A DNA stretch of 64,000 nt from Acetobacteraceae bacterium (GTDB lineage Bacteria > Pseudomonadota > Alphaproteobacteria > Acetobacterales > Acetobacteraceae): positions 1 through 64,000 of the forward strand of contig CANJJS010000019.1 in NCBI GenBank assembly GCA_947474705.1, given 5' to 3'. Shown here piece by piece: positions 1 to 64,000 of the stretch. Within the stretch, counting starts at the first letter, position 1. Each line of letters begins with the position of its first letter. A program made the position numbers and the translations under genes. Below the pieces are notes generated by a model that worked only from the letters and a program-made list of their open reading frames with translations, was not told the origin of the DNA and did no database searches.

Positions 1-383
1 GGATCGCGGTCGGGATGCGAGCAGCCAGGCGCGATCCCCGACCATTCCGGTTTCGCGCCGCGCGGAAACAACTGAAAATAGCGCGACGACCGGCTGGATG
101 TCTGAAGATCGTAAACCCGCGCGAAGCCCGGCGCGCGCAGCATGCGGCGCAGCCGCAGAACCTCCGCGACATTCCACCAGGCCGGCCGTGGATCGACCAG
201 TACCTCGTCGAAAAACGGTGCCTCCCGCAGCCATCCGGCATAGGGCGCGGTGGTCAGCACACTGATCCGCGCGCCCATGTGGAACGCCCGGATCGCGGCG
301 AAGGCGTTCAGCGACAGCACGATATTGCCCAGCGCGCCCAGCTTGACGATGAGAATCGGGCGTTCAGACACGGGCGAACCCAT
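1..383 (-). CDS. Glycosyltransferase family 9 (heptosyltransferase-like), cut by window edge
   Basis: Minus-strand reading frame open from an ATG at 383 to the window edge, so about 127 N-terminal residues are visible and the C-terminus is missing. The N-terminus reads MGSPVSERPILIVKLGALGNIV, followed by a helix with AFAAIRAF and later WLREAPFFDEVLVD. This ILIVKLGALGDxx pattern is typical of ADP-heptose:LPS heptosyltransferases and related GT9 enzymes, which add heptose to the lipopolysaccharide core at the cytoplasmic membrane. The usual Asp of the GDxxL motif is Asn here (GNIV), which is odd but occurs in GT9 relatives. The acceptor cannot be told from this fragment. Confidence 0.8.
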   Translation of the reverse strand, partial: MGSPVSERPILIVKLGALGNIVLSLNAFAAIRAFHMGARISVLTTAPYAGWLREAPFFDEVLVDPRPAWWNVAEVLRLRRMLRAPGFARVYDLQTSSRSSRYFQLFPRGAKPEWSGIAPGCSHPDRD

Positions 384-422
384 GTCTCGAACCGGGTTGC
401 GGCGGGATTTGTATCCGTGTAT

Positions 423-455
423 GAGACTGTATCGTCTCAAAGACGATAATTATCG
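423..455. promoter_or_regulatory. Overlapping inverted repeats upstream of lipoprotein gene
   Basis: Three short inverted repeats overlap in this AT-richer stretch between the divergent GT9 and lipoprotein genes. They are GAGAC-N6-GTCTC (423-438), ATCGTCT-CAA-AGACGAT (431-447) and the perfect palindrome CGATAATTATCG (444-455). The first two share the GTCTC segment, so they could form alternative hairpins or a regulator operator. The regulator is unknown; position and symmetry are the only evidence. Confidence 0.35.
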
Positions 456-514
456 AAGCCCAACGATCCTGGCCTCGCGAGGGAAGGGGGCGTTCACTGG
501 AGGAGACGGGTGCG

Positions 515-916
515 ATGGTGGCTTCCTTCATACAGACCCTGATCATGGCCGCGGCTTGTACAGGTGTCGTCGCATGCTCACAACAACAGGCCGGGAAGCC
601 CGAAAGTCCGGGCACGCGGCGGGCGCGCCTGTGCATCGCCGGCGGGCAGCCCGGCCGCGGCGCGCTGTCCGACCCCGCTTTTTGGGCGATCACCGTGTCC
701 AACGACGGTGGGCTGTGTCCGCATGTCCGCGATTGGGCCGAGGGGTTCGAGGTCGCGCCGCCGCCGCGTCATGGCGAGGTCACGCAGGAGACGCGGAACG
801 GCAAGACCATCGTCTCCTACCGCGCCGAACCTGGCTATATCGGCAGCGACGGTTTCGGGCTGCGTCATCCTGGAAAGCGGGTCAGCCTGTCCTATTTGGT
901 CGGCGTGCTGCCCTGA
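515..916 (+). CDS. Small secreted lipoprotein of unknown function
   Basis: A 133-residue protein with an N-terminal hydrophobic segment and lipobox GVVAC (Cys21), so it is predicted to be lipidated and exported. The mature part has VSNDGGLCPH, then PPRHGEV and later YRAEPGYIGSDGF. This resembles small exported beta-sandwich proteins in which a PPxHG turn is followed by Y-P-GY-G-D-F, but I cannot name a function. The ATG at 515 is supported by GGAGGAG at 499-505. It converges on the emrA-like gene, and both stop codons lie inside one hairpin. Confidence 0.7.
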   Translation: MVASFIQTLIMAAACTGVVACSQQQAGKPESPGTRRARLCIAGGQPGRGALSDPAFWAITVSNDGGLCPHVRDWAEGFEVAPPPRHGEVTQETRNGKTIVSYRAEPGYIGSDGFGLRHPGKRVSLSYLVGVLP

Positions 917-933
917 CGCGGGACTCGCGTCAG
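913..933. terminator. Bidirectional hairpin between convergent genes
   Basis: Stem CTGACGCG (913-920) and CGCGTCAG (926-933) with loop GGACT. The TGA stops of the plus-strand lipoprotein gene (914-916) and the minus-strand emrA-like gene (932-930) both lie in the arms. No T-tract follows on either strand, so intrinsic termination is uncertain, but the placement suits a shared 3' end. Confidence 0.45.
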
Positions 934-2030
934 AACAATTCCCGCCAGGTCCGGCGGTGGCCGGTGTCGATCTCCGCGACGACGCTCATCCCCGCGCGGA
1001 AGGCCGGATCGTCGGGCTTGCGCTCGCACTTGATGCGGACCGGGATGCGCTGCACCACCTTCACCCAGTTGCCCGAGGTGTTCTGCGCCGGCAGCACGGA
1101 AAACTCCGAACCGCTGTTGGGCGCGATGCTTTCGACCGCGCAGTTCCAGTGGCGGCCCGGGTAGGTATCGATGGTCAGCACCACCGGATTGCCCACCTGG
1201 ACATGGGTCAACTCGGTCTCCTTGGGGTTGGCCTCAACCCAGGTGCGCTCGGTCGACACAAGGCCGAAGGCCGCGGTCGATGCCGCCAGATACATGCCCG
1301 GCTGCACCGTCTCCACCTGCGTCACGACCCCGGAGAAGGGCGCGTAAATCACCGTGTGGTCCAGTTGCCGTTGCGCCTCGTCCAGCCGCGCCTTGGCCTG
1401 GAGGTAGTCCGACATGATGTGGACATCGACCTCCGGATTGCCGCCCAGCCGCGCCAGATGCACCGCGGCGGCCAGTTTCAGCGACTCGACCGCCTGTTGG
1501 TTGGTGGCCAGCAGGAACCGGGCATTGTCGTATTCGGCCCGGGTCACGCCCCCGCTCTTCACCAGCGAGGCCAGCCGGTCGGTGTTGGCCTGATCCGACA
1601 CCACCTGGGATTGCTTGACCTCCACGTCGCGCAGCATCTTCTTGTATTCGAGCTTCATCGCGTTGAGGCTGGAGACAATGCCGCCCAGATTGGCCCGCGC
1701 GCCCATGACGGAAAGCTCGAACGGCCGGGGGTCGAGCCGTAACAGCACGTCGCCCTTTTTAACGCGTTGGCCTTCCCGGACCGGAACCTCCATCACGATG
1801 CCCGCGACGTCCGTGGACAGCGCCTCTTTCGCGGCGCGGATATAGGCATTGTCGATCGAGACGTAACGCCCGCCATTGATCCAAAACAGCAGCGACCCCG
1901 CGACGACGATGCCGATCCCCCCCAGCATCAGGATGGGGCGGAGAATGCGGCGCATGTCCCGGCGGCGGGACTTGCCGCCAACCGCCTGTTCGCCGACTCG
2001 CGGATTTTCCGTGGCGGTGGCCTGCGACAT
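930..2030 (-). CDS. emrA: HlyD/EmrA-family membrane fusion protein
   Basis: A 366-residue periplasmic adaptor of a multidrug export system. A cytoplasmic basic N-terminus is followed by one membrane helix (about 31-50). Next come the YVSIDNAYIRA segment typical of EmrA-type adaptors, the first half of a biotinyl-lipoyl-like domain (GIVMEVPVREGQRVKKGDVL), an alpha-helical hairpin and a beta-barrel with VETVQPGMYL. EmrA proteins link an MFS pump (EmrB) to an outer-membrane channel. The ATG overlaps the marR stop as TGATG, so translation is probably coupled. No EmrB pump or TolC-like channel lies downstream, so its partner must be encoded elsewhere or has been lost. Confidence 0.88.
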   Translation of the reverse strand: MSQATATENPRVGEQAVGGKSRRRDMRRILRPILMLGGIGIVVAGSLLFWINGGRYVSIDNAYIRAAKEALSTDVAGIVMEVPVREGQRVKKGDVLLRLDPRPFELSVMGARANLGGIVSSLNAMKLEYKKMLRDVEVKQSQVVSDQANTDRLASLVKSGGVTRAEYDNARFLLATNQQAVESLKLAAAVHLARLGGNPEVDVHIMSDYLQAKARLDEAQRQLDHTVIYAPFSGVVTQVETVQPGMYLAASTAAFGLVSTERTWVEANPKETELTHVQVGNPVVLTIDTYPGRHWNCAVESIAPNSGSEFSVLPAQNTSGNWVKVVQRIPVRIKCERKPDDPAFRAGMSVVAEIDTGHRRTWRELF

Positions 2031-2521
2031 CAGACGGCCTCCCGCGTCGCGGGGAGGGACGGGACATCCCGTATGCGCGCGGAGTGAGCATCCCGGGTCA
2101 AAGTGGCTTTCATCCGCGCGAGCGCCTCGATCATGATGGTCTGACTCTGTTCGTCGACGCCGTCAGTGACCATCGAGGCCATGTCGGCGCGTTGTTCGTT
2201 GATTTCCAGCAGCACCTCATGCGCGGGCTGGGAGAGATGAAGCCGCCAGATCCGGCGATCCCGTGGGTCGGGCCGGCGTTCCACCATCCCGCGGCCCTCC
2301 AGCCGGTCCACCAGACGCGCCACCGTGATCGGCTCCACCTCCAGCAACTCGGCCAGTTCCTTCTGCGAAATGCCCGGCTGACGGTCGAGCCAAATCAGTA
2401 TGCCCCATTGCGCGCGCGTCATGCCATGCGCGCGCGCGCGCTTATCGGCATCGACCCGCACCAGACGCGCGACATCGTGTAACAGAAACAACAAATCGCG
2501 CTCGAACTCGGCCAACGGCAC
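2030..2521 (-). CDS. MarR-family transcriptional regulator
   Basis: A 163-residue winged-helix protein. The core reads GMTRAQWGILIWLDRQPGISQKELAELLEVEPITVARLVDRLEGRGMVERRPDPRDRR in segments: a recognition helix at about 65-80 and the DPRDRR wing typical of MarR, flanked by dimerisation helices. MarR proteins usually repress their own operon and release DNA when a phenolic or drug-like ligand binds. The TGATG overlap with the downstream emrA-like gene points to a self-regulated efflux operon. An AT-rich element about 120 bases upstream holds a minus-strand TATAAT. Confidence 0.88.
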   Translation of the reverse strand: MPLAEFERDLLFLLHDVARLVRVDADKRARAHGMTRAQWGILIWLDRQPGISQKELAELLEVEPITVARLVDRLEGRGMVERRPDPRDRRIWRLHLSQPAHEVLLEINEQRADMASMVTDGVDEQSQTIMIEALARMKATLTRDAHSARIRDVPSLPATREAV

Positions 2522-2640
2522 TCTCCTCGGTCGGCCGCGATGATATCGACCGTGGGAACGGCTGACTCTCCCACTCAGTCATGGTTCGATCGGGCCACCG
2601 GGCGCGGCACGGCGATCGGTCATTCGTCCTGACGGGTGGT

Positions 2641-2669
2641 ATTATAAGCGACGTTATGATGACACCGCC
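2641..2669 (-). promoter_or_regulatory. Candidate -10 element for marR-emrA
   Basis: A minus-strand TATAAT lies at 2646-2641 within ATAA-GCGACG-TTAT, an island of AT bases in a GC-rich background, 120 bases before the marR ATG. The -35 position (2669-2664, GGCGGT) is poor. The flanking symmetry could also act as an operator. Promoter use is inferred from composition only. Confidence 0.3.
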
Positions 2670-2759
2670 ATCCCACTGTCCATGCGCCCCACGCGACTCC
2701 GCCGCGCGTGTCTGCTATGGCCCCCGGGCATACGGTTTTCACGAACAAAGGGGGCAACA

Positions 2760-3146
2760 ATGGCCGGCGCGACAACCTGGCTGGCGGTGGCGGCGGGCGG
2801 CGCGCTCGGCAGCGTGGCACGGTTCTGGATGACCGGCGCGGTCGCGGCGCTGATGGGCGCCCGCTTCCCCTGGGGGACACTGCTTATCAATGTGTTGGGA
2901 TCGTTTGTCATCGGCGCCACGGCGGGCCTGACTCTCACACCCGAGCGCATGGGGCTGCACCCGGATGTCCGGGTCTTCGTCATGGTCGGGATATGCGGGG
3001 GGTTCACGACGTTTTCGTCGTTCAGCCTGCAAACACTGGAACTGATCCAGGGCGGCGATTTGGCACCGGCATTCCTCTATATCGCCGGGTCGGTACTCTT
3101 ATGTCTGCTGTTCGTCTGGTTCGGATGGTGGCTGGGCCGGCTCTGA
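2760..3146 (+). CDS. crcB: Fluoride-selective channel CrcB/FluC
   Basis: A 128-residue four-helix membrane protein that exports fluoride as a dual-topology dimer. Diagnostic segments are GGALGSVARFW near the N-terminus, PWGTLLINVLGSFVIG with the conserved Asn, and GICGGFTTFSSFSLQT holding the TTFSS motif and Phe-box residues. The ATG at 2760 follows AAGGGGG at 2748-2753 and gives the usual N-terminus; an upstream in-frame ATG would add an arginine-rich extension without a ribosome site. It is a single-gene unit. I could not make a convincing fluoride riboswitch from the upstream 240 bases. Confidence 0.93.
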   Translation: MAGATTWLAVAAGGALGSVARFWMTGAVAALMGARFPWGTLLINVLGSFVIGATAGLTLTPERMGLHPDVRVFVMVGICGGFTTFSSFSLQTLELIQGGDLAPAFLYIAGSVLLCLLFVWFGWWLGRL

Positions 3147-3163
3147 ACCGGCCCATCACTCAC

Positions 3164-3850
3164 TCAATCGACCCGGATCGAGGTCGCCTCGGGACCCTTG
3201 GCCCCCTGCACGACATCCATCCAAATGGTCTGACCTTCGGCGAGCTGGGATACCCCGGCACGCTGCAGCGCGGACGCATGCACGAACACGTCCTTTCCAC
3301 CTTCCGACGGCGCCACGAAGCCAAAGCCCTTGGTGGCGTTATACCACTTCACGATGCCCTGCATCTCGACCGACGGACCGGCCGGCGGACCACGCCGAGG
3401 CGCGCCACCCATACCAGCCCCTGGGCCGCCACCGGGGCCCATGCCACGGTCGCCACCCATCCCGGCGGGACCACGCGCCGGCGCGCCACGCGGGGTCGCG
3501 GTGCTTTCGTCAACCGAAATCACCTCCGACACCTGACGTCCCTTCTGACCCTGCCCAATCCGCACCCGCAGCGAAGCCCCGGGGCTTACCGCGTTGTGAC
3601 CGGCCGAGTTCAGCGTGTTGGCGTGCAGAAAAGCGTCGCCGGACCCATCGGACAGGGCGACAAACCCAAATCCTTTTTCCGGGTTGAACCACTTCACCGT
3701 CGCATCGTGCTCAGGTCCGAAGCCAGCCGAAGACGGCCAGGATTGCACGGGACGCGGCATGTCCCCAGGCGGAGCGCGATCGAAGGCGAAATCGTCATCG
3801 AAGCCGCGGCGCCGGGGCGGGCGTCCACGTCCGCGGTTGTTCATATTCAA
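3164..3850 (-). CDS. Protein with two cold-shock domains
   Basis: A 228-residue protein with two complete cold-shock (OB-fold) domains. Domain 1 (about 48-115) has ATVKWFNPEKGFGFV and DAFLH. Domain 2 (about 162-228) has GIVKWYNATKGFGFV and DVFVH. These are the RNP1 and RNP2 single-strand nucleic-acid binding motifs. The N-terminus is arginine-rich (RGRGRPPRRRGF) and the linker is very rich in Gly, Pro, Met and Arg. Two-domain CspD-like proteins are a known alphaproteobacterial type, thought to bind RNA as chaperones. A second in-frame ATG two codons in may be the real start. The region just upstream (3900-3935) is unusually AT-rich and probably holds the promoter. Confidence 0.88.
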   Translation of the reverse strand: MNMNNRGRGRPPRRRGFDDDFAFDRAPPGDMPRPVQSWPSSAGFGPEHDATVKWFNPEKGFGFVALSDGSGDAFLHANTLNSAGHNAVSPGASLRVRIGQGQKGRQVSEVISVDESTATPRGAPARGPAGMGGDRGMGPGGGPGAGMGGAPRRGPPAGPSVEMQGIVKWYNATKGFGFVAPSEGGKDVFVHASALQRAGVSQLAEGQTIWMDVVQGAKGPEATSIRVD

Positions 3851-4006
3851 GAGACCGTCGTCCTCATGACCAAAGGCGTTGCACGAGCCGTACCCGAACG
3901 TAAACGATAAATTAACTTACAAACCGGTAGCGGCATCGTGGCCACCTTACACCGGCACGGAATGGGAAACAACATCCACGACGCCACATTTTCACCAGAA
4001 TCGGAT

Positions 4007-5248
4007 TCAGGCATCCAGCCCCCGGTCCGCCTCCGCCGCCGCGTCAATCTCCTCGCCGGTCCCTGGGTCAATCCCTGGATCAATCGCGCCCAACCCCAGA
4101 TCGCGCAACTTTCCGCCAATCGCCCGCGTCCGCGCCCGCGCCCGCTCGATCGTGCCGCTGAACGCCCCCGCCTGACGCGCCAAACGCTCCAACACATCGT
4201 CCATTTTCAAAATTTCCACCCGCGTGGTGCCCAAAAGCCGCCGGATTTCGTCGGCCTTGTCCTCCAGCGCCAGAGTGACGAACCCCAAATGAACCGTCCG
4301 CAACAACGCCGGCAACAACGACGGACCCATGACCAAAACCCGATGGTCGCGACCAATCCCATCGATCAAACCGGGGATGCGGGCGATCTCCGCGTGCAGC
4401 GAGTCCGTGGGCAAATACAACACCGCGAACTCGACGGTCGTGGGCGGCAAAATATATTTGGCGGCGATCTTCTTCGCTTCGTCCCGGACACGGCGCTCCA
4501 GACCGCGTAACGCCGCCCGCTCCGCCTCGCGATCGCCCGCCTCCGCCGCCGCGATCAAACGCTCGTAATCCTCCAACGGGAATTTCGCGTCGATCGGCAG
4601 CACCGGACGATGCACCCCCCGCATCGGCATCAGCACCGCGAACTCCACCATCTCGTCGCTGTCCGGACGGACCTTGAAATTGGCCAGCCAGGATTCCGGC
4701 GGCAAAATATCGTCCAGCAACGCCCGCACCTGAGTCTCAGCCCACCCGCCACGGGTCTTCACATTCGCGAATAACCGCTTGATGTCGCCAATTCCCGCCG
4801 CGACCGCGCCGACCTCGCCGATCGCCTTTTGCACGGCGGCGAACTGGTCGATCACCCGGGCGAAACTCTCGGTCATCTGCTTTTCGACCGCGGCATGCAG
4901 TTGTTCGTCCACCGCGCGGCGCAAGCCGGCCAGGCTGAGATCGTTCGCCTCGCGCATATCGCGCAACCGGGTCTCCAACGCGCCACGCATCTGCTCGACA
5001 CCCAACGCGAACGCCCCGCGCGCGGACGCGGCGGCGACGGCGGCATCGGTCGCGGCGGTGTGCACGGCCGCGCGAGTCGCCTCGGCTTCCGCCCGCGACG
5101 TCTGTGCCGCCTGCTCCGCCAAAGCCCGCACCGCGGCGATCGAACGGCCCTGCCGCGCGGCGACCACGGCGGCCATGATGGCGGCATAGGCCGCGAGCGC
5201 CGTCAGCAACAATGTCAGATCAGGCATCCGCGATGTCAGGTCAGCCAT
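4007..5248 (-). CDS. rmuC: RmuC-family DNA recombination protein
   Basis: A 413-residue protein with an N-terminal membrane helix (TLLLTALAAYAAIMAAVVAA), a long alanine-rich coiled coil to about 165, then the RmuC domain. That domain has GGWAETQVRALLDDILP, LPIDAKFPLEDYERL and FAVLYLPTDSLHAEI. RmuC limits inversion at short inverted repeats and belongs to the PD-(D/E)XK nuclease-like fold. The ATG at 5248 is chosen because GGGAGAGG lies just before it; an in-frame TTG at 5281 is less likely. It is co-directional with the methyltransferase gene upstream (55-base gap). Confidence 0.9.
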   Translation of the reverse strand: MADLTSRMPDLTLLLTALAAYAAIMAAVVAARQGRSIAAVRALAEQAAQTSRAEAEATRAAVHTAATDAAVAAASARGAFALGVEQMRGALETRLRDMREANDLSLAGLRRAVDEQLHAAVEKQMTESFARVIDQFAAVQKAIGEVGAVAAGIGDIKRLFANVKTRGGWAETQVRALLDDILPPESWLANFKVRPDSDEMVEFAVLMPMRGVHRPVLPIDAKFPLEDYERLIAAAEAGDREAERAALRGLERRVRDEAKKIAAKYILPPTTVEFAVLYLPTDSLHAEIARIPGLIDGIGRDHRVLVMGPSLLPALLRTVHLGFVTLALEDKADEIRRLLGTTRVEILKMDDVLERLARQAGAFSGTIERARARTRAIGGKLRDLGLGAIDPGIDPGTGEEIDAAAEADRGLDA

Positions 5249-5302
5249 GGGTCCGGCCTCTCCCGCACCGGCTTTCCCCAAATAACCGGGCGCCGCCGCG
5301 GG

Positions 5303-6022
5303 TCATGGCTTGCGGGCGATGTAAATCCATTCGTCGCGCAACAGACCGAACACCACCTCGTCTTCCGGTGGCATGCGAAACGTCTCGACCCGAAACCCCG
5401 CTTCCGCCAGCCGGTCCGCGAAATCGAGTCCGTAGTACCGAACATGATCGTGCGCGCTGAAATGCGCCCAGCGCTCCGCGGACGACACGATCGCGGGATT
5501 TTCGTAAGTGGCGTCGCGCGTGGCGTTGATGGGCGTGGTCAGCAGCGCGAGCCCGCCAGGCTTCAACACCCGGAACAATTCGCGCATCGCGGCGCGGTCG
5601 TCGGGAATATGCTCCAGGACATGGTTCGCCATCACGATGTCGTAGGCCGCATCCGGCAATTTCGTGTCGGTAATGTCCAGCCGGTGCGTTACCCCCGCCT
5701 GCGCCAGATCGGCGGTCTCGTATAAAGGATTGCCACGCATCCGCCGCATGAACGCTTTTTCCGGCGCGAAATGCAGAATGCGTTTGCCTTTGAGTTTGTC
5801 CTCGCCATTTTCGGTTAGCCACAAATGCAACAACCGGTGCCGCTCACGCGATCCGCAGTTCAGGCAACGCGCGTCCCAGCGTCCGGGATGTCCGACGCTG
5901 ATGAACATCCCACGATATTCGCAAATCGGGCAGGTGCGCGGCAAACGCCCGCCACGGAATTGCCGCCGGTCGTCCCACCACGCTGCGGCGAGGCGCCGTG
6001 CCCGCGTCAACATCCCCGCCAT
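5303..6022 (-). CDS. Zinc-ribbon class I SAM-dependent methyltransferase
   Basis: A 239-residue protein. An N-terminal treble-clef-like zinc site uses CPIC (31, 34) and CLNC (53, 56). It is followed by a Rossmann methyltransferase with HFAPEKAFMRRM, the acidic LDITDTKLPDAAYDIVMANHVLEHIPDD motif region, and FRVLKPGGLALLTTP (post-II). Proteins of this build often sit near polysaccharide genes and may methylate sugars or nucleotides; the substrate is unknown. The ATG lies 2 bases after the stop of the polysaccharide-deacetylase gene, so the two are probably co-translated. Confidence 0.85.
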   Translation of the reverse strand: MAGMLTRARRLAAAWWDDRRQFRGGRLPRTCPICEYRGMFISVGHPGRWDARCLNCGSRERHRLLHLWLTENGEDKLKGKRILHFAPEKAFMRRMRGNPLYETADLAQAGVTHRLDITDTKLPDAAYDIVMANHVLEHIPDDRAAMRELFRVLKPGGLALLTTPINATRDATYENPAIVSSAERWAHFSAHDHVRYYGLDFADRLAEAGFRVETFRMPPEDEVVFGLLRDEWIYIARKP

Positions 6023-6024
6023 GC

Positions 6025-6942
6025 TCAGACCGCCGGCGGGGGAAATCGCGAAGCCCAGTGCCGCGCGATATCGATCCGCCGGGTCACCCAGACATCGGCA
6101 TGGCCCAGAATGTAGTCGAGCAGCTTTTCCAGGCCGGCGGCCCGTGCCGGATGCCCGATGATCCGCATATGCAGCCCGATCGACAGCATTTTCGGCGCGA
6201 CCGCGCCTTCCCGGTAAAGAAAATCGAACGCATCGCGGCAATAATGAAAGAAATCGTCGCCCGTGCCGAACACGCCGCGCCCAAATTTCGCGTCGTTGGC
6301 CGACAGCGAATAGGGCACGATCAGATGCGGCTTGCCCTCGACCTTCGTCCAATAGGGCAGATCGTCGTCGTATGCATCGGAATCGTAGAAAAAACCGCCT
6401 TCTTCCACCAGCAAACGCCGCGTGTTCACGCCCGGCCCGGACCGGCAATACCAGCCCAAAGGCCGCTCCCCCATCGTCTCCCGAATCGAGGCCACGGCCC
6501 GCGCGATCCGCGCTCGCTCGGTGGCCTCGTCGAGTTCGAAATGCTTCTCCCAGCGCCAGCCATGGCAGCACAGATCGAAACCGGCCTCGCGGATCGCCGC
6601 CGCCGCGGGGGGATTCCGCTCCAGCGCCAGCGCGCAGCCGAACACGGTCATCGGCATGTTCCGTTCCGCGAACAAGCGCAAAATCCGCCAGAACCCGGCG
6701 CGCGCGCCATAGGCGAACATTCCCTCGGCGGCCAGATCGCGTCCCACGACGCCCGGGCTCGATGCCCCATACTCCGTCAACGCCCATTCCGAGGCCGGGT
6801 CGCCATCGCCAATCGAGGGCTCCGATCCTTCCTCGAAATTCAGCACGAAATTCACCGCCAGCCGCGCGGGGCCAGAGCCGCCTGGGTTGGGCCACTCGGG
6901 ATTGGGCGGATTGGCGCCGTAGCCGATGATATCGCGATCCAT
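6025..6942 (-). CDS. puuE: Polysaccharide-deacetylase-fold protein, PuuE/allantoinase-like
   Basis: A 305-residue NodB-fold protein. Features typical of the PuuE group are VNFVLNFEEGSE near the N-terminus, YGARAGFWRILRLFAERNMP, FDLCCHGWRWEKHF and the late IGLHMRIIGHPARA with the catalytic-region His. PuuE proteins hydrolyse allantoin in purine breakdown and, unlike chitin deacetylases, lack the full metal triad. No urate or ureide genes surround it here, so a sugar-deacetylase role cannot be excluded. It leads a minus-strand unit with the methyltransferase. A Fur-box-like sequence lies 120-140 bases upstream. Confidence 0.75.
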   Translation of the reverse strand: MDRDIIGYGANPPNPEWPNPGGSGPARLAVNFVLNFEEGSEPSIGDGDPASEWALTEYGASSPGVVGRDLAAEGMFAYGARAGFWRILRLFAERNMPMTVFGCALALERNPPAAAAIREAGFDLCCHGWRWEKHFELDEATERARIARAVASIRETMGERPLGWYCRSGPGVNTRRLLVEEGGFFYDSDAYDDDLPYWTKVEGKPHLIVPYSLSANDAKFGRGVFGTGDDFFHYCRDAFDFLYREGAVAPKMLSIGLHMRIIGHPARAAGLEKLLDYILGHADVWVTRRIDIARHWASRFPPPAV

Positions 6943-7060
6943 GTCTCGATCTTACCGCGGCACGCGCCCTCGTGCACCCCCGCGTTTGTTCGCCGCGGCT
7001 CGTGCCTGAAAAGCGGCGACGCGACGTTCGCGGTGGCCCGGCCGGGCCTGGCCATGACGA

Positions 7061-7079
7061 TTATGCAATTATTCTCATT
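7061..7079 (-). promoter_or_regulatory. Fur/iron-box-like sequence
   Basis: On the minus strand this reads AATGAGAATAATTGCATAA, an AT-rich island in very GC-rich DNA. The TGAGAATAATT core matches one half of the 7-1-7 iron box well; the second half is weak. The nearest gene downstream on that strand is the puuE-like gene at 6942. No iron-uptake gene is adjacent, so it may be a relic or chance. Confidence 0.3.
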
Positions 7080-7162
7080 GGCAACGATTCATTCCAGCGA
7101 GCAACTTCGCGCCGATGGAGTTGCCCTCAGCGCCAACCCCGGACACGGCCCTCTCCAAGGGA

Positions 7163-8728
7163 TCACCGCGCGGGGCGGAGGCCGGCGGCGAGGGTGGTTT
7201 CGTCCATTCGGGCTGTGTATGACAGGGATTTTTTGGAAGCCCAGGAGTTGATGGTGAAGTAGATGGGGACGACACCCATGTCGTGGATGGCGGTTTCGGC
7301 GGCTCGGGCGAAGTGGGCGTTGCGTTGGGGTTCGTCGAGGGTTCGGAGCGCGGCGCCGAGGGCGTCGTCGAAGGTTGGGTTGGACCAGCGGCCCCGGTTG
7401 GAGCCGCCAAGGCCGGTTTTGGCGTCGAAGGTGGCGAGAAGGGCGACGAGGGGCGAGGCGGCGTCGCCGGTTCCGACCCATCCCGAGAGGATCATGCTGA
7501 ATTCGAGTTTGGTGCCGCGGGTGAACAGCATGGCGGCGGGCATGGTCTGGACGTCGGTGCGGACGCCGACTCGTGCCAGCATTTGCCCCACCGCCTGGGT
7601 TACCTGCGCGTCGCTGGGGTAACGGTCGTTGGAACCGGCCAGAACGACGCTGAACCCTTCGCCCCAACCGGCGTCTTTCATCAGTTTCTGGGCCTGGATG
7701 GGATCGTAGGGCAGCGTCGGAAGATTGGGGCTGGCGCCGGGCACGGACGCGGGCACGTATTGTCCGGCGGGCCGTGCCTGTCCGCTGAGCAGCCGGTCGA
7801 CGAGGGCCTGGCGGTTGATCGCGAGGCTGAGGGCGCGGCGGACCCGGACATCTTTCAGCGGGTTACGGGCGATTTTCTCACCTTTGGCGTCGGAGATTCC
7901 GGGCGAGTCGTCGCGGGCGGAATCCATGTGCAGGTAGATGACTCGGAAAGAGTCGATCTCGTGCAGCGCGAGGTTGGGGGTGGCGAGCAGGCGGGCGCGG
8001 TCGACGGCGGGCACACCCTCGATCAGGTCGACGTCGCCGGAGAGGAGGGTGGCGACGCGGGCGCCGTCGTTGGCGATGGGCCGGCGTGTCACGCGGTCCC
8101 AGGGCTCGGCGCCGCCCCAATAGGCGTCGTTGCGGATCAGAGTGAGATAATTGGCGGCGATCCACTCGACGAATTTATAGGGGCCGGTGCCGATGGCGGC
8201 GGTGCCGTTGTTGAATTCGGCGGTGGTTTTGCCCTTGGCCGCGCGTTCCGAGACGATCGCGATGGAGGCCACGTCGTTGGGCAGCAGTGGCGCGGGGCCT
8301 TTGGTATGGATGCGGATCGTCATTGGGTCGACGATTTCGGTCCGCGCCACGGCCTTGGTGTATTGCGCGTAGGAGGATGGGCTGTTGGGCACGTTCGGCG
8401 CCCGCGCGATCGAGAAGGCGACGTCGGCGGCCGTGAAGGGCGATCCGTCGTGGAAGGCGACGTTGGGGCGGAGTTTGAACTCCCAGACGTCTTCGGCGAC
8501 GGCGGACCAGGCTGTGGCGAGACCGGGTTTCAGCAGGCCGCGCGCGTCGGTCTGGGTCAGCGTGTCGAAGATATGCCGGTAGACGGCGGAGTTCGGGGAA
8601 TAGACGTGGTAGTGCGGGTCGATCGAGCTGGCGTCGGTCCGCACCGCCATTTTGACCTCGGCGGCGCGGCCCGCCATGGGCCACAGCGCCGCCGCCGCCA
8701 GCAGCGCCGCGGATGCGAGGCGGCGCAT
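7163..8728 (-). CDS. ABC transporter substrate-binding protein, family 5 (DppA/OppA-like)
   Basis: A 521-residue periplasmic binding protein with a signal peptide (MRRLASAALLAAAALW, cleavage near GRA-AE). Family 5 hallmarks are DPHYHVYSPNSAVYRHIFDTL, GLATAWSAVAEDVWEFKLR, FHDGSPFTAADVAFSI, and the C-terminal lobe with VRRALSLAINRQALVD. Such proteins deliver peptides, nickel or opines to an ABC permease. No permease or ATPase genes are adjacent, so this is an orphan component. It starts 1 base after the enoyl-CoA hydratase stop, which suggests co-transcription and perhaps an acidic or acyl ligand. Confidence 0.88.
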   Translation of the reverse strand: MRRLASAALLAAAALWPMAGRAAEVKMAVRTDASSIDPHYHVYSPNSAVYRHIFDTLTQTDARGLLKPGLATAWSAVAEDVWEFKLRPNVAFHDGSPFTAADVAFSIARAPNVPNSPSSYAQYTKAVARTEIVDPMTIRIHTKGPAPLLPNDVASIAIVSERAAKGKTTAEFNNGTAAIGTGPYKFVEWIAANYLTLIRNDAYWGGAEPWDRVTRRPIANDGARVATLLSGDVDLIEGVPAVDRARLLATPNLALHEIDSFRVIYLHMDSARDDSPGISDAKGEKIARNPLKDVRVRRALSLAINRQALVDRLLSGQARPAGQYVPASVPGASPNLPTLPYDPIQAQKLMKDAGWGEGFSVVLAGSNDRYPSDAQVTQAVGQMLARVGVRTDVQTMPAAMLFTRGTKLEFSMILSGWVGTGDAASPLVALLATFDAKTGLGGSNRGRWSNPTFDDALGAALRTLDEPQRNAHFARAAETAIHDMGVVPIYFTINSWASKKSLSYTARMDETTLAAGLRPAR

Positions 8729-8729
8729 C

Positions 8730-9497
8730 TCAGCGGCCCTGAAAGTCCGGTTTGCGTTTTTCGAAGAACGCGGCGCGGGCCTCCGCCGCGTCGTCGGATT
8801 TCGACAGCGCGACGGTCAGGTTTTGTTCGAAGCGGTAGCCGTCGCGGGGCGGCATGTGCATCGTGGTGTTCATGGATTGTTTGGCGTAGCGCATCGCCAG
8901 CGGGCTTTTCGACGCGATTTCGGTGGCGAGTTTCATCGCTTCCGGCATGAGTTGCTCCAGCGGTACGCTGCACTCGACGACGCCGATGCGGTACATCTCG
9001 TCCGCCGGGACCCGCCATCCCGTGTAGAACATCCGCCGCGCGCGGGAGCGTCCGAACAATTGTTGCAGCATGGCGGCGCCGCCCATCAGGCCGATGTCGA
9101 TTTCCGGCATGCCGAACACGGCGTTGTCGGAGGCGAGGATGATGTCGCAGCTCGACGCCAGCGCGAATCCGGCGCCAAGCGCGGGTCCGTTGACGGCGGC
9201 GATGACCGGTTTGGAACATTCGGAGATGGAATTGAACATTTCGCGGACCAGGCGATTGAACGCCCAGTATTCGCCGTCTTTCTCGCCGGTGGGGCGGGAT
9301 TTCATGTCGGCGCCGGCGGAGAACATCTTGCCGAAGCCGGTGAGGATGGCGACGCGGACATCGGCGCGGTCGGTGAACGAATCGAAGGCCGCGATCAGCT
9401 CGTGGCGCAACTGGTCGCTCTGCGCGTTGACCGGGGGGCGGTCCATGACGACGGTGGCGATGTAGTCTCGAACCTCGACCTTGACGACCGGTTCCAT
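8730..9497 (-). CDS. Enoyl-CoA hydratase/isomerase family protein
   Basis: A 255-residue crotonase-fold enzyme. KMFSAGADMKS (oxyanion-hole region 1) and PVIAAVNGPALGAGFALASSCD (region 2, written in part) identify the family; FGMPEIDIGLMGG follows where the catalytic Glu is expected. Crotonases hydrate or isomerise enoyl-CoA thioesters. The ATG at 9497 follows GGGAGGG at a good distance; the frame extends further upstream but has no ribosome site there. It leads a two-gene unit with the orphan substrate-binding protein. The exact acyl-CoA is unknown. Confidence 0.88.
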   Translation of the reverse strand: MEPVVKVEVRDYIATVVMDRPPVNAQSDQLRHELIAAFDSFTDRADVRVAILTGFGKMFSAGADMKSRPTGEKDGEYWAFNRLVREMFNSISECSKPVIAAVNGPALGAGFALASSCDIILASDNAVFGMPEIDIGLMGGAAMLQQLFGRSRARRMFYTGWRVPADEMYRIGVVECSVPLEQLMPEAMKLATEIASKSPLAMRYAKQSMNTTMHMPPRDGYRFEQNLTVALSKSDDAAEARAAFFEKRKPDFQGR

Positions 9498-9582
9498 GTT
9501 GTTGCCCTCCCAACTGGATTGATTGGCGGCTGTGCCATAGGTTCCCGCCGTGGTCCAGCATGGGCGGGAACGAGGAGGTAGC

Positions 9583-10728
9583 GTGCGCGCGACGTTCATG
9601 GCTTTGGTGTGGCTCGGTTGGGCGGCCGGCGGCGCTGTCGCGCAAACGAGTCCGCGCGGCCCGGCGCAAACGCCGCCCGCGGTGCAGGCGGAACTGGGCT
9701 CGCCCGAGGCCGCCTTCGCGGGCGGGCCGATCAAACTGTCCAAGGGCGCGGCGGCGTTGCTGCGATCGCATTATCAGGGCGACAAGGTGCCGATTATTCC
9801 GCAGCCGTTTCGGGGGCGTTTGGACACGGCCCTGGCGGCGCGCGACTGGCCGCGCATCGAGACGATCAAGAAGGAAATGACGGCGGCCTATGGGCTGGTG
9901 GCGGTGCTGGCCTGGGAGCAAACCCGGTTCATCGGCACCGGCGGGATCGGGATCGCGGAGTTGCACGCGCTGGACGTGGCCGCGACGGGGTCGAGCGGGC
10001 TGGCGGAGACCGCGGCGATGCTGTGGTTGTACGCGGTCGCCGCGACCATGACCGATGGGCATAAATGCGCCGATCAGGCGGCGAAAGAGGCGCATCTCGA
10101 CAAGCTGCGCGGACCGATGTTCGAGCCGGTGCTGAAACATGTGCGCGGGCTGACGGACGACCGTGTGGTGGCGATGCGGGATATCGCCATGCGGCTGGAA
10201 AGCCTGATGGCGCCCGACCGCACCGACGATACCGTGTGCCGGACCGGACCGGGCAAGCCAGACCTGCGGCCGGAGGCGCTGTGGCGCCCGGCCGCCACGT
10301 CGACCCGGGGCATGCTGCCGAAGCATATGGCGGCGCTGACCGCGGTGATGCGCCCGAAGACGGCGGCGAAACCGGAGCCCGCGAAGCCCGGCATGGCGAA
10401 ACCGGCCGTGGCCAAACCAGAGCCGCCGAAACCCGCGACGGTACCCGTCGTGGCGGTTCCGGCACAGCCGGTGGGCCCTCCGGGAAGCCTGCCGGCGGGC
10501 GCGCGGAGCTCGCTTTTGGCGCCCCTGGCGTTACCGGGGGCGGCCGGATTCGAATTGCCGGGGGCGCTGGTGGGCGGCCCATTGGCGGGAGGGTTAACGA
10601 GTCCGCCGCCGTCTCCCATGGCCGCGCCCGGCCTCTCCCCCTTGGCGCCCCCCGGGCAGTCTTCCTTGCTTCCTCCCGCGCCGCCATCCGAACCGGCGGT
10701 GCCCGGCACGCCCGCGACCCGCCCCTGA
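9583..10728 (+). CDS. Exported proline-rich hypothetical protein
   Basis: A 381-residue protein starting at GTG 9583, directly after AGGAGGTA. A signal peptide (ATFMALVWLGWAAGGAVA) is followed by a mostly helical domain (about 40-225) with paired cysteines (HKCADQ and DTVCRTG). The C-terminal third is low-complexity Pro-Ala-Lys (KPEPAKPGMAKPAVAKPEPPKP) then Gly-Pro-Leu rich. I do not recognise the family. The Pro/Ala/Lys tail suggests a periplasm-spanning or wall-associated segment. It ends 18 bases before the acyl-CoA ligase start, so the two are likely co-transcribed. Confidence 0.7.
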   Translation: MRATFMALVWLGWAAGGAVAQTSPRGPAQTPPAVQAELGSPEAAFAGGPIKLSKGAAALLRSHYQGDKVPIIPQPFRGRLDTALAARDWPRIETIKKEMTAAYGLVAVLAWEQTRFIGTGGIGIAELHALDVAATGSSGLAETAAMLWLYAVAATMTDGHKCADQAAKEAHLDKLRGPMFEPVLKHVRGLTDDRVVAMRDIAMRLESLMAPDRTDDTVCRTGPGKPDLRPEALWRPAATSTRGMLPKHMAALTAVMRPKTAAKPEPAKPGMAKPAVAKPEPPKPATVPVVAVPAQPVGPPGSLPAGARSSLLAPLALPGAAGFELPGALVGGPLAGGLTSPPPSPMAAPGLSPLAPPGQSSLLPPAPPSEPAVPGTPATRP

Positions 10729-10746
10729 ATGTCAGGAACACACGCC

Positions 10747-12372
10747 ATGCCGATGTACGAAACCGATCTCGGGCGAAATCCGGCCAACCATGTTCCGCTG
10801 TCGCCCGTCTCGTTTCTGACCCGCGCCGCGCGGATTTACCCCAACCGGATCGCGATCGCGCACGGGGACCGGCGCTACACCTACGCGCAATTCCTGGAAC
10901 GGACGCGGCGGCTGGCCTCGGCCCTGGCCGCGCGAGGCATCGGCAAGGGCGACACGGTCGCGATCCTGGCGCCGAATATCCCGGAAATGCTGGAAGCGCA
11001 TAACGCCGTCCCGGCGCTGGGCGCGGTGCTGTGTCCGATCAACACGCGGCTGGATCCGGCGGCGATCGCGTTCATTCTGGGACATTCGGCGGCGAAAATC
11101 GTGCTGGTGGACCGGGAACTCGCGCCAGGCATGGCAATCGCGCTGCAACAGGCGGGCACCACGCCGCTGGTGGTCGATATCGACGATCCCCTGGCCATGG
11201 GCGGCACCCGGATCGGAACCGAGGAGTACGAGGCGTTCCTCGCGGCGGGCGATCCGGCGTTTCCCCTGTCGCCGCCGGACGACGAGTGGCAGGCGATCTC
11301 GCTGAACTATACCTCGGGCACCACCGGCAATCCCAAGGGCGTCGTGCTGCACCACAGAGGCGCCTATCTGAACGCCACCGCCAACGCGCTGACGTTTCAA
11401 TTGTCGCCCACCAGCGTCTACCTTTGGACCCTGCCCATGTTCCACTGCGACGGCTGGACCTACACCTGGGCCGTCACCCTGGCCGGCGGCACCCATGTGT
11501 GTCTGCGGCGGGTCGATCCGGCCGAGATCTTTCCGGCGATCGCCGAACATAAGGTCACACATATGTGCGGCGCGCCGGTGGTGCTGTCGATGCTGATCCA
11601 TGCGCCCGATACGGTGCGGCGGCGGTTCGAGCAAACGGTGCAAATCGCGACCGGCGGGGCCGCGCCACCCTCGACGGTCATCGCGCGCATGGAGGAAATG
11701 GGTTTTTCCGTGACGCATCTCTACGGCCTGACCGAAAGTTTCGGGCCCGCGACTGTCTGCATGTGGCAACCCAGCCTGGACAGCATGCCGATGGACGAAA
11801 AATCCGCCTTCATGGCGCGGCAAGGGGTCAACACCCCGATGCTGGAGGACGCGATCGTCCTCGACCCCGCCACCATGTTGCCAGTACCGGCCGATGGCGA
11901 AACGATCGGCGAGCTGATGCTGCGCGGCAATACCGTGATGATGGGATATCTGAAAAATCCCGCCGCGACGGCGGAAGCCTTCGCCGGCGGCTGGTTCCAC
12001 ACCGGCGACCTCGCGGTCATGCACCCCGACGGTTACGTGGACGTCAAGGACCGCGCCAAAGACATCATCATTTCCGGGGGCGAAAACATCTCGTCGCTGG
12101 AAGTGGAGGAAGTGCTCTACAAACACCCCTCGGTGATGGAAGCCGCGGTCGTGGCCCAACCCGACGAGAAATGGGGCGAAACCCCGCACGCCTTCGTGAC
12201 CCTGAAACCCGGCGCGGACCCGGTGACACCGGAGGCGATCGTGGCCTGGTGCCGGGCACACATGGCCGGTTACAAAATCCCCCGCCACGTCACATTCGGA
12301 CCGCTGCCCAAAACATCCACGGGCAAAATTCAGAAATTCGAATTGCGCGCGCGCGCGAACGCCTCGCGCTGA
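10747..12372 (+). CDS. AMP-forming acyl-CoA synthetase
   Basis: A 541-residue ANL-superfamily ligase that activates a carboxylic acid with ATP and joins it to CoA. Motifs in order are LNYTSGTTGNPKGVV (about 187-201, P-loop), HLYGLTESFGP, WFHTGDLAVMHPDGYVDVKDRAKDIIISGG (written in part) and TSTGKIQKFELR with the catalytic Lys. The ATG at 10747 follows AGGAAC at 10734-10739; an in-frame ATG at 10729 has no ribosome site. The N-terminus (NPANHVPLSPVSFLTRAARIYP) resembles medium-chain or methylmercaptopropionate-type ligases. The substrate cannot be fixed from sequence. Confidence 0.9.
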   Translation: MPMYETDLGRNPANHVPLSPVSFLTRAARIYPNRIAIAHGDRRYTYAQFLERTRRLASALAARGIGKGDTVAILAPNIPEMLEAHNAVPALGAVLCPINTRLDPAAIAFILGHSAAKIVLVDRELAPGMAIALQQAGTTPLVVDIDDPLAMGGTRIGTEEYEAFLAAGDPAFPLSPPDDEWQAISLNYTSGTTGNPKGVVLHHRGAYLNATANALTFQLSPTSVYLWTLPMFHCDGWTYTWAVTLAGGTHVCLRRVDPAEIFPAIAEHKVTHMCGAPVVLSMLIHAPDTVRRRFEQTVQIATGGAAPPSTVIARMEEMGFSVTHLYGLTESFGPATVCMWQPSLDSMPMDEKSAFMARQGVNTPMLEDAIVLDPATMLPVPADGETIGELMLRGNTVMMGYLKNPAATAEAFAGGWFHTGDLAVMHPDGYVDVKDRAKDIIISGGENISSLEVEEVLYKHPSVMEAAVVAQPDEKWGETPHAFVTLKPGADPVTPEAIVAWCRAHMAGYKIPRHVTFGPLPKTSTGKIQKFELRARANASR

Positions 12373-12439
12373 CGCGCGGTCGCGTCCGGCGCCAACCCCA
12401 CTCGCCGTCCCCTCCAAGGAACCAGGGCAATCGGGTGAA

Positions 12440-12682
12440 GGAAAGAAAGCCTTGGGGCTCCGCCCCAAACCCGGCGAGGGGCGTTGCCCCTTCGAACCCC
12501 ACCAGGGCGGGGGCCCTGGACCCATTTAATTGGGGGAGAGGAAGAAGGGGGCCATGCGAGACGGTTGCAACGTCCGAGTAGGCCCCCTTCTTCCTCTCCC
12601 CCAAAGAGGCGGCATCCAAGGCCCTGCCTTGGCGGGGGTTGAGGGGGCTCCGCCCCTCACGGGGTCCGGGGCGGAGCCCAGG
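12440..12682 (+). repeat. Palindromic intergenic repeat element, copy 1
   Basis: This fills most of the 392-base gap between the ligase gene and nadE. The core is a perfect 24-bp inverted repeat (12530-12553 with 12581-12604; arms start TTGGGGGAG and end GGGGGCC) around a 27-base loop that has its own small stem. Nested GC-rich palindromes flank it: GGGGCTCCGCCCC near 12454, CCAGGGCGGGGGCCCTGG at 12502-12519, and CCAAGGCCCTGCCTTGG near 12615. A second copy in the same orientation lies at 56555-56806. The short ORFs reading through it look spurious. Confidence 0.85.
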
Positions 12683-12764
12683 GACTCTCTTCCTTCGCCC
12701 GATTGGCCTGTCCAAGGAACCACCGCGCATGGCGGAGAGGCGCCGGGCGTGGCATGATGGCGGC

Positions 12765-14801
<2,037 letters not shown>

Positions 14802-14808
14802 AATCCGT

Positions 14809-16275
14809 TCAGGACCGCGCCACGAAACAATCCTGCCCGCCCGAACGCATCTGGGCGCAGAGCGATTGCGCGTCCTCCATCGAGGCGAACCCATCGGTGC
14901 GCAAACGCCAGAACACCGTCCCGTTCAACTGAAAGCGGATGACCAGCGGCGCGCGCTGGCCCAACACGGCGGGAAACCGTTGCACAAGCTCCAGCCAATA
15001 GGATTGCGCCGCTTCCTCGCTCGGCGCCGCCGCGAATTGCACCGCGGGCCCGGAGCCCATGCGCGCCGTCGCCGGCCGTCCCGGATCGCCGCCCACCGGC
15101 GCGGGCACCGGTCCCCGCGTCTCGACGGACGCCGCGGTGACAGGCGCGACGGCGACAGGCGCGGTGGCAACGGGCGCGGTCGCGGCAGGCACGGGCGCCC
15201 CAGGAATCGGCACCGCCACCGGACCGGCCAAAACCGGCGTCCCGGCGGCCGGCGGCGGCTCAGCCCCCGGCATCGGCCCGGATAACGCGCGCTGATTGGC
15301 GGCGGCCGCGGCGATCGGATCGACCGGCTGCGCCACCGGCGCGCCGAAATCGCGCGCATCCGCCAGCCGGGGACGAATCACCTCCGGCGGCGGGTTCGCC
15401 GGCGCGGCGGCGGGCGAGGGCGCCGCGGTCCGAGCGGGAATCGGCTGCACCACATCCGGCGGAACCGTATCCGTCCGCGCGCGGCTCGCCTGAACCGTCG
15501 CGCGTGTCAGATCGGTCCGGTCGGGCGCGGGCAGACGCGCGGTCCGCGTGCCCGTCACGCCGTCCAGGACCTGGCGCACCTCTTGCGGCGGCAGATCGCG
15601 CGACAAAATCCGTTCCGCCTCGGCCCGCTGTCCGGACATCGCCAGCACCACCGCGTAGTCGTGCCGGATTTTCACCGGCGCATCGGGCGCCGTCGCCGCG
15701 GGCTTCAACATCTGAATCGCCTCGGCGCCCTGACCGCTCATCGCCAGCGACAAGGCCATGTTTACCTGCGCCGAGGTTAGGCCGGGATCGATCGCCAGCG
15801 CCTGGCGGTAGGCCGTCCGCGCCTCTGTGTGCCGTCCCCGCAAATCCCGCGCGATGCCCAGATTGTTCAACGCCGTCAGGTCTTTCGGGTCGCGCGCCAC
15901 CACCCGCTGGAACAGCGCCTCGGCCGCGGCCGGATCGCGGGACAGCTCGATCCGGCCGAGTCCGATCGTCGCGCGGGTGGACTGCGGGTTCTTCGCCAGC
16001 AACCTCTGGTAAATCTCCGCCGCCTGATCCAGCGCGCCCAACAAGGTCAGCGCGTCCGCCTTCACCTGCAACGCCCCCGGGTTGTCCGGGGTCTCCCGCA
16101 GCAAGGTCTCGCTGACCTGCAAGGCGATCTGACCGGAACCAGCCTGTAACGCGGCCTCCGCCACATTCAGGCCAGGACGCGCGGTGCCCGCGTCGCGGAA
16201 GGCGAAACCGGCGCAGCCCGCCGTCAGCAATGACAGCGACAGCGCCGCGGCGGGGAAAAGCGAAACTCTGTTCAC
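14809..16275 (-). CDS. TPR lipoprotein with C-terminal SPOR domain (TadD-like)
   Basis: A 488-residue lipoprotein (lipobox LTAGC, Cys21). Residues about 35-230 form tetratricopeptide repeats, for example ALNNLGIARDLRGRHTEARTAYRQAL in part. A long Ala/Pro/Val-rich linker (about 270-410) leads to a SPOR-like domain (about 415-485) with QSYWLELVQRFP, WRLRTDGFASMEDAQSLCAQM. SPOR domains bind denuded septal peptidoglycan. The TPR part resembles TadD, the pilus-assembly lipoprotein missing from the tad locus 22 kb away, but a general cell-wall role is equally possible. Converges on nadE with a 7-base gap. Confidence 0.82.
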   Translation of the reverse strand: MNRVSLFPAAALSLSLLTAGCAGFAFRDAGTARPGLNVAEAALQAGSGQIALQVSETLLRETPDNPGALQVKADALTLLGALDQAAEIYQRLLAKNPQSTRATIGLGRIELSRDPAAAEALFQRVVARDPKDLTALNNLGIARDLRGRHTEARTAYRQALAIDPGLTSAQVNMALSLAMSGQGAEAIQMLKPAATAPDAPVKIRHDYAVVLAMSGQRAEAERILSRDLPPQEVRQVLDGVTGTRTARLPAPDRTDLTRATVQASRARTDTVPPDVVQPIPARTAAPSPAAAPANPPPEVIRPRLADARDFGAPVAQPVDPIAAAAANQRALSGPMPGAEPPPAAGTPVLAGPVAVPIPGAPVPAATAPVATAPVAVAPVTAASVETRGPVPAPVGGDPGRPATARMGSGPAVQFAAAPSEEAAQSYWLELVQRFPAVLGQRAPLVIRFQLNGTVFWRLRTDGFASMEDAQSLCAQMRSGGQDCFVARS

Positions 16276-16516
16276 GGGCGCGCATCCATCCGAAGCTCGG
16301 TAGGCCCACCGAAAAGCGCCCCTCGAAACACGGCGCCGCCTGGGCCAGGTCCCATCAGACCACGCCCTTCCCGATTCCAGGAAGAACCTTCCGCGGCATT
16401 TCGCCAGGCGGAGGGAACCCCGGCCAACCCTTTATCATCCCGGCCCTCCCATCTGGACGCGCCAGCGCAATTCCGCGACGATCCCCGCCCGAACCGAACC
16501 GCGAAAGGCCGCGCCC

Positions 16517-17257
16517 ATGTCCGACTTCACCGGCAAACGCATCGTCATCGCCGGCGGCGCCGGCGGGATCGGCGTCGAGACCGCGCGTGCCCTGATCGGC
16601 CAGGGCGCGCATGTGCTGGTCGTCGACTCCGACCAGGAACGGCTGGATCGCGCCCAGACCACCCTTGGCAAAGTCCAGCTTGGCTTCTTTCGCTCCGATC
16701 TCGACACGCCCGAGGCCTGCGCCGCCGCGTTGGACGCCGCCGGCGCGCCCGCTTTCGCGCTGATCCACCTCGCCGGGGTGTACGAGAAAGACACGTTGAA
16801 CGAAGCCGATCATGGCGTCTGGGACCGCGCCATCGCGGCCAATCTGACCAGCGCCTACGACATGGCCGTGGCGTTTTCGACCCGCTTCGCGCGTACCGGG
16901 AATCCTCGCGACCCCGCCCGAATCGTTCTGACCAGTTCCATCGCCTATCGCCGCGGCAGTACCTTCAGCGCGGCGTACGCGGCGGCGAAAGGCGGGATCG
17001 TTGGCCTGACGCGATCGCTGTCCCGCACGCTGGCGCCGGACATTCTGGTCAACGCCGTTGCCCCCGGGACGATTGAAACCCGCATGAGTCAGGCCGGTCT
17101 GGCCCAGAACGGCGAGGAAATCCGCCGCCAAATCCCCATCGGCCGCATCGGCCAGCCCGCCGAGGTCGCTACCGTCATCCGGTTTCTGTGTTCGACCGAT
17201 TCGTCCTATGTCACGGGGCAGACCATCGACATCGACGGCGGCATGACCAACGCCTGA
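16517..17257 (+). CDS. Short-chain dehydrogenase/reductase
   Basis: A 246-residue classical SDR. The NAD(P) site is [17 protein letters not shown] (11-27 region), with Asp at the end of beta-2 (LVVDSD) suggesting NAD(H). Catalytic Ser is in [10 protein letters not shown] and the YxxxK pair in AAYAAAKGG. The C-terminus [10 protein letters not shown] is typical of FabG-like enzymes. Substrate unknown. The upstream 240 bases hold no other gene. The panE-like gene follows 71 bases later. Confidence 0.9.
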
Positions 17258-17328
17258 CGCGTCTTAGGCGTGTTGCTTCCACCTCCGGCGCACCGATGGC
17301 GCGCCTTGCGCACATAAGGACCTACAGT

Positions 17329-18252
17329 ATGAAAATCGCGGTTATCGGCGCCGGTGGCGTGGGCGGAACCTTCGGCGCGGCGCTGGCGCGGGCCGGCGCG
17401 GATGTGTGGTTCCTGGCACGCGGCGCGCATCTGAACGCCATGCGCGAAAGCGGCCTGCGCATCGTGGGCGGCCGGGGTGAGACGCATCTGGTCCCCGCCC
17501 AGACCACGGACGACCCCGCGGCGATCGGTCGGGCGGATGTGGTCCTGTTCTGCGTCAAACTCTGGGACGTCGAATCCGCGGGCGAACATATCCGCCCGAT
17601 CGTCGGGCCCAACACCGCCGTCGTCACCCTCCAGAACGGCATCGACGCGCACGAGCGTCTGATCCCCATCCTTGGCGCCGGCGCTGTCATGCCGGGCGTG
17701 GCCCAGATCAGCGCCACCATCGAAGCCCCCGGCCTGATCCGCCAGACCGGCGCCTTCATGAAACTGATCTTCGGCGAGCCCGGCGGCCAGCGCCTTCCGC
17801 GTGGCGAGGCTCTGCTCGCAATGTGCCAAAAAGCCGGTTTCGACGCCGAATACAGCGAAACCATCCTCACCGCGCTCTGGATGAAATTCATTCTGCTGGC
17901 GACCAACAGCGCCATCACCGCGGCCGCCCGAAACCCCTTCGGCAAGCTGCGCGACGATCCCGATATCTGGCCCGCCTTCGTGACCGGCACGCGGGAGGTC
18001 GTCGCCGTCGCGCGCGCCAAGGGCATTCCGCTGCCCGAGGACGCCGTGGACCGGGTGCTCGACATGACCCGCGGCATGCCCGGCCCGATGATGGCGTCGA
18101 TGGCCCATGATCTGATTCGCGGCACGCGGATCGAGCGTCCCTGGCTCACCGGCAAGGTCGTCGCCATGGGGCGCGAACTGGGCGTGCCGACCCCGACCCA
18201 TGCGGTGCTGAACGCCATGCTGAAACCCTTCACCGATGGCGCCGGCGCATGA
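17329..18252 (+). CDS. panE: 2-dehydropantoate 2-reductase family protein
   Basis: A 307-residue NADPH-dependent reductase. The N-terminal Rossmann fold starts MKIAVIGAGGVGGTFGAAL, followed by LFCVKLWDVES and VTLQNGIDAHE, the family's LQNG motif. The C-terminal helical domain includes LWMKFILLATNSAITAA with the active-site Lys and Asn, then NPFGKLRDDPD. In pantothenate synthesis it reduces ketopantoate to pantoate. Many paralogues have other keto-acid substrates, so panE function is likely but not certain. ATG 17329 follows AAGGA. Its stop overlaps the start of a tiny lipoprotein gene (ATGA). Confidence 0.87.
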   Translation: MKIAVIGAGGVGGTFGAALARAGADVWFLARGAHLNAMRESGLRIVGGRGETHLVPAQTTDDPAAIGRADVVLFCVKLWDVESAGEHIRPIVGPNTAVVTLQNGIDAHERLIPILGAGAVMPGVAQISATIEAPGLIRQTGAFMKLIFGEPGGQRLPRGEALLAMCQKAGFDAEYSETILTALWMKFILLATNSAITAAARNPFGKLRDDPDIWPAFVTGTREVVAVARAKGIPLPEDAVDRVLDMTRGMPGPMMASMAHDLIRGTRIERPWLTGKVVAMGRELGVPTPTHAVLNAMLKPFTDGAGA

Positions 18253-18404
18253 GGACTCTGGGTTTGGTCCTGATCCTGGGCCTCGCCGCCTGCGCCGGTC
18301 CCCAGACCGGCGGCACCGCGGGCGGCTGGTTCAACGACACGACCAAAGGCGACGCCCTGACCGGCCATGCCCCTCGTATCGCCGGCGAGCCCGCCCGCCG
18401 CTGA
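18249..18404 (+). CDS. 51-residue lipoprotein coupled to panE
   Basis: A small gene whose ATG overlaps the panE stop (ATGA). The product begins MRTLGLVLILGLAACAGP, a clear lipoprotein signal with lipobox LAAC (Cys15). The mature peptide is only 37 residues (ending HAPRIAGEPARR) and rich in Gly and Thr. It resembles the small entericidin-like or orphan lipoproteins of unknown role found in alphaproteobacteria. The overlap, the textbook signal sequence and an in-frame stop before argC support it being real. Confidence 0.65.
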   Translation: MRTLGLVLILGLAACAGPQTGGTAGGWFNDTTKGDALTGHAPRIAGEPARR

Positions 18405-18485
18405 GCCTCGCCACCCGCAATCCTCCCGCCCCTTGCATTCCGGCGCCGGACACGGGATTTTGCCCGCCGGAAGGAGCCTCATTTC

Positions 18486-19439
18486 ATGGCACAGGCAAAG
18501 GTCTTCATCGACGGCGAGTCCGGCACCACGGGTCTTGGCATCCGCGAGCGTCTGACCGCGATCCCCTCCGTCACGCTGAAGAGCCTGCCGTCCGAACGAC
18601 GCCGCGACCCCGCCGCGCGCCGGGAGATCATGGAAGAGGTCGATCTGGTCGTCCTGTGCCTCCCCGACGACGCCGCGAAAGACTCCTCCGCGATGGCCGC
18701 CTCCCTGGGCAACGCCGCGCCGAAAGTCCTCGACGCGAGCACCGCGCACCGCGTCGATCCCGAGTGGGTCTACGGCTTCGCGGAGATGACACCGGACCAG
18801 CATGTCCGGATCGCGCAGGCGAAGAACGTGGCCAATCCCGGGTGCTATCCGACGGGGGCGATTGGGTTGCTGCGGCCGCTGACCGACGCGGGCATCCTGC
18901 CCAAGGATTTTCCGGTCACGATTAACGCCGTGTCCGGATACTCGGGCGGCGGCAAGTCGATGATCCAGGATCACGACACGACCCACGGTCCGGCGTTCGA
19001 GCTTTACGGGTTGAAGCTGGAACACAAGCACGTGCCGGAAACCCAGCTTTACGGCGGTCTTTCGCGGCGGCCGATCTTCGTCCCCTCTGTCGGGCATTTC
19101 CGTCAGGGCATGCTGGTCTCGGTGCCGCTGCATCTGGACATGCTGGACGGTAAACCCACCGGCGCCGATCTGCTGAAACTGCTGGAAGAACGTTACGCCG
19201 GATGCGACCTGGTCCGCGTCGTGCCGCCCCAGACCGACGGCAAACTGGAACCGGAGGCGTTGAACGACACCGACCGGCTCGAACTGACGGTTCACGTCAA
19301 CGAAAAGCACCGGCACGCCGTGCTGGTCGCGCGGCTGGACAATCTGGGGAAGGGCGCCTCAGGCGCCGCCGTCCAGAACATCGCCCTGATGCTGGGTTTG
19401 CACACGGGCGTTGGTCCGCGAGACGCCGCGCATGCATGA
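18486..19439 (+). CDS. argC: N-acetyl-gamma-glutamyl-phosphate reductase (type 2)
   Basis: A 317-residue enzyme of arginine biosynthesis that reduces N-acetylglutamyl phosphate to the semialdehyde with NADPH. It has FIDGESGTTGLGIRERL (dinucleotide site), ANPGCYPTGAIGL with catalytic Cys120, and VSGYSGGGKSMI; HVPET and a His-containing VPSVGHFRQGM follow. About 310 residues and the short N-terminus mark the type 2 family. The start is preceded by GGAAGGAG. It overlaps the carbonic-anhydrase gene by 8 bases. Confidence 0.95.
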   Translation: MAQAKVFIDGESGTTGLGIRERLTAIPSVTLKSLPSERRRDPAARREIMEEVDLVVLCLPDDAAKDSSAMAASLGNAAPKVLDASTAHRVDPEWVYGFAEMTPDQHVRIAQAKNVANPGCYPTGAIGLLRPLTDAGILPKDFPVTINAVSGYSGGGKSMIQDHDTTHGPAFELYGLKLEHKHVPETQLYGGLSRRPIFVPSVGHFRQGMLVSVPLHLDMLDGKPTGADLLKLLEERYAGCDLVRVVPPQTDGKLEPEALNDTDRLELTVHVNEKHRHAVLVARLDNLGKGASGAAVQNIALMLGLHTGVGPRDAAHA

Positions 19440-19980
19440 TTACGGCGGCTTCGGCCCGGTCTTTTCGCTGGACGGCGTCACCCCGAAAATCGCCGCGGAC
19501 GCGTTTATCGCGCCGTCCGCCGCGGTGATCGGGGATGTGGAGATCGGGTCCGAAACCGGTATCTGGTTCCACTGCCTCGTGCGCGGCGACATGAACGCCA
19601 TCCGCATCGGCGCGCGCACGAACATCCAGGACGGCACCGTCATCCACGTCGATTCCGGTCCGTTTTCGACCCATATCGGCGACGATGTGACGGTCGGCCA
19701 CAACGCGGTCATCCACGCCTGCGTGCTGAAAAACCGCGCCTTCGTCGGCATTGGCGCCACCGTCCTCGACGGCGCCATTATTGAGGAAGGTGGCATGCTC
19801 GGCGCGGGCGGCCTGCTTACCCCGGGCAAAATCATCGGCCCGAACGAGTTGTGGATTGGCGCCCCCGCGAAGCTGAAACGGGTCATGACGCCCGAGGAAC
19901 GCAAGGGCTTCGACCGCAACGCCGAGGTCTACCGCGCGCTGGCCAAACAATTCCGCTCCGGCCTGAAGTCCGTCAGCTAA
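19432..19980 (+). CDS. Gamma carbonic anhydrase-like protein
   Basis: A 182-residue left-handed beta-helix protein built of hexapeptide repeats (for example AAVIGDVEIGSETGIW). The zinc-site pattern of gamma carbonic anhydrases is present: IHVDSG and GHNAVIHAC supply three His. Also typical are VRGDMNAIRIGARTNIQDG and PAKLKRVMTPEE. It may hydrate CO2 or serve a related transferase role; activity of YrdA/CaiE-type proteins is often unproven. The ATG lies inside the end of argC, so the two are co-translated. It converges with the hpnG-like gene by a 4-base overlap. Confidence 0.88.
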   Translation: MHDYGGFGPVFSLDGVTPKIAADAFIAPSAAVIGDVEIGSETGIWFHCLVRGDMNAIRIGARTNIQDGTVIHVDSGPFSTHIGDDVTVGHNAVIHACVLKNRAFVGIGATVLDGAIIEEGGMLGAGGLLTPGKIIGPNELWIGAPAKLKRVMTPEERKGFDRNAEVYRALAKQFRSGLKSVS

Positions 19981-20636
19981 TCCGCCAACGCCGTCGCCAT
20001 CGCCAGCAGAGTCTTTCGCGCCAGCGCCGCGTCGCGCGCCAGGCCGATCAGCGCCGGGATTTGTCCGGGATGCGCGATCAGCGAGCCGATCAACCGCCCC
20101 AAAGCGATCCTCCCCTCCGCGTCGAGCGCGACCGCCGCCGCGGGCGGCAAATCCCGATCCGCCGGGTCGCAAATCGCCCGTAGCACGGCGAAGGGAATGC
20201 CCGCCTCCTTGGCGGCCTCCGCCACCGCGCCGCTTTCCATGTCGACCGCGGAGGCTCCGGTGTCCGCCCACAGCCGCCGTTTTTCCTTGGCTGACGCCGC
20301 GATTCGGTCAAGGCCCAGGAGAAGCGGCCCGGACGGTCCGCCAAGCGAACGGAGCAGACCGGGATCGGCGGGCCAGCGCCGCCCATGCGCCAGAACAGCC
20401 TCCGGCACGATCAACCTTCCCGCCGGCAATGCGGGATCGAGCCCGCCGGCCAAGCCGAAACTGACGAGACCGCGCGCGCCCGCCGCGATCGCCTGACGCG
20501 CCACGCGCGCCGCCCCCGCCTCGGTCCCGCCGCCAATAACGACCGGCCACCCGGTGCGCCGCGCGATCGCCGCCTCCGCCGCGAACCCCACCAGAATCGT
20601 CGGAGCCTGAAACGTCATGGCGCGAACTTGGGCCAT
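19977..20636 (-). CDS. HpnG-like nucleosidase/phosphorylase
   Basis: A 219-residue member of the purine nucleoside phosphorylase fold. It has ILVGFAAEAAIARR, GLVSFGLAGGLDPALPAG and TGASAVDMESGAVAEAAKEAGIPFAVLRAICDPAD (written in part); the DMESGAVA segment carries the nucleoside-binding Glu. This pattern fits the hopanoid-associated group (HpnG), which releases adenine from adenosylhopane. No other hpn genes are in view, so the assignment rests on sequence style and on the likely lineage. An internal ATG at 20618 (MTFQAP) is an alternative start. Confidence 0.7.
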   Translation of the reverse strand: MAQVRAMTFQAPTILVGFAAEAAIARRTGWPVVIGGGTEAGAARVARQAIAAGARGLVSFGLAGGLDPALPAGRLIVPEAVLAHGRRWPADPGLLRSLGGPSGPLLLGLDRIAASAKEKRRLWADTGASAVDMESGAVAEAAKEAGIPFAVLRAICDPADRDLPPAAAVALDAEGRIALGRLIGSLIAHPGQIPALIGLARDAALARKTLLAMATALAD

Positions 20637-20769
20637 CCCCGTCGATCTGGGTCAATGCCACGTCTGGCGGTTTCCGGCGTCCATTGCGGGCAAGCAAATG
20701 CCGGCGCGTCAAATGGTCCTTGTCGGATTCTTATACCAACCGCCTGAAAGATTGACTCTCCGCCGGTTC

Positions 20770-21086
20770 GTCATCCCCCGACCCGTTCCTACGGTGGCCG
20801 TACATCCGCGGAATGAAAATCCGCGGTCTGGCACGCACTCTCCTCGTCATCCCCCGACTCGATCGGGGGACCGGGAGCGGCACAATCCCGCCTTTCTGGC
20901 ACTTCCGGCGGCCCGATCGAGCCGGGCAATGATGAGGAGAGTGCGTGCCAGACTGCGGATTTTCATTCCGCGGATGTACGGCCACCGTAGGACCCGTTCG
21001 GGGGAGCGGGGGCGGCATGAACCCGCTTTTCTGGCACTCCCGGTGGCCCGATCGAGCCGGGAAATGACGAGGAGAGGGTGTGCCAC
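20770..21086. repeat. Cluster of palindromic intergenic repeats with a 63-bp inverted repeat
   Basis: Within the 731-base stretch lacking intact genes (20637-21367), arms 20788-20850 and 20929-20991 are inverted copies, 61 of 63 bases matching. Both differences would be G-U pairs in RNA. The 78-base loop starts with CCCCCGACTCGATCGGGGG. A further copy of loop plus right arm (CGGGGGAGCGGGGGCGGC onward, 20998-21086) follows as a direct repeat. This type, beginning TCATCCCCCGAC and ending near AATGACGAGG, is a common dispersed intergenic element in alphaproteobacteria. Bases 20637-20769 hold no gene I can support. Confidence 0.8.
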
Positions 21087-21093
21087 GGGGCGA

Positions 21094-21350
21094 TCTTTCG
21101 TGCCGCTGGTATTACAGGCCCGGAATTGCACCAATCTCGTCGGTTCCTGGCGCCATCCGGACTCGCGCACCGATTTCACCTCGCCCGCGTATGAGCAAAA
21201 AATCGGCCGGATTTTGGAGGGCGGGAAGTTTCATCTGGCCTTTTTCGACGACCGGCTGTCCTGGCCGGATCTCCACGGCGCCGGTTTCCGCCACACGGTC
21301 GAACATGGGATTCGCCCCGGCCTGAGCCCGTTCCACCGCCATGGTCCACG
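21094..21350 (+). pseudogene. Remnant of an LLM/NtaA-type flavin monooxygenase
   Basis: The plus strand encodes, without a start codon, PLVLQARNCTNLVGSWRHP, then RTDFTSPAYEQKIGRILEGGK and FHLAFFDDRLSWPD, then HTVEHGIR near 21295. This is the N-terminal part of luciferase-like FMN monooxygenases of the NtaA/DszA group, where a GxWRHP motif is followed by a KFxLAFFDDRLxxPD strand. After about 21320 the homology jumps frame (ARSTAMVHAIG is in another frame) and stops. The remaining three quarters of the gene are gone and the radical SAM gene ends at 21368. The repeat cluster abuts its 5' end. Confidence 0.55.
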
Positions 21351-21367
21351 CGATCGGACCATGGCGT

Positions 21368-22540
21368 TCAGAACAACGACATCTGTGCGTCCTGTTTCGC
21401 CCCCGTCTGACCCGGCACGCGGAACTTCGAGCAATCCAGTCCCTGCCGCATCTCGTCCAGGCCCCATTGCCGGGACGCGCGCGCGAAGCGCCGCAGCAGC
21501 AAATCCGCATAGGGCCCGTGTCCCGAAAACCGGTGCCCGAACCGGGCATCGTTCAGCCCTCCGCCGCGAGTCTCCCGAATCAAGCTCAGCACATGGCGCG
21601 CGCGGTCCGGGTAATGCTGGTGCAGCCAGGCCTCGAATATGTCTTTCAGTTCGTGCGGTAGCCGTAACAGAATGAACGCCGCGTGGCGGGCCCCGGCGCG
21701 GGCACCGGCCTCCAGCAGTTTTTCCATTTCGGCGTCGTTCAGGCCGGGGATCATCGGCGCGGTGAGTATGCCCGTGGGAATGCCCGCGCGGGTCAGTTCC
21801 TCGATCGCGTGCAACCGTCGCGCCGGGGTCGCCGCCCGCGGTTCCATCGTCCGCGCCAGCCGCGGGTCGAGCGTGGTGACGGACAGATAGACCCGCACCA
21901 GATCCCGCTTCGCCATCGCGGAGAGAATATCCAGATCCCGCAACACGCCCGCCGACTTGGTCACGATCCCCACGGGATGGTTGAATTTTTCCAAAATCTC
22001 CAACACGGACCTGGTCAGCTTCAGCGTGCGTTCCACCGGCTGGTAAGGATCGGTGTTCGTCCCCAGCGCCATGACCTTCGGCACATACCCGGGTTTTCGC
22101 AGCTCCTTCTCCAGCAGCGCGCCCACCTCCGGCTTGAAAACCAGCTTCGTCTCGAAATCCAAACCCGGCGAATAGCCGAGATAGGCGTGCGTTGGCCGGG
22201 CGAAGCAATACACGCACCCATGCTCGCATCCCCGATACGGATTGACGGAACGGTCGAACCCCAGGTCCGGCGAGGAATTGTAGGCAATGACCGATTTCGT
22301 CGCGTCCTTGATCAAGGTCGTCGCGATCTGGGCCGGTTCCTCGATCTCCCCGGTCATCGTGTCCCAGCCGTCGTCGAACGGACTGACCACCGCCGCCTGG
22401 AACCGCACGGCGGTGTTCGTCACCGCGCCCCGGCCGCGGCGCATCTCGGACGGCGCGCGCAACGCCGGTTCCGGGTCCGGCAGGCCGGCGCGGTCCAGGG
22501 CCGCGATGGACTCCTTGTCTGTGTCGGCGAGTTGCGGCAT
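21368..22540 (-). CDS. Radical SAM protein, PA0069 / SPL-like family
   Basis: A 390-residue radical SAM enzyme. The 4Fe-4S motif is in NPYRGCEHGCVYCFARPTHAYLG (CxxxCxxC, written in part), followed by LGTNTDPYQPVE and SVTTLDPRLARTMEPRAATPARRL typical of the PA0069 family and related to spore photoproduct lyase. The C-terminus ends KQDAQMSLF. Function is unproven; some relatives are linked to DNA or tRNA modification. The ATG at 22540 is chosen; an upstream in-frame ATG at 22564 is possible. It is divergent from the glycosyltransferase operon, with only 66 bases between starts. Confidence 0.88.
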   Translation of the reverse strand: MPQLADTDKESIAALDRAGLPDPEPALRAPSEMRRGRGAVTNTAVRFQAAVVSPFDDGWDTMTGEIEEPAQIATTLIKDATKSVIAYNSSPDLGFDRSVNPYRGCEHGCVYCFARPTHAYLGYSPGLDFETKLVFKPEVGALLEKELRKPGYVPKVMALGTNTDPYQPVERTLKLTRSVLEILEKFNHPVGIVTKSAGVLRDLDILSAMAKRDLVRVYLSVTTLDPRLARTMEPRAATPARRLHAIEELTRAGIPTGILTAPMIPGLNDAEMEKLLEAGARAGARHAAFILLRLPHELKDIFEAWLHQHYPDRARHVLSLIRETRGGGLNDARFGHRFSGHGPYADLLLRRFARASRQWGLDEMRQGLDCSKFRVPGQTGAKQDAQMSLF

Positions 22541-22606
22541 GGTCCGTTCCCCGTGTGTTCGCATGCACACCATCGCCAACCGCGTCTCGGCCGTCAAGAA
22601 CAAAAC

Positions 22607-23266
22607 GTGAAAATATCCGTCGTCATCCCCACATTCAACGCCGCCGCCACCCTTCCCGCCACCATCGCCACCCTGGGCGAGGTCGCGGAGATCGTCGTCG
22701 CCGACGGCGGCGGGCAGGACGGCACTCCGGCCGCCGCGCATCGCGTGGGCGCGCGTGTCCTCGCCACAAGGAAGGGCAGGGGAGGGCAACTCGCGGCCGG
22801 TATCGAAGCGGCCAGGGAAGACTGGCTTCTGCTCCTGCATGCCGACACACGCCTCGACCCGGCCTGGAGACACGCCGCCACCGCCCACATGCGCGATTCA
22901 CCGGAAAAGGCCGGCTACTTCGCCTTCGCCCTCGACAGTCCGCACCCCAGGGCCCGCCGCCTCGAAAGCCTCGTCGCCTGGCGATGCCGCGCGCTGGCGC
23001 TGCCCTACGGCGATCAGGGCTTGCTGATCCATAAAGAGACCTTGGCGAAGGCTGGCGGCATGCGGCCGCTGCCGCTGATGGAGGATGTCGATCTGGTCCG
23101 CCGCCTCGGACGCCATTGCCTCGTCCCGCTCGCGGCGCGCGCCGTTACTTCCGCGGCCAAATGGGAACGCGACGGCTGGACCGCCCGCTCCGCCCGCAAC
23201 CTGACATGCCTGTCGCTGTGGTTCCTTGGCGTCCCGCCCGCCCGCATCGCGCGGCTGTACAGATGA
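22607..23266 (+). CDS. Family 2 glycosyltransferase, TIGR04283 type
   Basis: A 219-residue GT-A enzyme starting at GTG 22607. It opens KISVVIPTFNAAATLPATI, has EIVVADGGGQDGT (sugar-nucleotide Asp region), KGRGGQLAAGIEAA and LLLLHADTRLDP, and ends with EDVDLVRRLGR plus WERDGW. This short form matches the rSAM/selenodomain-associated transferase 2 family, implicated in arsenosugar synthesis with ArsS. It overlaps the next gene as ATGA. No arsS gene is in the window, so the actual product is uncertain. Confidence 0.82.
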   Translation: MKISVVIPTFNAAATLPATIATLGEVAEIVVADGGGQDGTPAAAHRVGARVLATRKGRGGQLAAGIEAAREDWLLLLHADTRLDPAWRHAATAHMRDSPEKAGYFAFALDSPHPRARRLESLVAWRCRALALPYGDQGLLIHKETLAKAGGMRPLPLMEDVDLVRRLGRHCLVPLAARAVTSAAKWERDGWTARSARNLTCLSLWFLGVPPARIARLYR

Positions 23267-23868
23267 AAGACACCGTCGTCGTCTTCGCCCGCGCGCCGCG
23301 TCTCGGCACGGTCAAACGCCGCCTTGCCCGTGGGATCGGCGACCGCGCCGCGCTGCGCTTCCACCGAGAGACGTTGATCGCCCTGCTCCGCGATCTTCGA
23401 AGAGACCGGCGTTTTCGAACGGTTCTGGCCATGACCCCGGATAACGCGGGCGATCGTCTGCCGGTGCGCGTGCCCCGGATCGCCCAGGGGCGGGGCGATA
23501 TCGGGGAACGCATGGATACGGCGTGCCGCCGCCACCCAGGCGGCAACGTCGCCATCATCGGCAGCGACATCCCTGGCGCGGGCGCCGCCGACGTCCGGGC
23601 CGCTTTCCGCGCCCTTGGGACGCACGACGCGGTGTTCGGTCCCTCCGAGGACGGCGGATTTTGGCTGATCGGCATGGGTCCGCGCCGCCCATCGCAACCT
23701 TTTGTAAAGGCGCGCTGGTCTACAGAGCATGCGCTGGCCGACACCCTGGCGAATTTTCGGGGGCGCCGCGTCGCGCGCTTGCGGAGTCTGCGCGACGTGG
23801 ATACGGCTTGCGATCTACCGACCCATCCGCGACGATCTGGACCGCAGCCGGAGGACGAGACGACATGA
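23263..23868 (+). CDS. Glycosyltransferase, TIGR04282 type
   Basis: A 201-residue nucleotidyltransferase-like GT. It reads VVVFARAPRLGTVKRRLARGIG (N-terminal, in part), then QGRGDIGERM, NVAIIGSDIPG, FGPSEDGGFWLIGM and WSTEHALADTL. These are the hallmarks of the rSAM/selenodomain-associated transferase 1 family, usually found beside TIGR04283 proteins. The ATGA overlap with both neighbours indicates one translationally coupled operon. It probably transfers or activates a sugar for a small thio- or arseno-metabolite (inference from the family). Confidence 0.82.
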   Translation: MKDTVVVFARAPRLGTVKRRLARGIGDRAALRFHRETLIALLRDLRRDRRFRTVLAMTPDNAGDRLPVRVPRIAQGRGDIGERMDTACRRHPGGNVAIIGSDIPGAGAADVRAAFRALGTHDAVFGPSEDGGFWLIGMGPRRPSQPFVKARWSTEHALADTLANFRGRRVARLRSLRDVDTACDLPTHPRRSGPQPEDETT

Positions 23869-24893
23869 CCTGGCCGACCCAACAAGGCATCTGGCGCGGT
23901 GGCGACATCATGCTGAGTTCGCACACCATTCTGCCGGATACGCTGCTGTCCTGGAAAGCGCATGGCACTCTGTCCCCGGCCAGGGACAACGTCATCCTCT
24001 ATCCCACCAGCTACGGCGCCCGCCATCCGGACCTGGAATGGCTGATCGGCCCGGACAAAGTGCTGGACCCCACCAAATATTTCATCGTGATCCTCGACCA
24101 GTTCGGCAACGGCCTTTCTTCCTCTCCGTCCAACACGCCGGACTATCCCGCTCTGGTCACGGTGCGCGATAACGTCGAAGCCCAGCGCCGGGCGCTGTCG
24201 GAATTGTTCGAGATCGACCGGGTCGCCTGCGTCTATGGCTGGTCCATGGGCGCGTTGCAGGCCTACCACTGGGCCGCCCTCTACCCCGGCTCGGTCGAAC
24301 GCATCGTCGTTAACTGCGGCGTCGCGCGAACCTCCGTCCATAATCAGGTGTTCCTGCGCTCCCTGATGGCGACGCTCGAAGCCGCGCCGCAACATATCGG
24401 CAATGGCCGTTTCTCCTCCGAGCCCCGCGCCGCCAAGCGTGCCTTCGGCCGCATTTACGCGGCATGGGCGCTGTCGCAGGATTTTTACCGGGCCAACCTG
24501 CATTTGTCCTGGAGTTCCAATCCGAACATCGGCGCCCCCGACCTCGACACCTTCCTGCGCACCGACTGGGAGGACAGGTTCGACGCCGCGCCCGCCGCCA
24601 ATCTTTACGCGCAGCTTCGCACCTGGGATGCGGCGGATATCAGCGCCAACGACATCTATAACGGCGATCTGGAAAAAGCCTTGCGCGCCATCCGCGCCAA
24701 GGTCTTGCTGATGCCGGGGTCGACCGACCTTTATTTCCGCGTCGCCGACAACGAACTGGAACTGCCCCATCTTGCCGATGCCGAGTTGCGGCCCATCCCC
24801 AGCATCTGGGGCCACCGCGCCGGCAACCCCGTCCTCAACCCCGAGGATTCCAGTTTCATCACATCCGCCGTGCGAGACTGGCTCGCACGGTAG
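23865..24893 (+). CDS. Alpha/beta hydrolase, homoserine acetyltransferase (MetX)-like
   Basis: A 342-residue alpha/beta hydrolase. Nucleophile Ser127 sits in VYGWSMGALQAYHWA; PGSTDLYF supplies the Asp and IPSIWGHRAGNP the His. The early ILYPTSYGARHPDLEWLIG and FIVILDQFGNGLSSSPSN match the MetX fold. In true MetX the elbow is usually GGSMGG, so the WSMGA form and shorter N-terminus suggest a different acyl or ester substrate. It overlaps the TIGR04282 gene as ATGA and has GGAGGACGAG upstream. Confidence 0.82.
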   Translation: MTWPTQQGIWRGGDIMLSSHTILPDTLLSWKAHGTLSPARDNVILYPTSYGARHPDLEWLIGPDKVLDPTKYFIVILDQFGNGLSSSPSNTPDYPALVTVRDNVEAQRRALSELFEIDRVACVYGWSMGALQAYHWAALYPGSVERIVVNCGVARTSVHNQVFLRSLMATLEAAPQHIGNGRFSSEPRAAKRAFGRIYAAWALSQDFYRANLHLSWSSNPNIGAPDLDTFLRTDWEDRFDAAPAANLYAQLRTWDAADISANDIYNGDLEKALRAIRAKVLLMPGSTDLYFRVADNELELPHLADAELRPIPSIWGHRAGNPVLNPEDSSFITSAVRDWLAR

Positions 24894-24912
24894 CACGCAA
24901 AAGGACCGCTCC

Positions 24913-25302
24913 ATGGCCATCTCGATCGCGCGTAGCAACCCCGAAACCGTGAGCCGGCCCACCGGTTACACCCATGCGATCGAAATCCGGAACCCGGAAC
25001 GCCGCCTGGTGATCTCCGGCCAGGTCGGCATGGCGGCCGACGGCACCGTGCCTGACACGGGGGGCGGACAGATCGACCTCGCGCTGGCCAATCTCCGCGC
25101 GGTGCTGGAGGCGAACGACATGACCGTCGCCAACCTGATCAAGACCACGGTGTTCCTGACCGACCGCTCGCTGCTCGGTGCCTACCGCGCGGCGCGCGCC
25201 GCCATGCTCGGCGACCACGCCCCGGCCTCCACGCTGCTGTTTGTCTCGGGCCTCGCCGATCCGCGCTGGGTCGTGGAGATCGAGGCGGAAGCCGCGGCCT
25301 GA
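24913..25302 (+). CDS. RidA/YjgF family protein
   Basis: A 129-residue trimeric-type RidA protein. LVISGQVGMAADGTVPD and LIKTTVFLTDRSLLGAYRAARAA, then ASTLLFVSGLADPRWVVEIEAEA, match the family; the usual catalytic Arg (in the ARPxRxxV stretch) is replaced by the SGLADPRW form. RidA enzymes hydrolyse reactive enamines and imines from PLP enzymes. It starts 19 bases after the MetX-like stop behind AAGGA, so it is probably the last gene of this operon. Confidence 0.88.
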   Translation: MAISIARSNPETVSRPTGYTHAIEIRNPERRLVISGQVGMAADGTVPDTGGGQIDLALANLRAVLEANDMTVANLIKTTVFLTDRSLLGAYRAARAAMLGDHAPASTLLFVSGLADPRWVVEIEAEAAA

Positions 25303-25502
25303 CGAAAAATCGTCATACCGTTAATGCTTGTATTCCCCGGGAGAAGAGCGCACAGGGTACCTGACGAAAGACGGTCAGATGACTCGTCCCGGCCGCTTCG
25401 ACCATCGCGCACCCGGACGACACCCCTTTGTTCCCGAAATCGCGAATACGAAAACCGGCCTCGCGGCCGGCGAACAACCTGTGCTTTCTGAAAGGGCATC
25501 TC
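25303..25502 (+). other. Leader region of cspA with small hairpins
   Basis: The 200 bases before cspA hold no gene. They contain TGACGA-AAAA-TCGTCA right at the ridA stop (25300-25315), then CCGGCC-TCGC-GGCCGG (25455-25470), and a GAAAGGG ribosome site just before the ATG. Long structured leaders are typical of cold-shock genes and allow temperature control of translation. That role here is inference. Confidence 0.35.
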
Positions 25503-25715
25503 ATGCCAACCGGGACCGTCAAATGGTTCAACTCCCAAAAAGGCTTCGGCTTCATCGCTCCCGACCAGGGCGGGCCGGACGCATTCGTCCATATCAGCGC
25601 GGTTGAGCGCGCTGGCCTGCGCGACCTGCGCGAAGGCCAGAAGCTCGATTTCGAACTCGTGTCCGATCGCAAGAGCGGCAAGATGTCGGCCGACAATCTA
25701 AAAGTTCACGCCTGA
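25503..25715 (+). CDS. cspA: Cold-shock protein CspA family
   Basis: A 70-residue single OB-fold protein. It begins [20 protein letters not shown] and has [14 protein letters not shown]: the RNP1 (KGFGFI) and RNP2 (DAFVH) motifs that bind single-stranded RNA and melt secondary structure. The length is exactly that of CspA. It is monocistronic, with a long leader in front and a large perfect palindrome behind. Confidence 0.95.
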
Positions 25716-25722
25716 GCGCGAA

Positions 25723-25758
25723 CAGGCCAGCCCAGGTCCGCGGACCTGGGCTGGCCTG
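25723..25758. terminator. Perfect 36-bp palindrome after cspA
   Basis: Arms 25723-25740 (CAGGCCAGCCCAGGTCCG) and 25741-25758 are exact inverted copies with no spacer. The position, 8 bases after the cspA stop, suits an mRNA 3' end or stability hairpin. No T-tract follows, so it may act as a Rho-blocked end or an RNA-decay barrier rather than an intrinsic terminator. Confidence 0.55.
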
Positions 25759-25932
25759 GACAGCGCGCGCGGCCCGGCCATCGGAGGCGCATGCTCCCCG
25801 GTGGCCGCAAGTGTTTGGCCTGGCCTCAGGTCGGCCCTGACTCTGTTCGGTGCTCGCGTCGGCGGCCATAAACCGAATATTAACCTCTTCCGTTTATAAC
25901 CCGGCCCCTCGGTTTGTCCGCACGGGGTCCAT

Positions 25933-27054
25933 ATGAACAAATCGCCAGATTTTCGTCCAGACGGCGAGCGCCTGATCGGCCTCGATCTCGCCCGCGCACT
26001 GGCGATCGCGATGGTCCTCGTTAACCACTGGACCGCGCATTTTAGTCTTTGGTCCGGCCAGGCCAGCATTTCGCCGCTGTGGGATTTTCTCGGCGATGCC
26101 GGTGTCGGATTGTTTTTCGCGCTCAGCGGTTTCCTGATCGGACGAATTCTGCTCGATATGCGCGCCGGTTGGCGAGACCTGCGAATCTTTCTGACCCGGC
26201 GCGCCCTGCGCACCTTGCCGCTCTATTTCCTTTGGCTGACCTTGCTGCTCGCGGTGTTTCCGCCCGCGGGCGGCGTCGCGGCGATCGGCCCGCGATACGC
26301 CACTCTGACCCAGAACCTGATCGCGCCCATGCCCGCGAATTTTTATTTCGCGGTATCCTGGTCGCTGGCCGTGGAGGAATGGTTTTACCTCCTGTCCGGA
26401 ATCGCGATTGTCGGGCTCTCCCTGCTGCTCGGCCGCCGCCGCGCGGTCTGGTGCTACCTCGCCTTGTTTCTCCTCGCCCCCATGGCGGCGCGCTTTTTGC
26501 ACGACGACTGGCGTGCCCTGGTGCCGTTCCGCCTCGACGAGATCGCGTACGGCGTGCTTTTCGCGTCGCTTTATCGCGCCGAGAGCGCCCTGTTCCGGCA
26601 TCCCTGGTTTGCGCTGGGCGGCGGTCTGTCGCTCGTCGCCTTCGCCGCTTTCGGCCTGCCCTCGCTTCTGGGAAGCTGGAGCGCGTATCTGACCGGTGAG
26701 ATCGTGGCGATCGGATTCGCGCTGTGCCTGCCCGCCGCGCTCCGGGCCAGACGCGCGCCCGCCTGGTTCGCCGCGCCGGTGGCCTGGATCGGCACACGGT
26801 CATACGCGCTCTATATCGTTCACCTGACCGTGCTCGTGGATATCGTGGAAGTCCGCCTTTTCGAACCGGGCCTGATGTCCTTGCCACTGAGCATGATCCT
26901 GGCGATTGTCCTGCCTTTCGGACTCGCCGAACTGTCATGGCGCTTCGTGGAAACCCCGATGCTGCGCCTGCGCCCGCGCCATGATACGCGAACCCGCACC
27001 GGCCGGACCCAGAGAGTCACGCTTCCCGCGGCCACCGTGCCGGCCTCCGCCTGA
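25933..27054 (+). CDS. Acyltransferase 3 family membrane protein (OafA/YrhL-like)
   Basis: A 373-residue polytopic membrane protein with about ten hydrophobic helices. The N-terminus GLDLARALAIAMVLVNHW has the conserved catalytic-region His in helix 1, followed by GDAGVGLFFALSGFLIGRIL and WSLAVEEWFYLL. These are the family signatures. Such enzymes O-acetylate or acylate surface sugars such as LPS, Nod factor or peptidoglycan from cytoplasmic acyl-CoA. The tail after about 350 is an Arg/Thr-rich cytoplasmic segment. No adjacent polysaccharide genes identify the acceptor. TTAACC and TATAAC elements at about 25880-25902 may be its promoter. Confidence 0.88.
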   Translation: MNKSPDFRPDGERLIGLDLARALAIAMVLVNHWTAHFSLWSGQASISPLWDFLGDAGVGLFFALSGFLIGRILLDMRAGWRDLRIFLTRRALRTLPLYFLWLTLLLAVFPPAGGVAAIGPRYATLTQNLIAPMPANFYFAVSWSLAVEEWFYLLSGIAIVGLSLLLGRRRAVWCYLALFLLAPMAARFLHDDWRALVPFRLDEIAYGVLFASLYRAESALFRHPWFALGGGLSLVAFAAFGLPSLLGSWSAYLTGEIVAIGFALCLPAALRARRAPAWFAAPVAWIGTRSYALYIVHLTVLVDIVEVRLFEPGLMSLPLSMILAIVLPFGLAELSWRFVETPMLRLRPRHDTRTRTGRTQRVTLPAATVPASA

Positions 27055-27138
27055 CGCACCTCCCTCCGTTCCGGCCGCCCTTGACCTCGCCCGCGCCGCA
27101 TGGCCCATGACGTCTCAGGTTGACTGAGGAAATCGTGC

Positions 27139-28284
27139 ATGGCCCCGGTGCCCTTCGCCCTGAACGTCCCGGACACCGCGATCGCGGACCTAAAAGCGCG
27201 CCTCGCCCTCACCCGTTTCCCCGACTCCGCCCCCGGCGCCCCCTGGGCTTTTGGCACCAGCGTCGAATACGCCAAAGACCTCGTGGGATACTGGAAAGAT
27301 CGCTTCCACTGGCGCGTTGAGGAAGCGGCATTGAATGCCTTCCCGCAGTTCAAGGTGGCGATGCCGGATGTGGACCTGCACTACCTCCACGTCCCCGGCG
27401 TTGGACCGAACCCCTACCCGTTGCTGCTGCTGCACGGCTGGCCCGGTTCGGTGTACGAGTTCCTGGATATTATCCCCCGCCTGACCGACCCCGCGCGCTT
27501 TGGCGGCGATCCGAAAGACGCCTTCACCGTCGTGGCGCCGTCCCTGCCGGGCTACGGCCTGTCGTTCAAACCCGGCCAGAAACGATTTTCGCTCCAGGAC
27601 ATCGCCGCCACCACTCACGCGCTGATGACCGAAACGCTTGGCTACAAGACATTCGCGGTGCAGGGCGGCGACTGGGGCGCCGGCACGGCGTCGATGATTG
27701 GCAACACGTTTCCGGCGTCGGTGTGCGGGATCCATATCAACCTGCTGTTCGTCCCGAGGGAACGGCCCGATGGCCCGCCCTCGCCAGAGTCCCAGAAATA
27801 CGCCGACGACCTCGCGCACTGGCTGAAAGAGGAAACCGGCTACCAGCAAATACAGGGCACCAAACCGCAAACCCTGTCCTTCGCGCTGACCGACTCCCCC
27901 GCCGGACTCGCCGCCTGGATCGTGGAGAAATTCCGCTCCTGGTCCGACTGCGACGGCATCCCGGAAAACGCTGTTTCCCGCGACCGCATGCTCGCGAATA
28001 TTTCCCTGTATTGGTTCACCGGCGCCATCGGTTCGTCCTTCTGGCCCTACTACGCGCGCCTGCACGATACCTGGCCGATCTCTCCCGCGAACCCCATAAC
28101 GGTCCCGACCGGATATGCGGCGTTTCCGAAAGAGATCGTCCGTCCGCCGCGCGCGATCGCGGCGAAAACCTATACCAATATCCAACGCTGGACCGAAATG
28201 AAGAAAGGCGGGCATTTCGCGGCCATGGAACAGCCCGAGGCACTCGCCGCCGAAATTCAGGCCTTCTTCCGGCCTCTCCGATAA
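27139..28284 (+). CDS. Epoxide hydrolase (microsomal-type, EHN domain)
   Basis: A 381-residue alpha/beta hydrolase with the N-terminal EHN lid (about 1-110; ALNVPDTAIADLKARLALTRFPD in part). The oxyanion motif is HGWPGS (99-104), the nucleophile Asp178 is in VQGGDWGAGTA, and the C-terminal catalytic His is in KKGGHFAAMEQPE. These enzymes open epoxides to diols. The flavin monooxygenase gene follows 15 bases later on the same strand, so the pair could form an epoxide and then open it. Confidence 0.92.
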   Translation: MAPVPFALNVPDTAIADLKARLALTRFPDSAPGAPWAFGTSVEYAKDLVGYWKDRFHWRVEEAALNAFPQFKVAMPDVDLHYLHVPGVGPNPYPLLLLHGWPGSVYEFLDIIPRLTDPARFGGDPKDAFTVVAPSLPGYGLSFKPGQKRFSLQDIAATTHALMTETLGYKTFAVQGGDWGAGTASMIGNTFPASVCGIHINLLFVPRERPDGPPSPESQKYADDLAHWLKEETGYQQIQGTKPQTLSFALTDSPAGLAAWIVEKFRSWSDCDGIPENAVSRDRMLANISLYWFTGAIGSSFWPYYARLHDTWPISPANPITVPTGYAAFPKEIVRPPRAIAAKTYTNIQRWTEMKKGGHFAAMEQPEALAAEIQAFFRPLR

Positions 28285-28299
28285 TCCAAGGAAACCCCC

Positions 28300-29502
28300 A
28301 TGTCCCAACACGAAGGCCTCCGCTTCGGCATCTTCCTCGCCCCCTTCCACCGCGTCGGCGATAACCCGACCCTGGCGCTGCACCGCGACCTCGAACTGAT
28401 CCAGTGGCTCGACCATCTCGGTTACGACGAGGCCTGGATTGGCGAGCATCATTCCGCCGGCTGGGAAATCATCGCCTCCCCCGAAGTCGTGATCGGCGTC
28501 GCCGCCGACCGCACCAAACGCATCATGTTGGGCTCCGGGGTTTCCAGCCTACCCTACCACCACCCGCTGATCCTGGCGCAACGTTTCGTCCAGCTCGACC
28601 ACATGACCCGGGGACGCGTCATGTTGGGCTGCGGGCCCGGCGCGCTCGCTTCCGACGCCTACATGATGGGGATCGAGGCGGAAACGCAACGGACCCGCAT
28701 GGACGAATCCCTCACCGCGATCATGGCGCTGCTGGAAGGCAAAGCGCCCGTCACGATGAAGACCGACTGGTTCGAATTGCGCGAGGCACGGCTGCACCTC
28801 CGGCCCTACACAAAAGGCGGATTTCCGATCGCCGTCGCCTCCGCCACCACCCCAGCGGGGCCCCAGGCCGCCGGGAAATTCGGCCTGGGCATGCTGTCGA
28901 TTGGCGCCGGCCTGCCGGGCGGGCCGTCCAAACTCGCCGACGCCTGGCAAACGGTGGAAACAGAGGCCGCGAAATACGACCGCAAGGTCAGCCGCGACGA
29001 CTGGCGCCTGGTCGTCAACATGCATTGCGCCGAAACCGACGAAATCGCTTTCAACGACGTCCGCGTTGGCGAGCGCATGGAAACCCAGTCCTATTTCTCT
29101 GAAACTCTGGGCCGTCCCCCCATGCGCAGCGAAAATCCGCTGCAAGAGGGCCTCGCCGCCGGCACAACCTTGGTCGGTTCGCCCGACACGCTGAAGGACG
29201 GCATCGACCGCCTGTTGGCCTACACCAAAGGCGGCGCCGGTGCTGTCCTGTTCCGCTGCCACGACTGGGCCAATCGCGAGGCCACGATGCGCAGCTACGA
29301 ACTCTTCGCCCGCTGGGTCATGCCCCGCTTCCAGGGCAGCGCCGATGCGCCGAGCGACTCGCGCGAATGGGTCAGCGAAAACCGGAGCGGGATCTTCGGC
29401 CCGCGCCTGAACGCGCTCCGGAAAGCCTTCACCGACACCGGCCGCGATGTGCCGGACATGCTGAAGGTCCAGGTTCACACCGGCCCGACCAAAGTCTTCT
29501 GA
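28300..29502 (+). CDS. LLM-class flavin-dependent monooxygenase (LimB-like)
   Basis: A 400-residue bacterial-luciferase-family enzyme using reduced FMN. LRFGIFLAPFHRVGDNPTLAL, WLDHLGYDEAWIGEHHSAGWE and LGSGVSSLPYHHPLILAQRFVQLD (in part) mark the fold; GRVMLGCGPGALASDAYMMG follows. The HH in GEHHS and the overall layout resemble limonene 1,2-monooxygenase-type proteins. It starts behind AAGGAAA, 15 bases after the epoxide hydrolase, so they are almost certainly co-transcribed. Its flavin reductase is not in view. Confidence 0.87.
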   Translation: MSQHEGLRFGIFLAPFHRVGDNPTLALHRDLELIQWLDHLGYDEAWIGEHHSAGWEIIASPEVVIGVAADRTKRIMLGSGVSSLPYHHPLILAQRFVQLDHMTRGRVMLGCGPGALASDAYMMGIEAETQRTRMDESLTAIMALLEGKAPVTMKTDWFELREARLHLRPYTKGGFPIAVASATTPAGPQAAGKFGLGMLSIGAGLPGGPSKLADAWQTVETEAAKYDRKVSRDDWRLVVNMHCAETDEIAFNDVRVGERMETQSYFSETLGRPPMRSENPLQEGLAAGTTLVGSPDTLKDGIDRLLAYTKGGAGAVLFRCHDWANREATMRSYELFARWVMPRFQGSADAPSDSREWVSENRSGIFGPRLNALRKAFTDTGRDVPDMLKVQVHTGPTKVF

Positions 29503-29538
29503 CGGCCGGGCGCGCGGGGAGGCTGTCCTCCCCGCGGC

Positions 29539-29904
29539 CTACAGAACGACCCGGGTTTCGATCCGCACCGAGTCGTATTCGGCGCGCAACCCCGTGGCGT
29601 CCCGTTCCATCAGGCCGGCGTTGACCAGGGCTTCCACGTCCTCGTGAACCCGCCGGTAATCCCGGCCCAGTGCCAGAGCCAGGGCGCGGATGCTGCGCGC
29701 GGGGTGGCGGTGGAGGTGGCGCAGCATTTCCAGCCGGCGCGGCGTCAGAACGCGGGTGAAGAGTTCGACGTTTTCGAAGCCGGCGTGGCGCTCGGCGTTG
29801 CCCGCGGTGAGTTCGCCTCGGTCGGCGCGCGCCCAGGCGTCGATGAAGCGGTGTCCCATGGCGTCGAGGGAGTCGCCGATGTGGATTTGCAATTCCTGTG
29901 TCAT
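29539..29904 (-). CDS. Antitoxin-like winged-helix DNA-binding protein (TumE partner)
   Basis: A 121-residue protein. The first half is helical; the second half is a winged helix: LTPRRLEMLRHLHRHPARSI, then ALGRDYRRVHEDVEALVNAGL. This is the HVO_A0114-type putative DNA-binding family, the usual partner of TumE toxins. Start ATG 29904 follows AGGAG and overlaps the toxin stop (ATGA), so toxin and antitoxin are coupled with the toxin first. It probably neutralises the toxin and represses the pair's promoter. Confidence 0.78.
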   Translation of the reverse strand: MTQELQIHIGDSLDAMGHRFIDAWARADRGELTAGNAERHAGFENVELFTRVLTPRRLEMLRHLHRHPARSIRALALALGRDYRRVHEDVEALVNAGLMERDATGLRAEYDSVRIETRVVL

Positions 29905-30197
29905 AATCTTGCTCCTTCCGCGACGGATCGCACCGCGGCTTTGAAATCCTCGATTAATTGGGCCGGTCCCCGGAACACGTAAGGCTGTTCCGTTTCTCGG
30001 ATATGGACGTGATCGCCTTTGCCGCGTTCGTTGTCGAACAGCACGATGCGTTCGCCGGGCCGCCCGAAAAACAGAGCGTATTTGAAGCGGTGTTCGGATG
30101 GCGGGACCGGTTCCGCGACAGCCCAGATGCGCATTTCGACGATGAAACCGCCTTCCCAAATTTCGCGGTCTTCGAACAACAAGGTGGCGCGTGGCAT
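29901..30197 (-). CDS. tumE: TumE-family toxin
   Basis: A 98-residue basic and aromatic-rich small protein. It carries FIVEMRIWAVAEPVPPSEHR, FKYALFFGRPGERIVLFDNE and GKGDHVHIRETEQPYVF, the core pattern of TumE-family toxins (VxMxxW, PVPPSxHxxKYxLxYG, RxxxYDNExGKGDHxH). The mode of action of TumE is not settled; the family is named with a type II toxin-antitoxin module. It is the upstream gene of a two-gene unit, 40 bases from the vsr stop. Confidence 0.82.
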   Translation of the reverse strand: MPRATLLFEDREIWEGGFIVEMRIWAVAEPVPPSEHRFKYALFFGRPGERIVLFDNERGKGDHVHIRETEQPYVFRGPAQLIEDFKAAVRSVAEGARL

Positions 30198-30237
30198 GGT
30201 GCGATCCTATAACCAAGCCGAACGATGACCGCAAGCA

Positions 30238-30678
30238 TCATATGTCATTGTGACGCACCGTCGCCGCCAGAGCCTCCAACGATGCCCGATCGCCTGTTTG
30301 ACACTCCCAGATCGTCAGCACCCGCCATCCGGCCTCCTTCAGCGCCGCCGCCTGCCGCGCGTCCCGCGCCACATTCCCCGCGAATTTCGCCTTCCAGAAA
30401 TCCACGCGAGACTTTGGCATCCGCGTCAACGGGCAGGCCGGGTCCGGATGCCGGTGCCAGATGCACCCGTGAACGAACACCACCGTCCGGCGGCCCGGAA
30501 ACACCAGGTCCGGCCGCGCGCCCGCGACTCGCGTTTGCAACCGGTACCGCAATCCCGCCGCATGCAGAAACCGCCGCACGCGCAGCTCCGGCTTCGTGTC
30601 CCGATCCCGCACCAGCGCCATCCGCGCCGAGCGTTCCGCGCGCGTCAGCGGGTCCGGCCCCCCTCTGTCCCGTGTCAT
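30238..30678 (-). CDS. vsr: Very short patch repair endonuclease Vsr
   Basis: A 146-residue nuclease that nicks T:G mismatches arising from deamination of 5-methylcytosine. Diagnostic segments are TRAERSARMALVRDRDTKPE, RPDLVFPGRRTVVFVHGCIWHRH (metal and zinc residues, in part) and SRVDFWKAKFAGNVARD, ending LTIWECQ. ATG 30678 gives the standard N-terminus; an upstream ATG at 30693 is also in frame. Vsr normally sits beside a cytosine methyltransferase gene (dcm); none is present, so this copy is an orphan, next to the toxin-antitoxin pair. Confidence 0.9.
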   Translation of the reverse strand: MTRDRGGPDPLTRAERSARMALVRDRDTKPELRVRRFLHAAGLRYRLQTRVAGARPDLVFPGRRTVVFVHGCIWHRHPDPACPLTRMPKSRVDFWKAKFAGNVARDARQAAALKEAGWRVLTIWECQTGDRASLEALAATVRHNDI

Positions 30679-30704
30679 CCTGGCCACCCCCATCCATATA
30701 TAAC
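30673..30704 (+). promoter_or_regulatory. Candidate promoter of the atp operon
   Basis: TATATAAC at 30697-30704 is the only AT-rich patch before atpH, about 140 bases upstream. TGTCAT at 30673-30678 lies 18 bases before TATATA and could be the -35. The same patch may serve the minus-strand vsr gene. Evidence is sequence composition only. Confidence 0.35.
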
Positions 30705-30842
30705 GCGCCGGGCGCGGTTTCCGCCCGCCCCCGTGTTGCGCGGCGGGGGAACCGCTGCTAGAGGGTCGCGCGCCGGTTCGGGCCGGCCGATCCCGATCAC
30801 GTCCGCGCGCCCATGGTCGTACCGTGGCGCGTGGCCAGAAAA

Positions 30843-31424
30843 ATGGAAACGCACGTGGCGTCTGAAGCTACGACGATTGCGAAAGGCGGCGGCCTCGCCG
30901 ACCGCTATGCCGCCGCGCTTTACGCGCATGCCGACGAGTCCAATGCCCTGGACGCCGTCGTCTCCGAAATGGAGTCCCTGGGCCGGCTCATCGACGAAAG
31001 CGCGGATTTCCGCCGCCTGATCGAGTCGCCCTTGATCGATGTCACCCTTGGCACCAAGGCCGCCCTCGCGGTGCTGGAGCAACAAGGATTCGGCAAGCAG
31101 ATCCGGGATTTCGTCGGCGTGATCTCCACCAACCGCCGCCTGCGCGCGCTGCGGGAGATCGTGACGGCGTTTTCCACATTGGTCGCCGACCGCCGCGGGA
31201 TCATCACCGCGCAGGTGACCACCGCGGTGCCGATGCTCGACCGTCAGCGGACCGCGTTGCGCGCCCGGCTGATCGAAGCGGGTTACGGCAACGTCAATAT
31301 ACAAGAGCAGGTCCAGCCGGACATGCTTGGCGGCATGATCGTCCGGATCGGTGCCCGCCTGTACGATACCAGTCTGAAATCCCGGCTGCAGCGCCTGCAG
31401 TACGCCATGAAGGGAGCCGCTTGA
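30843..31424 (+). CDS. atpH: F1 ATP synthase subunit delta
   Basis: A 193-residue subunit of the F1 peripheral stalk. [24 protein letters not shown] in part is the family N-terminal helix; [23 protein letters not shown] and the C-terminal IQPDMLGG-type motif ([21 protein letters not shown]) complete it. It joins F1 to the b-subunits. ATG 30843 is used; a GTG at 30855 is an alternative. It ends one base before atpA starts. Confidence 0.93.
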
Positions 31425-31425
31425 T

Positions 31426-32958
<1,533 letters not shown>

Positions 32959-32970
32959 GGAACGCATCCC

Positions 32971-33852
32971 ATGCCAAGTTTGAAGGCACTGCGGATGCGG
33001 ATCAACAGCGTCAAATCGACGCAGAAGATCACGTCCGCGATGAAGATGGTGGCGGCGTCGAAGTTGCGGCGCGCGCAGCAGCAGGCCGAGGCGGCGCGTC
33101 CCTACGCGATCCGCATGGGCCGGATGCTGAACGCGCTGGCGGCGTCGGTCGCGGATTCTCCGTCGGCGCCGGCGTTGCTGGCGGGGACGGGCAAGGATCA
33201 GGTGCATTTGCTCATCGTCGTGACGGCGGATCGCGGTTTGGCGGGCGCCTTCAACTCCAGCATCGGCCGCGCGGCTCGCACGCGCGCCCGGGCGCTGGAA
33301 GCGGCGGGCAAAACGGTCAAAATTCTGGCCGTGGGCCGCAAGGGGCGCGACTATTTGCGCCGCGAACTGGGTTCGCGCATCGTCGGCGACATCTCCTACG
33401 CCGGAAAGCGCCGGATCGATTACGGCGACGCCGACGCGCTGGCGAAGCAGGTGACGGCGATGCTGTTCGCCGGCAAGTTCGACGTCGCGACGCTGATCTA
33501 TAACCGGTTCCAGTCGGTGATCGCCCAGATCGTGACGGAACAGCAGTTGATCCCCGCGCCGCCCGTCAAGGACGAAGCGGGCAACAGCGAAACCGCCGCG
33601 ATGCCGGAGTTCGAGCCGGACGAGGAAACCATCCTCAACCGCTTGTTGCCGCAGGCACTTGCCGTGCAGCTTTACACCGCTTTGCTGGAAAGCTCGGCGG
33701 GCGAGCATGGAGCGCGGATGACCGCGATGGACAACGCGACCCGCAATGCCGGCGACATGATCAAGCGTCTGACGCTGAACTACAACCGGGCCCGTCAGGC
33801 CAACATCACACGCGAACTGATCGAGATCATCTCGGGCGCCGAAGCGCTCTGA
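32971..33852 (+). CDS. atpG: F1 ATP synthase subunit gamma
   Basis: A 293-residue rotating central-stalk subunit. The N-terminal coiled coil is [29 protein letters not shown] in part, the Rossmann-like middle has [18 protein letters not shown], and the C-terminal helix has [37 protein letters not shown] in part. The stretch [21 protein letters not shown] is the alphaproteobacterial-type loop. It lies 29 bases before atpD. Confidence 0.97.
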
Positions 33853-33863
33853 TATCTCTGTAA

Positions 33864-35318
<1,455 letters not shown>

Positions 35319-35378
35319 TTTAAGAAGTAACCGGCCGGTCCCTCGGGCGCGGCCGGACGACAGGAAAGAACGCGCGCG

Positions 35379-35798
35379 ATGCCCATCAATCTGGAAATCG
35401 TCAGTCCGGAGAAGCTGCTGCTGTCCCGGGATGTGGACATGGTGGTGATCCCGGCCTCGGAAGGCGACATGGGCGTGTTGGAGGGACATTCTCCGACGAC
35501 CGTGACGCTGCGTGGCGGGATCGTGTCGCTGTACGAAGGCGATCGCCTACTGGAAAGCCTGTTCGTCGCGGGCGGGTTCGCGGAGGTGACGCCGGACCGC
35601 TGCACCGTGCTGGCGGGCGAAGCGATGGCCGTGAACGAACTGGATCGCACCGAAGCCGAGAAGCGTCTGCGCGACGCGGAAGAGGCGCATGCGCAGGTCG
35701 ACTCCGACGATCTGGCCGAGGGCGAGTTGGCGCTGGAGCGGGTTCACTCCGCGCGGGCGATGATGGAAGCCATCGACGGGTTGCTGTCGGGGCACTGA
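35379..35798 (+). CDS. atpC: F1 ATP synthase subunit epsilon
   Basis: A 139-residue subunit. The N-terminal beta-sandwich reads INLEIVSPEKLLLSRDVDMV and VIPASEGDMGVLEGHSP, and the C-terminal alpha hairpin (about 85-139) can inhibit ATP hydrolysis. It is the last gene of the F1 cluster, followed by a strong intrinsic terminator. F0 genes (atpB, E, F) are not adjacent, the normal alphaproteobacterial arrangement. Confidence 0.95.
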   Translation: MPINLEIVSPEKLLLSRDVDMVVIPASEGDMGVLEGHSPTTVTLRGGIVSLYEGDRLLESLFVAGGFAEVTPDRCTVLAGEAMAVNELDRTEAEKRLRDAEEAHAQVDSDDLAEGELALERVHSARAMMEAIDGLLSGH

Positions 35799-35826
35799 TC
35801 CGGCGGCTGACGAAAAAGCGAGGAAT

Positions 35827-35853
35827 GGGCCGCGGCGACGCGGCCCTTTTTTT
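35827..35853 (+). terminator. Intrinsic terminator of the atp operon
   Basis: Perfect stem GGGCCGCG (35827-35834) and CGCGGCCC (35839-35846), loop GCGA, followed directly by seven T (35847-35853). It lies 29 bases after the atpC stop. This is the clearest Rho-independent terminator in the window. Confidence 0.92.
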
Positions 35854-35870
35854 GTCTCGTGGCCCGCGCG

Positions 35871-36155
35871 TCAGTTCCAGCGCGGGTTCATGACGGCGAT
35901 CGCCAGGGCGAACAGCCCGTAAAGCAACGCCGGCACACTCAGGACGGCCAGCAGCAGGTTCGCGGGCAGCAAATGCCCCGCGCGGCGAAACCAGATGCCG
36001 CCCGCCACGATCAGGCCGGTTCCGCCCAGAAGAACAGCCCAAATTCCGATGTTGAACGACGACACGGAGCCATCGTTTATCCCGATGACGAAGAAGGCGA
36101 AAAGGATCGCCACCGCGATCGCGTCGATCCCGAGCAAGAGTCGATAAAGAACCAT
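35871..36155 (-). CDS. Small hypothetical membrane protein
   Basis: A 94-residue protein with four strongly hydrophobic segments: IDAIAVAILFAFFVIG, FNIGIWAVLLGGTGLIVAGGIW (in part), LLPANLLLAVLSVPALL and LFALAIAVMNP. Charged residues are few and lie in the loops. No known motif. It is probably an integral inner-membrane protein. It sits between the convergent atp operon and the MFS gene, 43 bases from the latter. Confidence 0.65.
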   Translation of the reverse strand: MVLYRLLLGIDAIAVAILFAFFVIGINDGSVSSFNIGIWAVLLGGTGLIVAGGIWFRRAGHLLPANLLLAVLSVPALLYGLFALAIAVMNPRWN

Positions 36156-36198
36156 ACGCCCGACGGTAGACCGTTCGAGGCCGGTTTCAAAGGCGGCG

Positions 36199-37401
36199 TC
36201 AGATCGCGCGCCACCAGCGCCAGGTCAGGGCCAGCGCCAGCAAACCCAACCCCCCGGTCATCGCCGTCGCGTCGTGCGCGCCGATCCGATCCGCCAGCCA
36301 CCCCAGCCAGACGAACCCGATCGGCCCCGTGCCGATGCAAACCGACAGTACGCCCAGAATGCGCGACCGCATCTCCGGCGGCGCGGCGAGGTACACAATG
36401 GTGGCTTGCATCGTCGAAAATCCCGCGCCGCCGAGTCCCGTCAGCAGCAGCGCGATCCCCGCGATCGCCGGGTTCGTGGTCAGCGCGAAAACGATCAGCG
36501 ACACCGTATAGGCGATGATTCCGCCAAGATAAGCCCGGCCGTACCAGGCCGGTGTCAGCCACAACGCCAGCAGGAACGCACCGGCGAAGGCGCCGATGCC
36601 GTCCAGACTCGCCAGGACGCCGACGCCCTCGGGCCCCAAAAACAGCCGGTCGCGCCCGATCACCGGCACCATGCTGGTGAAGGGCCAGCAGAACACATTG
36701 TAAATGACGGTGACGATCAGCGTCCCGATCAGCCGTTTGTCGCCGCGGACGATCGCGAGTCCCTCGGAGATGCGCGCCAGCACCGCGCCCGCGCCGGGAG
36801 AGGGCGGGATGCGGCTCTGGATCGTCACGGTGGCGGCGATGGCCGTGACGTACATCGCCACGCTCAGGACGAAGACGCCCTCGATTCCGACGCCCGCCAG
36901 CAGGAAGCCGCCCATGGCGGGGCCGATCATGCGGCTGGCGTTGTTGGCGCCGACGTCCAGCGCCATGGCGGTGCCCATGTGTTCGCGCCCCACCACCTCG
37001 CCCATCATCATCCGGCGCACGGGGTTATCGGTGGACCAGCCGCAGCCGTTCACGAAGCTGGCCAGCGCGAGGTGCCAGACCTCCAGGTGTCCGGTCCAGG
37101 CGAGGGCGCCCAGAGCCGAGGATGTTCCGCCCATCAGCACCAGCACGCCGATCAGCGTGGCGCGGCGGTCGAAGCGTTCCGCCAGCGCGCCCAGAAACGC
37201 GCCGAAGAGCCCCATCGGCAGCAGGCGCAGCATCGTCATCATGGCGACGGTGAAGGCGGATTCGGTGCGTTGGTAGACGACGACTCCGATGGCGACGGTT
37301 TCCAGCCAGCGGACGGTGAAGACGATCAGCCCGGCGTACCACAGGCGCCAGAAATCGGGCGCGCTGGCACGCAGCATGCGCCGGAAAGGGGAGCCGGTCA
37401 C
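36199..37401 (-). CDS. MFS transporter (EntS-like / MFS_3)
   Basis: A 400-residue transporter with about twelve helices. The N-terminal FWRLWYAGLIVFTVRWLE and GAFLGALAERFDRRATLIGVLVLMG (motif A region, in part), plus NPVRRMMMGEVVGREHMGTAMALD, match the MFS_3 group that includes the enterobactin exporter EntS. Substrate unknown; such proteins usually export small molecules. The start has GGAGGAAA just upstream. It is the same direction as the tad genes but lies 93 bases beyond tadC. Confidence 0.87.
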   Translation of the reverse strand: MTGSPFRRMLRASAPDFWRLWYAGLIVFTVRWLETVAIGVVVYQRTESAFTVAMMTMLRLLPMGLFGAFLGALAERFDRRATLIGVLVLMGGTSSALGALAWTGHLEVWHLALASFVNGCGWSTDNPVRRMMMGEVVGREHMGTAMALDVGANNASRMIGPAMGGFLLAGVGIEGVFVLSVAMYVTAIAATVTIQSRIPPSPGAGAVLARISEGLAIVRGDKRLIGTLIVTVIYNVFCWPFTSMVPVIGRDRLFLGPEGVGVLASLDGIGAFAGAFLLALWLTPAWYGRAYLGGIIAYTVSLIVFALTTNPAIAGIALLLTGLGGAGFSTMQATIVYLAAPPEMRSRILGVLSVCIGTGPIGFVWLGWLADRIGAHDATAMTGGLGLLALALTWRWWRAI

Positions 37402-37494
37402 GTTTGGGGTTTCCTCCTTGGGGCCGAGTGGGCCACGGGTGGAGGATGCCCGATTTCGCGTTGTGCCGCTATCGACGGGTGGCCGGTCCCGGCC

Positions 37495-38442
37495 TCAGCC
37501 CAGCGAGTGCATGACCTGAATGATCGCGGGCCCGCCGGCGATCAGGAAGACGCAGGGCAGGATGAAAATAATCAGTGGCAGAGTCAGCATGGTCGGCAGA
37601 CGGGCGGCGGATTCCTCGAATGCCGTCAGGGCTTCCTGGCGCATTTCGGCGGACAGGGTTCGCAGCGCGTCGGTCAGCGGCGTGCCGTACTGGATGGTCT
37701 GGATCAGGGTCATCGCCAGCCGGCGAAAGGCTTCCAGGCCGGTGCGTTGTCCCAGATTGTGCAGGGCGATCCGCGTGTCGGCCATCATGTTCAGTTCGTT
37801 CGCGGTCAGGGAGAACTCGACGGACAAATCGCGGTACGATTCCTTCATCTCTTCCGCCACCCGGATCACCGCCGGGCCCAGCCCCAACCCCGCCTGGGCG
37901 CAAATCACCATCATGTCCAGCGCGTCCGGCAGGCCTTTTTCAAGCCGCGCCGTGTAGCGCTTGCGCATTTTCTTGACGATCATGTCGGGCAGGACAAGGC
38001 CCAACACCCCCGTCGCGGCGGGAATGAAGGTCGTTAACAGCCCGGACCAGTTATTGTCGCGGATCGCAAGCCAGGTCAGCAACGGCAACAGGATCAACGC
38101 GAGCATTTTGGCGCCAAAGAACACGCCCACCGCGTTGTCGCCGCGTATGCCCGCGCCGCGCAGCATCTCTTCCAATTGTCCGCGCGTCGCCGCCGGGACC
38201 AGGCCGCTGGTCAGGATTCCGCGTCCGGCGTTGGAGATCGCGCGGGACAGGATCTCGCCGATCGGGACGGGTTCGTTCCCGGTCGCGACCGCGCGGATCT
38301 CGCCATGGATCTGGCGGACACGGTCGCCATAGCGTTCCCGCCCGCGCATGTCGCGCAGAAGGAGCAACGCCGCCATGCACATCGCCGACAGCAGCAACAG
38401 CGCGCCGCACAGCAGGGCGAAGCGGGTCGCGGTATCCATCAT
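37495..38442 (-). CDS. tadC: Pilus platform protein TadC
   Basis: A 315-residue GspF-family inner-membrane protein. An N-terminal helix (CGALLLLSAMCMAALLLL) leads to the T2SSF domain with MVICAQAGLGLGPAVIRVAEEM and GTPLTDALRTLSAEMR. C-terminal helices include LPLIIFILPCVFLIAGGPAII. With TadB it forms the platform that the CpaF ATPase turns to assemble pilin. It overlaps tadB by 4 bases and is the last gene of the cluster. Confidence 0.93.
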   Translation of the reverse strand: MMDTATRFALLCGALLLLSAMCMAALLLLRDMRGRERYGDRVRQIHGEIRAVATGNEPVPIGEILSRAISNAGRGILTSGLVPAATRGQLEEMLRGAGIRGDNAVGVFFGAKMLALILLPLLTWLAIRDNNWSGLLTTFIPAATGVLGLVLPDMIVKKMRKRYTARLEKGLPDALDMMVICAQAGLGLGPAVIRVAEEMKESYRDLSVEFSLTANELNMMADTRIALHNLGQRTGLEAFRRLAMTLIQTIQYGTPLTDALRTLSAEMRQEALTAFEESAARLPTMLTLPLIIFILPCVFLIAGGPAIIQVMHSLG

Positions 38443-39407
38443 GGCAGCACCGATTTGATGATGGCGCGGATGGTGACCATGCCGAGAATGAGGGAGATCA
38501 CGGCGATGCTGAAGAAGAGTTTGCCGGTGGGATCGGTGAACAGCAGCATCATGTAACCGGGGTTAAGCATGTAAAGCATCACGCCGGTCAGCAGAGGCAG
38601 TACCGCCAGGATCGCCGAGCTGGTCCGCGCTTCCGCCGTCATCGCGTGTCCCCGGGCTTTCAGCGCGGCGCGTTTGCGGATCACGTCGGCCAGATTTTCC
38701 AGGGTTTCGCTCAGCGTGCCGCCGGTCTGGGTCTGCAAGGAAAGAGCGGTGGCGAAGAAGCGGTATTCCGCGAGGCCGGTGCGCACGGCCAGGTCCGTCA
38801 CCGCCTCGTCGAGCGGTGTGCCGACGCCGATCCGGTCGACCAGGCGGTTGAACTCGCCCGCGGTGGGGGACGGCGCGGCGAGGGAGACGTTGCGCACCGC
38901 GTCGATGACGGGGACGCCGACGCGGATGGAACGGACGATCATCGCCAGGGCGTCGGGGAATTGCCACAGCAGCAAAGCGCGGCGTTTGTTTTCGACACGG
39001 TTGAAGAACATTCGGCTGACCACCACCCAGCCGATGGGCAGGGCGGCCCAGGAGAGAAGGCCGAGAATTTCGCTGGCGGCGTAACGGCCGACGATGGCGA
39101 CAAGGAAGGTGCCGGTCAGGATGATGTACCACTTCGCCGGATACAGCGCCGCGCGTTCCGGCTTGAAGCCGAAAATGGCCGCGAGGATCGCGGAGAAGTC
39201 GCGTGGGCCGCGTTCCTCGGCGACGGCGAAGGCGCTCAGTTCGATTTGTGTCGTGCGCATATGCGGCGACAGGATCGCTTCCAGCCGCCGTGCCCGTTTT
39301 TCGTTTTCCGCCTGGGCGCGCGACACCATGACGCCGCTGAGGCCGAGGCCGATCAGCGACAGGCACGCGCCGGTCAGCAGCAGAAATTGGAGCGGACCGT
39401 CGATCAT
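38439..39407 (-). CDS. tadB: Pilus platform protein TadB
   Basis: A 322-residue GspF-family protein. N-terminal helix LLLTGACLSLIGLGLSG; middle helices near AKWYIILTGTFLVAIVG; T2SSF domain with PDALAMIVRSIRVGVPVIDAVRNV (in part) and TGGTLSETLENLADVIRKR. The C-terminal helices are in ILAVLPLLTGVMLYMLN. It is the TadC partner. A 37-base gap separates it from cpaF; the overlap with tadC is ATGA-type. Confidence 0.93.
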   Translation of the reverse strand: MIDGPLQFLLLTGACLSLIGLGLSGVMVSRAQAENEKRARRLEAILSPHMRTTQIELSAFAVAEERGPRDFSAILAAIFGFKPERAALYPAKWYIILTGTFLVAIVGRYAASEILGLLSWAALPIGWVVVSRMFFNRVENKRRALLLWQFPDALAMIVRSIRVGVPVIDAVRNVSLAAPSPTAGEFNRLVDRIGVGTPLDEAVTDLAVRTGLAEYRFFATALSLQTQTGGTLSETLENLADVIRKRAALKARGHAMTAEARTSSAILAVLPLLTGVMLYMLNPGYMMLLFTDPTGKLFFSIAVISLILGMVTIRAIIKSVLP

Positions 39408-39444
39408 GCCGCGAAGGCCGGGCGAGGGGGCATGGCGAGCGGGG

Positions 39445-40836
39445 TCATTGCGCGGCGGTCTCCGCTTCTTCCAGCGCCGCGCGCCAGGCGCGGTCGAGGC
39501 CGAAATACGACAGGCGCTTCAGGAACGACGGCGGCACGCGGCTGACATGGTATTTGCCGAACAGGCGCCCGTCGGGGCCTTCGCCAAGGACCTCGAACTG
39601 AAAAATATCGTTCAGGGTGATGACGTCGCCTTCCATACCGCAGACCTCGGTCACCTGGATGACGCGGCGGCCGCCGTCGCGCTGGCGTTCGACCTGAACG
39701 ATGACGTCGATGGCGCCGGCGATCTGGGTCCGGATGGCGGCGGAGGGCAGGCCCATGTGCCCCATCTGCACCATGTTCTCGATGCGGGTCAGCGCGTCGC
39801 GGGTGGTATTGGCGTGAATGGTGGACATGGATCCGTCGTGGCCGGTGTTCATGGCCTGCAACATGTCGAAGGCCTCGCCCCCCCGGACCTCGCCGATGAT
39901 GATGCGATCGGGCCGCATACGCAGGGCGTTGCGGACCAGGTCGCGCTGGCTGATTTCGCCGCGCCCCTCCAGGCTTGGGGGCCGCGTTTCCAGGCGCACG
40001 ACATGGGGTTGCTGGAACTGGAGTTCGGCCGCGTCCTCGACCGTGATGACGCGTTCGCCGTGGTCGATCAGCCGCGACATGGCGTTCATCATGGTGGTTT
40101 TGCCGGAGCCGGTGCCGCCGGACACGACGATGTTGAGGCGGGCCTGGGAGGCGATTTCCAGCACCCGGGCCACTGGCAATGTCAGCGCTTTCCAGCGCAC
40201 CAACTGGCTGAAATCGACGGCTTTTTTGCCGAATTTCCGGATCGAAAGATAAGGGCCCTCCAGCGCCAGCGGCGGGAAGACGATGTTGACGCGGGACCCG
40301 TCTTTCAGCCGCGCGTCTACCATGGGGCTCGACTCGTCGATGCGGCGGCCAACGGCGGCGGCGATGCGCTGACAGACATTGATCAGGTGCGCGGTGTCGC
40401 GAAAGTTGATGTTCGCCAGCGTCACCTTGCCGCTTTTTTCGATGAAGGTGCGGTGCGGGCCATTGACCATGATGTCGGCGATGGAGTCGTCTTCCAGCAA
40501 CTGCTCCAGCGGGCCGAGGCCGGTGATGTCGTGCACCAGCTCGTTCGCCAGAACATGTTGCTCGCGGGCGTTGAGCTGATAGCGGCGTTCCGTCGCGAGT
40601 TCGGAAACCAGGCGTTCGACGTCCAGGAGCAGCCGTTCCGCGGGCATCGTCGCGACGGCGTTGGGGTCGAGGCGGGACAGGCAGGCGTTGCGCAGTTCGC
40701 CGACGATGTCTTCGGTGATGGGCGAGCCGGCGGCGATCAGTTCGCGCAAGGTTTCCGGCGCCGTGTCCGGGGTCTGGGGGGACGCGGCGGCGCCGGTGGA
40801 GCGGCGGCCGAAGCTGGGGGACAGGAGCGCGATCAT
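39445..40836 (-). CDS. cpaF: Pilus assembly ATPase CpaF/TadA
   Basis: A 463-residue hexameric secretion ATPase. The N-terminal domain includes LGPLEQLLEDDSIADIMVNG; Walker A is IVVSGGTGSGKTTMM (about 236-250). The Asp box ERVITVEDAAELQ, Walker B PDRIIIGEVRGGEAFD and the His box HDGSMSTIHANT follow. It powers pilus extension and, in Caulobacter, retraction. It overlaps cpaE by 4 bases. Confidence 0.96.
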   Translation of the reverse strand: MIALLSPSFGRRSTGAAASPQTPDTAPETLRELIAAGSPITEDIVGELRNACLSRLDPNAVATMPAERLLLDVERLVSELATERRYQLNAREQHVLANELVHDITGLGPLEQLLEDDSIADIMVNGPHRTFIEKSGKVTLANINFRDTAHLINVCQRIAAAVGRRIDESSPMVDARLKDGSRVNIVFPPLALEGPYLSIRKFGKKAVDFSQLVRWKALTLPVARVLEIASQARLNIVVSGGTGSGKTTMMNAMSRLIDHGERVITVEDAAELQFQQPHVVRLETRPPSLEGRGEISQRDLVRNALRMRPDRIIIGEVRGGEAFDMLQAMNTGHDGSMSTIHANTTRDALTRIENMVQMGHMGLPSAAIRTQIAGAIDVIVQVERQRDGGRRVIQVTEVCGMEGDVITLNDIFQFEVLGEGPDGRLFGKYHVSRVPPSFLKRLSYFGLDRAWRAALEEAETAAQ

Positions 40837-42110
40837 GCCCGGCGCCGCAACAGCGAGAACAGGCTCCGCTTCGCGCGGGCGGCGATGGGCGCGCTGTCTT
40901 CGGCGCCGGAGTCGAGCAGCCGGACGGACGCGACCTGGCGGACGATATCGACGATGCCGGCGCGGAAGGGGTTGGAGGTGAGCAAGGCGGGTTCGCCAAG
41001 CGTGGCGGCGTTGCCGACCTGGCGGGGGAGATCCGGGATCGCGACATCCACGCGCATTTTCAGGGCTTCCTCGACCTGTTTGCGGTTCAGGCCGCCGGGC
41101 ACGCCCATCCGGTTCAGCACCACCACCGCGCGTTGGTCCTGCGCCGGTCCCTTGGGCAGGCTCAGCAGACGTACGGTGTCGCGGATGGCGGCCAGCGAGG
41201 GGTCCATGACCAGGATGCGCTGGTCCACCTGGTCCAGCAGGTCGCGGTACAGCGGCACCGGAGCGAAGGGGACGTCGACGACGATGAAATTGTAACGGCT
41301 GCGCAATGCCGTCAGCAACGCGCGCGCCGCGCCAGGCGCGTGGTTGGGCGGGGTGGCGATCTTTTCCTCGGCCGCCAGCACGTGCAGCCGGTCGGCGGCG
41401 GGTTGCGCGGCGCGTTCGGCCAGCAGGCTGTCGATCCGGTCGGGGGCTTCCAGCGCCATGCGCAGTCCGGGGCCAGGTTGAACGTTTAACAGGAACGCGG
41501 TGGCGCCAAGGTGGGTGTCGGGGTCGAGCAACACCGTATGGCGGCGCATGGTGACGCCGAAATGCCAGGCCAGGTTGACGGCGAGGGTGGTGGCGCCGAC
41601 TCCGCCGCGCACGCCGGTGATGGCGATGGCGCGCCCGCCCAGCATGGACGGCGCGGCGAAGGCGCTGCCCTGCACGAAGGGGCCGAAATGGCGCAGCACT
41701 TTATCGCGGCCGATGGGTTTGCTGAGGTATTCGGCGGCGCCCATGCCGCGGGTGATCTCGCGGTAGAAATCGGCGTGCTCGATCTCTCCGATCACCAGAA
41801 CCACCACATCGGGCTCGACGACATTGGCCAGTTCGCTCAGCGCGCTGAGCGGCTGGTCCTCGCCGCCGATATCGATGATCAGCGCGCGCGGGGTGGCGGA
41901 GTTGCGCATTGCGGCGATGGCGGCGCGGATGCCGCCCCGGCGCAGGTCCAGGTTTTCGCTGGTGGCGTCGGCGAGGCCTTCGCGGACGGCTTCCTCGGTT
42001 TTGGCGTCGGCGAGAAAGGCGATCAGACAGGGGCGGTCGTGCCGGCCGGCGCTTTGGTCCGCGGGCGGGACAATCGCGCCGATATTGAGGCGTCCGTCGT
42101 CGGGTGGCAT
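40833..42110 (-). CDS. cpaE: Pilus localisation protein CpaE/TadZ
   Basis: A 425-residue protein with an N-terminal receiver-like domain (about 20-150; ALIIDIGGEDQPLSALSELA) and a C-terminal ParA/MinD-like ATPase. The deviant Walker A is ITGVRGGVGATTLAVNLA, with VLLDPDTHLG following. CpaE marks the cell pole where the pilus machine is built. ATG 42110 (MPPDDGRL) is chosen because it lies 4 bases after the cpaD stop; an upstream in-frame start is possible. Confidence 0.9.
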   Translation of the reverse strand: MPPDDGRLNIGAIVPPADQSAGRHDRPCLIAFLADAKTEEAVREGLADATSENLDLRRGGIRAAIAAMRNSATPRALIIDIGGEDQPLSALSELANVVEPDVVVLVIGEIEHADFYREITRGMGAAEYLSKPIGRDKVLRHFGPFVQGSAFAAPSMLGGRAIAITGVRGGVGATTLAVNLAWHFGVTMRRHTVLLDPDTHLGATAFLLNVQPGPGLRMALEAPDRIDSLLAERAAQPAADRLHVLAAEEKIATPPNHAPGAARALLTALRSRYNFIVVDVPFAPVPLYRDLLDQVDQRILVMDPSLAAIRDTVRLLSLPKGPAQDQRAVVVLNRMGVPGGLNRKQVEEALKMRVDVAIPDLPRQVGNAATLGEPALLTSNPFRAGIVDIVRQVASVRLLDSGAEDSAPIAARAKRSLFSLLRRRA

Positions 42111-42114
42111 GGCG

Positions 42115-42447
42115 TCAGGTGCCTCCGCCGGTCGCGCCGGCACCCGTGCCGCCGGTTCCGGTCGCGGTGGCGCCCGCGCCTCCGGTGCCAGTGGTGGACA
42201 GCGGCATGGGCTTGCCGGACCAGATCCGTTCGACGGCGTCGGCCTCGTTGACCGCGCGGCGGCGGCGCGTGTCGTGGCGGCCGCGGATCAGGTCGTTCGG
42301 GTTGACGGCCATGGTGGCGATGTTGTGCCGGTTGATATCGGCCGGTTTCCAAATGTAATCGCGCTTCAGCGGGTCGATCTGGTCGCAGCCGCACACAAGC
42401 AACAGGCCGGTCAGCGCGGCGGCCGGGACGGCGTGACGGGGGCTCAT
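42115..42447 (-). CDS. cpaD: Short CpaD-like pilus lipoprotein
   Basis: A 110-residue lipoprotein (lipobox LVCGC, Cys21). The NIATMAVNPNDLIRGRHD segment is the CpaD-family core that precedes the secretin-binding region; family proteins are usually about 200 residues, so this copy is a reduced form. The tail after about 80 is a Gly-Thr-Ala low-complexity run (GTGGAGATATGTGG). It overlaps the cpaC stop by 4 bases. The low-complexity tail is probably disordered. Confidence 0.8.
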   Translation of the reverse strand: MSPRHAVPAAALTGLLLVCGCDQIDPLKRDYIWKPADINRHNIATMAVNPNDLIRGRHDTRRRRAVNEADAVERIWSGKPMPLSTTGTGGAGATATGTGGTGAGATGGGT

Positions 42448-43955
42448 CGGACCATGAACCCGGCGGCGCCCAGCGCGCGGGGCGGAATGGTGCCGTCGCG
42501 ATTGGGGACCTGGCGGTTCAGCACGATGCGGTCGAAGTCGCCGGGCACGGTGTAGCTCTCGCCGGGGATGCGCACCTGCGCGGTGTTCTGGATCGGGCGG
42601 ACCAGGATTGGGGTAACGACGATCACGAGTTCGGTTTCATCCCGTGTCATGGAGTTGGTCTTGAACAGGGCGCCCGCGATGGGCAGATCGCCCAGTCCGG
42701 GGAGGCCGCCGTTGTTGTTGTTGGAGGTGTTTTGCAACATGCCGGCGATGGCGAAAGTTTCCCCCGAACCGAGTTCCACCGTGGTTTCGGCCCGCCGCAC
42801 CAGCAATCCGTTGACATTGCCGCCGCCCGGGATCGCCGCCGTGTTGGTGGTGTCGAGCTGGCTGACCTCGGGTTTGACATGCAGATTGATGCGGCCGTCG
42901 CTCAACACCGTCGGCAGGAAGCTCAACAACACGCCATAAGGTTTGAATTCGATGGTGACGGTGTTCCCGCTCGCGCCGGCATTCGCCACGGCATAGGGGT
43001 ATTCGCCGCCCGCCTGGAAGGTCGCGGTATGCCCGCTCATGACCGTCAGATTGGGCTCGGCGAGGATATGGGCGAGGCCGTCCTTGGCCAGCGCGTTCAG
43101 CAGACTGCCGAAGCAAGGCCCGCGGAACCCGGCGGGAAGAGTCGCGCCACCCGCGCCCGCGCAATTGGCGTCGGTCAGCATCGCGTTCACGAACGGCAGC
43201 CCAAGCGAGGTCTTGCCAATCGAGGCGACACCGCGCCAATCGAGCCCGAGGTTGCGCGAGACGGAGCGTTTCATCTCCGCGATCTTCACCATCAGCGTGA
43301 CCTGGGTTGGCGCGGCGATCGACATTTGATTGCTGACCGCGACTCCCTCGCCGGTCACGAAGCCCTTGGCGATCGCCACGGCCTGCGCCGCGTCGGCGGC
43401 GGTGGCAACCCCACCGGTCAGCAACAACCCCTTGCCCTGCGGCTTCACCTGGATCTGGCTGCCAGGAATCAGCCTCGCGATCGTCGCCTGGGCTTCCCGG
43501 GCCCCAAAGCCGGAGGGGCGGACCGTGATGTCGTAACTGGCCAGCAGGCGGCCCAACATGTCGACGGCGGCGATGGTCGTGTGCCCGGCGCCAACGCCAA
43601 AAACGAAAAGACTGGTGGAACTGGCCGGCCGGACCTCCGCGACCTTCGGATCGGCGACGTAGATGTTGGCGGCGGGCAGCGTCAGGGTGACGATCTTGCC
43701 ACTGCCGGCCTCGAAAGACAGCGATCCATGGAACGGCTTCGGAATGTCGGACCCCGGCGTTTGCGTGTCGAGCGGGGAGGGCGGGACAGCCTCCCGATCG
43801 GCCTGCGCCACCTGAAACGGACGCGCGGGGGCGCCGGCGGGCTCGCTTTGGCCCCCGGCCACGGCGGGCGCGCTTCGGTCGCCAGCCGCCGCTGGCGCGG
43901 CGAGGAAGAGCAGCGCGGCGAGGGCGATCGTCAGTCTGTCCACGGCCTTACGCAT
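42444..43955 (-). CDS. cpaC: Pilus secretin CpaC/RcpA
   Basis: A 503-residue outer-membrane secretin with a signal peptide. The N-terminal pilus-secretin domain includes GKIVTLTLPAANIYVADPKV and a BON-like part (GLLLTGGVATAADAAQAVAIA). The secretin core has HILAEPNLTVMSGHTATFQAGG (in part), IEFKPYGVLLSFLP and GLPGLGDLPIAGALFKT. It forms the pore through which the pilus exits. It overlaps the cpaB stop as TGATG. Confidence 0.95.
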   Translation of the reverse strand: MRKAVDRLTIALAALLFLAAPAAAGDRSAPAVAGGQSEPAGAPARPFQVAQADREAVPPSPLDTQTPGSDIPKPFHGSLSFEAGSGKIVTLTLPAANIYVADPKVAEVRPASSTSLFVFGVGAGHTTIAAVDMLGRLLASYDITVRPSGFGAREAQATIARLIPGSQIQVKPQGKGLLLTGGVATAADAAQAVAIAKGFVTGEGVAVSNQMSIAAPTQVTLMVKIAEMKRSVSRNLGLDWRGVASIGKTSLGLPFVNAMLTDANCAGAGGATLPAGFRGPCFGSLLNALAKDGLAHILAEPNLTVMSGHTATFQAGGEYPYAVANAGASGNTVTIEFKPYGVLLSFLPTVLSDGRINLHVKPEVSQLDTTNTAAIPGGGNVNGLLVRRAETTVELGSGETFAIAGMLQNTSNNNNGGLPGLGDLPIAGALFKTNSMTRDETELVIVVTPILVRPIQNTAQVRIPGESYTVPGDFDRIVLNRQVPNRDGTIPPRALGAAGFMVR

Positions 43956-44836
43956 CAGAATTTGAATTCCTTCGCATCGTTCGGGCCCGAGAAGACCCGA
44001 AGCGGGGTTTCGACCGTTGGCGGCGGCGCCGCGACCACCACCGGCGCGGGGGCCACGGCGGGCGCGGGCTTGTCCGCGAGTTCGGGCAGGATGTCGGAGG
44101 CGAAGGTCGCTTCCCGTTTGGTCTCCGTCTTCGGCGTGCCCGCCTGCGAACTGGCCGCGCGCACCGAAACCGATAACCGCCCGAGACGCATGCCCACCTG
44201 GACCCGTTGCGCCTGTTCCTCGTCGACTTCCAACGTCACGGTCCGATTTAACGGGTCCTGGGTTGCCGGGGCGTTTCGGTTCGGCGCCGTCTGCACCAAT
44301 TGCGAGTCGATCGCGACGACGCGGACATTGGTCAGCACGGTGTGCGCGGAAATGCGGCGGCCGATGCGCGCGGCGGGGTCGTTGTTCATCTGCGTCAGAA
44401 TCAGGTCCACCCGGTCGCCCGGCCAGATCAGACCGGAGGATCCGCTGGCGGCATCGACCCCGATCGTGACGGCACGCATGCCCGGCGACAGCACGGCGGC
44501 CATGAAACCATGGTCGGACGGACGCATGATGTCGTCGCCGCGAACCGCCTCGCCGGCGCCGAGATTGCGCTTGACCATGGCCCCCATCAGCGAACGGCGG
44601 CCGTCCGGCGTGTCGATCGTGTGCTCCTTCTGAACCTCCGCCACCAGGACTTCCTTCGGGCGGATGTCGTCGGAGGTCAGCAAACTGCCGCCGGGGATGG
44701 GCTGCGCGGTGACCAGCACCAGCCTGGTCGCGGGCGCGCCGCCAGACCCGGCGGGACGGGTGGTGATCCAGGCCACCGTGCCGAAGCCGATCAGGCCCAT
44801 GGACATGAGAATAAAGAACGCGACGCGCAAGATCAT
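43955..44836 (-). CDS. cpaB: Pilus assembly protein CpaB/RcpC
   Basis: A 293-residue periplasmic protein anchored by one N-terminal helix (FFILMSMGLIGFGTVAWI). A SAF domain follows (about 40-110; VLVTAQPIPGGSLLTSDDIRP and RRSLMGAMVKRNLGAGEAV). The core has VTIGVDAASGSSGLIWPGDRVDLIL in part. The C-terminus is a Pro-Ala tail ending NDAKEFKF. It supports secretin assembly. It overlaps cpaA by 4 bases. Confidence 0.93.
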   Translation of the reverse strand: MILRVAFFILMSMGLIGFGTVAWITTRPAGSGGAPATRLVLVTAQPIPGGSLLTSDDIRPKEVLVAEVQKEHTIDTPDGRRSLMGAMVKRNLGAGEAVRGDDIMRPSDHGFMAAVLSPGMRAVTIGVDAASGSSGLIWPGDRVDLILTQMNNDPAARIGRRISAHTVLTNVRVVAIDSQLVQTAPNRNAPATQDPLNRTVTLEVDEEQAQRVQVGMRLGRLSVSVRAASSQAGTPKTETKREATFASDILPELADKPAPAVAPAPVVVAAPPPTVETPLRVFSGPNDAKEFKF

Positions 44837-45366
44837 GGCGCACCTCCGTTAATGACGACAAACAAAAAGCCGAAGGCGATGGCGCAGGCATAAGGCAGCG
44901 GTCCGCCCCGGCTGATCCGCCATTGCTCCGCGCGCAGACCGCGGCTGAGAAGAAAGCGCGGCCGCGGCCGGCGCGGCGGCGCGACCAGGCGGCGCGCGAA
45001 AATATAGACCGCCGCCTGCGCCGCGCCGGACAGACTCATCGCGATGGCGAAGGTCGCGACCATCGCGGGCGGCAGGACAATGGCGATGGCGCCAAGCAGC
45101 TTCACATCCGCCCCACCCATCCAGCCGCGGCGCCAGCAGAACGCCGCCGTCGCGAACACGGCGGCGCCAATCCCAAGGCTGAGCCCGGCGCGGCCGGCGG
45201 CGAAGCTGGCCGGAATGCCCAAAGCGGCGATGGCGAGCGACATCCAGTTGGGAACGGTGCGCGACACGATGTCGTGCCCCGCGGCCAGGATCAGGATGGC
45301 GGCACTGGCCAGCGTCGTCGCGAGGACGGTTGTCTCAGACCAGGAAAGCGGGGGCGCGAGCGTCAT
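44833..45366 (-). CDS. cpaA: Prepilin peptidase CpaA/TadV
   Basis: A 177-residue membrane aspartyl protease. Two catalytic Asp are seen: Asp32 in LAAGHDIVSRTVPNW and Asp87 in MGGADVKLLGA, the short GxGD form. It cleaves Flp pilin leaders. About five membrane helices; the C-terminus carries an Arg-rich loop (APPRRPRPRFLLSRGLR). ATG 45366 gives the normal N-terminus. The gene lies 140 bases after flp, past a terminator. Confidence 0.9.
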   Translation of the reverse strand: MTLAPPLSWSETTVLATTLASAAILILAAGHDIVSRTVPNWMSLAIAALGIPASFAAGRAGLSLGIGAAVFATAAFCWRRGWMGGADVKLLGAIAIVLPPAMVATFAIAMSLSGAAQAAVYIFARRLVAPPRRPRPRFLLSRGLRAEQWRISRGGPLPYACAIAFGFLFVVINGGAP

Positions 45367-45441
45367 CGGGAGCCTCGTCGGACGAAACGGTTCGGGGATC
45401 GGCGCCGGGTGCCGCTGTTTCCGGGTAGCGGGCAAGAAACG

Positions 45442-45471
45442 AAAAACGCGGCGGCGAAGTTCGCCGCCGCG
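45442..45471 (-). terminator. Terminator/attenuator between flp and cpaA
   Basis: On the minus strand a 12-bp perfect stem (45471-45460 with 45458-45447) around a single base is followed by five T (45446-45442). It lies 35 bases after the flp stop. Such a hairpin would let pilin be made in large excess over the assembly genes, with read-through for cpaA onward. That is the usual arrangement for abundant pilins. Confidence 0.85.
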
Positions 45472-45505
45472 CCTGCCGGGCGTCCCAAGGGGGAAGCCAG
45501 AGATA

Positions 45506-45676
45506 TCAGAGGCTGCCGCCGACGCTGACGAACTTCGAGGACATCGAGTTGGCCAGCAGGTTGAAGCCAAGCGCGACCGTCCCCACGATCACGCCGGCGA
45601 TCAGGCCGTATTCCAGGGCCGTCACGGCGCGGCGGTCCATTTTCAGTTCCAGCCAAGTCTTCACGTACTCGATCAT
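45506..45676 (-). CDS. flp: Flp-type major pilin
   Basis: A 56-residue prepilin. The leader MIEYVKTWLELKMDRRA is followed by VTALEYGLIAGVIVGTVALG, the Flp hydrophobic motif with Glu22 and Tyr23 at the expected +5 and +6. The residue before the cut is Ala17, where Gly is typical. ATG 45676 follows GGGAGAC. The product would be cleaved by CpaA and assembled by CpaF, TadB and TadC. It is first in the cluster and separated from it by a terminator. Confidence 0.93.
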   Translation of the reverse strand: MIEYVKTWLELKMDRRAVTALEYGLIAGVIVGTVALGFNLLANSMSSKFVSVGGSL

Positions 45677-45923
45677 GATTGTCTCCCACACAAAATGTTG
45701 ACATTGCCCAAACGCGACTGCCCGGACCGAAATACCGAACTCGCGCCACGCCAAAGGACCACGCGGCGGGTTACCCGGCGGTTTCAGGCGCGGCGAAAAC
45801 ACAAGGCGCGCAAAAAAACCGGCGGACGATGGAATAATGGCGGCCCGCCGCGGAACCGGACGGAAACGTTCCGGTAAAGACCGCGCCTTTACGCTCGCGC
45901 GTCCGGTTTCGGGAGTGAAAGAC

Positions 45924-47192
45924 ATGTCGCGACAGGATCGGCAGGGCCGCGCGGCTTCGTTATGGCCGGACCGCGACAGGCTGCTTGTTTACGCCGCGAT
46001 CCTGCTGTCGTTCGAACTGGCCGCGTTTTTGTTTTTCGTCGCGGGCGCGCATGGGTGGATTGTTCCCCTTGCGCGTCCGGCCAGCACGGATTTCGTGAGT
46101 TTTTACGCGGCGGGGATGCTGGCGAAGGCGGGAACCCCGTGGCTCGCCTACGACCGGGCCGCGCATTTCGCGGCGGAGCAGGCGACGGCGGGGGCGGGGA
46201 TCGCGTATAATTATTTCTATTATCCGCCGGTGTTTTTGTTGGCCTGCGCGGGGCTCGCGCATTTTCCGTATACCGTGGCTTACGTGTTGTTTCAGGCGGT
46301 TGGCGGGCTGGGGTGTTTCGCGGCGGCGCGGGCGATCCGGCGCGACTTGCCGTGGTATGCGATGGCCGCGTTTCCGGCGTTCTGGTGGACGATCGGCACC
46401 GGGCAAAACGCGCTGATCACCACCGCTTTGTTCGCGGCCGGCACCGCGGCGATCGATCGCCGCCCTTGGATCACCGGTCTGTGCTTCGGCGCGCTGTGCT
46501 ACAAACCGCATTTCGGGCTGTTGATTCCCGTCGCGCTGGTCGCGGGCGGGCACTGGCGGGCGATCGCCTGGTCCGGCGCGGCGGTCGCGATGCTGGCGGC
46601 CGGGTCGGCCGTGCTGTTCGGGACCGCGGCATGGGCCGCGTTTTTCGCCGCCGCCGCCGCGCCCGGAGACGTTTACGCCGCGCGGGCGATTTTCATGGGT
46701 GGGCTGACCAGTCCGTACGGTGTGGCGATGGTCCTCGGCGCCGGGCGCGAGGCCGCGATAGGCTTGCAAATCGCGGTCGTCGTGGCCATCGGCTGGGCGG
46801 TCGCGCGGGTCTGGCGGGCCGGTGCGCCGCTGCCCGAGCGCGCGGCGGTGCTGCTGGCGGCGACACCGGTCGCCGTGCCCGTCATGATGTTTTACGATCT
46901 GATGCTGGTGTTCATGGCGTTGCTATGGCTAAGCCGCGCGGGGCCTGGCGCCAGCGGGCGCCGGGGAGAAATGTGCGCCAGCGGGCGCCGGGGGGAAATG
47001 GGCGCCGGCGCCCGCCGGTGGTCGATGGGTGCCGGCTGGCGCCGGTGGGCGATGGGGGTGGTGTTCGTCGCGCCGCTGTTCTCGGGCAATCTTTACGCGG
47101 GCACGCCGCCGATGTTGGCGGCGGCGGTGGCGGCGGGCTGCTTCGGCCTCGCGTTGGAGGCGGCGTGGCCGTGGCTGCGTCCGCGTCAGTGA
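45924..47192 (+). CDS. GT87/DUF2029-type membrane glycosyltransferase
   Basis: A 422-residue polytopic membrane protein with about ten helices. STDFVSFYAAGMLAKAG, AYDRAAHFAAEQA and YFYYPPVFLLACAGL are the GT87 signature: the Asp after helix 1 and the YPPxxxL loop. ALCYKPHFGLLIPVAL follows. These GT-C enzymes use polyprenyl-phosphate mannose or similar donors. ATG 45924 (MSRQDRQG) is preferred. A 4-unit, 27-bp repeat lengthens one loop near the C-terminus. It is divergent from flp, so a pilus or surface-sugar role is possible but unproven. Confidence 0.85.
   Translation: MSRQDRQGRAASLWPDRDRLLVYAAILLSFELAAFLFFVAGAHGWIVPLARPASTDFVSFYAAGMLAKAGTPWLAYDRAAHFAAEQATAGAGIAYNYFYYPPVFLLACAGLAHFPYTVAYVLFQAVGGLGCFAAARAIRRDLPWYAMAAFPAFWWTIGTGQNALITTALFAAGTAAIDRRPWITGLCFGALCYKPHFGLLIPVALVAGGHWRAIAWSGAAVAMLAAGSAVLFGTAAWAAFFAAAAAPGDVYAARAIFMGGLTSPYGVAMVLGAGREAAIGLQIAVVVAIGWAVARVWRAGAPLPERAAVLLAATPVAVPVMMFYDLMLVFMALLWLSRAGPGASGRRGEMCASGRRGEMGAGARRWSMGAGWRRWAMGVVFVAPLFSGNLYAGTPPMLAAAVAAGCFGLALEAAWPWLRPRQ
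46947..47054 (+). repeat. In-frame 27-bp tandem repeat inside the GT87 gene
   Basis: Four units of 27 bp each encode nine residues: GASGRRGEM, CASGRRGEM, GAGARRWSM and GAGWRRWAM. Units 1 and 2 are nearly identical in DNA; 3 and 4 are diverged. The array keeps the frame and enlarges a basic loop between two membrane helices. It looks like a minisatellite with the potential to vary in copy number. Confidence 0.8.
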
Positions 47193-48106
47193 CCGCCAGG
47201 CGTCAACCGCGCCGGGCGGAGCGGTGGCGGCATCGCCACGACGGTGGGGGCGGTGCCCGCTTCCATCGGGGTCCAGACTCGTACGCCGGACGTGACCCGC
47301 ACGGAGGCGGAGGCGGACCCGGCGGCCGATGGCATGGGCAACAGGCCTGGCGGCATTCCGGCGCGAACCATGGGAGGTGTGGCCCCCGATGTGGCCCCCG
47401 TTGTGGCCCCGGGCGCGGCCCCCGGGGCGGCCAACGATGTGGCCAACGGTGTGGACCCTGGCGCGAACCAGGCGGCGAACACCTGATCGCGATAGGCGAG
47501 GCCGCGCGCCGGATCGGCCGAGTGGTAGTTTTCCACCGCGCCTTCCCACGACCCCGCGCGGGCGAACAGCGCGCGCAGGAAACGCGCGGCATAGGCCGCG
47601 TTGGCACCGGGATTGAAGGCCTGATTCAGATCGGCGAAGGCGCCGGGATGGTGCAGCAGGCTGATCTGGAAACAACCCGCGTCGATCGAACGTATGCCGG
47701 CGGCACGCGCGGCCTCGACCGCCTGGACCGCGGCATCGCGGGTTTCGAACCATTGGCCCTTGCCCGCGGCGTTGATGGTCCAGGGCCATGGCATGCCACG
47801 GCCGCTGGCGGCGTCCCGGCGGCCGCTTTCGATCCGGCCGATCGCCAGCAACAGGCCGGCCGGCAAACCATGGGCGGCCTCCGCGGCGGCGGCGGCCTGT
47901 TCGCAGGGGCCGAGGGGCAGGGGATGAAACGGGGGTGGACCAACCGGGGGGGAAGCGGCCAAAGCGGCGCCGGATCGGGCCGCCGGCGCGGGGTTGGATG
48001 GCCCATCGGGCGGTCCGGCCGCGGCCGCGCCGGCGCACAGCGCCAGGACGGAAACGGCGGACGCGAGGCGCCGCCCAAAGGGGCGCTTCGTCGCGGGGCG
48101 TTTCAA
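47186..48106 (-). CDS. Lytic transglycosylase-like protein (SLT domain)
   Basis: A 306-residue exported protein with a signal peptide (LASAVSVLALCAGAAAA). The SLT domain (about 70-215) has LPAGLLLAIGRIESGRRD with the catalytic Glu, WPWTINAAGKGQWFETRDAAV (in part), SIDAGCFQISLLHHPGAFADL and ENYHSADPARGLAYRDQVFAAW. The C-terminus is a low-complexity Ala-Pro-Gly-Thr tail. Such enzymes open peptidoglycan, often to insert envelope machines; its place by the pilus cluster fits that. Ends overlap the GT87 gene by 7 bases (convergent). Confidence 0.85.
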   Translation of the reverse strand: MKRPATKRPFGRRLASAVSVLALCAGAAAAGPPDGPSNPAPAARSGAALAASPPVGPPPFHPLPLGPCEQAAAAAEAAHGLPAGLLLAIGRIESGRRDAASGRGMPWPWTINAAGKGQWFETRDAAVQAVEAARAAGIRSIDAGCFQISLLHHPGAFADLNQAFNPGANAAYAARFLRALFARAGSWEGAVENYHSADPARGLAYRDQVFAAWFAPGSTPLATSLAAPGAAPGATTGATSGATPPMVRAGMPPGLLPMPSAAGSASASVRVTSGVRVWTPMEAGTAPTVVAMPPPLRPARLTPGGH

Positions 48107-48130
48107 CGCGCGCGCCCCCGGCGCACCGGT

Positions 48131-48850
48131 TCAGGCGGCCGTGGCGAGGGCGACGACGTTGCCGGTATCGACGGACATTTGCGGCTCGCGCAGAATATAG
48201 CCGCAGCCCCACACGGTATCGATCAGCGTCGGCACGCCCGCGGCGGCCAGTTTTTTGCGAAGGCGGCAAATGATCACATCGATTGTCTTCATTTCCGGTT
48301 CTTCCATCCCGGTGTAAAGATGAATCAGGAACGCGTTCTTGTTCAGGATCACGCCCTGCTTCAGGAACAGCAACTCCAGCACGCCGAACTCGCGCCGCGA
48401 CACCGGCAGCTTCTGGCCGTTCACGCGAACCTCGTGACGGTCGAGGCTCAGCTCCACCGGCCCCAGACGCAGAATCGAATTGGCGTGGCCCTGGCTGCGC
48501 CGGACAACGGCGCGGATACGGCCGAGCAACTCCTCTGGGTGACAGGGGGTCAGAACGAAATCGTCGGCGCCTTGATCCAGGGTCTTCACCTTGATCTGCG
48601 GCGTGGCGGCGTTGGCGAGAACGATGCAAGGCGTGGACAACCCGGCGGCGCGGGCGAGACGGATCGCCTCGTGGCCCGGCATGTCCGGCAGATCGAGGTC
48701 CATCAGCACGAGATCGTAGTCGTAGAGGCGGAGAAACTCCAGCGAGTCGCGGCCGGTTTCCGTATGCTCGCTGCTGATCCCGTGTTTGCGCAGCAACTGC
48801 GCGTCGTTACCGCCACAGATCGAAGCCTGTCCAACCCGAAGTATCAACAT
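48131..48850 (-). CDS. CtrA-like response regulator with degenerate receiver
   Basis: A 239-residue OmpR-family regulator close to CtrA in both domains. The phosphoacceptor Asp51 is kept (YDYDLVLMDLDLPDMPG), as in CtrA. The acidic pair at the N-terminus is lost (MLILRVGQAS instead of an EDD motif), the conserved Ser/Thr is Ala (IVLANAAT), and the conserved Lys is replaced (FVLTPCHPEEL). The winged helix is intact: FGVLELLFLKQGVIL, then KTIDVIICRLRKKLAAAG and DTVWGCGYILREP. It probably binds CtrA-like sites without normal phosphorylation control. Confidence 0.87.
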   Translation of the reverse strand: MLILRVGQASICGGNDAQLLRKHGISSEHTETGRDSLEFLRLYDYDLVLMDLDLPDMPGHEAIRLARAAGLSTPCIVLANAATPQIKVKTLDQGADDFVLTPCHPEELLGRIRAVVRRSQGHANSILRLGPVELSLDRHEVRVNGQKLPVSRREFGVLELLFLKQGVILNKNAFLIHLYTGMEEPEMKTIDVIICRLRKKLAAAGVPTLIDTVWGCGYILREPQMSVDTGNVVALATAA

Positions 48851-48866
48851 GGTTTCTGTTTCCTTC

Positions 48867-48913
48867 GAAACGACTGTTTACGAGGTTGAAACTCGGTGAA
48901 ATCATCGTTTCGG
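48867..48913. promoter_or_regulatory. Inverted repeat upstream of CtrA-like gene
   Basis: CGAAACGA (48867-48874) and TCGTTTCG (48906-48913) are exact inverted copies 31 bases apart, 17 bases before the CtrA-like ATG on the minus strand. A second partial symmetry (GAGGTTGAAACTC) lies between. The region 48851-49037 is otherwise non-coding. It could be an autoregulatory site or leader hairpin. Confidence 0.3.
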
Positions 48914-49037
48914 TAAATTCGGCCACGCGGCCAGGCCAGAGGGCCAGGCCAGAGGGCATGGGCCTAATCCTTTCGGCTTAGGCGATAAGCCGCATCGGAC
49001 AATTCCGGCGCGCGGCGTATATATACAGACGAAGGCA

Positions 49038-50840
49038 ATGAGGGCGAGGCGGGTTACAACGATGCAACGATCGGGACAGATCGGAGTCGCGGCGGGTTTC
49101 GCCTGTGTTATTTTTCCGTTGCTGGCGGCGCTGGGCATGAGCCTGCGTTTCGCGCCGGATATCGCCACCCGGGGCCTGAACAATCCCGACAGCTACATGC
49201 GTATCGTCAGATTGCGCGACATGCTGGACAGCGGCCGGACATTGTTCGCGGTGGCGCGCGACGGGTCCGGGCATGGCACGATCCTGCACTGGTCGCATCT
49301 GCTGGACAGCCTGCTTTGCCTGCTGTCCCTGCCGTTTCGCCTGTTCCTCGGGCCGGCCGACGCGCTTTACGCCGCCGCGCTGGTCTTCGGCCCGTTGAAC
49401 CTCGCCGCCGCCGCCTTCGCCGCGGCATGGGCCGTGGCGCCGTTCTCGGATCGCAAATGGCTGTTTCTGGGCGGGGTCCTGTTGGCGATTTCGCCGGCCA
49501 TCGCGAGCTATGGCGTCGCCGGCGTGGTGCACCACCATGTCGCCGCGGTGCTGGCGGCGGCGATGTGCTGGGGATGGGCCGGACGCCTCGCCATTGGCGC
49601 CGTTCCCGTCTCCGCCGGCATCGCCCTTGGCGCCTGGGTTGGAATCGGGATCTGGTTCACCCCGGAAGCTTTGCCGCCCGCCGCCATGGGCCTCGCGGCG
49701 CTGGGAGTCCTTTGGATCGTTTCCCCGGGGCGCGACGATATCGCGCCCGCGTTGACACTGGCGGGGTTGGCGTTCGCGGCGACGGTGGGAGGCGCGGTGC
49801 TGGCGGATCCCCCGGAGGCGGGGCCCGGCGTCGCGGAGGTCGATCGGATCAGCGTGCTGTTTTTCGGTGTCGCGCTGGCCGCCACCGGGATCGCCGCCAT
49901 GCTGTGGGCCGCGCATGCGCTCGTCCGGACCCCCCGTGCCCGCGCCGCCGCCGCCTGCGCCGCCACCGCCGTGGGCGCCGGGATCTGGGCCTGGGTGTTC
50001 CGGAACGCGCTGCTGCATTCGAACATTGCCGGTCCGGATGAGGACTGGCATGTGTTTTTCGATTTCATCTCGGAAATGCTGCCGCCGAAAAACGCCTGGG
50101 AGGCGGTACATTTTCTCTTCACCGGAGGCCTCGCCACGGCGCTGGCGGGGGGGCTGGCGGTATGCCGGCGTTCCCTGGCGCTGGGGTTCGTGGCGGTCTG
50201 CGCGGTGGGTCTCACGGTCATCGGCGGGGTGCATGTGCGCTTCGCCGCGTACCCCGAGGCGATCGGCGCGATGGCGTTGCCGGTCGCGTTGACGCTGCTG
50301 CACCGCGTGTCGCCGGCCTGGCCCACGATCGGGCAGTCGCTGGCGCGGATCGGGGTCATCCTGCTGTTCGTGCAGGTGCCCTTTGCCGTGAGGCTTGGGG
50401 CACCGGCCGAGACCGCGGAGAACGTGGCCGCCGCCGCTGTGCCGCCATGCTCCGGGCCCGCGGCGGCGGCGTTGCTGGCGCCGTATCCTGGGGCGGTGGT
50501 GCTGGCGGATGTGAACGAAACGCCGGAGTTATTGTATCGAACCCAGGCGCGAACGGTGGGATCGCTTTATCACAGGAATATTCCGGGGTTTTTGCGGTTG
50601 CGCGCGGCCTGGCGGTCGCCGCCGTCGGTGGATGTGCCCGCCGCGGCGGCCGAGACGGAGGCGTCTCTGGTTCTGGCCTGCCTCACGCCGGCTCGGTCCT
50701 CCATGCTCGAAGGGCTCGCGGGGCCGGGGCTGATGGACCAGTTACGTTCGCGCGAGCCGCCGCCGTGGCTGCGCCGGATTGGCGCGAGCCCAGAGGCTGG
50801 CCCAGGGGCGGGACATGTCCTGTATCGGATCGCGCGGTGA
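49038..50840 (+). CDS. GT-C-like membrane protein of unknown specificity
   Basis: A 600-residue membrane protein with about twelve helices and a soluble C-terminal part (about 430-600). The first loop has NNPDSYMRIVRLRDMLDSG, an Asp-containing loop like that of oligosaccharyltransferase and PMT-type GT-C enzymes, then GHGTILHWSHLLDSLLCLL. The C-terminal part has Cys pairs (VPPCSGPAAAALL and VLACLTPARSS). I cannot place it in a defined family. ATG 49038 is used; 49062 (MQRSGQIG) is an alternative. TATATATA at 49018-49025 may be its -10 region. Confidence 0.7.
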   Translation: MRARRVTTMQRSGQIGVAAGFACVIFPLLAALGMSLRFAPDIATRGLNNPDSYMRIVRLRDMLDSGRTLFAVARDGSGHGTILHWSHLLDSLLCLLSLPFRLFLGPADALYAAALVFGPLNLAAAAFAAAWAVAPFSDRKWLFLGGVLLAISPAIASYGVAGVVHHHVAAVLAAAMCWGWAGRLAIGAVPVSAGIALGAWVGIGIWFTPEALPPAAMGLAALGVLWIVSPGRDDIAPALTLAGLAFAATVGGAVLADPPEAGPGVAEVDRISVLFFGVALAATGIAAMLWAAHALVRTPRARAAAACAATAVGAGIWAWVFRNALLHSNIAGPDEDWHVFFDFISEMLPPKNAWEAVHFLFTGGLATALAGGLAVCRRSLALGFVAVCAVGLTVIGGVHVRFAAYPEAIGAMALPVALTLLHRVSPAWPTIGQSLARIGVILLFVQVPFAVRLGAPAETAENVAAAAVPPCSGPAAAALLAPYPGAVVLADVNETPELLYRTQARTVGSLYHRNIPGFLRLRAAWRSPPSVDVPAAAAETEASLVLACLTPARSSMLEGLAGPGLMDQLRSREPPPWLRRIGASPEAGPGAGHVLYRIAR

Positions 50841-50859
50841 AGCGGGGCGGCCGGGGTGG

Positions 50860-52860
50860 TCAGGCCGCCTGGGGCACACGGGCGGCGACGCTGTCGAATG
50901 CCTGCTCGGCGAGGGCGATCGTCGCGGCGTCGCGCGCGAAGACGATACCGGCGATCCCGTTCACGTATCTGGCGACCCGCCCGGAGAGCGGGCGTGGCGC
51001 GCCGGGGAGTTCGACTGAGACTTCCGAACCGGGTTCAGGTGCCTCGGCGCAGGTCAGAGCGGTCCCGCCCAGACCGATGTCGAAGATCTCCGCGGGAATG
51101 ACCCGTTGTCCGTAGCGCAGCGTGGCTTTCGCGCCGCCGCCCGGAATGCGTTCGTATTTGCGCCGGTCGGCGGTTTCGTCGCGTAGCGAATCGAGGAACT
51201 GATCCACCTCCCGATGCAGCGTGGCGGCGATGTCGGAAACGTTGTTGGATATCTCCAGCAACGCACCGCTGGAGATATTCGCTTCCTCCGCGACGCCGGC
51301 GACATCGCCCATGGCGAGGGTCGCGCTCTGCGTGCGGCGATTGACGTCCTGCACCGTGCCCGCGATTTCGCGCGTGGCGGCGCTTTGCTCTTCCACCGCC
51401 GCGGCGATCGCGGCGGAGACGTTCTCCATTCGGTCGATCGCCGCGCCGACGTCGCGCACCGCGGCGGCGGCTTCGACGGTCGCGGCCTGAATTGCCTCGA
51501 TCTGTCCCCCAATCCGGGTTGTGGCCTGGGCGGTTTGCGTGGCCAGGGCCTTGACCTCCGATGCCACGACGGCGAAGCCCTTGCCCGCTTCGCCCGCGCG
51601 CGCCGCCTCTATGGTCGCGTTCAGCGCCAGCAGGTTCGTTTGTCCGGCGATTTGGGAGATGGCGCGCGAGACCTCGGCGACCTGGCCCGCGGCCTCGGAC
51701 AAGCCCCGCACACGCGCGTCGGCGATCTCGGCACGCTCGACGGCTTCCCGCGCCACGCCAGCGGCGGCGGCGACCTGGCGAGCGATTTCGTCCACACTTC
51801 CCATCATTTCCTCGATCGCCGCCGCCACCGTCACCAGATCCTGGGCGCTCTGACCCGCGCCATCCGCGGTCAGCCGCGCGCTGTCCAGCGTCTTGCCGAC
51901 GGCGTCCATGATTTCATTCGTTTTGCCGCGCATGGTTCCGGCGGTGCGGCCCATGGCTTCCATGACCCCGGAGATCGAGGCGCCGAAATCGATCGTGTTG
52001 CGGTCCATCGCCTCCTGACGGCGGTCCCGCGCGGCGCGTTGCGTGGAGATCGCGGCTTCCAACGCCCGATTGGCGTGGAGTTTTTCCAGAAACACCCGCG
52101 CGGCCGCGGCGATCCCGCCCACCTCGCCCGATCCGCCCGGCGGCAGCCGGATGTTGTCCAGGCGTCCGTCCGCCATGTCGCGCAGCGCGCCGGTCATGTC
52201 GTGCAGGGGCCGGACGATGGTGCGCCGGGTCAGCCACAGCGCCCCCGCCAGAACCGTCGACACCGCGAGGGCCGTTCCGATCGCGAGCACGATCGCCAGT
52301 GTCCGGCCCGCGGCGAGCGTCTCCGCCTCCAGTTTTTCCACGGCGGCGCGCGTGGTTCCCGCCAGATTGTCGAGGCTTTTGCTGAAGGCCTCCCGCGTGT
52401 TCCGGTTCGCGGCGTTGTTGCCCAGTTTGTCCGCCGCCTCCCGGCCTTCCGCGACGCCGACGCGGGCGAGTTCGCGGCGCATGCGGACGAAGACCGTCAT
52501 GCTGTCGTCGAGGGCGGCGGCATCGACGCGATCGGCCGGGGGCAGCACGGCGGCGAGGTCTCGCCAGTCGGTTTCGACGCGCGCCAGCAGGGTCAGTAGC
52601 TTCGCGGCAAAGGATTCCGACTGTTTTTTGTCCGCCGCGATATAGAGCCCGCGGCTTTCCATCACGACGCCGTTCACCCCGGCGCGCAGACGTTCCACCA
52701 AAAGCGGGCCGGCGGAGACGCGGGCCAGGGCCTCGATCCGGTCGGCCTGACGTGTCATCGCGATCCAGGTGGTCGCGGCGCCGGTCAGGGCGACGGCGCC
52801 AAGGGCCAGTAGCGCGATGGCCATTTGTACGCCGATTGAGGTGGGCAGACGAAGTTTCAT
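50860..52860 (-). CDS. Chemoreceptor with C-terminal PilZ domain
   Basis: A 666-residue methyl-accepting protein. An N-terminal helix ([20 protein letters not shown]) and a second near 190-210 flank a four-helix periplasmic sensor. A HAMP domain ([23 protein letters not shown] in part) leads to the signalling domain with the hairpin tip [41 protein letters not shown] (in part). The last 100 residues are PilZ-like: RRKYERI supplies the RxxxR motif and DIGLGG the second motif, with Gly in the usual Ser position. PilZ domains bind c-di-GMP, so the receptor may join chemotaxis to second-messenger level. Confidence 0.88.
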
Positions 52861-53010
52861 GGCGTTCTCTTTGTGCCGAAGGGTGGCTTCGCCGGAGAAT
52901 GGCCGATTGCGGTTAACAATTTCTGAACGCCGCTGGGTTTCCGCTTGTCTTTCCCTTGGCGGCGATTCGCTCTAAGCACGCGGCGTCAGCCCAGGGGGAG
53001 TGTCGTTCGC

Positions 53011-54228
53011 GTGAGTAGCACCATCGCCAATAGCCTGCGCACAGGCCCCAACGAGCGTGGCCGTTTCGGCGACTACGGCGGCCGCTTTGTCGCGGAAACG
53101 CTGATGCCGCTGATTTTGGAAGTGGAGAAAGCCTATAACGCCGCCAAGGCGGATCCGGCGTTCGCCGCGGATTTGCGGCATCATTTGACGCATTATGTCG
53201 GCCGTCCCAGTCCGTTGTGGTACGCGCGGCGGCTGACGGAGAAACTCGGGGGCGCGAAAATCTATTTCAAGCGCGACGAGTTGAATCACACCGGCAGCCA
53301 CAAGGCCAACAACTGCATGGGCCAGATCCTGTTGGCCCGGCGCATGGGCAAGCAGCGCATCATCGCGGAGACCGGGGCGGGCCAGCACGGTGTCGCCACC
53401 GCCACGATGTGCGCGTTGTTCGGCCTGAAATGCGTGGTCTACATGGGCGCCACGGATGTGGAGCGGCAGAAGCCCAACGTGTTCCGGATGAAGCTTTTGG
53501 GCGCGGAGATCGTGCCGGTGACCTCGGGCGCCGGGACGTTGAAGGACGCGATGAACGAGGCGTTGCGCGACTGGGTGGCGAATGTGGAAGACACTTACTA
53601 TCTGATTGGCACCGTCGCGGGGCCGCATCCCTATCCGATGATGGTCCGCGATTTTCAGTCGGTGATTGGCGAGGAGGCCAAGACGCAACTCCAGGAGGCC
53701 GAGGGGCGGTTGCCGGATGTGGCCGTCGCCTGCATCGGCGGCGGGTCGAACGCGATGGGGTTGTTTCATCCGTTCCTGGACGACTCGTCCGTGCGCTTGA
53801 TCGGGGTCGAGGCCGGCGGTCACGGGATTGAGACAGGCGAGCACGCGGCCAGCCTGACCGGCGGGCGTCCCGGTGTGTTGCATGGCAACCGGACCTATTT
53901 GTTGCAGGACGACGACGGTCAGATCATCGAGGCGCATAGCATCAGCGCGGGTTTGGATTACCCCGGCATTGGGCCGGAGCATTCCTGGCTGCACGATATC
54001 GGGCGGGTCGAGTATGTGTCCGCGACCGACAAGGAAGCGCTGGCGGCCTTTCAGCTCTGCACCCGGACGGAGGGCATTATTCCGGCGTTGGAACCGGCGC
54101 ACGCGCTGGCCTATGTCCAGAAGTTGGCGCCGACGATGGATCGCGAGAAAATCATTCTGATGAATCTGTGCGGGCGGGGCGACAAGGATATTTTCTCCGT
54201 CGCCGAACATTTGGGGGTGACGCTGTGA
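53011..54228 (+). CDS. trpB: Tryptophan synthase beta chain
   Basis: A 405-residue PLP enzyme that joins indole and serine. PLP Lys98 is in [15 protein letters not shown]; the phosphate loop is [10 protein letters not shown] (241-250). [16 protein letters not shown] is the N-terminal signature. It starts at GTG 53011 behind AGGGGGAG at 52993-53000. Its stop overlaps trpA as GTGA. No trpF is adjacent. Confidence 0.97.
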
Positions 54229-55040
54229 GTCGTATCGCCGCGCGTTTCGCCGCGCTGAAAACCGCTGGGCGTGGCGCGTTGATTCCGTTTCTGGAGGCCT
54301 GGGATCCGGATCGCGACACCTCCATGGAGATTTTCCGGGGGATGCCGGGCGCGGGCGCCGATCTGATCGAGATCGGGATGCCGTTCACCGATCCGATGGC
54401 CGACGGTCCGATCATCCAGGCGGCCGGCAAGCGCGGCCTGGCGGCGGGCTGCAAGGTGCGCCACGTGCTGACCATGGTGCGCGAGTTCCGCCAGCAGGAC
54501 AGCGACACGCCGGTTGTTTTGATGGGGTATCTGAATCCGATCTTGTCTTACGGCGCGGAGAAATTCTGCGTCGATGCCTCCGCCGCCGGAGTCGACGGGC
54601 TGATCGTCGTCGATCTGCCGACGGAGGAAGCGGACATGCTGGTTCCCTTCGCGCGGGCCAACGGTCTCGACTTCATCCGGCTGATCGCGCCGACGACCGA
54701 CGACGCGCGTTTGCCGCTGGTTTTGAACGGGAGTTCCGGTTTCGTTTATTACGTCAGCATCACGGGCATCACCGGGACACGCAGTGCCTCGACCGAGGCG
54801 CTGACCGCCGCCATTCCCCGTATTCGCAAGTTCACGGATTTGCCGATCGCGATTGGCTTCGGGATCCGTACCCCCGCGCAGGCGGCGGAAGCGGCGGGGC
54901 TCGCCGACGCGGCGGTTGTGGCGTCCGCGCTGATCGACAACCTGGCGCATCGGTTGGACGAGGCCGGTAAAGCCCGCCCTGGGGCGGCGGAGGCGGTGTT
55001 GGACCAGGTCCGGGAACTGGCGGCGGCGGTGCGGGCGTAG
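54225..55040 (+). CDS. trpA: Tryptophan synthase alpha chain
   Basis: A 271-residue TIM-barrel enzyme that releases indole from indole-glycerol phosphate. Catalytic Glu49 and Asp60 lie in [16 protein letters not shown]; the phosphate site includes [12 protein letters not shown] and [12 protein letters not shown]. It starts at GTG 54225, inside the trpB stop, so the two are coupled and form the channelled complex. Confidence 0.97.
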
Positions 55041-55204
55041 GTCTGGGCATAGACGGGGGGGAAAGCCCCATAGGCGCGACGGCATGGCCCGCCCGCCCTC
55101 GGCGTGCCGGCCGTCTTGACCGTTCTCGCCGATCCCCGCAGTTTGACCAAACGACAATCGGACCGCCGGGACACGGCGGCTTACTGGAGGGGAACGAAAG
55201 CCCG

Positions 55205-56527
55205 ATGGAGTCCATCGAAACCCGTACGATGGCGAAGGTATCGCGACGTTTGATACCGTTCGTCATCATTTGCTATTTCGTCGCGTATCTCGACCGGGTG
55301 AATCTGAGTTTCGCCGCGCTGGAAATGAACAAGGACCTCAAGTTCTCGTCCACTGTTTACGGCATTGGCGCCGGCGCGTTCTTCATCAGCTACTTCCTGT
55401 TGGAAACCCCTTCCAACCTGATCCTGCTGCGCATGGGCGCGCGGCGCTGGATCGCGCGGATCATGTTCACCTGGGGTATCCTGTCCGGCAGCATGGCGTT
55501 CATCTGGAACGACACCAGCTTCTACATCGTCCGCTTTCTGTTCGGCGCGGCCGAGGCCGGATTCTTCCCGGGCATTCTGTATTACCTGACCCTCTACTTT
55601 CCGGCCGTTTACCGCGCCCGCATGGTCAGCATGTACATGGTCGCGATTCCGGTGTCCGCCGTTATCGGCTCCCCGCTCTCGACCTCCATCCTCTACATGG
55701 ACGGCATTCTCGGCCTGCGCGGCTGGCAATGGGTCTTCATCACCGAGGCCATTCCGGCCCTGATCCTGTCGGTCGTGACCTGGTTCTACATGACGGAGAA
55801 CCCCTCGGTCGCCAACTGGCTCGATAAAGACGAGCGCGAATGGCTGGTCAAACGCCAGGAAGCGGAAGTGCGCCAGATCGAGGCCTCGCACGGCATGTCC
55901 GTGTGGGAGGTCATGAAGAACCCCAAGGTCCTGGCTTTGGGCCTGATCGGTTACGGCATCGCCAGCGAGATCTACGGCCTGACCTACTTCCTGCCGCAGA
56001 TCGTCAAGCAGTTCGGGCTGTCCAACATGCAGACGGGCTTTGTCTCCGCGATCCCCTTCGCGGTCGGCGCCCTGGCGATGATCTGGTACGGCAAACGCTC
56101 CGACCGGTTGCTGGAACGGCGTTCCCACACCGCGGTGACCTTCCTGATCACGGCGATCGGGCTGATCATGACGGCGGTCAGCCCGAACCCGTATTTCCGG
56201 CTGTTCGGACTGTGCGTGGCCTCGTTCGGCGCGTTTTCCGTCCTGCCTGTGTTCTGGTCGATGCCGACGGCCTTCCTGTCCGGCGCGGCGGCGGCGGCGG
56301 GCGTGGCCTATATCAACTCGATCGCCAATATCGCGGGGTTCGCGGGCAGTTACATGATGGGCTTCCTGCGCGATCTGACCGGTAGTTACGACACCGGACT
56401 GCTGGTCATCGCGGCGATCTGCAACGTGGCGGCCTTCACGACGATGTGCATCAAGCACGAAAACGCCGTGGAACAAGCGCCCATGGAAGACGACGCCTCG
56501 CCCGGCAAGGTCGCCGAGATCGTCTGA
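55205..56527 (+). CDS. MFS transporter, anion:cation symporter (ACS) type
   Basis: A 440-residue twelve-helix transporter. CYFVAYLDRVNLSFAALEMN and LLETPSNLILLRMGARRWIARIMFTWG (in part) are the signature of the ACS family, which includes carriers of sugar acids, phthalate and tartrate. FLFGAAEAGFFPGILYYLTLYFP (in part) is the second typical segment. It starts behind GGAGGGGA. It is on the strand opposite to the glutamate-cyclase pair and separated from it by the repeat element, so the substrate link is only a possibility. Confidence 0.9.
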   Translation: MESIETRTMAKVSRRLIPFVIICYFVAYLDRVNLSFAALEMNKDLKFSSTVYGIGAGAFFISYFLLETPSNLILLRMGARRWIARIMFTWGILSGSMAFIWNDTSFYIVRFLFGAAEAGFFPGILYYLTLYFPAVYRARMVSMYMVAIPVSAVIGSPLSTSILYMDGILGLRGWQWVFITEAIPALILSVVTWFYMTENPSVANWLDKDEREWLVKRQEAEVRQIEASHGMSVWEVMKNPKVLALGLIGYGIASEIYGLTYFLPQIVKQFGLSNMQTGFVSAIPFAVGALAMIWYGKRSDRLLERRSHTAVTFLITAIGLIMTAVSPNPYFRLFGLCVASFGAFSVLPVFWSMPTAFLSGAAAAAGVAYINSIANIAGFAGSYMMGFLRDLTGSYDTGLLVIAAICNVAAFTTMCIKHENAVEQAPMEDDASPGKVAEIV

Positions 56528-56554
56528 GGCCGGGGGCGAGGCCCAGGGGCGTCG

Positions 56555-56806
56555 AGGGGGGAACCGCCGGGGCTTTGCCCCGGACCCCACGAGGGCTTTG
56601 CCCCCAACGGGCCCTTGGGACCCTACCAGGGCGGGGGCCCTGGACCCATTTAGTTGGGGTGTTCGAAGAAGGGGGGCCATCCGAGGCGGTCCAACCGCCA
56701 CTGTAGGCCCCCCTTCTTCGAACACCCCAAACAGACGGCATCCAAGGCCCTGCCTTGGCGGGTTCGAAGGGCAGCGCCCTCGCGGGGTCCGGGGCAAAGC
56801 CCCAGC
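56555..56806 (+). repeat. Palindromic intergenic repeat element, copy 2
   Basis: This fills the 305-base gap between the MFS gene and the DUF4392 gene. The core is a perfect 25-bp inverted repeat (56654-56678 with 56706-56730; arms TTGGGGTGTTCG to GGGGGGCC) around a 27-base loop containing GGCGGT-CCA-ACCGCC. The flanks share with copy 1 the segments ACCAGGGCGGGGGCCCTGG plus ACCCATTTA, and GGCATCCAAGGCCCTGCC. The arms differ from copy 1 at several positions, yet each copy stays self-complementary. Confidence 0.85.
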
Positions 56807-56832
56807 GTATCCTCCCCCGGGACCCCCGGTCT

Positions 56833-57711
56833 CTATCCCCCGGCCGCGGCTTTCACCGTGGCCAGCACAGCCGCATGGGCTGCGAGCGAGAGGCCGTCGA
56901 TCGTCGCCTCTCGCCGCAGTGTTACCCCGTCCACCGCTGGTCCGTGGGTCACCATCGCCGTCACGACGCGGCGGTCGATCTCTGGGTCGAGGCAGGCCAG
57001 CAGCGCCGCCCGGTGCAGGGGCAGCGCGATCGCCAGCCCCGCGATCAACCCATAGGCGCCCCAGTGCGACACGCCCGCGGCGATCAAATGATCGGCCGGC
57101 GTGACGCAGGCGATGCGGCCGCCGAACTTCACCTCCGACGCGATCAAACCCGGGGGGAGGGCGCCCATTCCGATCTCGTTGCCGCCGTCGCCGATGGCGA
57201 CCGTGCGCCAGGGACCGGCGGCGAAGACGTGGTCGAGCGGGGCGGCATGGGCGCCGATATCCTCGCCGCGCATGTTGCGGGGGCGTCCATCGGCGCTGAG
57301 CCCGCAGCGCTCGATGGCGACGATCCAATCGATGCCGTGGCCGCGCCACGCCGCGATCGTGTCCGCGAGATCGGCGTCCGGCGCCACCGCGTCGACGGGC
57401 GCGGTACCGGCCAATGCGGCCTCGCAGGCCGCGCGGCAACTTTCGTCGGTCAGGACCCGGCAGGGGACACCCATCGCCGCGAAAGCCAGCGCCAGCAGGG
57501 CCGCCCCGGCCGGTCCGTCGGTCTCCGCCGCCGGGGGCATCCCCTTCGGCACGAAAAACCCGGTCAGAATGCCGGCGTGGCGGATCGGCGCGGCGGACAA
57601 GGCCTCGACCGCGCCGAACAGTCCGCCCTTGGCCGCGGCGAACAATCCCGTGGCGTCCCGGCCCACCTCGCGATGGATCAGGTCCTCGATCCGGGCGATC
57701 CGATCCCGCAC
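56833..57711 (-). CDS. DUF4392 protein, D-glutamate cyclase C-terminal-like
   Basis: A 292-residue protein beginning at GTG 57711. It has IEDLIHREVGRDATGLFAAAK, then TGFFVPKGMPPAAETDGPAGA, AIERCGLSADGRPRNMRGEDI and VAIGDGGNEIGMGALP. These are hallmarks of the DUF4392 family, equal to the C-terminal half of vertebrate D-glutamate cyclase DGLUCY, which turns D-glutamate into 5-oxo-D-proline. The GTG overlaps the upstream gene's stop as TAGTG, so the two are coupled. Activity in bacteria is family inference. Confidence 0.85.
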   Translation of the reverse strand: MRDRIARIEDLIHREVGRDATGLFAAAKGGLFGAVEALSAAPIRHAGILTGFFVPKGMPPAAETDGPAGAALLALAFAAMGVPCRVLTDESCRAACEAALAGTAPVDAVAPDADLADTIAAWRGHGIDWIVAIERCGLSADGRPRNMRGEDIGAHAAPLDHVFAAGPWRTVAIGDGGNEIGMGALPPGLIASEVKFGGRIACVTPADHLIAAGVSHWGAYGLIAGLAIALPLHRAALLACLDPEIDRRVVTAMVTHGPAVDGVTLRREATIDGLSLAAHAAVLATVKAAAGG

Positions 57712-58511
57712 TACAGCACGGCGAGTTTCGTGTTTTTCAGATCCGTGATCAGCATCATCCCCGGCGCGTGGGTGATGCAGAACGGCGGTTTCACCTGCGC
57801 GATCGCCGCCTGCGGCGTCACCCCGCAGGCCCAGAACACCGGCAACTCGTCCGCGCCGACCGGCACGGCGTCGCCGTAATCCGGCTTCGAAATGTCGGGA
57901 ATCCCGATCGCCTCGGGCAGGCCGAGATGCACCGGCGCCCCGTGCACCGAGGGAAAGCGCGAGGTGATCTGCACCGCCCGGATCGCGTCGGCCGGTTTCA
58001 TCGGCCGCATCGACACCACCATCGGCCCGGAAAACACGCCCGCCGTCACGCACGGAATATTCGTCCGGTACATCGGCACGTTGCAATCGAGCGCGATGTG
58101 CCGGACTTCGATCCCATCGGCGACCAAGGCTTCCTCGAAGGAAAACGAGCAGCCGATCGCGAAGCCCACGAGGTCGTCGCGCCAGACATCGCGGACATCC
58201 AACGGCTCGTCCACCAGCACGCCGTCGCGCCAGACGCGGTAGCGCGGCAGATCGGTGCGCATGTCGATGTCGTGCCCCAGCGACGGAAAGAACGGCGAGC
58301 CCGCGTCGGACACCGCCAGCACCGGGCACGGCCGAGGGTTGGCCTGCGCGAACCGGAGGAAATCGTGCGCCAGATCTTTCGGCAAAATCACCAGATTCGC
58401 CTGAACATTTCCCGGCGCCAGGCCCGAGGTTGGGCCCGTGAACGCGCCCATGCGAATGCGCCGCCGTTCCGTGACCCCCGCCTTTTCCGAAACATCGGCG
58501 ATCGCGTTCAT
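57711..58511 (-). CDS. DUF1445/UPF0317 protein, D-glutamate cyclase N-terminal-like
   Basis: A 266-residue protein of the UPF0317 family (putative hydro-lyase). It shows [19 protein letters not shown], then [34 protein letters not shown] and [14 protein letters not shown] with [12 protein letters not shown] at the end. This family forms the N-terminal half of DGLUCY. The downstream gene encodes the C-terminal half, so the enzyme is split into two subunits here. ATG 58511; the 220 bases before it hold no gene. Confidence 0.87.
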
Positions 58512-58731
58512 GCGGCATCCTCCCATCTCGACGTGCCTCACGCTATCAGGTTTCCCGATCCGTGCGAGGGCCTTCGTCCGATTTTCCGCCGGTTTTTGTC
58601 CGCATGAGTTTGGCGGCGGAGCTTCGAGGGATGGACCCCGCCGGCCATAAGCCGTGGCGCGCCCGGCGGTCCGGTCAGGCGCACCCGCACGGAGAGAGGC
58701 CGCGTCGGGAACCCGGCGCTTTTGTCCCCGG

Positions 58732-59679
58732 TTACAACGCGCCCCGCGACCGAAGGTAAGGTTCCAGGATCGGCCCCCAGATCGCCGGCCCGCCGCGGCC
58801 GTTGAACAGACCGTGCCCGTCGGCGCCAAACGGCCCGAGCCGGTGCAAGACCGCCTGGCCACCCGCCTGGGTGAACCGAAAGTGCAAATCCGACGCGATT
58901 TGAGGGGCGAAGAACGAGTCGTTTTCCGTATACACCCACACCATCGGCGTCGTCGCCGTCTCCCCCAGCTTCCCCGCCGCCTGGGCCAATTGGTCCGCGC
59001 GGCAGTTGCGATTGGGCTGGTTGTTCACCCGCCCGCCGCGCCCGCCGGCCATGCTGACCATTGCCGCGACCTTGGGATGGGGCATGCTGTTGTATCCCAG
59101 AGCCGCCCATCCCCCTGCGGACTGACCCACGACGATCGCCCCGTTCGGCTTCGCGTAAGGGAGGCCGGTGGCGTAAACGACCAGCGCGTCGAGATCGCGC
59201 GCGCTCTCCCGCGCTGACGCCACATAACGCTCGGCCACGCAACTCTCGCCAACGGCCTCGGCGAAGGGCCCGCCGGTTTCGCCAAAGCCGCGGCGCAGAC
59301 CGAAAACCACCAGATACCCTCGGGCGAGAAACCAGCGCGCGGCTTCCCCTTCGCAAGACGAGGGGCGGTAGGTGGGCCGGTCGGCGGCGATGGCGGGGCT
59401 GCCATGGGCGATGACCGCGACACGGGCGGGCGCCTCGCCCGGCGGGCGGCATATCCGCGTGTGCAGCAGATGCGCCTGCCCCTCCCGGTCGACCAATGGA
59501 ACTTTGTGAATACGTTCGCGGGTGGGCCCGGTTTCCTGCCCCACTGGCCCCGCGACGCCAAAGCCCACGGCCGGGGCGCCCGTGGGGCCGCACGCTGTTA
59601 ATATCGCGAGGCTGGCGCGGGCGGCCCACCTTGCGATCGCGGCGGACAGGCCCAGGGGCGGATGTTTAGACAATCGCAT
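58732..59679 (-). CDS. Alpha/beta hydrolase lipoprotein
   Basis: A 315-residue exported hydrolase. The N-terminus has a basic region and lipobox LTAC (Cys30). The nucleophile is in [14 protein letters not shown], the Asp in [10 protein letters not shown] and the His in GADGHGLF, a complete triad of the dienelactone-hydrolase type. [16 protein letters not shown] is the oxyanion region. Its start overlaps the end of the monooxygenase gene by 14 bases, so it may cleave the ester that enzyme makes. Confidence 0.82.
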
Positions 59680-61606
59680 AGTCCTCGCGATTGAGTTTCT
59701 CGGTCATCGCGCGATAATCGATCAACCGGAATGGAGAGTTTGTGACAACGCGGCCGTGTTTGTTCTTGTACCAGTTGCCGACGCCGCGGTGTGCCCAGAC
59801 CATTTTCGCGTGGGTTTCGTCCAGGTGCTCGTTAAACCGGTCGTGCGGGTCCTGTTTGACCTCCATCGCCTTCGCGCCGGTTTCCAGCAATTCCCGCAGG
59901 CATTGCATGATGTACCGGACCTGGCATTCCGTGTGGTAGATCGCGCTGCCGCCATGCGCCAGGTTCGTTCCGGGCCCGTAGAGCATGAACAGATTCGGAA
60001 ATCCGGGCGCGGCGATCCCGAGATAGGCGCGCGGATCGTCGTCGCCCCATGCGTCGCGGATGGTTTTTCCGCCTTTGCCGGCGATGTGCATTGGCGCCAG
60101 CATGCGTTGGGCGTCGAAGCCGGTGGCGAGCACCAGGATATCGGCGGGGTAATGCTGTCCGGATTTCGTTGTGACGCCATCGGGGTCGATCCGCGCGATC
60201 GGATCGGTCACGAGTTCGACATTGTCGCGGGTCAGAGATTTGTACCAGTAATTGTCTCGCAACATCCGCTTTCCGTAGGGCGGATAGGGCGGCACGACCT
60301 TGGCCACCAGGTTTTCGTCGCCGTTCACCTGCCCGCGGATATAGGCGATGATGTCGTCGCGGAATTTCTGGTTGGTCGCGTTCAGCGACTGGTCCGGCAT
60401 GTTCCAGGCGGGATCGACGTGGAGCGACGGGTGCAGCCCGTCCGACGAGGCCCACAGCAACTGGAACCGGTACCACTTCGAATAGAACGGGATGGATTTC
60501 ATCGCCGCCCGTTTCCCGGCGCTGACCGACTTGTGATAATTCGCGTTATAGACGGCCCAGTGCGCGGACCGTTGGAAGATGGTGAGTTTCTCAACATCGG
60601 GCGCGATCGTCGGGCCGACCTGCATGCCGGACGCGCCGGTGCCGATCATGGCGACGCGCTTGCCTTTCAGATCGACGGAATGATCCCATCGCGCGGTATG
60701 GAACGCCGGTCCCTTGAAGTCCTTCAGGCCGGGAAAATCGGGAACCGAGGGCCGGTTCAACGCCCCAACGGCACTGATAAAGGCGTTGACGTCGCCGGCC
60801 TCTTCCTTGCCCGTGGCATCGCGCGTCGCGAGCCGCCACAGCGCGCGCTTTTCGTCGTAGATCGCGGAGACAACCTCTGTCTCGAAACGAATGTGCCGGC
60901 GAATGTCGTATTGATCGGCGAGGCGTTCCAGATATTGCCACAATTCGTCGCGCTTGGAAAAATGGTCGGGCCAGTCGTGGTTTGGCTCGAACGACAAGGA
61001 ATAAAAATGGTTGGGCGTATCGACGCCGCAGCCGGGATAGGAGTTTTCCAGCCAGGTGCCGCCAACGGTTTTGTTCTTTTCGTAGATGAGGAACGGAATG
61101 CCCGCCTCTTGCATTTTGATCGCCATGCACAGCCCGGACACGCCCGCGCCGACGATGGCCACCTTGAACGCCGCCAGCACCTCCGGCGCCGGTTTGGCGC
61201 GCCAGTGCACGGTTTTCGGGTCCTGGTCGTCGAGCATCGTCTCCTCGACGATCATCGGCATGTATTCTTCCGGCACCGGCCCGCCCACGCCCGCCGCCAG
61301 CATTTTTCGCAGCAGCGCCGGCGGCGGTTCGGCCGGAAGCGGTTTGCCGCTGAGCGAATACTCGCGCAGCACCTCCTTCACCCGGACCCGTACGCGTTGC
61401 TTCAACGCTTCCGGCACTGACTCCTGGAAATTCCAGGGGCCATTGATATGCGCGCCGACCTCGTCCAGCCAGTGTTCCTCGCCGCTGAGATGCACCAGCA
61501 CCATCAGCAGCGGCGCGATGTCGGCGCCTTGCAGCGCCAGGTCCAGCAAGGCCTCGTCGGCGACGAGCGCATGCAGATCGGTCCCGATTCGTGTGATCTC
61601 GTTCAT
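59666..61606 (-). CDS. Baeyer-Villiger monooxygenase (HAPMO-like)
   Basis: A 646-residue flavoprotein with a long N-terminal extension (about 1-145), as in 4-hydroxyacetophenone monooxygenase. The FAD site is VAIVGAGVSGLCMA (about 149-162), the type I fingerprint FKGPAFHTARWD is at 297-308, and the NADPH site is MIGTGASGMQV (320-330). These enzymes insert oxygen beside a ketone to give an ester or lactone. ATG 61606 follows AGGAGA. It sits 13 bases after the SDR gene and overlaps the hydrolase gene. Confidence 0.92.
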   Translation of the reverse strand: MNEITRIGTDLHALVADEALLDLALQGADIAPLLMVLVHLSGEEHWLDEVGAHINGPWNFQESVPEALKQRVRVRVKEVLREYSLSGKPLPAEPPPALLRKMLAAGVGGPVPEEYMPMIVEETMLDDQDPKTVHWRAKPAPEVLAAFKVAIVGAGVSGLCMAIKMQEAGIPFLIYEKNKTVGGTWLENSYPGCGVDTPNHFYSLSFEPNHDWPDHFSKRDELWQYLERLADQYDIRRHIRFETEVVSAIYDEKRALWRLATRDATGKEEAGDVNAFISAVGALNRPSVPDFPGLKDFKGPAFHTARWDHSVDLKGKRVAMIGTGASGMQVGPTIAPDVEKLTIFQRSAHWAVYNANYHKSVSAGKRAAMKSIPFYSKWYRFQLLWASSDGLHPSLHVDPAWNMPDQSLNATNQKFRDDIIAYIRGQVNGDENLVAKVVPPYPPYGKRMLRDNYWYKSLTRDNVELVTDPIARIDPDGVTTKSGQHYPADILVLATGFDAQRMLAPMHIAGKGGKTIRDAWGDDDPRAYLGIAAPGFPNLFMLYGPGTNLAHGGSAIYHTECQVRYIMQCLRELLETGAKAMEVKQDPHDRFNEHLDETHAKMVWAHRGVGNWYKNKHGRVVTNSPFRLIDYRAMTEKLNREDYAIV

Positions 61607-61619
61607 GCCGGAAATCTCC

Positions 61620-62387
61620 TCAGATCGCCATGTATCCGCCATCGACGTTGTAACACGCGCCGCTGACGTAAGAGCTCCGGTCGGAGCACAGGAACAGCAC
61701 CATTTCGCCGATTTCCTCGGGCTTGCCCATGCGGCCGAAGGGCACCTGGCCCATCAGTTGTTCGCCCCGGCGGCGCATCGTGTCCTCGGTCATTTTGGTC
61801 TCGATATAGCCGGGACAGACCGCGTTCACGCGGATATTGTCCTTCGCGTATTCGATCGCCGCCGTCTTGGTCAGGCCGAGCACGCCATGCTTCGCCGCGA
61901 CATAGGCGGACGAGGTCGGCAATCCGATCAGCCCCGCGATCGAACCCGTGTTCACGATTTTGCCGCCGCCCTGCGCGAGCATTTGCACGATCTCATGCTT
62001 CATGCACAGCCAGACGCCCTTCAGGTTTACCCCGATCATCCGGTCGAACGACTCGTCCGCCCATTCATGCGTCCGCTTCCCCGCGGCATCGACCTGATAC
62101 CCCGCGATGCCCGCGTTGTTGAACGCGCAGTCGATCCGGCCATAGGCGCTGACCACCGCCGCCACCATCGCCTGGACCGCGCCGGTCTCGGTCACATCGC
62201 CGCTCAGCGCGATCGCCTGCCCGCCCGCCTTGTTCACCAGATCGACCGTCTCCGCCGCCGCGTCGCGGGAGGCGTCCGCGATCGCGAGGCGGGCGCCTTC
62301 GCGCGCGAAAATCAGCGCCGTCGCCCGTCCGATGCCGCCGCCGCCGCCGGTGATCAGCGCCGATTTGCCTTCAAGCAATCCCGTCAT
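61620..62387 (-). CDS. Short-chain dehydrogenase/reductase
   Basis: A 255-residue SDR. ALITGGGGGIGRATALIFA is the cofactor loop with Asp in AIADAS (NAD preference); NNAGIAG, the Ser in NTGSIAGLIG and YVAAKHG give the catalytic set. It ends YNVDGGYMAI. As first gene of the SDR-BVMO-hydrolase run it may oxidise an alcohol to the ketone used next. RBS GGAGGGAACC precedes the ATG. It is divergent from the TetR gene. Confidence 0.92.
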   Translation of the reverse strand: MTGLLEGKSALITGGGGGIGRATALIFAREGARLAIADASRDAAAETVDLVNKAGGQAIALSGDVTETGAVQAMVAAVVSAYGRIDCAFNNAGIAGYQVDAAGKRTHEWADESFDRMIGVNLKGVWLCMKHEIVQMLAQGGGKIVNTGSIAGLIGLPTSSAYVAAKHGVLGLTKTAAIEYAKDNIRVNAVCPGYIETKMTEDTMRRRGEQLMGQVPFGRMGKPEEIGEMVLFLCSDRSSYVSGACYNVDGGYMAI

Positions 62388-62428
62388 GGTTCCCTCCTCC
62401 GCGTTGGCCCGCAGGCTACTCGCCGGTA

Positions 62429-62444
62429 GACTTTCAATCCAGTC
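62429..62444. promoter_or_regulatory. Possible TetR operator
   Basis: GACT-N8-AGTC (62429-62444) lies in the 79-base gap between the divergent SDR and TetR genes. The half-sites are short, so the match could be chance, but the place is where a TetR autoregulator would bind. Confidence 0.25.
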
Positions 62445-62466
62445 CGTTTCCGCGTAAGCTCGGTCG

Positions 62467-63066
62467 ATGCGAGACGAAATCCTGGCCTACAAACGCGAAC
62501 GCATCCTCGAAGAAGCCGTCAAACTCTTCTACGAACGCGGATTCACGGGCACGACCCTGGACGATATCGCGGCGGAGCTGGGGGTCACCAAACCCTTCAT
62601 CTACACGCATTTCCGCGGCAAGGTCGAACTCTTGGCCGCCCTGTGCAAACCGACCATCGAGATGTCGCTGGCCGCCGTCGCCGACGCCGCCGCGGGCACC
62701 GGCACACCGACCGAGAAACTGCGCCACGCGATCGTGGGGTTCACCAAGGTCGTGCTGCAACGCCAGCCCAACATCGCGATTTACTTCCGCGAGGAAAAAA
62801 ACCTCGCCCCCGCCGCGCTCGCGGAAATCAACGTGTTGCGCCGGGAGTTCGACCACGTCCTGTCGGGCCTGCTGCGCGATGGGGTGGTGGCGGGTGCTTT
62901 CGAAATCGACGACCAGTCCCTCGCCGCCCTCGCCCTTGGGGGCATGATCTCCTGGGCGTACACATGGTACCGGCCCGGCGGGCGCCTGGATATCGACGCC
63001 ACCGCCGATCGGATGGCCAACCTGGCCCTGCGCATGGCGGGCGTACGGATACCCGTTCCCGCCTGA
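62467..63066 (+). CDS. TetR-family transcriptional regulator
   Basis: A 199-residue regulator. The N-terminal helix-turn-helix is ILEEAVKLFYERGFTGTTLDDIAAELGVTKPFIYTHFRGKVELL in part (about 12-60). The C-terminal ligand domain includes IAIYFREEKNLAP. It is divergent from the SDR-BVMO-hydrolase operon with a 79-base gap, so it probably represses that operon and its own gene, released by the pathway substrate or product. Confidence 0.92.
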   Translation: MRDEILAYKRERILEEAVKLFYERGFTGTTLDDIAAELGVTKPFIYTHFRGKVELLAALCKPTIEMSLAAVADAAAGTGTPTEKLRHAIVGFTKVVLQRQPNIAIYFREEKNLAPAALAEINVLRREFDHVLSGLLRDGVVAGAFEIDDQSLAALALGGMISWAYTWYRPGGRLDIDATADRMANLALRMAGVRIPVPA

Positions 63067-63142
63067 TTTCCGGTTTATTTCCTCTGGACAGGCCTGGCAC
63101 GGGCAGGCAAACCCGGCGCAACCCGGCGGAGAAACCTGACCC

Positions 63143-63391
63143 ATGACCCCGATCGACATCGCGCGCGTGCAGGCTTATCTGCGAAAACTGTTCAGCAACA
63201 ACCTGATCCGTATCGTCCCGCCCGCGCGCAAGGGATTGTCGGTCGAATTCGCGGTCGGCGAGGAAATTCTCGGCACCGTCTATAAAGACACCGAGGACGG
63301 CGACGTCTCCTACTCCGTCACGCTGACAATTCTGGACGAGGACCTGCCCGACGTTCAGGCAAGCCCGGCGCCCTCGCCCCGGCGGCGCTGA
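63143..63391 (+). CDS. DUF3126 family protein
   Basis: An 82-residue small protein. VQAYLRKLFSNNLIRIVPP, then EFAVGEEILGTVYKDTEDGDVSY match the DUF3126 family, a group of small alphaproteobacterial proteins of unknown role. The last 15 residues (QASPAPSPRRR) exceed the family's usual end and overlap the convergent hypothetical gene. ATG follows GGAGAAACC. Confidence 0.85.
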   Translation: MTPIDIARVQAYLRKLFSNNLIRIVPPARKGLSVEFAVGEEILGTVYKDTEDGDVSYSVTLTILDEDLPDVQASPAPSPRRR

Positions 63392-64000
63392 TCCCGGCGG
63401 CACCAGTGCCGGACGTCGCGCGTTCCAGGTCGTAAATCGACTCGGCGGCTTCGGCGCCCGCCAGGATTTCGATCAGACGCAACCGCCGCGCGGGCGTCAA
63501 AACACCTGTTTCCGACGCTTTCAGAACGACCTCCGCGGCCTCGGCCAATTGCCGGTCGTAGACCGCGCCGCCACCCATGGTCCGGCCGGCTTTTTCCAGC
63601 GCGCGCAGGTCGCGCGCGCGATGCTCCAGCAGAATCTGGCCGCCACCGTCCACGCACCCGGATATCGCGCTCAAGGGGGTCAGCAGGCCTTCCGCCAGCC
63701 CTTCCGCGAAGCGCGCGCGGCAGGCGTTGTCCAGTTGCCCGCGAATCCCGTGCACCCGCCGCCGGTGCCGCGCGAAGCCGGGATCGGTTTCGATATCCCC
63801 CAACAGCGCCGCGATGCGCCGGACCTCGGAGGCCGCGTCGGCCAGCGGCGCCCGCGCGACCTCGACCGATATCTCGTCCGATTGTTCCATCCCGGTCAGC
63901 ATGCGTTCCATGCCCACGTCGATGGCTTCGCGTAACGCGGCTTTCCCGGCGGGATCGGCGCTCAGGCTCACCAGCCGCCGTAACAGCGATGTCGCCTGGG
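63318..64000 (-). CDS. Hypothetical helical protein, possibly cut by window edge
   Basis: A minus-strand frame open to the window end; a GTG at 63971 could be the start (217 residues), but the frame continues upstream (QATSLLRRLV) without a stop, so the gene is probably partial. The product is almost all helix, with LREAIDVGMERMLTGMEQSDE, RRIAALLGDIETDPGFARHR and AEAAEVVLKASETGVLTPARRLRLIEI in part. I do not recognise it. Its last 74 bases overlap the convergent DUF3126 gene; the C-terminus there is low-complexity (AAGISAAGARAPG). Confidence 0.6.
   Translation of the reverse strand, partial: QATSLLRRLVSLSADPAGKAALREAIDVGMERMLTGMEQSDEISVEVARAPLADAASEVRRIAALLGDIETDPGFARHRRRVHGIRGQLDNACRARFAEGLAEGLLTPLSAISGCVDGGGQILLEHRARDLRALEKAGRTMGGGAVYDRQLAEAAEVVLKASETGVLTPARRLRLIEILAGAEAAESIYDLERATSGTGAAGISAAGARAPGLPERRAGPRPELSA

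Follow-up and report, generated by a model that had tools for sequence, protein, structure and literature searches.

Template switching between inverted repeats is described by Abraham and Hazkani-Covo (2021, PMC8604942), in the part of that account drawn on here, as having two outcomes, the homogenisation of the arms and the inversion of the spacer. Both outcomes, arms that become identical and a spacer that inverts, are found in the family of elements described below, and the combination of matched arms and an inverted spacer is the signature of template switching published in those passages. The yeast cases presented there involve single genes, with listed inverted spacers of 2–5 bp, whereas the present family is dispersed and has loops of 26–27 nt; here, the two orientations are near parity in one genome, and exact inversions are found in a second genome and between this genome and a third. 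A related process has been described in RNA hairpins, where complete loop inversions are called very rare in the relevant passages of Monttinen and Loytynoja (2022, PMC8794818). The likeness lies in the compensatory changes of several bases, mostly without intermediates, and the difference in the loops, given that the inverted state is as common here as the uninverted one, which argues against a functional loop.

The REPINs are also dispersed bacterial hairpin elements with frequent compensatory changes in the arms, which are called common in the sections of PMC3116915 considered here. In those sections, however, the REPIN is formed by two inverted REPs tied to the RAYT transposases, whereas no copy of the present family lies near the sole Y1_Tnp match of the genome, and the ends of the mobile subset are of the DDE type. 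The REP palindromes themselves, of 20–40 nt, are reported in the excerpt of PMC3733652 to have a GTAG or CGTC tag at the foot, and inspection of the 71 aligned copies by eye showed no such tag at the stem foot. The MITEs of the ISAs1 family resemble the present elements in their common ends (CAGG.CAATCGGG), the target duplications, and a length too short for a transposase gene, but appear to differ in the internal nested palindrome of the present elements, and differ in that most of the copies are without recognisable ends. Foldback-like elements likewise contain long internal inverted repeats, although the central arms found here differ between copies, while matching within each copy. Among the matches listed in literature searches that reached few subscription journals, no publication dealt with this element family, or with loop inversion in dispersed repeats of bacteria. 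The unusual feature of this MITE-like family is the scale of both the arm matching and the loop flipping.

The window is a stretch of 64,000 nucleotides of an Acetobacteraceae genome (contig CANJJS010000019.1, positions 1 to 64,000 of the forward strand), and contains two copies of the element. The earlier note had described a palindromic element present in two copies with alike flanks, arms of 24 and 25 bp that pair perfectly within each copy, and inner loop stems that differ and still pair (GACG...CGTC versus GGCGGT...ACCGCC). These observations hold as described, including the exact complementarity of both pairs of arms, and the family proves to be far larger than two, with 71 aligned whole-core copies. 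The bounds proposed for the first copy (12440–12682) fall inside the element, and were too narrow, in that copy 1 runs from 12423 to 12710, with a 10-bp direct repeat outside.

Copy 1 is nested between imperfect terminal inverted repeats of 20 nt, beginning CAGGGCAATCGG and CAGGCCAATCGG, with the left repeat, CAGGGCAATCGGGTGAAGGA, at 12423–12442 (plus strand), and the right repeat, CAGGCCAATCGGGCGAAGGA, at 12691–12710 (minus strand), both recovered by pattern matching with 0 mismatches. The 10-bp target-site duplication, TCCAAGGAAC, lies immediately outside, on the left at 12413–12422 and on the right at 12711–12720 (both plus strand), and its two repeats are identical at 10/10 positions. The interior is a series of nested hairpins, all read here on the plus strand. 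It begins with the GC-rich side modules, whose arms (12443–12512 and 12622–12691) are 76% complementary, and the left flank hairpin, CCAGGGC...GCCCTGG, which lies in the left module at 12502–12519 and was recognised from the sequence and from the flanks of other copies. The central hairpin follows, with its left arm at 12530–12553 and its right arm at 12581–12604, each of 24 nt and 100% complementary to the other, on either side of a 27-nt loop (12554–12580), placed by the sequence and the alignment, with the orientation AT...TA and the inner stem GACG...CGTC. The right flank hairpin, CCAAGG...CCTTGG, lies at 12616–12632, within GGCATCCAAGGCCCTGCCTTGG, which served as the handle in searches for the family.

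Copy 2 (approximately 56555–56806) has the same inner modules as copy 1, also on the plus strand, with a stem of 25 nt. Its left flank hairpin is at 56626–56643, the left arm at 56654–56678, the 27-nt loop, in the orientation AT...TA and with the inner stem GGCGGT...ACCGCC, at 56679–56705, the right arm, exactly complementary to the left, at 56706–56730, and the right flank hairpin, CCAAGG...CCTTGG, at 56742–56758. Neither the shared ends nor a target duplication were recognised in its flanks. When folded as single-stranded DNA, the two copies are far more stable than their dinucleotide shuffles (z of −9.3 for copy 1 and −11.4 for copy 2), and 0 of the 200 shuffles were as low for either.

A flank search of the source genome, of the kind that the earlier note had proposed, with the alignment of the whole-core copies, recovered a dispersed family with covarying arms. 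The 18-mer of the right flank returned 91 matches with up to 3 mismatches in this genome, whereas the reversed control returned 12. The loci with no more than 1 mismatch, together with a few others, were retrieved, and provided 78 distinct matches, of which 71 had an alignable core, including one (L021) that is without the left anchor, and was placed in the alignment by hand. The seven excluded matches are an unrelated sequence on the minus strand (L038), a locus whose right arm is gone (L070), and five derivatives that are missing the loop together with one or both arms (L040, L046, L054:1484, L059, and L063); near position 1484 of L054, two AGAT repeats border the junction, an arrangement resembling the outcome of slippage over a hairpin. 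A further full copy, L227 (G000:C2:48399–48522), was found later, and is outside the alignment. As these 71 copies were selected by the flank, rather than by the arms, arm pairing was not a condition of entry, with the exception of the losses named above.

The arms of this family are matched within the copies and different between them. In the source genome, the left arm, when compared with the reverse complement of the right arm, differs on average at 0.61 positions if both belong to one copy, and at 4.05 if they are from different copies (69 of the 71 copies, the two rows with indels being left out), and the arms of 43 of these 69 copies are free of any substitution. Over the 71 copies, 97.9% of the cells are paired, against 87.3% after shuffling, and the cells with a change on both sides number 141, the shuffled value being 31.8, with neither observed value being reached in any of the 500 shuffles. 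Unpaired arms in the other copies, or covariation at the level of chance, were the outcomes that the earlier note regarded as fatal to its structural claim, which survives because the other whole-core copies pair as well, and 0/500 shuffles reach the observed values.

A second sample is provided by two genomes of the same genus, G032 and G016, with 34 and eight copies, respectively, which are the best matches to the covariance model, one doubtful locus (L144) being kept in. Here, the arms differ by 0.70 within a copy and by 3.17 between copies (40 of the 42 copies compared), 18 of the 40 are perfect, and the consensus arm differs from that of the source genome. The 42 copies have 65 cells changed on both sides, compared with 13.7 after shuffling, a value beyond all 500 of the shuffles. 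These copies were selected, as the best-scoring ones, by a covariance model that rewards pairing, so that their pairing is biased upwards, although the covariation exceeds what this bias alone explains.

The variation is not spread evenly along the stem. Both in the source genome and in G032 and G016, the base of the stem and the inner GGGGGCC are nearly invariant, while the middle drifts. The length varies little, with arms of 24/24 nt in 32 of the 71 copies and 25/25 nt in 27, and the inner G-run is of equal length in the left and right arms in most copies (5/5 in 33, 6/6 in 26, and 7/7 in one), being discordant in 11 of the 71; that the two arms change length together counts in favour of copying. 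A near-constant base and inner end, combined with a variable middle, speak against purely neutral copying, which alone would not preserve the stem ends, so that some constraint must be considered in addition. The base of the stem, its G-rich inner end, and its length are probably also under some constraint, perhaps related to the nucleation of the hairpin or to a DNA-binding protein.

The compensated columns are mostly without intermediates. In column 26 of the alignment, for example, the pair is A-U in 48 copies and G-C in 21, with 0 cases of G-U, while column 27 contains G-C in 48 and U-A in 21. The alignment of the 71 copies as a whole has 13 G-U cells, in comparison with the 141 cells altered on both sides.

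Compensatory change is commonly taken to be the best evidence of a functional RNA structure. An RNA-level function, in which the element would be transcribed and the stem maintained by selection (as a stabiliser of the mRNA, an RNase III site, or a terminator), with the compensatory mutations arising on one side at a time, would account for the strong covariation and the very stable folds, for the recurrence of the architecture across the family, and for the limited variation of the stem ends. It is considered unlikely, given that the step from A-U (48) to G-C (21) in column 26 has left zero G-U cells, and that the mismatches show no significant preference for the wobble pair. In the element's own sense, the arm mismatches of the source genome comprise 10 G.T, 6 A.C, and 26 others (42 in 69 rows), and those of G032 and G016 comprise 4, 5, and 19, respectively (28 in all), so that the pooled values are 14 G.T, 11 A.C, and 45 others (n = 70; 14/25, p = 0.69). 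If the two indel rows are kept, the source genome has 13 G.T, 6 A.C, and 29 others over all 71 rows, a lean toward wobble pairs that favours the RNA reading, in a sample too small to decide, which makes this a weak test.

The mismatches G.A and T.C together represent 32 of the 70 arm mismatches in the 69 and 40 compared copies, against 25 of the 70 for the transitions, and an excess of this type is the pattern expected from transversions of G:C to T:A.

Further points against the RNA reading come from the loops, whose orientation is scrambled (see below), and from the comparison with known families, given that the covariance models of Rfam 15 have 0 matches at the curated threshold in the window, and the 27 matches at 12380–12760 are all below the threshold of their own family. 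The neighbouring genes also have no preferred orientation, with 18 divergent, 14 convergent, 13 + 13 tandem, and 13 incomplete arrangements (n = 71), as called by a crude, home-made reading-frame scorer, which is unreliable; the same unreliable scorer flagged 18 of the 71 copies as lying inside open frames.

The diversity of the arms themselves bears on the source of the matching. Eight of the 43 perfect copies have private arms, which are present in none of the other 70 copies, and in two of the copies (L032 and L065), the arms differ by 6 and 7 positions, respectively, from the nearest of equal length. For these eight copies, the simplest source is in cis, that is, the second arm would be copied from the first. 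Gene conversion, in which arms and loops would be swapped between copies as blocks, in either orientation, by homologous recombination, has no such source to offer for these private arms. This process is suggested by the chimeric copy L011, whose loop and right arm are those of L004, while its left arm is different, and by L062, L064, and L054:12137, which may join arms of two types, on the basis of one-base differences; the lack of an arm-class signal in the trees of the flanks is also in its favour. A one-sided block swap, however, creates mismatches, as in L011, rather than removing them, and gene conversion is considered a quite improbable cause of the matching.

Outside the modules, some loci have flanking inverted repeats of 29–62 nt that are specific to the locus, with identities of 42/45 in L037:6768–6892, 53/62 in L041:1561–1686, 29/29 in L049:1488–1613, and 44/50 in L051:1502–1627. 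In the 67 of the 71 copies analysed, the flanks score 31.6 with their own partners and 16.4 with swapped partners, and the own partner ranks first in 31. These locus-specific repeats may be old terminal repeats, in which an outward extension of the same copying would have maintained the pairing. In one locus of G032 (L144:325–584), there is a perfect palindrome with arms of 117 nt, which reach the end of the contig, and represent either a long template switch or an artefact of assembly; for this reason, the locus was set aside as a proof of long-range arm copying.

The loops provide evidence of a different kind. When the copies are oriented by the right flank, the loop ends are AT...TA in 34, TA...AT in 24, and other in 13 of the 71. 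In the source genome, six pairs of loops (in 10 copies) are exact inversions of one another, compared with five identical pairs; the pairs up to 1 difference apart are divided into 25 inverted and 25 same, and those up to 2 differences apart into 59 inverted and 67 same. Loop orientation is, then, scrambled even among nearly identical loops. In the 42 copies of G032 and G016, there are 19 exactly inverted pairs, of which seven are internal to G032 and 12 join a copy of one genome to a copy of the other. These pairs derive from a few loop types, so that they are not mutually independent, and three of them involve L144. The loops are partly self-complementary, at 8–18 of 27 positions in four of the exact pairs of the source genome, and at 14–16 of 26 positions in G032 and G016, which means that near-matches between inverted loops are partly built in, while exact inversions are not. 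In the tree of the flanks, neither loop orientation (18 changes, with a shuffled mean of 18.9) nor arm class (16 changes, with a shuffled mean of 16.5) leaves a signal, and the flips can therefore not be dated, ordered, or given a rate.

Inversion by a site-specific system was also considered, and was rejected for want of a constant arm sequence: the middles of the arms vary between copies, and only the stem ends are near-constant. To our knowledge, the 51 bp that separate the centres of the arms are also too short for the known recombinases.

Near-identical palindromes are a difficult substrate for short-read assembly, which might in itself have produced both the flips and the matches. The copies are indeed alike and palindromic, and the perfect 117-nt arms of L144, running to the end of the contig, have the typical form of such an artefact; in addition, these assemblies are composed of multiple contigs, and an erroneous join between copies could resemble a chimera or, with more difficulty, a flip. 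Most of the copies, however, are internal to their contigs and have individual flanks, some have private arms, and two genomes that were binned separately each contain exact inversions, which are also found between one of them and a third, so that an artefactual origin of the pattern as a whole is extremely improbable.

The means by which the copies were dispersed is indicated by their ends. Terminal inverted repeats of the CAGGSCAATCGG type are common to a number of copies, and bound 21 stretches, 20 in the source genome and one in G032, some of which are deleted or coreless. Among the whole-core copies, 15 of the 71 have the shared ends (CAGGSCAATCGG in most), including copy 1. Direct repeats of 10 bp outside the 21 stretches match at 73% of their positions, compared with 24–36% for lengths of 5–9, 11, and 12 bp, and 30% for swapped flanks, and 15 of the 21 stretches have at least 7/10 matches, against 1.2% of the swapped pairs. 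A stricter scan found duplications in seven of the 15 own copies with ends (controls 0, 1, and 0), five of the 54 other own copies (0, 0, and 1), and one of the 34 copies of G032 and G016 (0, 2, and 1), so that movement is evidenced for only a minority of the copies.

The source genome also contains an insertion sequence of 925 bp (L226:1959–2883), the ends of which, CAGGCCAATCGGGTGAA and CAGGCGAATCGGGTGAA, match those of the element. Its reading frame matches the ISAs1 model NF033564 with 204.9 bits (cut-off 70), as well as DDE_Tnp_1_assoc, although the frame looks shortened, and the flanking duplication is absent (3/10). The ISAs1 elements have target duplications of 8–10 bp. Three stretches of 98–182 bp (L220, L221, and L222) have ISAs1-like ends and no hairpin core. 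Empty sites were sought for two copies (L051 and L041), using their left flanks, in the 33 genomes of the genus, and none was readable; the junction was reached in seven of 13 relatives for L051 and five of 11 for L041, where the sequence past the gene was not recognisably alike by eye. To judge from the sequences, the carrier is a MITE-like family, and some of the copies, copy 1 included, have moved as units, by means of ISAs1-type ends, with the formation of 10-bp duplications.

The hairpin might itself be the substrate of mobility, if only the foldable copies were copied by a transposase, or by another enzyme that reads the single-stranded hairpin; the arms would then look compensated, since unpaired copies leave no progeny. 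Integron attC sites are an example of a hairpin-read system. This type of selection would tolerate both orientations of the loop, and is consistent with the limited variation of the base, inner end, and length of the stem, with its freer middle, and with the presence of many copies in many species. A similar description of the REPINs is found in the consulted sections of PMC3116915. In the recognisably mobile copies, however, movement took place through ends of the DDE type (ISAs1), with 10-bp duplications, a long way from the hairpin, and the three stretches L220–L222 carry the same ends without the core. The only match to Y1_Tnp (IS200-like) in the genome, L229 (G000:C60:30789–31145), has no match to the covariance model of the element within about 1.5 kb on either side, and selection alone does not produce loop inversion. 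Taken with its points in favour, selection of the hairpin as a mobility substrate has a small, but real chance of being correct.

The family recurs among related bacteria. Matches to the covariance model were found in at least 21 of the 33 genomes of the genus (E up to 1e-4; own included), and, across the family, sampled with one genome per genus, in at least 12 of 80 (E up to 1e-6, with stricter filters; own included). Both strands of a near-palindrome enter the tally of matches for each genome, which is therefore different from a copy number. A plain DNA search matched 11 of 98 genomes, own included. By inspection, the single top-scoring copies of further genomes of the genus and the family have stems of a quite different sequence, which are long and mostly perfect. 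In G148, of another genus of the family, pairing extends almost to the end of the hairpin in four copies (L246, L248, L251, and L252), leaving predicted loops of about 4 nt. Given that the outermost and innermost pairs are near-invariant, and that the architecture recurs across the bacterial family, selection on the hairpin may perhaps act in addition to copying.

The reading preferred here, and considered reasonably probable, is that the arms of these dispersed, MITE-like palindromes are renewed by hairpin-based copying at the level of the DNA, rather than being kept paired by selection on an RNA. Of the two possibilities raised in the earlier note, that is, selection on a folded RNA or cruciform, and hairpin-based copying, it is the latter that fits better, because the loop orientations are near parity and single mismatches have no clear preference for G-U, while hairpin selection is the less favoured. 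The element, a dispersed, MITE-like set of nested inverted hairpins around a central stem-loop, would cause the replicating strand to stall at the palindrome, switch its template to the opposite arm, and then switch back. A switch of this kind would repair a mutated arm from its partner, and one that started and finished in opposite arms would leave the loop turned round. With repeated switches, the two arms would drift jointly, so that the copies would diverge, while each stem remained matched. All of these copying events are deduced from comparisons of the copies within genomes, with one genome per species.

A more far-reaching version, which is put forward tentatively and is on balance doubtful, is that of a self-perpetuating palindrome, in which it is the matchedness of the arms, rather than their sequence, that would be inherited across the family, being renewed by replication with little or no selection, and in which flips of the loop would outpace its mutation.

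The family pairs very strong covariation with scrambled loops and no clear wobble preference, in dozens of copies, and with matches in many related species. If arm copying is the correct reading, screens based on covariation have to be controlled for template switching, for which a simple measure would be loop inversion combined with the G-U to A-C ratio. The copies also provide ready replicates for the study of the frequency, tract length, and replication strand of bacterial template switching. If the palindromes are, in fact, self-perpetuating, they would be a warning that covariation alone is no proof of a functional RNA, and would act, in living populations, as natural flip-flop recorders of template-switch events.
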